Of a DNA stretch of 64,000 nucleotides, positions 1 through 64,000 are shown one piece after another. Each line of letters starts with the position of its first letter. Position 1 is the first letter of the stretch. Both the position numbers and the translations under genes were made by a program. Under the pieces are notes generated by a model. It ran no database searches, had not been told where the DNA came from, and saw only the letters and a program-made list of their open reading frames with translations. Source of the DNA: Trissonchulus latispiculum (taxonomy: Eukaryota > Nematoda > Enoplea > Enoplida > Ironidae); assembly GCA_030248195.1 (NCBI GenBank), contig JASAND010008569.1, positions 18,115 to 82,114 of the forward strand, in the 5' to 3' direction.

Positions 1-890
1 AGTTGTTGGCACATATAGTAAATTGACTACGCTCGTTTCAATGGACATATTGCCGAAATCGAGGGAAGTGACCTGTGGTCACTACGGTCTATGAAGCCTA
101 TTGACCAGTGGTCAAACCCCTTTAAACAGTGTTTTTCGGCGTTTTGGTTGGGGGCATATATAGTAAATCGACTGCGCTCGTTTCATTGGGCATATTGCCG
201 AAATCGAGGGAAGTGACCAGTGGTCACTACGGTCTATGGGTTCTATTGACCAGTGGTCAAACCCCTTTAAACCGCGTTTTTCGGCGTTTTGGTTGGGTGC
301 ATATATAGTAAATCGACTACGCTCGTTTCATTGGGCATATTGCCGAAATCGAGTGAAGTGACCAGTGGTCACTACGGCCTATGAGGCCTCTTGACCAGTG
401 GTCAAACCCCTTTAAACAGCGTTTTTCGGCGTTTTGGTGGGGGGCATATATAGTAAATCGACTACGCTCGTTTCATTGGGCATATTGCCGAAATCGAGGG
501 AAGTGACCAGTGGTCACTACGGTCTATGGGTTCTATTGACCAGTGGTCAAACCCCTTAAAACGGCGTTTTTCGGCGTTTTGGTTGGGGGCATATATAGTA
601 AATCGACTACGCTCGTTTCATTGGGCATATTGCCGAAATCGAGGGAAGTGACCAGTGGTCACTACGGTCTATGAGGCCTCTTGACCAGTGGTCAAACCCC
701 TTTAAACAGCGTTTTTCGGCGTTTTGGTGGGGGGCATATATAGTAAATCGACTACGCTCGTTTCATTGGGCATATTGCCGAAATCGAGGGAAGTGACCAG
801 TGGTCACTACGGTCTACGGGGCCTACTGACAACTGGTCAAACCCCCTAAAACGCGGTTTTCGGCCCTCTGGCGGTACCCATATAGTAAAT
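1..890. repeat. 145-bp satellite array, about six monomers, with two odd palindromes per monomer
   Basis: The landmark tagtaaat recurs at 16, 161, 306, 451, 596 and 741, exactly 145 bp apart, and degenerates at 883. Each monomer carries two 15-bp perfect palindromes with a central G, gtgaccagtggtcac and ttgaccagtggtcaa, about 30 bp apart. The first monomer has one substitution in the first palindrome. Monomers 3 and 5 share the block gaggcctc and a ggtgggggg end, while monomers 2 and 4 share gggttct, so a 290-bp dimer is the higher-order unit. The array runs off the left edge of the window, so its true size is unknown. If ARP6 continues to the left, the array lies inside an ARP6 intron. Confidence 0.95.
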
Positions 891-1125
891 CCGTGTCGCT
901 GAACACGATGGGCATACTGTCAAAGTCTTTGGCGAGGCGAAAAAGTTTTCTCCTTATACCACCCACAAACAGAGGTTGCAGCGGCCAAAGCTTGGGGGCG
1001 GTGGTGAGAATTCAGTTTTACTATATATTTATATAATCACTTTTCTGCTCTACCCATGGCACTGTTCGAGCTCCTTGTATCCATTGCCTCATTGCTGGAA
1101 AGAGATCCTTTAAAATGACAGAAGG

Positions 1126-2016
1126 ACAAGTAATAAAAATGCTCCTCCGGAGCATGAAAAAGTAATATGGGTGGTGGTGAGGTTGTAAAATCAAGAGAGG
1201 ACTAGTCTTAAAAATGCTTAATATGGGGGCTAGGTTCAAAAAAAAGAAGAGGACTAGGTTGTGGGCGAATTAATATGGGCACAGCTTCGCCGAGCAACCC
1301 ATATTCGCGGGCTTTCACGCTTCGCCATGGCGATTGTCATATACAATGCCATTATTGTCAGTCAATAATAACATTTCCAGCAGTTAAACAATCGCTGCAA
1401 GTTGCTTGCTTATATATACGTAAACTATATAGTAATTTGGTTGTGCTGGACTACGGCAAGCAACTAGAAAGAACCAAGGCTATGATTGTAACGCTAACGG
1501 TTCAATAGAAATAGAAGATCGTCGGAGAGAGTCCTGAGATTATTGATAAAAAAAGAAAAAAGTAAAGTGACCCCTGGAGAGAACTCCAACCTACAGAAGG
1601 TTATAGGGGATTATTAATGTTTGCTAATTATTAGGTTATAGAGATTATTGATGAAATATAGAGTTTTCTTATCAATGGTTAAAATGCACAGTAAATAGTA
1701 AGAGTTTATCGAAAGAAATGTTTGCTTCCGCTAAAACTCGTTTATCATAGTTTATTATTTACGCACCGTAACTAAAACTGAACACTGGTGTATATACATA
1801 TGTAATACGCATGCATATAACTTTTCCAGTCCGCGAATATGGGTTGCTCGGCGAAGCTGTGCCCATATTAATTCGCCCACAACCTAGTCCTCTTCTTTTT
1901 TTTTTGAACCTAGCCCCCATATTAAGCATTTTTAAGACTAGTCCTCTCTTGATTTTACAACCTCACCACCACCCATATTACTTTTTCATGCTCCGGAGGA
2001 GCATTTTTATTACTTG
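1126..2016. mobile_element. Foldback element with about 185-bp inverted arms
   Basis: Positions 1126-1310 and 1831-2016 are near-perfect reverse complements; the outer ends read acaagtaataaaaatgctcc and its complement. The 520-bp loop has no convincing gene. The arms contain a short palindrome, ctccggag. I found no clear target-site duplication, so the superfamily is open. ORFs of 70-97 codons here are readings of the two arms and are not treated as genes. Confidence 0.85.
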
Positions 2017-2588
2017 TGCTAAATCCGTCGTACCTAATCTGTTTGGGCATGAAACCTGCTGGGAACTGACCATAATATGCAGAATATCACTAGAAACAAG
2101 TTAGTTGTGTTAAAAATTGCAATATTCCATCATTTTTTAAGTTTTTTTCAAAATTTTCATTTTTACCATAGAAACTTATGAAACCTGGCATGTTGATTCT
2201 GCAAATCAAATTTTCGAGCTAGAAGCTTCAAAAATGCTCAAAGTTGGCATATTTTGAGGTTTTTAGTGGTTTTAAAGCATTCTCTTTCCTATAGAAGCAT
2301 TAGTTAGGTCTTCCTGAAGCATACGCAAAAATTATAAAATTTGGTCACCATGTTTTTCCCCGCTCTAGTGGACCCAATGTGGGGGGAAAACATGGTCAAA
2401 TTTTTTTACTGATTGTACGCAGGGGAAAACCACTATTGCCATGTGATAGAACAAGTCATATTATGCCCGCATGCCAATTTATAGTAGCCAAAGTTTGATA
2501 GTTAGTCAGATATTGACTTGCAAACTTTCGAAAATCCTTAGCATTTTGGCCAATTTTGGGAGGTCAATTTTGGTCATGTACTGCTTAC

Positions 2589-2715
2589 TCCTACTTACGC
2601 CTAATCGTTTTCAAAACTCCACTTCCTACTTACGCCTAATTCTTTCTGTCAAAACTCACATTCCTACTTACGCCTAAAGAATGTTTATGCAAAACTCGGA
2701 TTCCTACATACGCCT
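2589..2715. repeat. Short tandem repeat, four units of about 34-40 bp
   Basis: The block tcctacttacgcctaa occurs at about 2589, 2624, 2662 and (as tcctacatacgcctaa) 2702, separated by variable T-rich spacers containing caaaact. It looks like a small minisatellite just upstream of the LINE remnant. Confidence 0.8.
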
Positions 2716-2857
2716 AAAACCCACTTTCTGACTTTGTTCCTAAAGGTGTTTGAATTTATCTTAGGATGAATTCACGTTTGCTTATGAACTAAATAGCAAT
2801 TTAGCGGTTCACCTTTATTTATTAGAAATAAATTTCCATTTTGATTGATTTGAAGAT

Positions 2858-3325
2858 TTGATCGAGAATGTACAAAGGCGTTTTACCCGTCTCATTATGA
2901 GAAATCAGGACATGAGTTATTCGGATAGAATCAACTTTTTTCAAACTGAGTCTCTTCAACAGCGTAGAGTTTATCGAGATATGGTGCTGGTGTATAAAGT
3001 TCTGCACGGTCTTATAGATATCGAGGCTTCAGATCTGTTTACTTTACAAAGTGTAGTATCAGTTAGAACAACACGTGGCCATTCTTATAAGTTAAGATTA
3101 CCGAAAATTAACCTGACCGGGGTTCAAGCGTTGTTTGCCTGCCGGGTAATTCATACTTGGAATAATTTACCTCAAAGAGTAGTTGATGCCGACACCTTAT
3201 TTTCCTTTAAAAGAGCATTAAAGGAAACCTTGTTTGATGTTAGGCATAATACGTAATGTTGCACTATTCTTTACTTTGTTCTTTTGCTTGTTAAATTCTT
3301 AATAATAAAATAATAATATATACGT
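2858..3325 (+). mobile_element. 5'-truncated LINE (non-LTR retrotransposon), 3' end of ORF2
   Basis: A 132-codon frame (2858-3256) has the C-terminal signature of non-LTR retrotransposon ORF2, beyond the reverse transcriptase catalytic core: an IENVQRRFTRLI start, a YSDRINFFQTESLQQRR segment, LVYKVLHGLID, then ARVIHTWNNLP-like and FKRALKETL-like blocks near the stop (the sequence reads CRVIHTWNNLP). It is followed by about 70 bp of AT-rich 3' UTR and an aataataaaataataata tail typical of LINE 3' ends. The reverse transcriptase and endonuclease domains are missing, as expected for a 5'-truncated copy. The clade (Jockey/CR1/L2-like) cannot be settled from this piece. The reading frame is intact, which suggests a fairly young insertion. 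Confidence 0.85.
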
Positions 3326-3667
3326 ATATATATACATGCCTAACCATAGTAATTGCTATGTTGTCAGTATATAAATGTTACAGACTAGCGTAGCCAGAAA
3401 AAAAATTTCGGAGGGGGGCAAGCCAAAATTTTACTGAAATTTTCTGAAATTAGTGCTGAAACTGAACTCTGTATGTGAGGCTGATTTCAAGTGCAAGCGG
3501 GTATTTTTAAGATATTTCGTGTAAAATTAGCGCCGTAGGCGCAATTTTTTGGAAATATTCATTCGAATTCCTATTTGGTGTCAAAATTTTTTCTTTAGCC
3601 TCCGATTTCGGGGGGGCATGCCCTCCTCGCCCCCTCCCCTGGCTACGCGGCTGGTGTTACATAATAT

Positions 3668-4285
3668 CAAGAGTTAATAATAGCAAGAGTACGACACCGT
3701 ACCCTTGCTAGTGTAATTGGCCTGTCATATGCTCGGAACATTAAGGCCGAAATCTCGGGGGGGTCACGGTTAACACAGTTAACCATGTGTTTATATGCGT
3801 TCGAATCCAAATGAATCTGATTGGCTAATCCCCTACCTTATGTCAAAATTACGTGTATAAGGTGACCCCCCCGAGATCTCGGGGGCTCAGCTTAACGTTG
3901 TTAAGCGTGTGTTTATATGCGTTTGAACTGAAATGCATTTGATTGGTTACTTAGCTGTTGCTATTGAAATGCACTGGTGAGGGCTACGATAGCTAAGTAA
4001 CCAATCAAATGCATTTCAGTTCAAACGCATATAAACACACGCTTAACAACGTTAAGCTGAGCCCCCCCGAGATCTCGGGGGGGGTCACCTTATACACGCA
4101 ATTTTGACATAAGGTAGGGGATTAGCCAATCAGATTTATTTTAGTTCAAACGCATATAAACACATGGTTAACTGTGTTAACCGTGACCCCCCCCCCGGGA
4201 TTTCGGCCTTAATGTGCCGAGCATCTGACAAGCCAATTACACTAGGAAGAGTCCCGTGTCATACTCTTCCTATCATCTACTCTTG
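3668..4285. mobile_element. CAAGAG foldback MITE, copy 1 (618 bp, 7-bp target duplication)
   Basis: The element begins caagagttaataatag and ends ...catctactcttg, flanked by a perfect 7-bp direct repeat ataatat (3661-3667 and 4286-4292). Its halves are complementary almost throughout, with a loop of about 30 nt near 3960-3990. Repeated inner blocks include ccgagatctcgggg and gcgtttgaactgaaatgcat. Copies with the same ends lie at 51798-52438 and, truncated, ending at 27775. A 7-bp duplication with CAAGAG ends fits no superfamily cleanly; P-like or Dada-like DNA transposons are possible. Confidence 0.9.
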
Positions 4286-4575
4286 ATAATATTAACAAAA
4301 CAAATATATATATAATAGATTTTACCAATTAATAAAACGTATATAAGCTAATTAAGCATACGTGTAATAACAAGTTGAAGAACTATGCATAAAGTATTAA
4401 AAATAAACCTAAAAACTCTATTCTGTACTATATATTAGTTCATAGATTAAAAATTTACGCATGTGTCCAACTCTGCTGTGGACACAATTTACCTTAATCT
4501 ATTTAATGACATATAAAGTCTGCCCGTGTGAATATGCATAATTTATCGATTAAATATCCTTTTTGTTACCTTTAG

Positions 4576-7500
4576 GTTTCCTTCGATGAAACTCATCTTG
4601 TCCTGACGGAACCGTACTTGGATTTCTCCTCTGTTCAAGAAACCTTGGATGAAATTTTCTTTGAAGATTTTGAGTTCGGTGGCCTGTTTAGAATAAATCG
4701 TACGTAAGTTTGCATCACCTTGAGTCCAGAATTTTTTTATTATTTAGGAAAAAGGGTTTGTAGGAGTGTCTTTATTGCATGCGTATCTCGCTCTGCTCTA
4801 ACCCAAAATGGGGAGGGGCATATTTTTGGAAAATTTTTCATGTGAGAAAACTAGTGATGTGCGCCGGATATTTCTTTATTTCCGAATATCCGACTATTTT
4901 GCACTAACGGATATATATCTTTATATCCGGTTATCTGCCTATTCCAAACTAAGTTCAAACAAAAGTTTTTGATTTAGCAGTTAAACAGTTAAAATTTCAA
5001 TTTTTTGGTACGCTGCGGATTTCTATTATACAGCCAAGCTACAACCTTGGTTTCACAAATATTTTCAGATAAAGTTTTGAAAACTATTTTAGAATTTTTG
5101 AAATTTTTGTCAAAACTTTTTGCTAATTTCTCATTACTTTGTCTGGAATGTAAACGGATGATCTCAAATCTGATATTATCCGGATATAAAAATATCGGGA
5201 TATCCAGATATCCAGTGCCCCTCACTAGTAAAAACTGTGAAAAATCGCTAAAAATGACTAATTTCAAGAGTTTCTAAACTAAAATAGCAAAAATTCCTTT
5301 AAAATCCTTAGGGCGATGCCAGAGATTTTTGAAAAATTTAGGGTAAAAATGGTAAAATTAGGCAATCTATTGGGTCATGGAGGAGGGGAGAGGTCGCCGA
5401 ATAGGGGCACCCCCCGTAGGGATATGCCAGAGAGTTGCTCCTCTCGCGAAAATTACGTAATATTATGACTGCGTACTACCAAGAGTAGGTACATAATGGT
5501 ATTGCTAATTTACGAACGAGATAGACGGAAGCTTCACTTCACTCAGTTTATTTAGCTCAATTCTGATACCTTTTCGCATTTGTGTAAGAAACATTTCAAA
5601 TAGCAGTAATTTATCGACAGTTATTTTAGTGCATGCTGTACTTTTATAGCACTTATTGCAGCGCAACCACCAAAAATAAAATTAAAATCGTTAAAAATTG
5701 CTTAAAATAGCAAAAAATGCTTAAAAATTTTGCAAAATTTACCCTCATGCCATACTTTTTCGGCCACTTTAGAGTTCTGGGGGAAGGCCCGAATTCTGGG
5801 GGGGGGCAACACAAGCCTGGGGAGGGAATCGATTCCCCATCACCACCCCCTTGTAGGAAAAAACTAGACAGAGTAGTCGTGTTGAGAGTTTCAGAGAAAC
5901 TTTACGCGTGGGACTAATGGGCCAAAACTTAAAATTTTATCAATTTTTTTAAATCGACTAACCGAGCGGTATTCAAGAGTGTATAATAGACAAGAGTCAG
6001 AAACTCTTAAGTTGTCATGTTGAATCATGTAATGCTCTCTGCATTAACTCGGGACCCCCCCCTACTTTGGTGGCGGTCCCACTTAGCACTAATTACACGC
6101 TTTCATATAAGCGTGTGTCTGCTCGCTGATTGGTCCATTAGTGGCTTACAGTAGCTTATTCTAGGGAATTTTTGTTGGGGGCCGTCGGGGGACGAGTCAT
6201 TATAGGGGTGGGGCGAAAATTTTTCTAAATTTTTCTAAAAACATGCTAAAAATTACTCTATTTTTATAGTAGCCGCCAGAAAAATTTGTTTCTAGTGGAG
6301 AAATAAGAGGATTTAGTGTTAAAATAAGCAAAAAGTGAGTAAATATTCCCGGCGCAGCCGGAACATTTTTGAAAATTTGGCCTTCTGAGCGATTTTTTAA
6401 GGCAAAAGTTGGTACCAATAGGGGTAACCACCCACTTTTGGGGGGATTTTGAGGAAGGTCGTTATGGGGTTGTCCCCCCCGCCCCCCGTAGAGTAAGCTC
6501 AAGTAATAGAGCTCAAGTAGTAGAGTAAGCAAGTATATAAGTAATTTATTAGTTTTTTATTAATAAATTATAACTAAATTAAATTATAATAAATTAATCT
6601 TTTTTCTTTTCTCTCCGATAATATAAAAATTGTTGCATAATACAAAAATTCAAAGGAATTTATAAAAATAGAAGTCTTAACTAAAAATTCTAATTCCACA
6701 GTGACACAGTATATGTATAGAGGTTTCGAACGATACCCAATGTAACTTGGAATCTTTTGCTAGCGTCGAGATTTTTGTGGCGCAGAAATTAGTTTTTTCT
6801 GCAAAATTGCGAAAATTGCTGTTTTTTCGAAAGATATGCATTTTACAATCAAGCTATATTGCAAGATTGCATTTTTTTGCATTTCGGCATATTTATTCAT
6901 GCCTTAGGACCAATTTGTTGCATGAATTATGCCGACAGCTGTGTCCAGTGCTTCTCAGTGCGCCAATTGGGAACCTCAGACCCCGAAATTCACAAAACAG
7001 CGAATTTTCAAATTTTTCAAAGTATGGCATATGAACCATCAATCGAAAGCTCTCAGTGCAGGGATGAATTCTTCTCATACAACTATGGCTCGGAAATGCT
7101 TCTTGTTTAAGTTAAGCGCCCTTAAATATTGTATTACATCGGGATGAACAGGGGTCTCGTTTCTTCGGAAAATCCTGTAACAAAGCTTCTGATCAGGCTT
7201 ATCCGGCTTGAAACTGTTCGAAAATGGTTCTTATTAATGGTTTTTAAATGTGCATAACAAAATAAGCTAAATATATGAAGTTGATTTGCGCAAACTTGCT
7301 TCAGTTGTCTGCAGCACCCTCATTTTCGCTGATATTCAAATTGTACTCAATGAATGGCTCATAACTTACGGAGAACTGAACGAAACAACTCAAAGTTAAA
7401 ACTTGAAATGTACGACATATGTGGCTACATTATGTGTGAAAATGAGCGAAATCCGTGGCCTAAAAGTTTTTCCCAATGGACCCCCCTTAAGCCGACTTCA

Positions 7501-10500
7501 CGCGATGGGGATTTTCATGGGGATTCCCCTGGAGAATCCCCCGGGGACACAACATTCGAAAGTTTTCCCAAAAATCTGCAGGGGATCCCCATGGGGCTTT
7601 TCATGGGAATTCTGTTCACACGATGGGGACAATCCCCTGGGGATTTACTATAGATAGCGTGTTGTCTATGCTTTGTTATTACTAATACAAACGGAGTTAC
7701 TGGATCCTCATAATTTGAGCAGTAATGATAACATCAATTAAAAATATTGTCATCATAAAAAATTATAAACAGTTTATATCAATTGGATTTAGCTCGTGAT
7801 AACTAAGGAAAAGCATATTTATAATTAGTCCATCGCTCAAATGATAGTTTTGAGAACGACTTTCTTTCTTTTTTGTTTAAAACAAATCATCAAACCTGTT
7901 AAATTTGATTTACTGTACCAATTTTTCTTGTTGCATACAATATATTATTTCATATTTAGTCAAAGTACATTTAAGACTGTCTTGGCAATAATGTCAGCTG
8001 ACTTTTGTTGCTTTCTGATTGGTTGATTCATGGGGATCCCCATAGAAAATTGCTCGGCGAGCAATCCGTCCCCATGGGGTTTTTCATGGGGATCCCCATG
8101 GCCCATGGGGAAATCCCCTGGGAAATCCCACGAAAATCCCCACCGTGTGAAATCGGCTTTAGAATAGCTATCTGTTGTGTTTAAGCTGCCACCTTATCAG
8201 TTTTTCAATACGCTGCGCGCAATCCGAGCAGTCGATGTTGTCTGGTTGTGGACTCGGGACATTCCTTCACCCATGTTATTCCTTACTTCAAGGGCCAGCC
8301 CATTAAAGAGGCAATGGTCAGGTACGTATGCCTTGCACTCCCACTGTCACTAGCATACATTTATCTCTGAAGTCACTTGATCTACTCTATCTTGGAAAGA
8401 AATCTTCCAGTATATGTATACTAGACCTGGACCAGAATCGTGTGGAGCCTGATCTAGGTTTTTAAAATTACCTTTTCGCAGTGGCGTAGGCAGTCAAATA
8501 TTTCGGGGGCGCATCCAAAAATTTTTAGCATCTGCCCTGATTTTTCAAATTTGTTATTCGCTTGTTTCAGGCTTTTTCGGATCACTTATTAATGCGTATA
8601 AGTTATGACAACTAAACATGTTGAAATTTTCAAAGGTACATGTATATACATAAATTTATGTAGCAGGTGCGCAAGGGTATGGGAGGCAGAGCCACCCAGA
8701 AGCTGGAAAAATTTTGTGAATTTGCAATAAATGTCAAAATTAAAATGTTTAAAAATATTATCAAATCGCATAAATAACGATTGTGCCATTTGGAATTCCT
8801 GTAAAAATTCGCTTACTGAAACTATTTTTGGAAACAATATCTACAAACTTGTTAGATCATAAATGCGAAATGTTCGATCTTTAACTAAAAGAGGGTTTGG
8901 GGGCGGTAGCGAGGGTTTGGGGGCGGTAGCCCCCAGCTAAAAGCCAGACCTTTTTAGAATATGACAGGATTGAAACCAATTTTTCACAGAAAGTTTTGTC
9001 AAAATTTCAGAAAATTTAGCCTTGACTTTTGATGTGCAAATACGTTTTTCCTGAGTTAGCTAATAAAATTTGTGCCCACCTCTCGAAAGTTTTTTAAAAT
9101 TACCCCCGACAAGGCAAACTTTCCGGTGTGCAAATTTGTTTCTTGGGGAATCCCCCCTCTCTTGCCTACTCCCCTGCCGTTTGGTTCTAGTTCTTAAAAA
9201 TTACCGTTTCGTTAGAACTAGGTATGTCTTGTTTTAGAGGAGAAACAGATAACTTTTAATTGTGAGCAAAGTAGGCATATAGACATAATTTATTTGCCTT
9301 TATTTCAGAATTGATGTCGGTGGGAAGGCCCTCACAAATCATATGAAGGAAATAATCTCCTACAGGTGCTAAATTATTAGTTTTCAGGACTGGATTGCGC
9401 CTTGATGGCTTAATCGGCGCTAATGGTTTTGCGGGGGCCTCAGATGATTTTGAGTCACAACTTATTCGTCAATTTTCGTGGTGTATTCTACAGCTGTCTT
9501 GGACTACCATCACATATAGAGCTTTAGCTTATCTTGCTAGATGTGTGTCGTTGCAGCGCGGTGTGGATTTGCAATTCTTGGTCCTTACAGTTCGGGGCTT
9601 AAATTTAAACTTAGGCTAAAGCTTAGTTTTTCCACACTCTTTATTTGGTCTCTCATCGTGGAAGCCAGTAAAAACGCGCAACGTTTCAGCATAGCTGTAT
9701 TCCCGCAGAAATACTTCCTTTGTATGTAAATAGATTACTTTGTTACATTTTTCATGTATCACCGTTTTAGACAGCTTCATGTACTGGACGAAACGTATGT
9801 GATAAATCAGTGTAAAGAGCTGGCTTGTTTTGTCTCACAAGATTTCATGGCAGACATGAAAAGGGCAAAACTTAAACGATCATGCAATGAGATTGTCAGA
9901 GACTATGTCCTGCCTGACTTTGTCAACGTTCATCGTGGCGTTCTGAGGGAACCGGGCGGTGGAAAACCGTTGGCTGCTGCAACAGAAACAGAACAGGTAT
10001 CCGTTGTCACTCCAGCTGTGTCATTATAATGTTTAGTCTGATGTGATACTGTCGGATTATCGGATCAACGCTGTTAAGGGGGGCTACGAACGGATTAGCC
10101 CGACATCGTCGGAGAGAGCTACTTCCCCCCCCCAACGTTAGCCAACATATCAAAGTAAAAAAGTTTAGGGTAGGCAACAATCTATCTCATATACACAGTT
10201 TTTGGCAGGACGCCAAAGTACAAAATTTGGTTCGAAAAATGGGATTTTTCAAAAAGGTATTTTCAGCTCTGGTGGATTAACGGTTTAACAAATTCTGAAA
10301 TTTTCAGCCATAATTGTTAACTGTTACTAGTACTAAATATTAAAAGTATTCCGGCTTTCGAGCATTGCTTCCTTCTTCAGCTATAGCAGCTCAAAGTTTG
10401 AAATTTGGCAACAAGTTACGATGTGACCGTGCGCTGTTTTCGATCTAATAAAATTGACAGCCCCTAGCCTAACTTGCTTTTTACCAAATATTAGCTTCTA

Positions 10501-13500
10501 ATAGGGACAAACTGTTTGTAAGTTTCGAGGGCTTTGGTTTTCTGGTTAGTGTGCTATCAATTTTTTGTTAAGAAATAAACCTTATTTTTAGGCCTGAGAA
10601 GCTAAGCGCAGTAAAATGGGGTCAAAAATTTTTTGTTTTCGATTTTGCCGAGAAGGTGCTTATAGGGGTTATTTTACCTGCTGAATCCTAATATGAAATC
10701 CGTTTTTCGATATGACGCTTCCTTCGTTCAGTATGCGCTTACAACTGTCTAGAGCTTTTTGGAGCGATCGCCATCCATACTTCGAGAAATCAATCTAGCA
10801 TTTCTGAGCATTTGGAGCGAAGTTTACTGACCTAGCTTTCTGCACATCTTGGTACACTCACTGGCCTGTAATGCGCAAAGTTTCAGCCGATTCTGCCATA
10901 GTACTTTGGAGTATTGACTCACATCTTCGAAATGGCACCAAATAACACCGACATTATCGATAATGTAATCTACCACTGCAAACGGGGGGATTAACGAAAT
11001 CACGTCATTTTTACAACAGTTAAGGCAGATACTTGGAGTAGTATTTGAAGCAAAGCGGGGTTCATTTGGTAAACCACAGCTCATTAGACGTTTGTTAACC
11101 TCCACCCGTATAGACCTACAGCGCCCAATTTTTCCCACTTTGATTGTATCTCACAGAAAAGTATACATTGATCTAAGGACTGTTTTGCACGATATCAAAG
11201 CGCTACGTATATGTCAAAACTATTTCTGGGAAATTTGGGTACCGTACCTTGCGCATAGCGATCAGGGCGAGTCGAAGTTTGAGTACGTGTCATGTCGAGC
11301 TTTGGACCCACAACACCAACTTCTGATGGCTCCACTGGACGCTACGCTGCATGGAATTATTTCAAACTTTAAACTATTTTACACTAAACCTAATACTATT
11401 ATGTGGTAAAAGACTAACTAGCTGTTCCAACATCGAACTTTTAGTGAAATTCGTAGCCCCCCTCCGCTTAATTTGCAATGGAGATCGGTGAAATTAGGAA
11501 GTTGGAGAAATTAATTTGCTTGCTGATTCAGCGCAATCCGTGTTCAACACTTTATTACTGCACCTTCATGCCGTTGTTTTGCTGAAGTGATCAGTAGGCA
11601 GTCTGCAGTTCCAGAATAATTAGCGGTCACGTCTAGATAATTATATAATATTTCAGGTAATTCGGTTGGGTAATGAACGTTTTACGGTTCCAGAAATATT
11701 GTTTCATCCTTCAGATATTGGCCTAAATCAGATGGGCATCAGTGAAGCCTTGCTGCATGTCACCAATGAATGCCCTTCTGGTTCGTGAAAGCCTTGATTG
11801 CAGATTTGCCGTTCAATTTGTTTGCTCTGTTCAATCAATGCGCTGTTCAATCTGTTTCTACCGTTAGTAACTGTATGCTGTTGTGTATACTAACCAGTTT
11901 TTTGCTCAAAAACCGCGTGTAATTATATCCACACCTTTTTCTGGAAAATAGCAAAAACGTTTGGCGAACGTTACCCCAAAATTTTGGACAAATTTTGCCA
12001 AATGGTTGGCACTTTTTCCAATTCGTATTCATTTGTTTCCACATATTTATCGTTGCTGGGGGGCTTTGCCCCCCCCCAGAACCCCCTTTTGCACGAATAT
12101 ATACTTTTTATTTTTGGGATTATTTAAGGATTAGTTACATATTATTATTGGTTACAGTTATAATTGTCCGTGCATGAACTAAAACACCAAAATGCACACT
12201 AAAAACGTTTCACCAAATATTTCAGTTTTTGAAGCAAAATTTGCTGGTTTCTTGCAAAGTTTTGTGCTACATGAGGCCTTTCGAAAGCACTGGCGCCTTC
12301 GGCACACTGCTGTTTTCCTTCGTTCTTTCTATCAAGTCAAACCCAATAAATGCAGGTCATCGTTGTAACTGCTCAATTTTTTAATTTTTTCGATCTGATT
12401 TGCTGAGACTTCTCCAAATTTTGCAGTAAATTAGAGTTTTAAGTTTCTTATAAAGAAGAGGCCTCTAAAGTACATCGGAATAATTTTGTTACCAATAAAA
12501 TTATATACATGTAATAAACAAAACGCGAGTAAATTAGGAATTTTTAGGTAATAGTTACACTTTTCTGAAAAATAGCAAAAACTTTGGGGTGGTGTGCAAC
12601 TTTACACGGCCACAAAAACACTGATACTAACTGTATGCTGCAACTGATCATAATAAAAATAAACAAAGTCGCTTGTAGATGTGTGCATTTGATAAAGGTT
12701 ATGAGAAAAGAAGGAAAGTTGTGTTCATTAAGAATTAGATAAACTAATTTGGCTCATGATACTCTAGTTGTTTTTTATGGTGGAAGAGTTAGCTCAATGT
12801 TGACGCCATTCTTAAGGTCGCACTTCCCTTACATTCAGTCCACTTTGGAAACCTATAACTTACTCAATATTGAGAGCTATGAATTGAGTGACATATCAAA
12901 ATGAAGCTCTACATCTTCTGCGTCGTTTGGTCTCATTGAAACGTGTCTACCTAGTTTGGAGTTTTCGCAAACTTACCAAACGCAGCCACAATTTTTGACC
13001 AAAATTTTTTCTGAAAAAATTTAAAGCAACAAGAAAATGGTCGTATCCAATGTGTTTAAGAGATAATTTGCCAGGGACGGTTTTTTGATTTTGTCAAAAT
13101 ATCATTTCAGTATGCAGAAATTGAGCATTTTCCGAAAATTTGGCATTTTTTCCAACTTTGAAAAATCATTGCTCTTGATTGGAGGCTGATAAAGAGAAAA
13201 ACAAAAAACCGCCCCGGGCAAATTGTCTAAACATACTGTGTGCAAAATATCTTTTAGATCCACCCATTGGTTTTGGAGCAATCTTCGGTCAAAAAATTTT
13301 GGCCGCAATTTGACGAAATCAGTTATTCGACCAGAACTTTAGACTCATTCCGTGTACAGGGCTCTAATTAACCTAATTTGTGCCTCTTTCGAAGCTCTTT
13401 CATTTGAGTATAAACTTGTCTACGCTTGTAGTGTACACTGGCTCCAATTCGACAAAACCTGTTTTCAGCAAGATCGTGTCAAAAATAACCAAATTGCGAG

Positions 13501-14280
13501 CAAAAATTGATCAAAAATTCACTGCTCAAAAACGATAAGAGCTAGAGACTTATGTCTAAAAGCAAACTTGTAGAGCACATAATAAGCTTTAAAATGATTA
13601 TAGTCGCTGGGAATAATTTTCTATATATAGTTCTAGAACTTCAAATTTCTGTTTCTCACTGTACATAAATGTTATGAAGCTCGCGTTTTTGCAGGACGTT
13701 TATTATCATTACCGATGTATTTTCTAAAAATTTGAATGAAATCGGGCAATAATTGCACTTTCTGTAACTATATCTGCACGTAAGGGGAGCACAACCTTAA
13801 GATATATACGCTTTGCCTTTTTTACGAGTTTTTATAATTTTTTAGTGCTTCAGCCACATTTGTTAAGCAACATTCTTCTAACGGGAGGCAGCTGCAGATT
13901 TTCCGGTTTTAATAGTCGCGTGTAAGTTTAAAGCGGAATGAATCTGATATATTTAGATAAAGCGCCTATTCCCTTGCAGTCTTATTCTAATTACTTTACC
14001 TGAGTAGTTAAGTTTTGATGAATGCCACCGGGGCCAAATTTTTGGGTGGGGAATTATACCAAAGATGTGCTTATGCTAAAAAAGTTGATTTACTCAGAAA
14101 CTTGTTTTTACCGAATCACAGCTAAGTTGTTTTAAAAACCTCAGGCTAAGCTTAAATTCGTTCTGACCTATATATTTGCCAGAGTAAAGTCGAGGATGCC
14201 ATGAGCATCCATTTTGGGGAACGGTGTTTATGCAGGCCAAGTAAAATAATCAAAAAGAGACTGGTATTAATGTCCCAATA

Positions 14281-14324
<44 letters not shown>

Positions 14325-15221
14325 CGTGCGCGCACGTACTTCTTTTGACACTTTACGCCCACATTTAATTCACAGCTGTGCTCGCTGCTGCTGTTGATGC
14401 TAAGGAATAAATCAAGATAGTGTGAAGCACTCGACGGGAAATTTGTATAGGTTCTGTTGACCTATGCCTGGATTTTTCTGTGCTTAAATTTTTTAGACTG
14501 AGTGATGTCAGAGCTTTGTCCAATGCATCTGTTGATGTGAATGTTACAATCTCTGAGAGGTTTGCAATTTGTTTGCAGTTAACAGGTTTCAGAAATCTAA
14601 ATTTGGTTTACGTTTGAACTTGGGATGCACCGGGGCTGCCCCTGGCTCCGGCATCGGTTGTCTGGTCTGTTGAGCTCCGCTGAGTCGTGAACTCAGCTAT
14701 CTTCATACGTTTTTACCCGATTTTTATGCCTGCTTAAACTTTTTAGACATTGAGCGACTTCGTGCCTCTAAGGTCCCGGCCCCAGAGAATCTCACCGAGG
14801 CCGTGTGCTAGCCCCGGCTCCGGTATTGGCGGCCCCGCTGCATCTCTAGTTAGAGCGGAAACATGTATTATTGTAAACTAAGTGAATAATATGTGTATAA
14901 ATTAAGCGTTAAGCGTGTAAAGGTTTAGCTGTATTGAGATATTGCAACCAGCAAGGACGTTTGCATCGCAGTGACTTGGAAGTTTCCCAAAAAATTGGCT
15001 GTTCAGGCCAGTTTGTTTACAATTTTTCATTTGAAAATTACATACATTACCATTGCGCATTCGTGTCTTATCGTATTATCCATTGTTTTAGTCCAGAATG
15101 TTATGCGTGGGAAGGAGGTCGTCTTTTAACGACTTCACCTTATTTTGATGACATGGTCGTGACAAGGAAGGAGTATCTGGAGCACGGGCATCGAATTTGT
15201 CAACAACGCTTTGTTATATAG
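4576..15221 (+). CDS. ARP6: Actin-related protein 6, C-terminal ~311 residues (8 exons; 5' exons outside the window)
   Basis: Exons: 4576-4699, 8186-8321, 9309-9365, 9771-9996, 11657-11780, 13846-13921, 14497-14559, 15092-15221. They total 936 nt, 312 codons including the stop, and every junction keeps frame. The product aligns end to end with animal ARP6 from about residue 86: THLVLTEPY, CCLVVDSGHSFTHVIPY (nucleotide-binding actin fold), RIDVGGKALTNHMKEIISYRQ, LDETYVINQCKE, DYVLPDF, LGNERFTVPEILFHPSDIG, LLTGGSCRFSGF and CYAWEGGRLL, ending QQRFVI. ARP6 is a nuclear subunit of the SWR1/SRCAP remodeller that exchanges histone H2A.Z. The first ~85 residues are missing and were not found between 1 and 4575, so they probably lie left of the window. 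Introns reach 3.5 kb and hold MITEs. The gene converges on the insulin-like gene. Confidence 0.95.
4852..5227. mobile_element. hAT-like MITE with GGATAT motifs (376 bp)
   Basis: The ends tagtgatgtgc...and ...gcccctcacta are imperfect inverted repeats of the TAGNG hAT type. The flanks gagaaaac (4844-4851) and gtaaaaac (5228-5235) match at 6 of 8 positions, a decayed 8-bp target duplication. Clusters of ggatat and atatccgg motifs lie inside both ends. It sits in the ARP6 intron after the 4576-4699 exon. Confidence 0.7.
5228..7489. other. ARP6 intron, no gene seen; diverged repeats
   Basis: No exon-like coding is visible. There are G- or C-run segments (5790-5870, 6050-6080, 6470-6490) and AT-rich sequence. 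The right edge, ccccccttaa at 7481-7490, resembles the end of a TTAA-type element (compare 10074), into which the next MITE has inserted. Confidence 0.5.
7490..8158. mobile_element. PIF/Harbinger-like MITE, ggggat family, copy 1
   Basis: Terminal repeats agccgacttcacgcgatggg and its near complement are flanked by the 3-bp duplication tta (7487-7489 and 8159-8161), the TWA target typical of PIF/Harbinger. Inside both ends are many ggggat/atcccc units, often as ggggatcccc palindromes. The centre is AT-rich without a transposase. The family's other copies, at 47983-48769 and 48904-49677, are much closer to each other than to this one. Confidence 0.88.
10078..11467. mobile_element. TTAA-flanked non-autonomous element (about 1.4 kb) in an ARP6 intron
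   Basis: TTAA at 10074-10077 precedes ggggggctacgaac. On the right, ttcgtagccccccttccgc-like sequence (actual ttcgtagcccccctccgc) ends at TTAA 11468-11471. The TTAA duplication fits piggyBac or Kolobok families. ORFs of about 105 codons inside have no recognisable transposase motif. Confidence 0.7.
12820..13790. repeat. Dispersed repeat shared with 23240-23640
   Basis: Long stretches match the later copy, for example the block around ttgaccaaaattttt, the block around gcagaaattgagcatttt, and gcaggacgtttat followed by ccgatgtattttct. The later copy is shorter. Ends are unclear, so this is a diverged non-autonomous element of unknown type within an ARP6 intron. Confidence 0.7.
14278..14324. repeat. 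(ATT)n microsatellite
   Basis: About 15 uninterrupted ATT units lie in the ARP6 intron before the 14497-14559 exon. Confidence 0.97.
14620..14848. mobile_element. hAT-like MITE (229 bp), GC-rich
   Basis: The ends ttgggatgcaccgggg and ccccgctgcatctcta are inverted repeats (complement tagagatgcagcgggg). Flanks gtttgaac and gttagagc match at 6 of 8 bases, a worn 8-bp duplication. Gccccggctccgg-type motifs sit near both ends. It lies in the last ARP6 intron, 60 nt after a splice donor. Confidence 0.7.
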
Positions 15222-15579
15222 GCTGACGTCTCTGGTAGTCCGTATTTGGTAACTGTTCCCATGCCTTTTCCGTATTGGATCCTTGAAACCTGTCCATCTC
15301 GCTATTTTGCTGTTTGAATCTCGAGTATGAAGAAATTGTTTCGGGATCTGCAATTTCTTCTGAATCAGGTCATGTCAGTCAGCCCTAACAACGCAAGCAT
15401 TAGGCCTTTGGCACAGGTTACCCGCACCCGCATTTGTGAACATTGCCGCTAACATGAACATTGAAAACTGCCAAACACAAAAGAGTATTACTCGGCTTGT
15501 CTCGTCTCTGCTTTGAGAAGCTCGTTCTTTGTGCTCGTGCTGTATGTACTGATGTTAAATTATGTTGTTGTTCTGCTAT

Positions 15580-15585
15580 AATAAA
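15580..15585 (+). terminator. Likely ARP6 polyadenylation signal
   Basis: AATAAA occurs about 360 nt after the ARP6 stop codon and before the convergent insulin-like gene ends. It is the first clean AATAAA on this strand that fits. Confidence 0.5.
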
Positions 15586-15599
15586 ATGTAGAGCTTAAT

Positions 15600-16020
15600 G
15601 CTGATAGAGACAAGACGTTCATACTTAAAAGGACAAAAGGATTGAGACTCGGTCATGTGACAACTAATTCAAATCCATTGGTCACTGGATTTAATCAAAA
15701 CCGAACAAAAACTTTTTCAAATTGACTAATATCTTCTTAATATTGCTGCTCCGTTTAGAGCTAAACTTATATATGTTAAAAACTGACTTTAACATTTGAT
15801 ACAAGTGCAGTTACCTTAAAAACTGACTGCTCACGTGATATTATTCTATGTTCTGATTGACTGCCTCTTAAGGACAGGCAGAAAAGTTGAGCATCGTTCA
15901 ACTTCTCTTAGCGACACTTTAGACAGCTTAGAGACAAAAGGATAAAAAGACAGAGACAGGTATGAACCGTATAGAGACAGAGACATAGAGACAGAGACTC
16001 AGAGACAAGTATGAACCGGG
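15600..16020. repeat. agagacag-rich segment, possible MITE remnant
   Basis: Repeated agacag/gagaca units cluster near 15900-16010, and the right edge reads tatgaaccgggcttta, resembling the PIF-type end at 27949 (aaccgggcatta). A matching left end with TWA was not found, so the limits are uncertain. It lies between ARP6 and the insulin-like gene. Confidence 0.4.
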
Positions 16021-16057
16021 CTTTAGGCTGCAGTTGTAGAAGCAACTTAACTGCCAA

Positions 16058-16063
16058 TTTTAT
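16058..16063 (-). terminator. Possible polyadenylation signal of the insulin-like gene
   Basis: AATAAA on the minus strand lies about 260 nt beyond the stop codon of the insulin-like gene. Assigned by position only. Confidence 0.4.
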
Positions 16064-16320
16064 TTTTTCCTAAACTGGATTTCCAACCTGGTTTTGTTCA
16101 ACGATCAAACTTTTTCTCTTATGTACACCACAGACGAGACTACAAGAAAAGGTGACAGCAAAACGACGAAGTATAGTCATTCCGTAACAACTAGATTAAG
16201 TAGTGGCTTATGAAGTAGATAACAGCTGATGCCGGTTCTTTCTAAGCTTCTAGTGTCGAATGTGTGCTTTAGACAACAACAATGTGATAGTAGAAATTTT
16301 CAAAGCTAAATGAAAGAACA

Positions 16321-16424
16321 TTATGCATTGCTACAGCAATATGATTTCAGATATGAGTATGAGCACATCCCAATACAGCATTGTTCCACAATTCCTCGTT
16401 TGTTTTCATGAAAGATGGCAACGT
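16321..16424 (-). CDS. Insulin-like gene, exon 2: end of C peptide and A chain
   Basis: The acceptor is tttaatttcag|acgttgcc. The exon completes the split Asp codon (77), then reads VAIFHEN, KR, and an A chain starting GIVEQCC and ending SNA before TAA. The open frame continues 160 nt upstream of the acceptor, but that part has no family resemblance and is read as intron. Confidence 0.92.
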
Positions 16425-19400
16425 CTGAAATTAAAAATACAGCTTGTGAACGCAGGGGTAGTAGACAGCTGTGGGGTAGTACGGATGTACGCAGATTTGG
16501 TTTGAATAGAACTGGGTCAAGGTTGGTCAGTTTCAATTGGCTGGGGGTCGTTTTTCCGACGGTGTCGTGGAAAATTTGATTTCCCATAGTTAATCGATCG
16601 TTGGTAGAAGCATCCGATCTTGTTACTTTTCAACTAGAGTTGTGCTCGTGTATTTAGAAAATGCATACCTGCTACGCGCAATGGAAAGTGTACATTGTGT
16701 ACGCACACCACTTTAGAAAATGCACATCCTCTACGCGCTTTGAATCTGCACAGCGTGTACGTACGCGCAGAGTTGGAAGCGGGTCAAAAATCTTGACCCG
16801 CGGGTACCTTGGCCTCCGTGGCCCGCACCCGCGACCTGCTTTTATTTTGATGGGTCAATTCCAAATGTAACAAAATGGAGCGAACATTACACAAAATGGC
16901 TCAAAGCTTCCTATCAAACATTTCAAAAATTAATTTACTGCGAAAGAGACTCTGTTCCTGTTTTCATCAAAACTAGAAAGATACAAGATAATATAATAGA
17001 CAAAAGAAAGTTGTCACTACAGCATCACAGACCCGAAAAATTCGGGCCTGGAGTGGGGTTCGAACCCGCAACCTTCGGTTAACTACATAGACCGACGCTC
17101 TACCGATTGAGCCACCCAGGCTAGTGTTGTGCACCGGCCCAGTCTAGACCGGCCGAGAACAGGCCGGCCGGCCGGCCGGTGACAGGCCGGCCGGTCATAC
17201 ACAGGCCGGCCGGCCGGTGACAAGCTGGCCGGTCAAATGTGAAGCGACAGACCGGCCAGTGACAATTTCTGCAGCTTATCGAATTAAAATTGCTAAAATC
17301 TGCCTTGAAAACTATCAAAAATCTTAATTTTTATTTGTATTTTGGATAAGCCTGCGAAAATTTGCACCGGCCGGCCGGCCGGCTCTGGGCCGGCGGCCAC
17401 CGGCCGGCCGGCCCACGAAAAATTGGGCCGGTGAACAACACTAACCCAGGCACAATCGAACCAAGCTTAAGTTTGAATTCGTTCCCAAACTATAGTGATA
17501 CGTTTTTAAATAGGCATACAGCCATGCCAAAGACGCACACCCCGCGAGACAAGCTCAAGCTGGCAGCTGGTGCACGATGGCTGTAGAAAGATACAAGATA
17601 ATATAATAGACGAAAGAAAGAAAGTTAGAAAACTTGTTCCAAAATAAGCAAGAAAATTTGCCTGTTAAAACAACAAGGAAAATCCTCAACCCGCTGTGAC
17701 CCGCGGGTCAATGCGGGTCGGTTGGCTTGACCCGTGCCCAACCTGGCTCGACCCGACCCGCGGGTACCCACGACTCGCTTCTAACTCTGCGTACGAGCCT
17801 CATTTTATAGAGTGCACTGCGTGTGCGTCTAAGCATTTTACAATGCGCACATTTATGAATGCCTAGTCTCTCTATGAATTTTTAGTTTTATAGTCTGTGA
17901 GCTTTTCAAATTTCGACAAATGATGCATATTGCTTACTTTTTTGATTTCACCTTCCTCCAAGGGACCACCAACAATTAAAACAATTATTAATCAATTAAT
18001 TATTAAGAGAGGCTGCTTCAATCCAAAATAATTGGTTGCAGAATCACCTCGTTTATACACAAAATTTCGTATTTTCGCAAACAATGTTCAATTGTATGTT
18101 AAGGATAACTAAGAAGCTTTGGAGAAGTTTCTTTTGGTTAAAATCCTCAAAACTAGAAGAAACTAGAAGAACTAAAAATTGTTACATAGAACAAATGTAA
18201 ATTCGCAGGAATGGTTTATGCAACATCTTTAACATCATTACGAAGAGCATAAAATTACTGTATATAATAACTATATAAAATATTAAAATATTAAAGTATT
18301 ATATTATCAGAATATTAGAATACTGCTAAATATTGATATTTTATTGAAGTTTTACTGATGATATATATCTCAATTAAAAATAATATGTTTAAAGACGTTC
18401 GATAAAGATTAGAGTTAATGTTTGCTGTAGCAGAAAATGTGATAATAAAATTTTGATCTGCGTCTGAAATTGAAACTAAAAATCATCAATTAGCAGGCCT
18501 TAACCTGAACCTGAAGCTTAAGGTGGTGGTTTCTTTTGGGCACATACTGTTGGTTGGCGGCGTAAATCAAGATGAAATTTGACGGAACTTTCAGAAATAC
18601 GTTCTTTCATCGTTCTAACACCCTCCGCGCAATCCCGATTCAAAAATTCGAGATTTCCGGTCACAGCGGTTTTTCCCAATTTCTGAAAGTTTGGCAGCAG
18701 CTATACAGTTGAGTTATGACTATATTCATTCGAAAGATCTCATCGAGCTTCACATTTTTGCTTTTTGAAGTACCTCTCTAGCTTTTCGCTATCGTGAGAT
18801 ATAGTAGATTTTCCTATTTTGGCGTTGAAAACTTGTCGTTTTTGCAGAAATCAAGTAATCCGCAATTCTTGAGCTACGGAAGCCAACTACGGGTGTCAAT
18901 TTGAAGGTCTCATCGAGACCAATTATCCATGACATTATCATCTTCTAATTGCTACCCCGTACGCTGCTATCATAGAAAATGTAGTTTTTGCAAAAACATT
19001 ACTAAATTTTACCAGCGATTGTGGAGCATTACTACGCAAGCTAGATGGTTGCCACTTACTGGACGCGTTATACACGAAAATACCCAGGGACCCTTTTTTA
19101 GTTGTCCCGATTGCTGCTTTCTAGCTAAAGTGGTCGCTTGCCAAAGTTGGGAAAAGTAGGCAAAATCCAGGTTGCGCATACATTTTAGCTATTTTCTTTA
19201 TAACGAAGAGCGGTTTTATAATAACTAAAAAAGGGTCCCCAGCTATTTGATAGTGGAATCGAATGATGTGGCCGATGCCTCACGAAAAAATTTACTTTAG
19301 TCTGCAAAAAATCTGAAAAATTAAATTACTTCGAAAATGCAGTAAAATAATTTCCAAGAACTAAAGTTAGTTTCGTTGTATTCATTGGAAAGAGCAAATG

Positions 19401-21600
19401 TTAAGCTGCATTTTGATATAAAAATGGCTACTTAACTCCAAGTCATGGTTCAGTAATGATGATTCTAAGTTGATGTCTCCAAAGGGAATCACCACCTTAA
19501 AACAAATATATAGGGTATATATATATCCCTACTTTGGAAGAGATAAAATTCTAGGGTGTGCATAAAACACGGCCCCGGCCCCGGCCCCGGCCCCGGCCCG
19601 GTACATAAAACACGGCCCCGGCTCCGGCCCCGGCCCCGGTCCGGGTGCATAAAACACGGCCCCGGCCCCACATAAAACACGGCCCCATTGCGGCCCCGTG
19701 CATAAAACACGGCCCCGTTACGGCTCCATGCATAAAACACGGCCCCATCACGGCCCCATCAAAAATTATGTTTTTGACAACGGGAAATAAATATAACCGA
19801 TTCAGCATCTCCTAATCTAAAAAATGAATTATGTAAATGTTTAATTTTAGAGTTTGAAAAAATCGAAGTTAGAAATGAAAATATTTAATTTGAACCAGCT
19901 TTTTATTTTTGTATACTGGCAAACCTACAAATGACAAACTTTATGTGTAGAACGGTTTTTCGACTTTTGTAATTATTACGGAACCTAATGATAGAAATGT
20001 TTGGACACTAATTTAAAAAAAGGTAACAGTTTAAAATGAAATTTAATTTATAGTTACGAATTGCTTTCAATGAAATGCAGCGAGGCTTTAGTTGTGAAAA
20101 AGATCCATATAAACTACAATATGTATTTAAAAACATTTCATTTCAGAGCCACCAATTTAATTTTTTAAAATGTTACTTTTATTGGAGTCTAAACATTTCA
20201 GCCAGTATATATGTTTTATACTAGACACAAAAAACCGAAAAATTGTTCCACCCATAAAGTTTGTCATTATATATTAGGTTTAAACGTCTACCACATACAA
20301 AAATTAAAAAGCTGGTTCAAATAAAATATTTTCATTTATGACTTCGATTTTTTCAAACTCTAAAATTAAACATTTACAGAATTCATTTTTTAGATTAGGA
20401 GATGCTGAAACGGTTATATTTATATCCCGTTGTCCAAAACATAATTTTTGATGAGGCCGTGATGGGGCCGTGTTTTATGTATGGGGCCGTAACGGGGCCG
20501 TGTTTTATGCACGGGGCCGTAATGGGGCCGTGTTTTATGTGGGGCCGGGGCCGGGGCCGGGGCCGTGTTTTATGCACCCGGGCCGGGGCCGGGGCCGGAG
20601 CCGGGGCCGTGTTTTATGTACCGGGCCGGGGCCGGGGCCGGGCCGTGTTTTATGCACACCCAAATTCTATGAATCCGTTTCTGATGAGTTTTGTACAAAT
20701 GGATAGGTTGATACTTAATTTTGCATAATTATACTTTATAATGGTACTCAGCATAGACAAAATTTTCAGTCTTCTTTAGTGCGCACTGCGCATCGCCTAG
20801 TGTTTGAAGACGGCATGGGTTTGGTTGGGCAGACGGTAGGCCGGCAGGTGTCTAAAGTTAAGCGTCGAAGCAAAAAGCAAGGATTTTCCTGTGTTTCTAT
20901 GCATAGCAATTATCGATTAGGACAAAATAATAGAAAAAGTGATTCTGCAAAACATTTCCTTCATTCATTCTGGTTGAATCTGCTTGTTCCACAATAGAGC
21001 AAAATTAATAGTTTCTTTTCTTATTTATCCTTTCCCCTTTCCTACAATTTCAGCGCCAGGGCTGGACTACTTTACACATCTTAAATCATAACAACTAGGA
21101 AATGCTCGCAGATGACTGTTCAAACATGCTTTAGTAGAAGTCAATCTTCTCCCATAAAGTCTCGGAATCCCACAAGTTTTCATATAATCAGCGAAGTGTG
21201 CTTGCTCTTTTGTTGGGATGGTTTGCCCGACCATCCTCAAACACTATGTAAACAGATGTTACTGTTCAACACTGGTTACTAATCGTGTAAAGTTGATTTA
21301 CGTCAACGCCGTGAGGTGCTGAATGTATATATAATTAAAAATCCAGGAATTTAAAATTCAAATGCACTAACCTTCACTGGATAGGGTGCTTCGTTTATAT
21401 CGAAAGCAGTGATTGCAGACTTTAGAAAGTGTATGAATTAACCGTTTTCCACAGACTCGTATACTAGCTCTTTTTTCTAGAAAGGCTTCACCCATTTCCA
21501 TGTCGGATTGTCCCAGCATTTCCGCCAGTATTGGTCCCGTCATAAGCCATAAAAATAGAGCAAGGCATACTGGATGTGTGGCACCGACCAAAGGGTCCAT
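16321..21600 (-). CDS. Insulin-like prepropeptide, two exons, 110 residues, four predicted disulfides
   Basis: Exon 1 is 21600-21372 and exon 2 is 16424-16321; 333 nt join in frame at a phase-1 GT/AG intron of 4947 bp. Residues 1-26 look like a secretory signal (hydrophobic CLALFLWLMTGPILA). A short propeptide ends at KR 43-44. The B chain is 45-68 with CGKRLIHTLSKVC, the insulin CX11C spacing. KR 69-70, a 14-residue C peptide, and KR 85-86 follow. The A chain, 87-110, starts GIVEQCC and keeps the CCX3CX8C pattern. Extra cysteines at B +3 after the second B cysteine (residue 65) and next to the last A cysteine (107) predict a fourth disulfide; equivalent extra pairs are known in some nematode and mollusc peptides. 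The intron between B and A chains is usual for insulin genes. It should be secreted and act on an insulin-type receptor, as known for the family. No 5' UTR exon was located. Confidence 0.92.
17046..17121 (-). tRNA. tRNA-like sequence, probably a SINE head or pseudogene rather than a working tRNA
   Basis: It folds as a cloverleaf: acceptor GCCTGGG/TCCAGGC pairs fully (one GT), D stem GCTC/GAGC, anticodon stem TCGGT/ACCGA, T arm with GGTTCGAAC and one mismatch. The A box (tggctcaatcgg) and B box (gggttcgaacc) are intact. The anticodon loop is 11 nt, CTATGTAGTTA, not 7, so no anticodon can be assigned. Flanking direct repeats point to a retroposed copy. Confidence 0.55.
17122..17443. mobile_element. 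Inner hAT-like MITE with (CCGG) arrays (322 bp)
   Basis: Starts tagtgttgtgcaccggccc and ends gggccggtgaacaacacta. A perfect 8-bp duplication, acccaggc, flanks it (17114-17121 and 17444-17451). Runs of ggccggccgg lie just inside both ends. It interrupts the tRNA-related insertion. Confidence 0.93.
18522..19496. mobile_element. TTAA-flanked non-autonomous element, ggtggtg family, copy A
   Basis: TTAA (18518-18521) then ggtggtggtttcttttgg; on the right ccaaagggaatcaccacc then TTAA (19497-19500). A reverse-oriented, diverged copy lies at 54975-55960. Internal readings of 60-90 codons have no transposase motif. It is in the intron of the insulin-like gene. Confidence 0.8.
19554..20661. mobile_element. 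1.1-kb foldback element with (CCCCGG)n ends and perfect 8-bp target duplication
   Basis: It runs from gggtgtgcataaaacacggc to its complement. The flanking 8-mers aaattcta (19546-19553 and 20662-20669) are identical. The outer ~190 bp of each side alternate ccccgg runs with the unit gcataaaacacggccc. Pairing continues inward for several hundred bases, so almost the whole element is a hairpin. The 8-bp duplication suggests hAT mobilisation. Frames rich in Gly-Pro-Arg here are readings of the repeat. Confidence 0.93.
21372..21600 (-). CDS. Insulin-like gene, exon 1: signal peptide and B chain
   Basis: It encodes residues 1-76 and one extra base. The donor is gaag|gttagt. Just before the ATG the minus strand reads tctattctag, a good acceptor, so a 5' UTR intron is likely and this is probably the second transcribed exon. 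The B chain is bounded by KR on both sides. Confidence 0.9.
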
Positions 21601-21720
21601 CTAGAATAGATTGCAAACATACGTTATATCCCAAGCATTTTGTCATTCTCTTCTCTTCTGTTTTGTAGATATGTATATAATAGCATTTTTGTCAAAACGA
21701 ATTTTCAGCCAAACAGCTGA

Positions 21721-22060
21721 GGGTGGTGGGTGGTATCGTTTTGTGCACTGCTTTTGTGGTGACATTTGAAACGCTATAACTTTGGAAAATTTTGAGAGCT
21801 GGAAAGAGCTTTATACATCGTTTTAGAGCTTATTATCTGTACTATTATTACTGTATTATTTACATGAGCTTCAAAATTAACAAAAAAAGCAGAAATATTC
21901 TGACATGCTGACATGTAAGCAGGATGAATATGGACCAAAAATCTTTGAACATCGACTTCTTGGCAAAATTCATACAATACAATTCATTTACAGCCTTTAA
22001 ACTGTTCATCGTAGCTGCCAAGTTTTCCAAACTCAAACTGATTTGGTTTGACCATTTTAA
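21721..22060. mobile_element. Truncated TTAA-type element related to 42461-43552
   Basis: The left end ggtggtgggtggtatcgttttgtgcactgc and following ttgtggtga..gaaacgctataact match the left part of the 42461 copy and the right part (reversed) of the 55964 copy. The right end was not found. It lies just upstream of the insulin-like ATG (which is read leftwards from 21600), so it could overlap that gene's promoter. Confidence 0.6.
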
Positions 22061-22299
22061 CACAATTGTATGTAGGGCTTATGTTTGGATTGGAGGCTTG
22101 TTGTTAACGTTGGGAACGGTTCTGTAATATATTTACCTGTCTTGTTTTGTGAGCGCGAACCCATGGGTTATATATAAACATATATAAATATGAGCATGGG
22201 ATCAATGATAACAAAAATAGCAACCCCTTTACTGGAATTACATAATTTTCAAATAGAGTATGAATTTCAATTTTAGCTAATTTTATAGGCATCGCGGAT

Positions 22300-24126
22300 G
22301 GAAAGTGGGCATACGTGTGCTTGCGGAAGTTTCACCCTCCCCCCCAGAGGGGTTCTTCACCCCCCCCCGAATCCGGATTTTTTTCCGGTTGTTTGGGTCA
22401 AAACAAACTACAACCCAGAATCCGGTTGTTTTCGGCCGCCGGTTTACCCCCCCCCCCCAGAACTTCCCCTCCTGCACATGTCTGAAAGTGGGTAACCATG
22501 ATCACCCACTCGAGCCAAACCCAAAGCGATCCATAAAATTTTAAAATTTGTTGACCCAGATCCAACTGACCCAAGAATTTTCGCCCCAGACCCAAATGAC
22601 CCAGCAGAATAATGGTACCCAGACTGACTTTGCATACCTAATGCGATTGACCTAATGCTCGTCCTGGAAGGCCTGAAGGCTGCCCTACTGGGTCAGCTAA
22701 TATGTGGCAGGCAGTATAGACTATAGCGAGCGACACTATATGAGTCTACTCCACAGTCTCAGTCTACACATTGTATAAATATATATGAGACTCCTATGCT
22801 TGTGGAAAGTTTATAGAATGTCATCAAAGTTGCCTCCCCCCAAGATTACTGGTAAAAGCTAAGGGTCCTATCGAAATTTCAAAGCTTTTCTTAATAGCGT
22901 AAAAAACACCTGACTCCAAATCTTTGCATTTAGCTTTGAAATTGGTCCATAATTAATAATTAATAATCAAGTGTATTAATAGACATCACATCATAATCAT
23001 AATCATCTTCTGCTGCTGTGAACTGCAATATCAAGCCAATTTTTACTTTCACAATTTCACCAATGTTTAGATAAAAATGGTCAAATTCCAGCAAAAGTAA
23101 CTTAAAAGCCATTGAACTAGCCTTATAACCTTATAATTTAAATTATTCGAATTAGCAACGTTTCAATTAATTTTTAAATAATGATAGAATTGACAAAAAT
23201 AATTACTACTGCAACATTTTGCTGGGTAGTGGCTGCTTTACATAAATCCGCACATCCCGCGCATATTTCTATTCAGCTTATTTTGGAAAGCTATAACTTG
23301 CCCAATATTGCGACTTGCGAGTTATAAATTTATATAAATTAGAAGCTTTACCAAACGTAGAAACAATATTTGACCAAAATTTTTAATGAAAAATGTTATG
23401 CAAAAATAAAAGGGTCATACCCAATGTATTTCTGAAATAATTTGCTAGGGATGATTTTTTGATACTGTCAAAATGTCGTTTTATTCTGCAGAAATTGAGC
23501 ATTTTCTGCAAATTTCTTTTTTTATCACATTTTAAAAAGTCATGAAGCTGGTGTTGTTGCAGGACGTTTATCACCGTGCCCGATGTATTTTCTGAAAGTT
23601 TGATTGAAATTGGGTTGGTGGCACGACTTTAACAGACCTGAGTGGTTTATGTTATAAAATTTCAAAATCGATAGAAAAAATGTGTTCACAATGCTTCGTG
23701 GCTTTTACTATGTGAACTTACTCAAATAGAACTGCAGGGTAAGTCACACCTAGCTGAACCAATTTCTGCCAAGTGAGTACTAATAAAATGCTTCGTGATA
23801 TTTAATAAAATTGTTAGTGACCACGCCGAAGGCGCGAAAATGTTTTTGTAAACGGTGGTTTACCATAAAAACTAGCTAAATTTCCATTTCAAATTCACAA
23901 AAATTGAAACCGGAAGCTAGTTTTAAGATTTGAAAAGACCCTGTGACCTAGACCCAAAATGACCCACTAAAATTGCTGACCCAGACCCAAGGTGACCCAC
24001 AGGAAGCTTTACCCAGACCCACACTGACCCAAATGTTTCACAAAATTGTGACCCAATACCCAGTGACCCAAGCACAACTAGCGACCCAAACGGCCCATGA
24101 GCCCAGTTTCTATCCTTGATACACAT
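22300..24126. repeat. Poly-C/poly-G patches and (TGACCCA)n arrays
   Basis: 22330-22480 holds several C runs and gaatccgg motifs similar to 45060-45290. Then tgaccca-type units cluster at 22550-22630 and again at 23940-24090, as if they were the two ends of one element, with a copy of the 12820 repeat (about 23240-23640) between them. I could not define exact termini. No host gene is seen. Confidence 0.5.
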
Positions 24127-27100
24127 GCCTTGTTTTGTAGTTTTTTGAACGTTTATTACCCTATATCATTTTCGCGTCTCGCAGATAGCCAAGAACACAT
24201 GATGGGACAATCGAAAATATCGCAAGATTATGCAGATCAATGGATGAATAAATTAGCTTGCATAGTTTCCCCATAATCATAGTTTCCTATATTCGCAAAT
24301 ATCCTAATCCTCAGCTCTAATATATAACCGTTTAGCTTCTCAGACTTCCAAACTTATTTAAAAATAAGGACTAAGGGTCTAGATTTTTTACATTCATTTT
24401 GCAAAAAATTTTGAGTGGAAAATTATATAATGCGGAAAGCTGAAAACTATTTTCAATCAAAAACAAAACACATTTTTGGCCGAGACAACCTCTAGCTTGC
24501 AAAGAGGCAATAAAGGCTCTTGCAAAATACTATAAACGATGTTATAATCCTGCTAAAGTCTATCAATGGGAACAAAAACTGGACCCAAAACTCTTCGTTT
24601 TAAAAGTAGTCGGAGTGTTATTTCACAGGAAAAATTCTGCTTTTGTGAAAACTAGTTTCCTATTTTCTTAATCCATCTAAATCTGCTAAAATCAACTTGG
24701 TGGGTGATCTGCTAAAACTCTGCAATGACATGCTTTAAGCTGAGATTATACGCCGAAGTCCGAAGTGTTAAAATTTAACAAATATTACACATGCCATTGG
24801 CTATTGGTATCCTTGTCACAGTGTAGCGCATGGCTGATATGACTGATTCCGTAAAATGTTATGGGGAACGCCTAACCTGGGTATAGTTGGCTATGATATA
24901 TACGACTACAACATACAAATTTAACCTGGGCTGGCGGGTGTTGGTGACATAACCCGGGTTTGGGCCTTGATAATACTGGCCCCTGGAGTTTTAGCTCCAA
25001 AGGTTCTCAAGTTCTCAGCAAAGTTTGGTGGTACATCGGTTAACTAACTGTTGTCTACTGTCAACAGATGTTAACCGTAGCAATGATCGAACTATTTTGC
25101 ACGTGCCTTTAGAAATATAGCAGAAGACCAAGTTTTGTTCAGAACCAAAACAGTAACCGACAGATGTTGAGAACACTGACTTAGCAGAAAAAGTGTTACA
25201 TTCCGAACTCGTTGAGGGCAACCATGCCAAGAAATGCATCGCCTTTGATGCTGCCAAACTTTATAAATTGACTGCTATTGCTTACGTCAAAGAAATGGTT
25301 AATGTTGTTTTGAGTCCGAAAGCTGGCGGACATCTTTCATTCATTCACCGCCTCAAAATGAATAAAATTTTCAAATTTCCTACTACCACCTAATTTCCGA
25401 AGGTTGAATTTGCAGAGTTCTAATGGAGCAACAAGAAGGGTGCTGCTACATATAATGTGGTCGCCTACCAACAAAGCTCGAATTGCTTTGGTAGTAATGT
25501 TGGTTGTACCAGTAATAAACGGAGGACCCTCTCCATGGGTGGTCAGGGTATAGGCACAATCTTCAAGCCAAAGAAGTTCTGATGTTGTAGCTAGTTTCAA
25601 AAACAAACTTGCTAAATAACTATGCTATGCAAATATGGTGAGCTACAGTGTGAGTCGAAAATTGAATGAATCAAGCTTTGTGAATGTAAAATATTCAGAC
25701 AAAATTACCTAACATAGGGTTTCATTCTTAGGTCATAACAAAGGAGGGATTCTCACGGACTGAGTAAACAATGTTCTGTGTACATTTTCACCGACAGATA
25801 GGAAGATACGTAATCAGAGAGCTAACCAATTATGTTGACTGACATGGCATATTTGTTTACAGAACTACCGAAGATGTTAACAGGTGTTTCGATGTGAGGA
25901 ATATAATGAATTAAAATAAGCTATTTTACAATCCCATACTGGGTTTTGTTTCGATCATCCCCTGAAGTTTTTAAAACTTAACCAATCAAGCTAAAATTGG
26001 ATAAGACTACGAAACAAAGTTACTATTCTTGTACTTCGATCCCCAACTGTTTGAAATCGAAGCCATCAGTTAGCCGAAAAATGCTTTATTTGAAAAGCTT
26101 TTTTGCCAAAATAAATCTACAATGTCTGTGTCTGTTCATTGTAAGTTTAAAAATTGCATAAGCAAAATGCAGCATGCTGTATCTCGTCTAATTGAACATA
26201 GGCAAATTTGCTTCGTAACATAAAATACGGAACAAAGCCATACTTCGAATCATACTTTCCAGTTGCTCAAGATGGCGATAGATATTGTGTTTCTAACCTA
26301 ATTAATGTTTTCAAAATATGTTCAGTTTCAAGTCAAGCTATGTACAAGGCTTTGCACAAGTAGTGTTGTTCGAACGAATATGATTAATTAGTGTTTACAA
26401 GCAAGCTGAATTCATCTTTGAATTTTCCGCCTACTACAACACAGACTCAGGAGAATCCAGACAAACGTAAACGTCCTGTTTACACGAAAGCCCAAACAGC
26501 ACAAGATGACACAGTTAAGTTGCCCCTCATCAACAGAATTTCACTGTTCAATCATTAATCACAAGCAGACTTACAATTTAAAAATCGAAGAACAAACAAC
26601 AAAAAACTCGGAAGTCCCTAATTATAGATTCAACCTTTGTAGAGATCCTTATACATATTTAGATTGCTAAATAAAAGTCTTGAGGAATATTGAAGCTTAG
26701 CAAACTGTGGATGCTTTTGTTTTGATGATTTATAGCGAAAAAATAATGAAGTAAGGATAATGTCATAAGATCATAGATGTTTAATTGAATTATATATATG
26801 CAGTCAGAAGAGCGTAAGGTCGACAGATTAACCCTTAGCAGACATATGATAGGAACATTAATTTTCAGTGACTTGTCTCGTGTACATAATCATATTTTAG
26901 ATGATATAACCTTAACTGCTTAACCACCGATTGTCAGCTTTAGAGAAGTTAATCACCCATCTTCGAAGAAGATGCTGCTCATTATGGGTAAAAATTTAAC
27001 TGGAACAACAATAACCAACAGCAGATGTTGTTTTTTCTGTCATCAAGACAGCCTGAATTACCAGAGTTGGACGCTGTTGCGGTCGTGTTGTAAGGGAAGC

Positions 27101-27144
27101 AGAAGCAGAGGCAAACATAGGAAAGATTGATAACTCTGATATGG
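24127..27144. other. No recognised gene; one unclear ORF
   Basis: AT-rich sequence without defined repeats. A 66-codon plus-strand frame at 25193-25393 (upstream in-frame extension to about 25160) has normal amino-acid composition, but no family resemblance and no convincing splice pattern. Two minus-strand frames (25015-25257 and 25337-25606) overlap it. It could be a decayed gene. Confidence 0.35.
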
Positions 27145-27149
27145 GAGCT

Positions 27150-27212
27150 GATGGCTCGGTGATGTAGTGATATAAGCACGTCTGCCTTGCAAGAGGAAGG
27201 ACCGTGGTTCGA
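27150..27212 (+). repeat. tRNA-derived SINE fragment (A and B boxes)
   Basis: ggtgatgtagtgatataagcacg resembles a tRNA D arm/A box region and is followed, about 35 bp on, by the B-box-like ggttcgaat. The cloverleaf pairs poorly, so a SINE head or tRNA pseudogene is more likely than a gene. It abuts the truncated foldback element that follows. Confidence 0.4.
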
Positions 27213-27775
27213 ATTATGTAAGCATACAACGCTGACATATTTTAAAAACGGGCGTTTTCGACAAATTAAATACTAAACTTGAGCTAGAAAAATCGTACAG
27301 CAATAATTTTTATATTATTAAGTTGCGCAGAATGAGATCTTTTGAACGATATAAAAATTATATAGTTCGGTTCAGGCAATCCCTCATAAATTCAGCAGCA
27401 GCAACAACAACAACAACAACAACAATTTCTAAGAAATGATAAAATTCCCACAATTTTCGTGGCAAGGATGCTTTATTGCCGGTTTCGTAAGAGATTACCT
27501 AAACCGGCATACATAATTTTTATATCGTTAAAAAGATCTCATTCTACGTAACATAATAACATAATGATATAAAAATTATTGCTGTACGAGTTGCCTGGCT
27601 CAAGTTATAGCATTTAATTTGTCGAAAACGCCCGTTTTTAAAAAATGTCAGCGTTGTATGTTTACAGATTGAGAAGCCCCCCCTCCGAGATTTCGGCCTC
27701 AAAGTTTCGAGCATCTTGCAAGCCTATTCTATTAGGAAGAGCTGAGCGTCTTACTCTTGGTAGTATAAACTCTTG
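27213..27775. mobile_element. CAAGAG foldback MITE, copy 2 (left end lost)
   Basis: The inner inverted arms, with aaaaacgggcgttttcga and its complement, match copy 3 (51798-52438). The right end ...aaactcttg is intact at 27775, but the outer ~105 bp of the left arm are missing where the tRNA-like fragment begins. A (CAA)n run lies in the loop near 27400. Confidence 0.8.
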
Positions 27776-27784
27776 ATACAATTA

Positions 27785-27949
27785 TGCCAGGTTTATTCTT
27801 GTCAATTTGTCCGCTTGGGCGTTTGGGCGTTTGTCCGTACGGAGGTGTCGCGCTTGGGCGTTGACGTTGTTGTGAGCAGCCTTGAACATTTTCTTACGCC
27901 CAAACGCCCAAACGGACAGACGGCCAAACGGACAAGTACAAACCGGGCA
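27785..27949. mobile_element. PIF/Harbinger-like MITE, tgggcgtt family (165 bp)
   Basis: Ends tgccaggttt and aaaccgggca are flanked by tta on both sides (27782-27784, 27950-27952). Units of ttgggcg and cgcccaaa fill the two arms. It sits 9 bp from the end of the foldback copy. Confidence 0.8.
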
Positions 27950-28049
27950 TTAGAATAAAAAAGGATCGCCACTCTTAAATAATAAAAGAAGTGAATCTGT
28001 GCTGGTGCCACGGTGAAATCTCCCCCCCCCCCCCGGAAAATATTTAACA

Positions 28050-29866
28050 CTTCAGATGTTATTTTAATTGTTTCTGTCGTGATTTTACGATTTATCCTTT
28101 TTGCTTTAGGTTTTTATGAAACCGTCAGAACTGAGTTAATGTTTTTACAGTAACTGTCTGTAACAATAATACGAATCTGACAATCTGACACTAAATTAGT
28201 CCTTTTAGGCAGGTTTTAATTCTGCGGGATTAATTAAACTTCAATTGGGGTTCTGGGGGGATAAAGTTCAATTGATCCCGTGTCTACCATTCTGGGACTT
28301 GATAACTTTAATAGTAATCGCTGAACGTAGACTTCAATATTTTTCACTGTTCAGTTCAGTTCACTACCTACATGAAAGTGATGGGGAAAGGAACAATTAG
28401 CTTATGGCTTATACATATCGAAAACCTTAGGGGACAAACTATGTTTACTGTTGACAAAGCTAACATGGTTCGGTCTATTAGAAAGGAAACAGAATAGCTA
28501 TGTTAGCTAAGCACTGTTACTGTAGATGTATACTTGCTTATACAGTTAAAAGTCAAAGTTAATTTCTGCTTCAAGCAAAAGTTTGGTTACGTTGTAAATT
28601 TATGAATGGGTGAAGGCAGTTTGAAGATAACCCATGCAGACCACACTATGCACCTACACTCTTCTTGGCACATTGATGCAATAAATTCTATCTTTCTGTC
28701 ATTACAAAAAATGTTTTCCGTTGCTTTCAACATGACAACAACCTCTTCTATCCACGTAACTGACTGACTTTTAAAAAATTCTGAAACCCCTTGTCGAACA
28801 GTTGGGTGCTTTGGATGTTATTCCGCGACTAAAAACTACTAAAGTGTTACTGTTGTTGACACTTTTAAAGGCAGAAACAAAGTTTTGAAATTTGAAGAAA
28901 TTAAGTTTCTCGCTGCTATAAGCTGCTGCTGCATAAACGCTAAAACCTGTCCAAGCCAGTGTCGCCAACTGGAATGGGACTCGATATGATGTTATGGGAG
29001 GAGTTTGGAGGGACGGGATGAGAGGGTATGAAATGCGGAGGATGGGATTGCATGTGATGGCATGTGATGGATGGAATTTTCAAGAAAGTGCAGCAAAGAC
29101 GTTGACGACAAATAGTTTTGCCGGCTGACATAATATAATATACTTACAACTGGAGCCGAGACGAACATAAAACTTGGAAGTTTTTTATTTTCACAAAATA
29201 TGATATTTCAATTGTTGAGCATGCTCGGCCTGTGTCATGCTTTTTGCACTATAGCTTCGAAAACTCCGGATGCTGAGGAATACACCTACCTTGTTTGTAT
29301 CAATTGAACAATTTCAAATTAACGAGATAGAAAAATTAGAAAAGAAAGCTTTAGAACCAGAGCATTATATTGTCTAAAATAGTTCGCCTAAAAAGTTGCC
29401 TTCAAATGCCGGAATGCAGTTTGTCTGCCATACACTTTTTGTTGAAGGCGTTTTCCGGGGTTGAGTAAAGAAATATTTAGAGGCTAGTGCCAACTGCGGT
29501 CTTTTATTCAACGAACTTTGACATTCCTTAGCCCCAGATACTCTTTTTAAAAGTCCAGGAATGTAGCGAAAACATAACTTCTTCCAGTATCCTTGGGACT
29601 TCTTGCTTAACGGATAATGGATAAGCTAATTCCTCAGTAACACTTGGATAAATTGGTCTCGTTTATAGATCCCTGCTATTCGCTCTACCCACAAATAGAT
29701 AAAATAAATACATTGTAAGTAAATGTATTGAACTGAACACGTTAAATTTCCAAAATCAGGTTCCATTTAGAACGAACGCGCATCGAAATTTTTGAAACAA
29801 TCTCTAAAGTGAGAGTAGGACAGATAAAGTCAAAACAGCCACAAGTCCACGGATCCCGGAGGATAC
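28050..29866. other. No gene or defined repeat seen
   Basis: A C-run (28021-28035) starts the stretch. The remainder is AT-rich without clear splice-framed coding. Small minus-strand frames at 28771-28968 and 28940-29131 show no family features. Confidence 0.4.
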
Positions 29867-29874
29867 AATGATAT

Positions 29875-32800
29875 TAGAGTTGGATAGGTTCCACTAGAAC
29901 CGGTTGGAACCGGAACCGGAACCGTAACCGGAACCGGTAGGATTTGGAACCGGCCGGTTCCACTCTTAAAAATGGACTTGAACTATTTTTTTGCAGGAGT
30001 TTAAATTTTGCAAAAGCTGGATTTTGTTTTTGTGGTTGCCATTCACTGTTGCCATTCATATTGTCTTTTTCAAGCTAGTGACTGAAATTGAAACTAAAAA
30101 TCTAGTTTGAACTGAAACTAAACAAATTTAGACCTGAAGGCGAAATATGTAGGATGAGACTGATAATAATTTTGAGTTTCAAACTAAACGTGAAATGAAG
30201 GTATAATTATTGGAACTGAAACTGAAGCTGACACGCCATAGAATAAATTTAGACCCTAAACTGAAAACGACAGCTTCAGCTTCCACTGAAGGTGACACAA
30301 ACTCATCGCTTCCCCTTTTCAGGCGATCGAGGCACGTTTCAGGTTTCACTGAAGCCGAGGCATGGAATTAAGAGAAATTTCAAATGTTTCTTTGAATTAG
30401 CACTAGTGACATTATCCCGTCTGTTAAGACAAAAATTAAATGTTAACACTCTCGCTGCCAATCGCCCACATATGGGCGATGGCCGGTTTGGCATAGCATG
30501 CCATCGCCCATATATGGGCGATAAGCAGACATATTTTTAATTGAGTAGAAATCTAACTGGCATGGTAATAATGAAATGCAATGCCACTTTGGCGTGCTAA
30601 TAAGGCCCGTAGATTGGTACTTTTGGACTTTTAGCTAATCTCGGTTGATATTGCGTGCTCAAACTTTCGACTTCTAGAAGACGATTCAAACGCACAGAAA
30701 TCGCTTACGCTGTAAATAAAGACAACAAAAATTATGAAACAGTTAAAAATATAGCACAACAATGAAATTTCTGAACTTTTTGATGTCCCATTTTCAAACC
30801 GAAATTCAAGTTCCAAGTTGCAGTAATGTGGAATTTGGAAAGGAAAGTAAGCTCAGAAATAACGCTCAGGATGACGAATATACACGCGATTATGATGCTT
30901 ACTTTCTCTGTAACTGTTAGCTTCATTTTATATTCCTCCAATCAAACAGATTTTACAAATTTCACCTTGTCCAAGACCAATTCGATTCGGTTGGATCGGA
31001 CAAAAGGTTATAAACAGAAATTTTGGTTAACAGAGATCCCACAAGCCATGAAGTAATTCAACCTTGTTTGTTATGATTCTGCCACATCTGTAGCCAGCTT
31101 TACTCGTACGAATGATCTAATCCCTTCACTATATATAAAATCGACAATAGAAGGCAAAATTTCACTTGAAATCCATAAGCAGAGCAAAGAATCTAAGATA
31201 AAATCTCAAAAAGATAGTATTTAGCGTCCTATCACGCTTCCATTTTCATGTTTTGCTTCAATGCCTAGATTGTAGTGGTGAAATCTAACGCCCAGTTACG
31301 GGAAATGGCAATTTCCCTAATATTAGCCATCGCCAACTACTGGGCGATTGGCACTCAGGTAGTTCGTGATTAACAGCACGCCATCGCCCTTATTTGGGCG
31401 ATGGCATTCTGGCAACGGATTTGAAATCAGCTCAAAATTTCGAGTAGAACAGTGCCGAGATGGCTTTCTGGAGATGTGTAAGTAACGAGATATAGATTTG
31501 GCATGCGGGGGCGGATTTCCAAAAACCACGTGGCAGCGAGAGTGTTAAGCATACTTGGAAAATTAGGAACATGTATTGTAAGGGAAAATTTCTACTTCCT
31601 TTATTCCGGAAGGAATTTCGTAATTTTTTGTTTTCATGCTTCTGATTTTTTTGTTAAGTAATTTTGTGTGTATTACAAAATGCAGTTGTGAAAATGTCTC
31701 TAAATTAATTTTAACGAATTTTTGAAATTTTCTGTTCTAAAATTCCAATTGTAGTTGATGAAAGACGGGCACTTTCGTTCAGACGTGAACGATACATCGC
31801 CGAATGAAAACTTTAACCAGCTTACATATTTGAATATTAACCTCATAGAAAAGATGAGAGCTCGATGGGATGTAGTCGGAAATTGAGTATATCTTCTGGT
31901 AAATGGAAGGTGGTGTTGTCAGCACGCAAGATTTAAGCAACATTTTTAAAAAAATAGTAAATTTTAGAGGAGTAGAAAACTTCGAAAGTTGAGTACTTAT
32001 TTTCTTATTTTTAAGCTATCGGCAACGGAGACGAAAGTCAATCAAAGTTCAAATAATGGAACAGCATGTAGAAGTATCTGTTAGCTATTTTGTGTAATCA
32101 AGCGACTGTACATTTCCTCGTTGAATATAACTTTATGTTCTTCTTTCCAATTTGGCTTTCAGCTTTTAAATATTTTAAATGCATTTAAGGAAACTATTTG
32201 CTTCTGACACTGTACTCTTTTTCCTGCTGCGCCTCAGCGCAGCAGGTCTCTTATGTTTGCTCGGCCCGATCCCTCACACGCATTTTCCTTGATAAATATA
32301 CACTTCACCATAAATGCGTGTAAACAATGGTTTAAGATAGGGCTAGTATTATTTGTGTGGGAAATCTTGTCTTTCGTTCCAAAGAAATTCTGTTTCCAAT
32401 TCAAGTGCATTTTACGCATATATGTATGTTCACTCATGTAGGTATTAGTTTCAATTCCAGAATCGGAAATGTCTATTCTGTATCTGTTCTAATTGATGAC
32501 TCACAGTTAAAGCTAAACTTCAGTCATTAACATCTCAGTAAAGATTGTTTTAATGCACGAAACTTACATACAGAAACATGTGTTAACAAATGATGAATAG
32601 AATAGAATTTCTGATAGAAAGGTAAATTCAGCAAGCTTGATAAAAACCTTCAACCAATGTTTTGCACGTATATTTTTTGTAGAAAGCAAGTAAGAACTCT
32701 CTTGTAAAAATAACTAGCTACGCAGCAGGTTTACAATTACTTAAATGTCCATCCGAGAAAACTGAACCTTTTGCACAAAATCTTGCTTGTTAAAGAAATA

Positions 32801-33352
32801 AAAATTTAAGCTCCAGCATATCTCAATTCTCAGCATGTTTTACTGAAACGTAGTGCAGCTTACAAGATTCTGTCTGATTACAAGGCGCTGTCTGCATTTA
32901 GATGCACAGTAGGATCTCACCGTGAATTATCGAAACAATTTGCTCGACCATACTAAAGTTTTAATTTTTTTACAAGTTTTAGTGTATGTTGTGCATAACA
33001 GCATTAGTAATGGAGCAAATTCAAGGTAAGGCAAAAACTTTAAAATTCCAAGTAAACAAAAAAGTCTAACCCAGTTGGTTATTATCGCATTACCTATTCC
33101 AATTGTTTTGCAGTATTGCTTTATAATTTTGATTGTATAACCCTTGCTGGGGGCCTGCATCCAATATTAAATAATGTTAAAATGTAACTACGAATTTTGT
33201 ACTTGGAACCGGGAACCGGAAGCTAGAACCGGAACCGGAACCGGAACCGGTACTGTAGAACCGGAACCGGTACTTTAGAACCGGAACCGGAACCGGTACT
33301 CTAGAACCGGAACCGGAACCGGTTTTGAAAATTGGAACCAGTCCCAACTCTA
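29875..33352. mobile_element. 3.5-kb hAT-like element with (GGAACC)n subterminal arrays
   Basis: It starts tagagttggataggttcc and ends ggaaccagtcccaactcta. The flanking 8-mers aatgatat (29867-29874 and 33353-33360) are identical. Arrays of ggaaccgg units lie at 29890-29960 and 33210-33325. At 3478 bp it is long enough to have held a transposase, but no frame above about 80 codons remains and none shows hAT motifs. A separate TTAA-flanked element has inserted at 30447-31544. Confidence 0.9.
30447..31544. mobile_element. piggyBac-like non-autonomous element nested in the 3.5-kb hAT-like element
   Basis: TTAA at 30443-30446 and 31545-31548 flank 14-bp inverted ends cactctcgctgcca / tggcagcgagagtg. 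The TTAA site and TGCCA motif recall piggyBac ends. Near both ends are palindromes of form atcgccc-N5-6-gggcgat (30458, 30500, about 31327, 31380). A 76-codon plus frame (30826-31056) with one hydrophobic stretch and a minus frame (30941-30732) also with one overlap here; neither is recognised. Confidence 0.85.
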
Positions 33353-33364
33353 AATGATATCACA

Positions 33365-33416
33365 GTTAGAGAAATGGAAACCAAACGTGGACACGTTTGA
33401 TTTCCATTTCTCTAAC
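33365..33416. repeat. 25-bp stem hairpin beside the hAT-like element
   Basis: Arms 33365-33389 and 33392-33416 pair at 24 of 25 positions across a 2-nt gap. It begins 4 bp after the right 8-bp duplication of the hAT-like element. Confidence 0.85.
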
Positions 33417-34196
33417 TCTAAAGTGAGAGTGAGAGTCAGAGATCATTATGTTATCACCATTAAAATCTTACTTGCTATTCAAAAAACTAAACAGCCTATT
33501 ACTGGTTTTGGATCGCAATGTAACACTCACATTACAAAAGACAGTGAGTTCTTAATCTCAACAAGTCAAGAAAAGTGAAGAATTTTCCAGTGTCGGTGAA
33601 ATTTAATGATGCTGTTTGAAACACTGCAAGAAAAGAGCAAGCTTATTTTTCAGCAAAGGCAGTGATTAACTTAAAACGAAATAGAAATCAGATGAGATTT
33701 GATCCTTTAGTTAAACATACTCAGTAAGGAAATCTCCCGAGATACTCCTACTTCTAGCATCAGGCGGTTTAGAGATAAAAAATATCTGAACAATTTCAAG
33801 ACTGGGAAATTAGAAAAATTCTAGAAACACTTTTTATTACGAAAATATTAGAACAATAAATGTAGCTAATCGATCAATCTAAGATCTCAATCTACGCTTC
33901 GTATAATTATATCATGTATAGTTTAATCCAGTGCGCTATTACAGCAACCTGATTTTATACCTTCTGGATAACTAACCAAAAACTGTTGTAACCCAAAAAA
34001 TCTAAATGCTTGTTAACCAAACTGTCTTCAGTAAATTCAATTTAATTCATGCTGTAAAATGTTTCTATCTAGATTCTGAAATTCATAGACTCATTTCCTA
34101 AAACTATAAATTTTAATTGGCCAGATGGGAGATGGCCCCATCCCAAATATACATTCCCCCTCACCCAGCTGCACAAAGTGCTACTTTTTTGTGCCA

Positions 34197-35095
34197 GTTT
34201 TCAAAGTTATGTTGTTTCAGCTTGGGTGAGTTTGGTGAGTTGGGTGAGTTGACAAAAGCAAAGCATGAATAGAGCGTATCTGATCACGTGCCATAGTATG
34301 TGCTAGGTGTAAAGATTTGATCGCACACTACATATCTGTTTACAAATCGACCAGCCCAGACGCTTCCAGTGTCGGCGGCGCGTCCAATGTTGGCGCAAGC
34401 ATCAGCATCCTTGCTCCCGAGAAAACGAGGTATCGCTCTATGCCCAAACGAAGGAATGGTCTAAAGGTGCATTCATAGTCGCAAACGCATTGAGACGCGC
34501 TACGACGCGCGTCAACGTGCGTAGACGCGCGTCGACGCGCGTCAACGCCGCAGATTGTAACATGCCGTTTTCACCGTTTAAAAATAATTGGAGCGTGATC
34601 ATGCTCATGAACGCATGCAGACGCTTACGTACGCGCTTCGACGCGCGTCTACGCGCGTCTGCTTGCGTCTGCAACTATGAATGCACCTTAATTTTGCAGA
34701 CTAGACCTCAAGAAACTTGTCTAGGTAAGAAAATCTTAACGCATCAAAATACCATCATGTACTTGGTATACGGGAGAGGGGGGCGGCGGCCCCATGGTTT
34801 ACTTTATTCCTCTTATTAAAATGTGTTGTTTAATCCTGTAAATTTTGAGAAAGAACCACAGCTTGCCAACTAAAGGATCAGATCACAAGAAGTTTCACTT
34901 TTTGCTCACCCAAATCACCCAAGCTGAAAAATTGAAAGTTTTGCTCACCCAACTCACTCAACTCACCCAAGCTGAAAAAGTGAAACTTTTGGCAAAAGGC
35001 CCACAGCTTGCGAACTAGAAGATCAGATCAGAAGAAGTTGCACTTTTGCTCACCCAACTCACCCAGCTCACCCTAGCTGAAAAAGTGAAACTTGA
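34197..35095. repeat. ctcaccca-rich repeat: one inverted and two direct copies
   Basis: A unit of about 140 bp with cacagcttgc..aacta..gatcagatca, ..ttttgctcacccaa..cagctgaaaaagtgaaac occurs at about 34856-34998 and again to 35090. Its complement (gcttgggtgag, gttgggtgag) lies at 34218-34254. A PIF-like MITE sits between the inverted parts. Probably ends of a foldback element. Confidence 0.65.
34465..34688. mobile_element. PIF/Harbinger-like MITE, GACGCGCGTC family, copy 1 (224 bp)
   Basis: The ends aggtgcattcatagt and actatgaatgcacct are perfect inverted repeats, flanked by taa on both sides (34462-34464 and 34689-34691). Arrays of the palindrome gacgcgcgtc fill the arms; the centre reads cagattgtaacatgccg. 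A truncated relative lies at 41141-41275. Confidence 0.9.
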
Positions 35096-35099
35096 AACA

Positions 35100-38000
35100 T
35101 CAATAACAAAACCTAACTATGATGGTACGAAACGATCAGGACTGGACACAAACTGTAACTTAAAGGGGAAATTCTGTACTTGGGCCAAAAGGTGGAGTAC
35201 AGTTTTGTAGGAAAAACAAACCTTCCAAAATCAGCCCTTCATGCGCGCGTACAGGAGTTGTCATCGCAAAATTTTTAGTTCACTCGTTCATAATCCATAT
35301 TTAACAGGTTGATCCTTAGCTAATACCATATGTTTTTGCGGAACTTGGGGACTGAAGCAAAATCTTAGAGCACAATAGGCTACTAATTGAAAAACAGACT
35401 ATGTACAGCTGTTCCTTCAAAGAAATTTTTGTGCTGCGCTGCACCTGTCACGAACTGTTGCCGAATTTTTCTCATGAGATATTGTTAATCTTAATTTTGT
35501 TCAAAACTAATCCTTGACAGATGCGTCAAACATGCCTGAAACGATCAGTTTTGCTGATAGACTATATATTGTATAGCTTAAGAATTCAAGCCCTCGTCGG
35601 CAGAATAAAACAATACATTATCTGGACACTGCATATATATAGTATATAGTCAAACGTTTACAGGTAGTCAAGACTGGTTCTACTCAGGGTGCTGATCAAT
35701 CTTGATCAAATAGGAATTTCTTACAAATCTGCGCATATAATCAGTTTCCCTGTTCCACTTTTATGGAGAACTTTCTCCTTTCATTATGATTTACTAAAGC
35801 GGCATGATGCTGCTGACTGCTGTTGCTAAACACTAGACCATGCTAATTAACCCGAAGCACATCAACCACCACGTCGCCGACCACGTCGTTGCTAGTGCTC
35901 CTGCTGCTTAGAACGACGTCCGCTTAGAATAATAATGGTTTTATCTCATTCATGTCTTAGCACTACACATGTATGTCAGGATTAAACATTCGTCCTTTCT
36001 GCTTTTAGCAGGGTCAGTCTACATAATATCTGCTAAAGCTCAATAGCACTTTATCTGACGAAACGTTAAATAACCAAATTATGTAGTTGCCCCACTCCCA
36101 GAAGACCCTAAAGGATGCTCGTATCACGGAAAATCCATTGTGTGAACAAGATCAATAAAAAAATGTGGTCTCAGGCCACGATGCCACTATAAGCCAAATT
36201 TGTGAGCTTAGCTGCCTTATATGAAATACCTATCAAGTTTTCGTCTTAAACAGTGTCCACAACGTTTCTAGAATATGTCTCATCGTGACTCCTGGCAATT
36301 TTTCTGGTCACTTTAAATTATTGAAAAGCGGCGCCTGAGAACCGAACCCTGTGAACTGAGATCATAACCAAAGCGGACCATAAAAGATCTTAGAACAACG
36401 AATCTGTTTGTTTCTCGCTCCGAGTTGACAAGAGAAACATTTCGCTTTTCTTGAAGACTCAGATTGTCAAAACAACCGCCCATCTTCCATGTTACTTCGC
36501 CCTTCTACTCAGTGTGTTTAACAATACATAAAATAAAAGCATTGTAGGTAATATGTACGTTGTTTTCAACTATACAGAAAACATCTATTACAACAATTTT
36601 GAGAGCTTACCTGAATAAGATTGTAAGGAGAAATCCTTCAATTAAAGCTTATTTTGCAGGCAAAACTTTTTGATTAGGCTTTTATTACTAGCTTTGATCA
36701 AACCATAAGCATTGCCCCTTTACCATATGGGAACGGTCTGTATTGAACGCTAAGATATTGTATAATGTGCCCCTTGGAGACGCTTCCACAATGTCCATAT
36801 GTACTCTCACTCGGAGAACACAATTTCCATTAAATTAGTTACAGTCGAATCGAATCACCCCCGCCTGATGTGTTATAAAAATATTTTGTAATATATGGCT
36901 AATTACATTCCTCAAGCAATCTTCGATTTAACAAGATCCTTCCATAAGAGTGAGTGGGTAACTACCACATATTGCATAACTTTCTATAACTCGGTTTAGT
37001 GTATGTATGCTCCTCGCTTGTGCCTATCCATGAAAAATACTAAACTAATCAAGAAATTTGAACACGATTACTTTACCTTAGAAAGGCGGTTGTGTCAGGT
37101 GCCGCTTTTCAAAATTCCTAAAAAATTCGCACAGAGGCAGCAGGGGCCAAGATGATACATGTTCTTGCTAAGTTTTGGACGTTCTTCAAGAAGAGCGCTA
37201 TAAAAACCAGTATACCTCACCCTTTTCAGAAACTACAAAATAAGTTCGCAAATGCTCAGATCGGACAAATTATCAAAATCAGCAAATTATCTAACTCTAC
37301 CTCTACAAAAGACCAAATGATGTTGAATCTCATCTGCCGCAACAAGGGTGGGAGGTGATATCCCGACCCAACTAAACCTGACCAAAATATAGCCAACACT
37401 AACTTTGTATCTGAATTCCAAGAGTGACTCTGTTTTAGAGACTACATTAGCTAAACTCTTCAATCGTTTAATCCTTTGCTGCAAACTCTACAAAAGAACG
37501 AATGAACTCCAAGGAATATTTCATACCGGTTTTACATTCTCGCATAGGTACGACCAAAATGGTATTCGGTATTTACGTACTACACGCGTAACTTGGTATT
37601 TTCTATTTGGTTGTATGTAACTAAATTCGAATCTACCACTTTCGCTACCGAAGTTATGCAAGAAAAATACTAGTCGACACTGGTCTCAGCGGAAAGACAG
37701 CACAAATCAAGCCTTCAATCTAATTGATTGAACAACTGAACAACTGAACAACCTTCTTAATAAAGATAAGTTCAATTTCAGCCAGTCTATACATAAGAGC
37801 TGAACGAATCAAGGTCGCTCACGTTTATTAGATTTGCGAACTAAGACTTCAGAGGAGAAACAAAGAGATTACATGCTATATTCAGAAACATTTTTTACTA
37901 ACATTTTCAGTTGTAGTATATATTTCTGAAAGAGTTTTCGGGGCTATCTCGAAATTTAGTACATTTACATTTACTTTGGCACATAGTACATGAACTTAGC

Positions 38001-38220
38001 GGCCATTTTCGTGATTAATACCAAATACTTAATACTTAATACTAATAGTGAATACTTAGCAAACCAACCTTTTAATCTTATAATTGCATATTGCCCTCCT
38101 CATGTCTATAAAATTTTATTTCCTGCAGCTTCCCTCCTTATTTACTTTAACTACATTTAATTGCATACCTGCAAATATGACTTGAAAAACTTATTTGAAC
38201 TAAGCGTTTAGCCGAACACA
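35100..38220. other. No recognised gene
   Basis: AT-rich, unstructured sequence. Frames of 60-71 codons (37152-37358, 37405-37620) show no family features and no splice-framed neighbours. Nothing else is supported here. Confidence 0.4.
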
Positions 38221-38224
38221 AGTG

Positions 38225-39030
38225 TAAGTTGTAGCACGGTTTTTAGTGCATTCACAGATATGTACGTTCATCGTGTGGGAAGCTCCGAGTGTGCGACACG
38301 AGTCGCGCACGAGTGTCGCGCACGAAGACTTCCCGCCCGATGAATTTACAAAACTGTGAATGCAAAACCGTGCTACAAAGTACTATAACGAATAAGGCAC
38401 AAAACCTTTGTCACCACGATTAAAACCTTTAAAATAAATAAAATATTAATTTTAAAGTACCCCGACTATATTTACCTAATTTTCGTTCCACAAATATGTA
38501 CGTCGTACATTTCGGGTAGGAGGTGCTGCAGTGTCAATTATTTCTTTCAGTTCTATCACATCGTGTTTAGACGTTTAGCACATCCAAAAGCCAATAAAAT
38601 GCAAAAATATAATTTTTATCGAGATAAGATCACATACTGATATTACGTAATCTCCGTGCTACAAATTATTTGTAGCACGGAGATGTAATGAGTGAATGTA
38701 ATGCAAGAAGTGTGTAGTAAAATGTACCATTACAATTAAAATTGTTAGTTTTAGCTCAAGGTCTATCGCATCGTACGTATCGTGTGATAATTAACCGGTC
38801 TGCACTAGGCACCTTCGGTTTTGCAGTAAACTATCGCTTGTATTTTAGCACGGTTTAATTTCTATTCTGATGCAGTTAATGCTTTCGATAATTCTGGGCG
38901 GGGCAGCAGTTGTTGGAATCATTTATGCAAATTAATATAATAATGCACTTAGCTAGCGACACTTAGCTACGCTAACGAAATGGCGAATTGGAAGACAGAG
39001 CCCGAATAAAGGGTTTAAAATAAGTATACT
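38225..39030. repeat. tttgtagcacg repeat complex, copy 1 (other copy 59375-60030)
   Basis: The motif gtagcacgg/ccgtgctac recurs at 38233, 38368, 38655, 38672 and elsewhere. Sub-blocks shared with the second copy include tgcattcacagatatgt, gatgaatttacaaaactgtga and ggcacaaaacctttg. A perfect 15-bp-arm palindrome lies at 38651-38683. A related hairpin unit with cgagtgcgcgaagcgcacg lies at 39050-39170. Confidence 0.7.
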
Positions 39031-39315
39031 TTATAGCACACCTTAGCGTGCATTCACTGATTTATACGCACGCCGTGTGGGAAGCTCCGAGTGTGGGGCA
39101 CGAGTGCGCGAAGCGCACGAGTGCCACGCACGAGGGCTTCCCAGACGACGTACGCAGTGGAAATTAGTGAACAACGCTAAGGTGTGTTGTAAAGTACTTA
39201 TACAACGATTCAACCTCTCATTAATTGATGAAACCGTACTCATTTATGTTGCAGCTGACAGCTAAATTTAGACAAATTTCAACATGAAGTGGCAGCAACA
39301 TTATTGCTTGCCATG

Positions 39316-39479
39316 GCTGGGAAGCCTACTTTTTGGTGTGCAGCAGAGCTGTCTAGGTTGGAGCTCTGCTGTGGCACACTGCTATAGCATGCAGGCATCT
39401 GTATGCTACAGCAATTTAGATTAGGGACCGGCTTCCCAGCGTGCAGCGTGCGTATAACTCAGTTATACGCACGCTGCAC
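39316..39479. repeat. Cluster of nested hairpins, including a 39-bp perfect odd palindrome
   Basis: Outer arms ggctgggaagcc (39315-39326) and ggcttcccagc (39430-39440) enclose two smaller hairpins: one with cagcagagct/agctctgctg, one with gctatagcatgca/tgtatgctacagc. Immediately after, 39441-39459 and 39461-39479 are 19-bp perfect reverse complements around one base. The whole could form a multi-arm structure. No TIR or duplication was found. Confidence 0.8.
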
Positions 39480-41135
39480 TGTGCATTATCTGATTTATAT
39501 GCACAGTCTTTACATAGGAAAAGTGCAAAAGAGTTGTATAAGTTTAAAATAAAGAGTTTCACAATGATTCCAGTCATAAGCTTAAACAAACTCACCCTGT
39601 TCGGTTCTTAAAGAAATCGGGGGTACCAAGAAAAATGACTGCACGCCACTTTCAATCTAGGCGGCTGATAGACTAAACCCTATTGAGAAATACTCAAAGT
39701 AATTAATGCATGGATGGTGAGCCCACAAGACCCGTCAACCAAAAATATGATTTCAAAAACGATTTCAGCTCTCAAAGAGAAGGAGCGGAAGGGCTGTCTA
39801 CCTCCGGTTAGATTATAGACAAAAGATATCTCTCCCTGTTTCCTCATTAAGATGATAATTAAATTATGCGCAACATGTGATGTATATTAAATACAATCTA
39901 ACAAAATGCAAAAAGATATAAAACGGCGAACACAGTCCTGGCGTACGAGACAGATTAATTAACTGATATGACTGGGGCTTACTTTATATACAGTTCCAGT
40001 GAAACTGAAAGTAACTCCTACCAACAGTACAGAATAAAGACCGCTTAACAGGCGTATGCCGCGTGTTCCGTGCCACAGAATCGTTTGTTCTCTCGTGACA
40101 GCGTTCACAGGTTCATAGCTTATGGCGACAGAAGCATCGTGCGACAAATTGTCGGGCGAACCTATAGCCCATAAAATCTTAGCTTTAGCTAGGGTTGCAG
40201 TAAAATATCCTGCGACCGGACATCAGCCTGTGAACACATCTGTCACTGCGACAAGCGACATGCGACCTACAAATTCTACACGACATGCTATATAAGAATA
40301 GCGACAGTCTGAGAACCGGCGTTAACTAACTAATTAAAGTATGACAATTTATAGCTTCTTAGTTATCAGACAGAAAACGTTATCCGCACACCAAAGACTC
40401 AACTTCCCCCCTCCGTCACAACTGACAGGCCAGTCCTAAGTTTTGAATCGAAATTGCGCAGAGGTTTTAGAACGTCAAATAAAAGTATTTGAAAAGTTTC
40501 ATCATATTTAATCACAATTTGGGCTGCGGATACAGGAATCACTGCCTAAGATTTAAAATTTTAAGATCAAACTTTAAGCTGTTATTCAAACTAAATACAC
40601 AGTTTAGTTTTGTTTTTGCCTAGTTTTTTGCAATAATTTGAAATATCAATACACCATCTGTCATGTAAGCTTATTGAAAAAAGCAAGACATGGGAAAATA
40701 ACCAATAATAAAAATAATATAGATAATAAATAAAAAGCAAGACAAAAGCATAACCAGCAACATACTATCTCTAATGATCTAAGAGAAGTTACATGATTTG
40801 GGTATCGTGCAAGTCAGCGCTCAGGCCGTTCTGAGGACCGGGATGCTAACCAAAGAATAACGCAGCCCCTGCGTTCGCCAACCCGTATTCGAAGCCAGGC
40901 GTGCCATTTGTCCTGTCTTTACTAGATTCCGCGCATTCACTGCTTTTCCAGTATTTAGAACGATCTGCCTTTCCACGCTACGATTGTCTTTGGTGTTCCA
41001 AACGAAGGAAGTTCTTTGCCGACGGGCGATTTGAAAAGATGCAGAGTACAAACAAACATACACAGAGAACTTTTTCCTTTGTTTTTGCCTAGTTTTTTGG
41101 TAATAATTCGAAATATCAATTCATACCATCTGTTA
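39480..41135. other. No recognised gene
   Basis: A gcgac-rich patch occurs at 40090-40300 (gcgaca, tgcgac units), possibly an old MITE, but ends are unclear. The minus frame 40821-41063 has no family features. Confidence 0.35.
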
Positions 41136-41140
41136 TGTTA

Positions 41141-41275
41141 AGGTGCCTTCTAATGAACGCTTGTCGCTTAGAGTCTCGCATCGACGTCTCAGATTGTATT
41201 ATGCCATTTTAGGCGTTTAAAATCACTTGTAGCAAATACATGCTCACGAACGCATGCATACGCTTATGTATACGA
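41141..41275. mobile_element. Truncated PIF-like MITE related to 34465-34688
   Basis: After tta it begins aggtgc, then shares the central cagattgta.tatgcc.tttt...cgttta block and the cgaacgcatgcatacgctta segment with the full copy. The right terminus is missing where an AT-rich aatcaaa repeat starts. Confidence 0.65.
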
Positions 41276-42124
41276 AATCAAAAAATCAAAATCAAAATCA
41301 AAATTAACTTATAATGTAATATAATATAATATAGAAAATATAGTCAACCGCACGAGCTCTAATGTCATGGATCCAAATCCAACTTTCAATTTTGCTTTTT
41401 TAGCACTTTCAGTACACTATTATAATACACTACCTTACACCGTTGTAATTCTAACTTGGTCTATTAGATGCGTCTTTCATTAAAGAGTGAGTTAAACCCT
41501 AATACCGTCCGCGAACAGGCATTATTTTACAAACGACTTACGAAACAAATGCTGAGCATTTGCAGTATTATGTAATGATTTGCTGTCTGGATGTGTCCAG
41601 TTTCCTGCTCAAACAGTTCATTGTTACATTTTTTCATCGTCTTCTTTCAGAGTTTGATGTTTATTTGTTCTGACTAAAAATCCTAGTTTCAGAATAAAAT
41701 TTCAAATAAAATTTTGCAATGTTACTGTTTCGTACTGTATGCAGAGAAAAATTTTGAAAAATTGCCAGTGCCATAAATGCGAACTTTTTATAAGAAAAGC
41801 TTGATACAAAATTGATGTTGATTCTTAAAGAACCCTAAATTTTTAAAGGGAGCACAGTTGAAATTAATTGCTGAATCTATTGTTTCTGACGGCTGTAAAC
41901 AATTTTATTTTAAGCAGTTGATACTTGAACGAAACATTTTATTATGTGATTTTGCTGCACGTTAGCAATTTTTAGAACTAGTTGAGTTTCATTCTTACAC
42001 AGTAATTTTCAATTAATCAATTCAATTGACCTCTCTAATTAAGCATTTAGTTAAGTTTCAGTCTGTGTCAGTTTTAACGTATTCTATAATTGCATTATCG
42101 ACGTGCTTCTAGCATAGCCCTACT

Positions 42125-42365
42125 TGTTTGTGCCCAGGATTTGAATCGGGCTTTCGGGCCCGGGCCGGACCTGTACCGGGCCGGCCCGTTCACGGATTAT
42201 GGAAGAGCAGGCCTGGCGAGGGCCTGGGCCCGGCTTGTCGTCTAGGCTTGGCCCGAGCCGGGCCTCCGGGCCTACCGAACCTTGAATCGGACCTCCAGGC
42301 CCGGCCCGAGGCCCGGCCCAGTGGTGTTAGTAGGCCCGGGAGTTTTCTTAACGGCACAACTCTAA
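42125..42365. repeat. GGCCCGG-rich segment, probable hAT-like MITE
   Basis: Dense ggcccgg/ccgggcc units mark it off from AT-rich flanks. The right end, ggcacaactcta, is hAT-like (complement tagagttgtgcc), and the left tacttgtttgtgccc is a weak match to it. The flanking octamers do not match, so the assignment is tentative. Confidence 0.5.
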
Positions 42366-42460
42366 ACCCCAGTTAAGCATGGTTCAGTTGGTGTAGTATG
42401 TAACTGAGCCATGCTACATACAACCGTGGAACTAAGGCGTTAAATAGTTCTTTCCATTAA

Positions 42461-43552
42461 GGGGATGGTATCCTTTTGTGTGCTTTTGTGGTGATTTTTA
42501 AAACGCTACAACTTTCGCAATTTTGGGAGTTGAAAAGAGCATTATACAGCGTTTTAAAGATTATAATCAGTACATTCACAATGGTTAAAGAAACTTATTA
42601 ACTTATTAACTATTATTAACTATTAATAAACTAATTATTAACTTATTAGAAAAAATTCGCAAAACTTTTCTGACATCACCGCTAAAATAGAGATCAAAAA
42701 TCCTTTAACATTGATTTTTCAATCTGTAGAATCTGCCAAAATTTCTTTTTGTGCCACGATATGATGGACATATGGACCGATGAATGTTTTTAAGATATGG
42801 CTCAGCAGGTCCTAGAGGTAGAGAAAATCTGCCCGGCAACACGAAAGTTTGCAACTTCGCATGGAGTTTTCTTGCTACTCGAAACGTTCTAGCCTAAACC
42901 TAGAAAACCGGCCCTCCTCAGAAGTGCGAATTTCCACTCTGCCAGAAACGTTCGGAACCGGAGTATCGGAAGTAGTGTTCGAAAAATCGATGTTAAAGAC
43001 AAAACAATAGCGGTTTTGCCAAAATGACTTTTCAATCACAACTCTAGCTATGCACTTATTAGTAATTTTGAAAAAGCTGATTTCATCGAACATGGCCATT
43101 TTTGATCCCCAAAATCGTTTTCGGGTTATACTGACTTAACCATTAGAGATAGCTCAAAGGTTGTGAAAGCAACAATATTCATTCGGTGCCCTCTTTCCAG
43201 CCATAGCAACGAATCCGGTGTCTCAACTTCCTCCTATATAATGGCAAAAACAAAAGCTTTTTATCCTTTCGCCTAAAAATGCGGGACGATTTTGGGCTCC
43301 TAATTTTAAGAGCCGACTTAGGAGTTCTCTTACTTTAGGAGTCTTCGTGAAACACTATTCTCCTAACTTTTCTCATAAGTAGTAAATTTAGGAGCTCTTA
43401 GCGCTATGAGCCTTTTGTGAAACGCCCCACTGGTCCTAGAATGCTAAAGAACACGAAAATAGGGTATTCCGTAAGTTTTAGCTATTTACGTAAAAGATTG
43501 AAGCTGTATGAGTCATGAATACCCGAAACCAAACCAGCACCTTAAGCTTACC
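42461..43552. mobile_element. TTAA-flanked non-autonomous element, ggtgctgg family (1.1 kb)
   Basis: TTAA at 42457-42460 precedes ggggatggtatccttttgtg, and ccaaaccagcacc precedes TTAA at 43553-43556. A shorter inverted relative is at 55964-56568 and a fragment at 21721-22060. No transposase motif is visible. Confidence 0.75.
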
Positions 43553-43961
43553 GATCGTAAGACCAGTGATTCTTCGATTATGTCAAATTCAAGAAAATTG
43601 CTGCTGGCACGGGATCTAGAGGGACCCGGAAGCAAACTAATGAATTAGCTCAGGTATGGATATTACATGGACTTTTAGTTTATAGTTCATGGACTTTTAT
43701 TACAAATTAAAAGTCTAAGACGGTCATGTAAAATTACACTATACTACTAATAATAATAATTGCTATAGCTGGTTTATATCTTACTTCATGTCTGAATCTT
43801 TTATAGTAAACGTTTGATGATTAATAATAAGGAACCACTAGTACCAACTTCGCAACTATGCAACTACCAACTATGCAACTGTGCCGATTTTGCTCCAATC
43901 GAAACACAGCATCGAATCGATGCATCGACACATTTTCTGCATCCCTGTATACAGAGTATAC

Positions 43962-44850
43962 ACCTCACCCCGATAATAACCTGCTCACTCAAATGTTAGC
44001 CGACATCTCCGTGCCAATATACGGGTATATAGTGTGCACAAGCGGATACAGCAGATACAGTTATATATATAAACTTTATATATAAAATGAAGAGGAATTA
44101 ATTCTCTATTGATTAGTGGCTGTCACATCTTTCTAGTTCAATTCTATTTCGGATTTAAGAGTATGAGAATTAAGCCAGTTACATCAACTGGTAAACTAAA
44201 CCTACAATTTTAAAAGTTTAAAAGTAATTTTGGGTAAATATGGAGCTATTACTTATCATTAGGACAATTGATCGGCTTAACTTATTCCGCTGTAACCGCC
44301 TCGTCAAGAGCTTTCGAATATGTACACAACAAGACAGGTTTCGCTTAAAATTTTAAAATTTCCTCTGCTAATTTCAAGTAGCAGAAGATCTTCTATACTG
44401 CAAGAGAATTATGGATCCTGGATGATACGCTGAATTAAGGCTACACTTAATGACTACGTTGTGCTTGTTTTTCTTTCTCTCAAAGCGTTGAAAATGTCCA
44501 TCAGTTGTGCTTTGATCCAATGCTTGTGGTTACAACCTAAAACCTAATTTTAATTCCGTCAAGAACGATAAGATCACTTAGTAACAGCTACAAATTATTC
44601 TACAAAAGTGGATCAGACAATTCTCAACCACGTTTACCTAAACTGTGCCGCATTTTTCATTTTTCATTCATTCAGCAGGCTTTCCATGAAAATGATCTTG
44701 GCCTCGTTTTGAACTTTCTCGAACTATGTCAGCTAATTTAGGAGCTGTTCAAGTACAAAGTTGGAAATCCCTGACAATTATGTAAACCTCACCCCGATAA
44801 TAACCTGCTCACTCAAAATGTTAGCCGATATCTCCGTGCCAATATAAGGG
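43962..44850. repeat. 65-bp direct repeats about 820 bp apart
   Basis: acctcaccccgataataacc followed by tgctcactcaaa, atgttagccga, atctccgtgccaatata occurs at 43962-44026 and 44786-44848 with few differences. It may be an element with direct terminal repeats or a segmental duplication. No coding is recognised between the copies. Confidence 0.6.
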
Positions 44851-46147
44851 TAGTTTCAATCATTTTGGATAAATGAGTTTTACCAAATTTTGTTTTCTCG
44901 TATATGTACATACATAACTGGTACATGTATACTGGTATACAGGTACTGGTACGTGCAAAAATCAATCGTTGTGCTAATTTGTATCTTTTTAAATTTTATC
45001 ATTACTTTTAATAACATTTATATACTTTATAAAGCAAATTTAGCTGACACATATGTCACGTGAGATCCGTAAATACTTATGCTTGGGGCGGGGTTTTGCC
45101 TCCACACCTGGAGTTCTCTCCTTAGAGGTTTGCTTCCCTTCTCCGGAATCTGGTTTTTTCCGGTATTTTTGGGCAATGATAATCGGAATACTCAAGTTTT
45201 CGGTGACCTCAGAGTCCGACCGCCAGCTCACACTCCCAAAATTTCGCCTCCGGCACATGTCTCTGGATCCGAAGGTATGAGTGTTGGGGCCAAGGAATAA
45301 TCTACCTACAATTTCCGGCAAAAAATACAGAGTGCATTGTTACGTGAGTGAACGATTCGACTTGAACCGTCTGGCAAACCAGAAGTGTGGGGTCAGTCTT
45401 GCCGGCCCATCTTGCTGATCTTCAGTAGCTTCTAAGCAAGGTGACCGAACAAAACTGGTCGCTTTTTGTTCAGCAACAGTATGAGTGATATTAGCCGAGG
45501 TATTACGGTACTTAGGTATTACGGCAACTACAAAGTTATTTCGTTGGTTTAACGCTCGTTTACTACTATGTATACATGTTCTAGGTTCAATTTATTTAAA
45601 TGTCTACTACCGACGATGATAAATGTGATTGTTTCGCATGCTCGAAGGTAAGCAGGTCATAATTGAAGGGTGCATGCAACTTATAATGGGAAGAACGACA
45701 AAAAGCCTTAGCCAGAACGTTATTAAAAATTAGAACCAGTGCCGGGAGGACATCAACAGAAAAATTGTCAGATAAATAAAATCCAACAAGAGAACTCTTG
45801 CTGTTAAACAAAAGATTTTGAATGTTCCTACAGTACAATTCAATATATCAATATTCAATGTACCACAATTGCTCTCATACGAATGTCCGACAGTAGGCAC
45901 AATGGTAAAGCGCAAACAAATAAGCTCGGAAAGGGCACCATTCCTTTGTTGATTTGGAAAATTAAATTTGTTATGTTACTAGTCGCACTGAGACTAACTT
46001 TGATGCCGCAGCTCTCAAGCTTGACCAATGAGAGCTACAACTAGCAACTGCGTAGTTAACGACGTCCTAATTAAGCTAAGCTAATTAAGCCAACAAAAAT
46101 AAACGCCAAAACTCTGTAACCTGAAAGTGCAAAGAAGTTGATAAAAG
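44851..46147. other. No recognised gene
   Basis: 45060-45290 resembles the C-rich patch at 22310-22480 (gaatctggttttttccggt, ctccggcacatgtct), so another dispersed repeat. The 93-codon minus frame here is a reading of it. The rest is featureless. Confidence 0.4.
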
Positions 46148-46155
46148 TCAACGGA

Positions 46156-47203
46156 ACTGGTAAAGTTGCGTTAGGGCACCCTTGACCTTCGGTCATTTCA
46201 ATTTTGTTGCGTTAAGGCTACTGTTTCGTTAGGGCTATCTGGTTGGTGTTGCGTTAGGGCGCCCTTCTGTTGCATTAGGGCTACCCAGTATTGCGTTAGG
46301 GCGCCTTTATCTTGACAGTGCACAATATACTGTTCTAAGCATTGTATTTCTGATATCAAGAGTACTGACTGTTGAAATTATAGGTACAAACATTACTAAT
46401 ACAAAGTTTGTAAAGAGTACATAAATGCCACCTTGGTTCTTATTCTATTGTTTTTGTCTTGAAAACTGCCATTTGCAGTAATAGCCATATATAATACGTC
46501 AAATATTTAATATAAAATAGTAATAAGGTAGTTTTTAACCGTTTTGTTTTTCGAGAATTTATTAAGTGCAATCAGTTTTAGAATGTTAGAGGAATTAGGA
46601 TTTTTTGATTTTTTGAATAATTCTAGAATTGAAATTTTGACATTTTCAACCTCAAAAATATATTGATGTTTACTGATTTGGTAATTTTACCTAAATCTCA
46701 AATTGAAAATTTTCAAATCTGTGAAAATAAAATTCATACTTTCCATGCTTAGCACGTAGAACCTCCACTTTGAGGGAGAATTATCGATGGATTGAAGCTA
46801 ATTTCTCCAAAACTCAAATTTTCACACAGTGACTGTTCTGAAATGTTTTTTAGGCTAAAGCATGCTATTGTAGCAAATTTAAATTAATTTCAACAACAAA
46901 TGAGCATTTAAAGCTACAAATACGCGAACACCTTAAAGTAGTAGAGCTATAGTCTGTCACTATCTTTTAATTTATTATTGTCTGAACTATTTAACTAACT
47001 GTGTACTCGGGCGGCAACCAACTTAACTTAACTGTGTGTGTACTCGGGCGCCCTAAAGCAACACAAAAGCGCCCTAACGCAACACTTCTCTTTAACTTCA
47101 CTTAAGGGCGCCCTAACACAACAAAGGGGCGTCCTAACGCTACACCTTCCAAAACTGACCAGTTAACAGCTGTGACTTTAAAGGGCGCCTTAACGGAACA
47201 TAA
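46156..47203. mobile_element. Foldback-type element with gcgttagggcgcc subterminal arrays
   Basis: Units of gcgttagggc(g)cc occur four to five times at 46168-46305 and their complements (gggcgccctaacgcaac) five times at 47030-47195. The octamer tcaacgga lies at 46148-46155 and 47204-47211 as a likely 8-bp duplication. The extreme ends are not well matched, so the exact boundary is uncertain. The centre is AT-rich. Confidence 0.65.
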
Positions 47204-47982
47204 TCAACGGAGCTATGGCAATCCTAAAACATTGTGCATTCTAAATCTAAAGAGCTGGGCTCTTCTCCCTCATTTTTAAGGCCCATCCTTTCCAGTTACT
47301 CTTCGCTGGCATAGCCCATCCGGAGTTGAGTGCAGGCTGCTGCAGACGTCCCGTATTATATATCTAAACTTTCTCAGCTCAGCTCAACACAGATCAGCTA
47401 TACAGATCAATTCATTTACTCATTCAGCTATGTGGTTAGATGTTAAGGAATTGGAATGGCATGACTGAGCTGTGCGACGACTGCAAGTGCAGTGAAGAAC
47501 GACTATGTAGGAATAAACAAGCAAAAGTTGTGTGCAAATGGGTTGATGCAAGCTGTGGAGTTTAACTTTTTAAAAGTTTTGTGCCGGCTACGCAGCAAAT
47601 TATATTACTGTGGTATTGTTGGCTATAAGGTTTGTAGTGGTCCCTGCTACATTAGTGGAGATGGTTGGGATACGAGTAAAAGTGAAAAACTAAGAGTATA
47701 AAAATTTCCGACTACATGTTGTGATCAGTATTATATTGTGAACTCGTCAAACTACAAGCTATTTCGGCTTTAAATAAATAAAGAAAAGAAAAGAAAGAAA
47801 GAATAGCGCCAAAGTGGCGGTTTTGTGAGGGTGTACGATTTCGTGGTATTGTACTGTTAACGTTTTCCTTCTGAGTGGTGAGTGAAACTGTCTCCAACGA
47901 AGGAATTCGAAGCTTAAATGCTACAGCCGGATGGGATTAGAGACCTCAGACGGAAGTGACTGACGAATCTTGGAGCGATGAA

Positions 47983-48769
47983 AGCCGATTTCACACGATG
48001 GGGATTTCTGTGGGGATTCCCCTGGGGATTTCCCCGGGGACACAACATTGGAAAGTTTTTCCAAAAATCCCCAGGGGATCCCCATGGGGTCTTTTCATGG
48101 GGATTCTATTCACACGATGGGAACAATCCCCAGGGGATGCTTGCTATAGATAACGTGTTGTTTCTAATTTTTTATTACTAACACGAACGAATGGAAATGC
48201 TGTTTTTCAACAATTTAAATAACAATAATACCAATTCGAAATATGATCATCTGAAGACAAAAATTATAAACAAAAAATACTTTCTATCAACTGGATTTAA
48301 ATGTAAAAATTAGTCATAATAATTTAATCTGGATTTAATTAATTAATTAGTTAGCTAATTTAATTCATCGTTATGATTTTTTCTCAAGACTGTTTAATTA
48401 TAATAATGTTTTCGCTTTTCCTTGTTCTAACAACTCAACAAACCTGTGAAATTGTTGGCACAATATCAATTTTGCTTGTTACATATGCAATATTATTTCA
48501 CATTTTGTTATAATGCGTTTGAGTCTGTTTTGCCTACAATGTCAGCTGATTTTGCTGCTCTCTGATTGGTCGTTTCATGGGGATCCCCATAGAAAATTGC
48601 TCGGCGAGCAATTTGTCCCCATGGGAATTTTCACGGGGATCCCCACAAAAATCCCCATAGAAATCCCCATGGGGCGTCCCTATGGGGATAGGTGGGGTCC
48701 CCATGGGGATCCTCATGGGGAAATCCCCTGGGGAATCCCCACAAAAATCCCCATCGTGTGAAATCGGCT
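47983..48769. mobile_element. PIF/Harbinger-like MITE, ggggat family, copy 2
   Basis: Terminal repeat agccgatttcacacgatggg, with gaa on both sides (47980-47982 and 48770-48772). Its inner sequence is the reverse complement of copy 3 almost base for base; over 48513-48761 the translated sequences are identical. ggggatcccc-type palindromes fill both ends. Confidence 0.92.
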
Positions 48770-48903
48770 GAATAGTGGTTTTCGCTAGAAACGAGGATAC
48801 CGGCCGGGCCCGCGGGCCGGGCAGATAAATTTACGGGTCGTTGCGGGTCGAAAGAGGTCGGATCGACTCTAAGGGCCTTCCGTGCAACGAGATAAACGAG
48901 TTA

Positions 48904-49677
48904 AGCCGATTTCACACGATGGGGATTTTTGTGGGGATTCCCCAGGGGATTTCCCCATGGGGATCCCCATGGGGACCCCACCTATCCCCATAGGGACGCC
49001 CCATGGGGATTTCTATGGGGATTTTTGTGGGGATCCCCGTGAAAATTCCCATGGGGACAAATTGCTCGCCGAGCAATTTTCTATGGGGATCCCCATGAAA
49101 CGACCAATCAGAGAGCAGCAAAATCAGCTGACATTGTAGGCAAAACAGACTCAAACGCATTATAACAAAATGTGAAATAATATTGCATATGTAACAAGCA
49201 AAATTGATATTGTGCCAACAATTTCACAGGTTTGTTGAGTTGTTAGAACAAGGAAAAGCGAAAACATTATTATAATTAAACAGTCTTGAGAAAAAATCAT
49301 AACGATGAATTAAATTAGCTAACTAATTAATTAATTAAATCCAGATTAAATTATTATGACTAATTTTTACATTTAAATCCAGTTGATAGAGAGTATTTTT
49401 TGTTTATAATTTTTGTCTTCAGATGATCATATTTCGAATTGGTATTATTGTTATTTAAATTGTTGAAAAACAGCATTTCCATTCGTTCGTGTTAGTAATA
49501 AAAAATTAGAAACAACACGTTATCCCCTGGGGATTGTTCCCATCGTGTGAATAGAATCCCCATGAAAAGACCCCATGGGGATCCCCTGGGGATTTTTGGA
49601 AAAACTTTCCAATGTTGTGTCCCCGGGGAAATCCCCAGGGGAATCCCCACAGAAATCCCCATCGTGTGAAATCGGCT
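48904..49677. mobile_element. PIF/Harbinger-like MITE, ggggat family, copy 3 (inverted relative to copy 2)
   Basis: Same terminal repeat, flanked by tta on both sides (48901-48903 and 49678-49680). Only a 134-bp spacer separates it from copy 2, so the pair makes a 1.7-kb near-palindrome. It lacks about a dozen bases present in copy 2 near the outer arm. Confidence 0.92.
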
Positions 49678-50339
49678 TTATAGGAGTTAAAATTAAGTCT
49701 ATCCTTTTCACACACAGGGTTAAAAGAGTGAAACAGTTCATTTTAACTCGTTTGCAGAGTTAAACGAGTTAAAAATTTTAACTACTCTTTTGAACTCGCG
49801 CCGAAAAGGCCCTAAGAAAATGTTTTGAATACAGTGCCTACAACATTGGCTGCATCGTCAAATAAAAATTAATTTTAAGCTATGCTAAATATGCTAACTA
49901 CGATTAGCTGGAGGCTTTGTTTCGGTTTTAGCTACTGCGGAGGATTCGAGAAATAAATCACGCCACGGCGTATTTTTAAATTTCAAAATATTTATTTAAT
50001 AAAACTCACTGTGTCTTCTGTGACAGATTCTGGATTCTTGGATTCTTCGAAAACCCAAAGGGATATTTTCATCAAATTTACTTCTTCCATGGTGCTTCTT
50101 ATTTACTTAGTGCTTCCAATTTACTTCTTCCACAGTGCAGCACTAATCGTTACTTCTGGGAAATAAATATATATATACCAGGTCGTGTATTGAAGATAGG
50201 AGAAATATCGTAGCATAACGATGGCGTACATGCATTTCATACAACAACACAGGGGAACTTATTCCGCTTCAGCGGAATAAAAAGAGAAATCAATAGAATA
50301 ATTTACTCGCTTAATACGATCAACTGAGCACGATGAAAG

Positions 50340-51247
50340 TTTTGCCAAGTTGAAGACAGCCTTGACTTCATTAGCGGTACTCACACACTTCGACGAAAGC
50401 TTACCGATCTGGTTGGCCTATGATGCTTCCACAGTGGGTGTCGGCTGTCATTTCGCATATCTGCAAGGATGGTTCTGAAAAACCAATAGCATTCGCTTCG
50501 AAGACTTTGTCCAAGAGCGAAAAGAACTATTCCCAGATTGACAAAGAAGCACTTGCTATCGTCTATGGAGTTCGAAAATTCCATCAGTATCTTTACGGTC
50601 GCCGTTTCGAGCTGATCACCGACCACAAGCCCTTAACAACTCTGTTTGGTGAACACAAGGGCATATCCAGCATTGGTGCTGCCCGAATCCAAAGATGGGC
50701 GTTGTTGCTTATGGGATACAGTTCGCGATACATTATCCCAGGGCAAAAAGTATGGTTTAAAGACTATTCGGGAAAAGAGGCAACCTGGGCTCAGGGCTTG
50801 GTGGTGCGTCGTACGGGTCCTGTTAGCTATGAGATTAACATTGATGGCAAGATCCGACGCCGACATGTAGATCAAATCTTGGGCGTTTGCACAAGCTCAA
50901 CGGTCCATGCCTTCTTGGTTAACTGTCCCTTCTAGACCCCTCATCCGGGCGGAACCAGCATCACTCCCTCCCGCTGCGGAAAACCAGCAAGCTATTCCTG
51001 GGCCGGTTGCCAGGCCTGCTCGCCGCCGCCTGCGTCCAATGCAGTTTATACCCGGTCGCGGCAGGGATGCCTTTGTAATAACGCGGAATAACTATGTTCA
51101 AGAAGAGGGAAAAAATGTGATGTATGAAAATAATAAAATGTCTTAAAAATATCTATAGTTTTGAACTGCTACTTTGAGTTGATGTAGTATTGTTTTGGAT
51201 TGAAACAGTCTTTTGTCCAGTGTCTTCTAAAACCTCAGAACACAACA
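50340..51247 (+). mobile_element. Ty3/gypsy retrotransposon relic: RNase H fused to integrase C-terminus, plus probable LTR
   Basis: 50342-50436 encodes the end of the reverse transcriptase/start of RNase H (FAKLKTALTSL, LAYDASTVGVG). A 2-nt loss shifts frame; 50435-50740 continues RNase H with KEALAIVYGVRKFHQYLYGR and TDHKPLTTLFG. Near 50742 the frame passes straight into an integrase C-terminal module (GQKVWFKDY, VVRRTGPVSYEI, RRRHVDQI), so the end of RNase H and most of integrase are deleted. A Pro/Arg-rich tail continues in another frame to about 51080. Then gaagagggaaaaaa looks like a polypurine tract, and tgtgatg...cacaaca (51117-51247) a short LTR. No 5' part was found. Confidence 0.85.
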
Positions 51248-51797
51248 TTTGGCACACTGGGTAGGATGAACGATATACGCTTTTTCAATCACATGCATAT
51301 TAGGTAATTTACAGCAAAACGATACAGGAATCAGCACCAGAATTTTCACATACTTCCACGATATACGTACTTAGGTGTGTGCATTCCGATAATAATTGAT
51401 GACATGGATTTAACCATAAGAGCCTTGTTTACTTCAATTGTACTGCGTAGCAGAAATAAACTGTCTGGAAGAATAGTTTTAAGATTTGCGATTTCTGGGA
51501 GAACTAGTTAGCTCACGTGGTCTTCACAGTACTAAACGCTTGCAAAAGGTGCAGTGCACAGCTGTGTGTTAATTGTCCCCAATTGATTTTGCGTTATTCG
51601 CATGCAGAATGCTGTGTTGCTGTTAATTTTATCCTTGGCTAATTTCTTCTTCTTTTGTTCTGATTTTGTTTCCTTTTATATCTAAATGTCAGCGTCTAAA
51701 GTTTATCCGTCGCTAATTTTCTAGTCACTGTTTTTCTTCTGATTTTTGCCTTTTACATTTGAATGCCAGCGTAAACTTTAGCTGTGGTTAGTCTAGC

Positions 51798-52438
51798 CAA
51801 GAGTTTATAATAGGAAGAGTAGGACACTCAGCCCTTCCTAATGTTTTAAGCTTGCAATATGCTCGAAACATTAAGGCCAAAATCTCGGGGGGGCTTCTTA
51901 GCGTGTAAACATAGCACGCTGACATTTTTCAAAAACGGGCGTTTTCGATAAATTAAATACTATAACTTGAGCTAAGAAGGTCGTACAGTGATAATTTTTA
52001 TATCATTATGTTGCGTAGAATGTGATCTTTTTAACGATATAAAAATTATGTAGTTCGGTTCTGGCTATCTCTTACAAATCCGGCAATAAAACATCCTTTC
52101 CACGGAAATTTTAGGAATTTCATCATTTCTTCAAAATGTGTTACGTTGTTGCCAGATTTGTAAGAGATAGCCAGAATCGAACTATATAATTTTTATATCA
52201 TTAAAACGATCACATTCTACGCAACATAATGATATAAAAATTATCGCTGTACGACTTTCCTAGCTCAAGTTATAGTATTTAATTTACCGAAAACGCCCGT
52301 TTTTGAAAAATGTCAGCGGGCTATGTATACACGCTAAGAAGCCCCCCCCGAGATTTTGGCCTTAATGTTTCGAGCATATTGCAAGCTTAAAACATTAGGA
52401 AGGGCTGAGTGTCCCACTCTTCCTATTATAAACTCTTG
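51798..52438. mobile_element. CAAGAG foldback MITE, copy 3 (641 bp, perfect 7-bp duplication)
   Basis: Ends caagagtttataatagg and its complement, flanked by gtctagc at 51791-51797 and 52439-52445. The two halves pair through aaaaacgggcgttttcg and tataaaaattat blocks to a loop near 52110. It ends about 520 bp upstream of the PAH start codon. Confidence 0.92.
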
Positions 52439-52959
52439 GTCTAGCCAAGACTTCAAGATCAAGTCAGCTAATTTTCTTTCCAGCCAAATTGCGCAAGTTT
52501 CCACTTCATTGACTACCCAATCTATCACGTATACCCATACACCTACATACTATATAACCAGAGATAATGAAATGTCATGCGCAATAACTTCAATAATAAT
52601 TATTATAGTGCTATACTGTGTGTGTTCATAGAGCAATCAGGAGATGTGTCAATTGATAACACTGGTCCAAAATTGTCTATCAAGCCCGCATGGACTGCCA
52701 AAAATTTGTCGTGCCGTAAAAAGGTTACCGCAACACTTCAGGAAGGGCAGGTCAAAAAGCTAGATAAGTCTAGAGAAACAGAGACATAAACGATATGCAA
52801 GCCAAAACAAAATCATCGATTAGAAAAAGAGAGTGAGAGCTGTTTTCAGTATTTTTAAACAGCATAAGCATTAATTTTCTACATTTTCTTAATTCTTAAG
52901 CGACGCCCCTTTATATTATTGTGATTCAACTATTTATTTTATTATTACTGATCAGTGCC

Positions 52960-63264
<10,305 letters not shown>

Positions 63265-63420
63265 AGATCTTCTCGGACGAAGCACAAGCGTTGAAGAAGT
63301 TTCTACATACCTATTGCAGACAAACGTTTCTCTGACTTAAGTTTTATTTATAGTTTATAAGTAGTTATAGAATGTTGTATGTAAATATGCGAACCGCAGC
63401 TGTAGAAGCAGCTACATAGA

Positions 63421-63442
63421 AATAAACTAACATAGAAATAAA
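63421..63442 (+). terminator. PAH polyadenylation signals (two AATAAA)
   Basis: AATAAA at 63421 and again at 63437, about 160-175 nt after the PAH stop codon. Confidence 0.7.
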
Positions 63443-63522
63443 GTGTGTAGAATAGTTTTGCATTATATTAAGTGTAATCAACTTAACCCTAACTTCTGCA
63501 AATGATAAGTCCATTTAAATGT

Positions 63523-63723
63523 TTAGTCCAGCCTTGCCCTGTGAGGGAACATCGGTCTAAATTCTTGCAAGTGTTGCCATACGTAGTTCGTAGGTTCTTC
63601 CTTCAGTACAACAGCATAAGAATGGTGTCTTGAGATTTCTGGCTTTCCATAAATAAGTCTTCCATCTGCAGACAGTGAAAACAAAAGCACCACAACCATC
63701 ACATTACTAATGTTTGATTTCAT
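63523..63723 (-). CDS. Possible small secreted peptide (66 residues), unrecognised
   Basis: The frame starts MKSNISNVMVVVLLFSLSADG, a typical signal peptide with cleavage likely near residue 20, followed by a 45-residue polar tail ending PHRARLD. There is no cysteine pattern or amidation site. It would converge on PAH. A minus-strand AATAAA lies near 63341-63346. Splicing at either side cannot be excluded. It may also be a chance frame, so evidence is thin. Confidence 0.35.
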   Translation of the reverse strand: MKSNISNVMVVVLLFSLSADGRLIYGKPEISRHHSYAVVLKEEPTNYVWQHLQEFRPMFPHRARLD

Positions 63724-64000
63724 TTTTAACGGTTCTGTTATTCGTTGATTGCTACTCCAAATCCTGAAACACAGCAGTTATACATCCTTAATGACATAAG
63801 TACCGATTTGATGTTGTTATCACCATCAATACCCATCCATGCGCACGCTTGAGATGAAAAGCATTTTCTTGTAGGTACCCAATCAGCAGATTCTAAACTT
63901 AGCAAGGCGTACCTGGGTTGACGTAGCTTCCGAAGTTTTTGAGAAGGCAAATCAATGCCATTAGGGATTTCAAAAGCCTTTTAAATTGAACAATTGTGGC

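Follow-up and report, generated by a model that had tools for sequence, protein, structure and literature searches.

The 64,000-nucleotide stretch of Trissonchulus latispiculum DNA analysed here, referred to below as the window, carries an insulin-like gene on the minus strand, flanked by plus-strand genes for actin-related protein 6 (ACTR6, or ARP6) and phenylalanine hydroxylase (PAH). The ACTR6 gene is represented by its 3' part at 8198..15221 (the start at 8198 is approximate), with exons at 8198-8321, 9309-9365, 9771-9996, 11657-11780, 13846-13921, 14497-14559, and 15092-15221, and it scores 314.8 bits against Actin-related protein 6 (6igm) versus 120 against the best actin. The PAH gene spans 52960..63264 and consists of 12 exons encoding 466 amino acids in an open frame, with all internal borders of the GT/AG type. 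The three genes follow one another in the order ACTR6(+), insulin(-), PAH(+) within about 55 kb; the 3' end of ACTR6 lies 1.1 kb from the insulin stop codon, and the PAH start is located 31.4 kb from the insulin start.

The insulin-like gene is composed of two exons. Exon 1 (21600-21372, 229 nt) encodes residues 1-76 and the first base of codon 77 (229 = 76 x 3 + 1), and exon 2 (16424-16321, 104 nt) contains the remainder of codon 77, the codons up to residue 110, and the stop codon TAA. They are separated by a phase-1 intron of 4947 nt (16425..21371), which falls within the C-peptide and has GT/AG borders, with AAG/GTTAGT at the donor and TTTCAG/ACG at the acceptor. When spliced in silico, the exons give an open frame of 110 codons followed by TAA. 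A first-pass annotation of this DNA had described two minus-strand exons 4.9 kb apart, joined at a phase-1 GT/AG intron into 110 codons, and all of its coordinates proved correct. Judging from the sequence, both exons are probably spliced together in vivo as well. An AATAAA polyadenylation-like signal is present on the minus strand at 16059..16064, 259 nt 3' of the stop codon. At the insulin start (21600, minus strand), the sequence TCTATTCTAG followed by ATG resembles a splice or trans-splice acceptor, and an in-frame TAG stands right before the ATG; an intron in the 5' UTR, or else a trans-splice site, may end immediately upstream of this codon. The C. elegans SL1 leader sequence had 0 matches in the window with up to 3 mismatches allowed. 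The phase of the vertebrate insulin intron is similar to the phase 1 seen here. Both C. elegans and human are reported to conserve an intron that separates the B-peptide from the A-peptide (PMC3493385).

Two further elements are located inside the insulin intron. A fold-back element with CGGCCC-type repeats occupies 19573-20642; its arms of 254 and 90 nt are 95 and 99% complementary, and the 254-nt arms lie at 19657-19910/20300-20553. A tRNA-like gene, called as His with the anticodon ATG, is found at 17044-17121 on the minus strand and may be a tRNA-derived repeat.

The joined translation contains the landmarks of a preproinsulin that had been listed in the first-pass annotation, namely a signal peptide, the superfamily motifs CX11C in the B chain and CCX3CX8C in the A chain, a C-peptide, the GIVEQCC start, and KR borders. 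The signal peptide (21523..21600, minus strand, as for all parts of the precursor; residues 1-26) was delimited by hydrophobicity, which peaks at 2.2 over residues 11-22 in a 12-residue window, and its cleavage site is a predicted one. It would be followed by an F-peptide-like propeptide of 16 residues (27-42; 21475..21522), probably released at KR 43-44 (21474-21469). The B chain comprises residues 45-68 (21397..21468), with Cys 50 and 62 and an extra Cys 65 (codon 21408-21406). The C-peptide is divided between the exons, with residues 71-76 (21373..21390) in exon 1 and residues 77-84 in exon 2, where it runs up to 16402; it is bounded by KR 69-70 (21396-21391) and KR 85-86 (16401-16396). The A chain, residues 87-110 (16324..16395), is characterized by the pattern CC-X3-C-X8-CC, including an extra Cys 107 (codon 16335-16333). 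The precursor has cysteines at positions 12 (in the signal peptide), 50, 62, 65, 92, 93, 97, 106, and 107, and its chains carry eight of them.

The KR pairs announced at the cleavage points are indeed found at 43-44, 69-70, and 85-86, but a fourth one, at residues 52-53 inside the B chain and right after its first cysteine, had gone unmentioned; it must escape cleavage if the chain model holds. Similarly, the division into signal peptide, B, C, and A parts was borne out, although the predicted 16-residue F-peptide-like segment had not been separated from them. The order of the precursor appears to be F-B-C-A, and the predicted use of KR 43-44 is supported by the fact that the B chain would then begin with ASIR, like that of INS-1. 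The 40 C. elegans insulins are described as B-C-A (INS-1 and INS-18), F-B-A (INS-2 to INS-9 and DAF-28), and B-A precursors, and INS-1 as a B-C-A precursor with KR at both junctions that is processed by EGL-3, a PC2 homologue (PMC3978837). In sequence, the window precursor agrees with the B-C-A (alpha) group in having KR, as predicted cleavage sites, at both ends of its C-peptide. It departs from the F-B-A (beta) processing group, as an F-like segment is present, yet a KR-bounded C-peptide is present too.

The cysteine motifs are not decisive by themselves, given their chance rates: in 100 Markov shuffles of the window, 0.1 occurrences of the A-chain motif CCx3Cx8C were expected per shuffled window versus 1 found in six frames, and 2.24 of CGx10C versus 3 found. 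A second canonical A-chain motif is absent from the six frames of the window, where an insulin gene of diverged sequence or with another exon division may still be present. Two checks proposed in the first-pass annotation, a search with the insulin-family profile and a comparison with the peptides of related species, were carried out. Against the Pfam family Insulin (PF00049), the joined protein scored 37 bits (E 7.1e-9; cut-off 23), and against Ins_beta (PF03488) 26 bits (E 9.5e-6; cut-off 21); with both values above cut-off, the claim of an insulin-family hormone gene is upheld. C. elegans INS-1 is likewise above cut-off for both families. The exon 2 ORF by itself matched Insulin with E 1.5e-7, being the sole Insulin match among 273 ORFs scanned, and the exon 1 ORF by itself matched only Ins_beta, under the cut-off (E 0.0074). 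The scan covered 273 of the 335 ORFs that have at least 55 amino acids and start after base 864; of the other 62, which comprised repeats of low complexity, frames that overlapped or recurred, PAH exons, and the exon 1 ORF of the insulin gene, a few were scanned separately. An NCBIfam search gave no insulin match, and when the 110-residue protein was used by itself to look for homologues, one candidate came back and none was scored. Neither the insulin protein nor the window PAH had an identical match among the protein matches listed, so the genome may simply be without deposited annotation at these loci.

Relatives were collected with a profile of three rows, namely the window protein, a stretch of C. 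elegans INS-1, and INS-6, which matched 12 proteins of 33 candidates, 11 of them with a B chain. Six Caenorhabditis proteins and one from Diploscapter, all INS-1 or INS-1-like, make up the top 7 of the 12, a ranking that is biased because INS-1 was part of the query. The best match, P0121, comes from C. elegans and agrees in sequence with INS-1; its database name is INSL5, and its C. briggsae counterpart is named CBR-INS-1. Pairwise comparison over 38 core residues is less biased, and it gave 24 identities with the C. bovis protein, 22 with INS-1 of C. elegans and of C. briggsae, 20 with Diploscapter, 19 with the metagenome protein P0129, 18 with human insulin, 17 with IGF-II, 16 with INS-6, and 13 with a C. 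remanei protein; of 2000 cysteine-preserving shuffles, 0 reached any of these nine scores. Among the nine sequences compared, the Caenorhabditis INS-1 proteins are the closest (22-24 of 38 in three species), although the relatives had been fetched with a profile that included INS-1, and the window protein is the one insulin of this genome that the comparison covers. The likeness to vertebrate preproinsulin stressed in the first-pass annotation is most marked where the A chain begins, but over the core the protein is somewhat closer to C. elegans INS-1 than to the human hormone (22 versus 18 of 38). The B chain shares 11 of 17 residues with INS-1 versus 6 of 17 with human insulin, and the A chain 12 of 21 with human insulin versus 11 of 21 with C. 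elegans INS-1, which makes the B chain look nematode-like and leaves the A chain undecided.

P0121 and its Caenorhabditis and Diploscapter kin resemble the window protein in their B-C-A arrangement with KR after B and before A, in eight chain cysteines with CC-X3-C-X8-CC in the A chain, in matching both Pfam families, and, in several of them, in a B chain starting with (A)SIR-x-CG, which in INS-1 is (A)SIRLCG. In contrast, P0121 has no KR ahead of its B chain, which apparently follows the signal peptide directly, its third B cysteine is at X4, and its A chain begins with GGIATECC. C. elegans INS-6 (2kji; 'beta-type 5') has eight cysteines and the same A-chain motif, and its group is described as having an F-peptide (PMC3978837), but it is without a C-peptide, has X3 spacing, and shows lower core identity (16 of 38). 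Vertebrate preproinsulin shares the B-C-A order with dibasic sites, GIVEQCC, and an intron between the B and A parts; however, it has six cysteines, compared with eight in the window chains, and no F-peptide. The insulin family is ordinary for a nematode, whereas the precursor layout and the cysteine spacing are unusual.

The spacing in question concerns Cys65, which follows the second B cysteine at X2; among the 11 relatives with a B chain, the spacing is X4 in 9, X3 in 2, and X2 in 0. The trait of the INS-1 group, X4, with the third B cysteine five residues past the second, is thus replaced here by X2, which in human numbering places the extra pair at B22 and A21. The last A-chain cysteine occupies the same alignment column in the window protein, INS-1, and INS-6. 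With eight cysteines and the A motif CC-3X-C-8X-CC, the window chains have the features of nematode type-beta insulins, which are described with eight cysteines and with this motif among the A motifs searched, and which include INS-1, INS-6, DAF-28, and snail MIP-1 as members and the Strongyloides type-beta Ss-ILP-4 with a predicted cleaved C-peptide (PMC3493385). The extra pair formed by Cys65 and Cys107 was therefore correctly placed at the B22 and A21 positions by the first-pass annotation, but it belongs to an already known class (PMC3493385), and since molluscan insulins also have an additional A-B bond (PMC6372279), it is not of a novel kind.

Cys107 and Cys65 would form a fourth disulfide, A21-B22. 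Engineered human insulins with four disulfides reportedly come from Xiong et al. 2020, and we take 6tyh to be a crystal structure of one of them; its B chain appears at E 0.75 in a PDB search with the window B chain alone, where the top matches were ribosomal L37e at E 0.2. Fourth bonds were introduced synthetically at A21-B22, A22-B22, A22-B23, and A22-B21, in analogues whose A chain had been extended and whose B chain had been shortened to 22 residues, and only A22-B22 kept activity (PMC12567236). These molecules are similar to the window product in having a fourth A-B bond near the C-terminal end of both chains, in one case exactly A21-B22, and differ from it in being synthetic, with the A chain lengthened and the B chain shortened, for which reason the inactivity of the A21-B22 analogue may not carry over. 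The window gene represents a natural test of a disulfide that was engineered into the human insulin scaffold and found there to be without activity.

We consider it highly probable that this gene encodes an INS-1-type nematode insulin with the overall mode of action outlined here, a judgement that does not extend to antagonism; strict INS-1 orthology is not proved, given the X2 spacing of Cys65 and an A chain with 12 of 21 residues shared with human insulin versus 11 of 21 with INS-1. The signal peptide would direct the precursor to secretion, and a convertase of the PC2 type would cleave it at the three KR sites, with removal of the F-peptide and the C-peptide. The mature hormone would be a two-chain B-A peptide with three canonical disulfides and the predicted A21-B22 bond as a fourth, and it could serve as a neuroendocrine ligand of a putative receptor tyrosine kinase of the insulin type (DAF-2 in C. 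elegans). Since C. elegans INS-1 acts as an antagonist (PMC3978837) and the A21-B22 human analogue is inactive, we lean slightly towards an antagonist or weak agonist, as a leading guess and not a result.

Alternatively, the product could activate the receptor, as a type-beta agonist like DAF-28 and INS-6 (F-B-A class) in which a C-peptide has been retained. The F-peptide-like segment closed by KR, as in part of the F-B-A group (PMC3978837), and the match to the Ins_beta profile are consistent with such an agonist, but it is unlikely, as the core is less similar to INS-6 than to C. elegans INS-1 (16 versus 22 of 38), the F-B-A group as described is without a C-peptide (PMC3978837), and among the four human analogues it was A22-B22, not A21-B22, that was active (PMC12567236). 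It is still less probable that the gene is a direct descendant of an ancestral bilaterian insulin, equidistant to vertebrate insulin and INS-1, with an extra pair that arose independently of that in INS-1. Its GIVEQCC start, KR-bounded C-peptide, and intron within the C-peptide would fit such a descent, as would the X2 spacing of the third B cysteine as opposed to X4/X3. In PDB searches, IGF-II and insulins (E 2e-6 with the whole protein) also outrank INS-6 (E 0.072), which is the only nematode insulin in the PDB, and INS-6 again fell behind them when trimmed chains were used. However, the B chain sides with INS-1 (11 versus 6 of 17), and with the last A cysteine in one column in INS-1 and INS-6, a single gain is the simpler account. 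A decayed or untranscribed copy, to which the large fold-back element in the intron might point, is very improbable in view of the open frame, consensus splice borders, full set of cysteines, three chain-border KR sites, and plausible AATAAA.

The neighbouring hydroxylase was ranked against PDB sequences at 604.6 bits for PAH, 500.4 for TPH, and 483.2 for TH; with PAH first, TH and TPH were rejected. Phylogenetic trees were built with rows from the best 120 of 7978 matches: a 103-row tree (118 rows after a length filter, minus 15 near-duplicate or partial ones) and a second tree of 54 selected rows. In the latter, the window PAH is found with 16 nematodes and 7 further proteins, and a branch with 100/100 support separates them from the 30 rows that belong to other animals; the 103-row tree is concordant (SH-aLRT 100). 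A vertebrate, mollusc, or cnidarian affinity was rejected, as the window PAH is on the nematode side of the 100/100 branch. It lies outside a 13-row group of Caenorhabditis, Strongyloides, Anisakis, and Meloidogyne, and its nearest proteins by path are those of the sources lgn and jgi. This position points to a nematode beyond that group or to a very close relative, for which a nematomorph would also qualify. Constraining it to the 16 nematodes without the 7 further proteins gave a p-AU of 0.0738, and this grouping is neither rejected nor demonstrated.

In human, ACTR6, IGF1, and PAH are located on 12q23 in a region of about 3 Mb, and the insulin, hydroxylase, and ACTR6 genes of C. elegans are not known to be neighbours. 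The dating of insulin/hydroxylase linkage to early chordates reportedly goes back to papers of 1998 and 2010, and a 2006 study is said to have addressed insulin-relaxin synteny in Ciona. This dating is found in a source that also places PAH and IGF1 in one paralogy group (PMC11222543), and Actr6 and Igf1 are reported to share mouse chromosome 10 (PMC4331513). The main text of a survey of insulin gene locations in many animals is without the word hydroxylase (PMC8805411), and the available parts of the open-licence papers among the matches listed contain no report of insulin/hydroxylase/ACTR6 linkage outside chordates. The vertebrate TH-INS-IGF2 and PAH-IGF1 groups are similar to the window in that they, too, combine an insulin-family gene with a linked gene for an aromatic amino acid hydroxylase, and unlike it in that here the genome is that of a nematode, 31 kb separate the start codons, and ACTR6 lies on the other side. 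With its nematode insulin gene flanked by a hydroxylase and by ACTR6, the window suggests that the linkage predates chordates, or else it is coincidental.

Coincidental proximity of the three genes in this genome has not far short of an even chance. The linkage is seen in a single genome and was noticed post hoc, ACTR6 included, and nematode genomes are much rearranged, which also counts for coincidence. If a genome has 15,000 genes, of which three code for hydroxylases and 7-40 for insulins, the chance that a hydroxylase gene is no more than two genes away from any insulin gene can be roughly estimated at 0.5-3%. Against coincidence, both genes flanking this insulin gene are linked to IGF1 in mammals, namely Actr6 (PMC4331513) and PAH (PMC11222543). 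More tentatively, and at somewhat less than even chance, the ACTR6-insulin-hydroxylase block could have been inherited from the bilaterian ancestor, with TH-INS-IGF2 and PAH-IGF1 as its remnants, and an F-B-C-A precursor with a natural A21-B22 bond could have been ancestral to the B-C-A and F-B-A forms, which would have arisen by loss. The locus provides a concrete case for checking the early-chordate dating of insulin/hydroxylase linkage in other animals.

Other elements were noted elsewhere in the window. A tandem repeat at 8-864 consists of 5.9 copies of a 145-bp unit with 93% matches. A large inverted repeat at 47981-49679, with arms of 624 and 158 nt that are 100% complementary, is perhaps a young fold-back element, and a retrotransposon fragment at 50375-50932 on the plus strand contains the RNase H-like domain of a reverse transcriptase and is probably of the Gypsy/Ty3 type.
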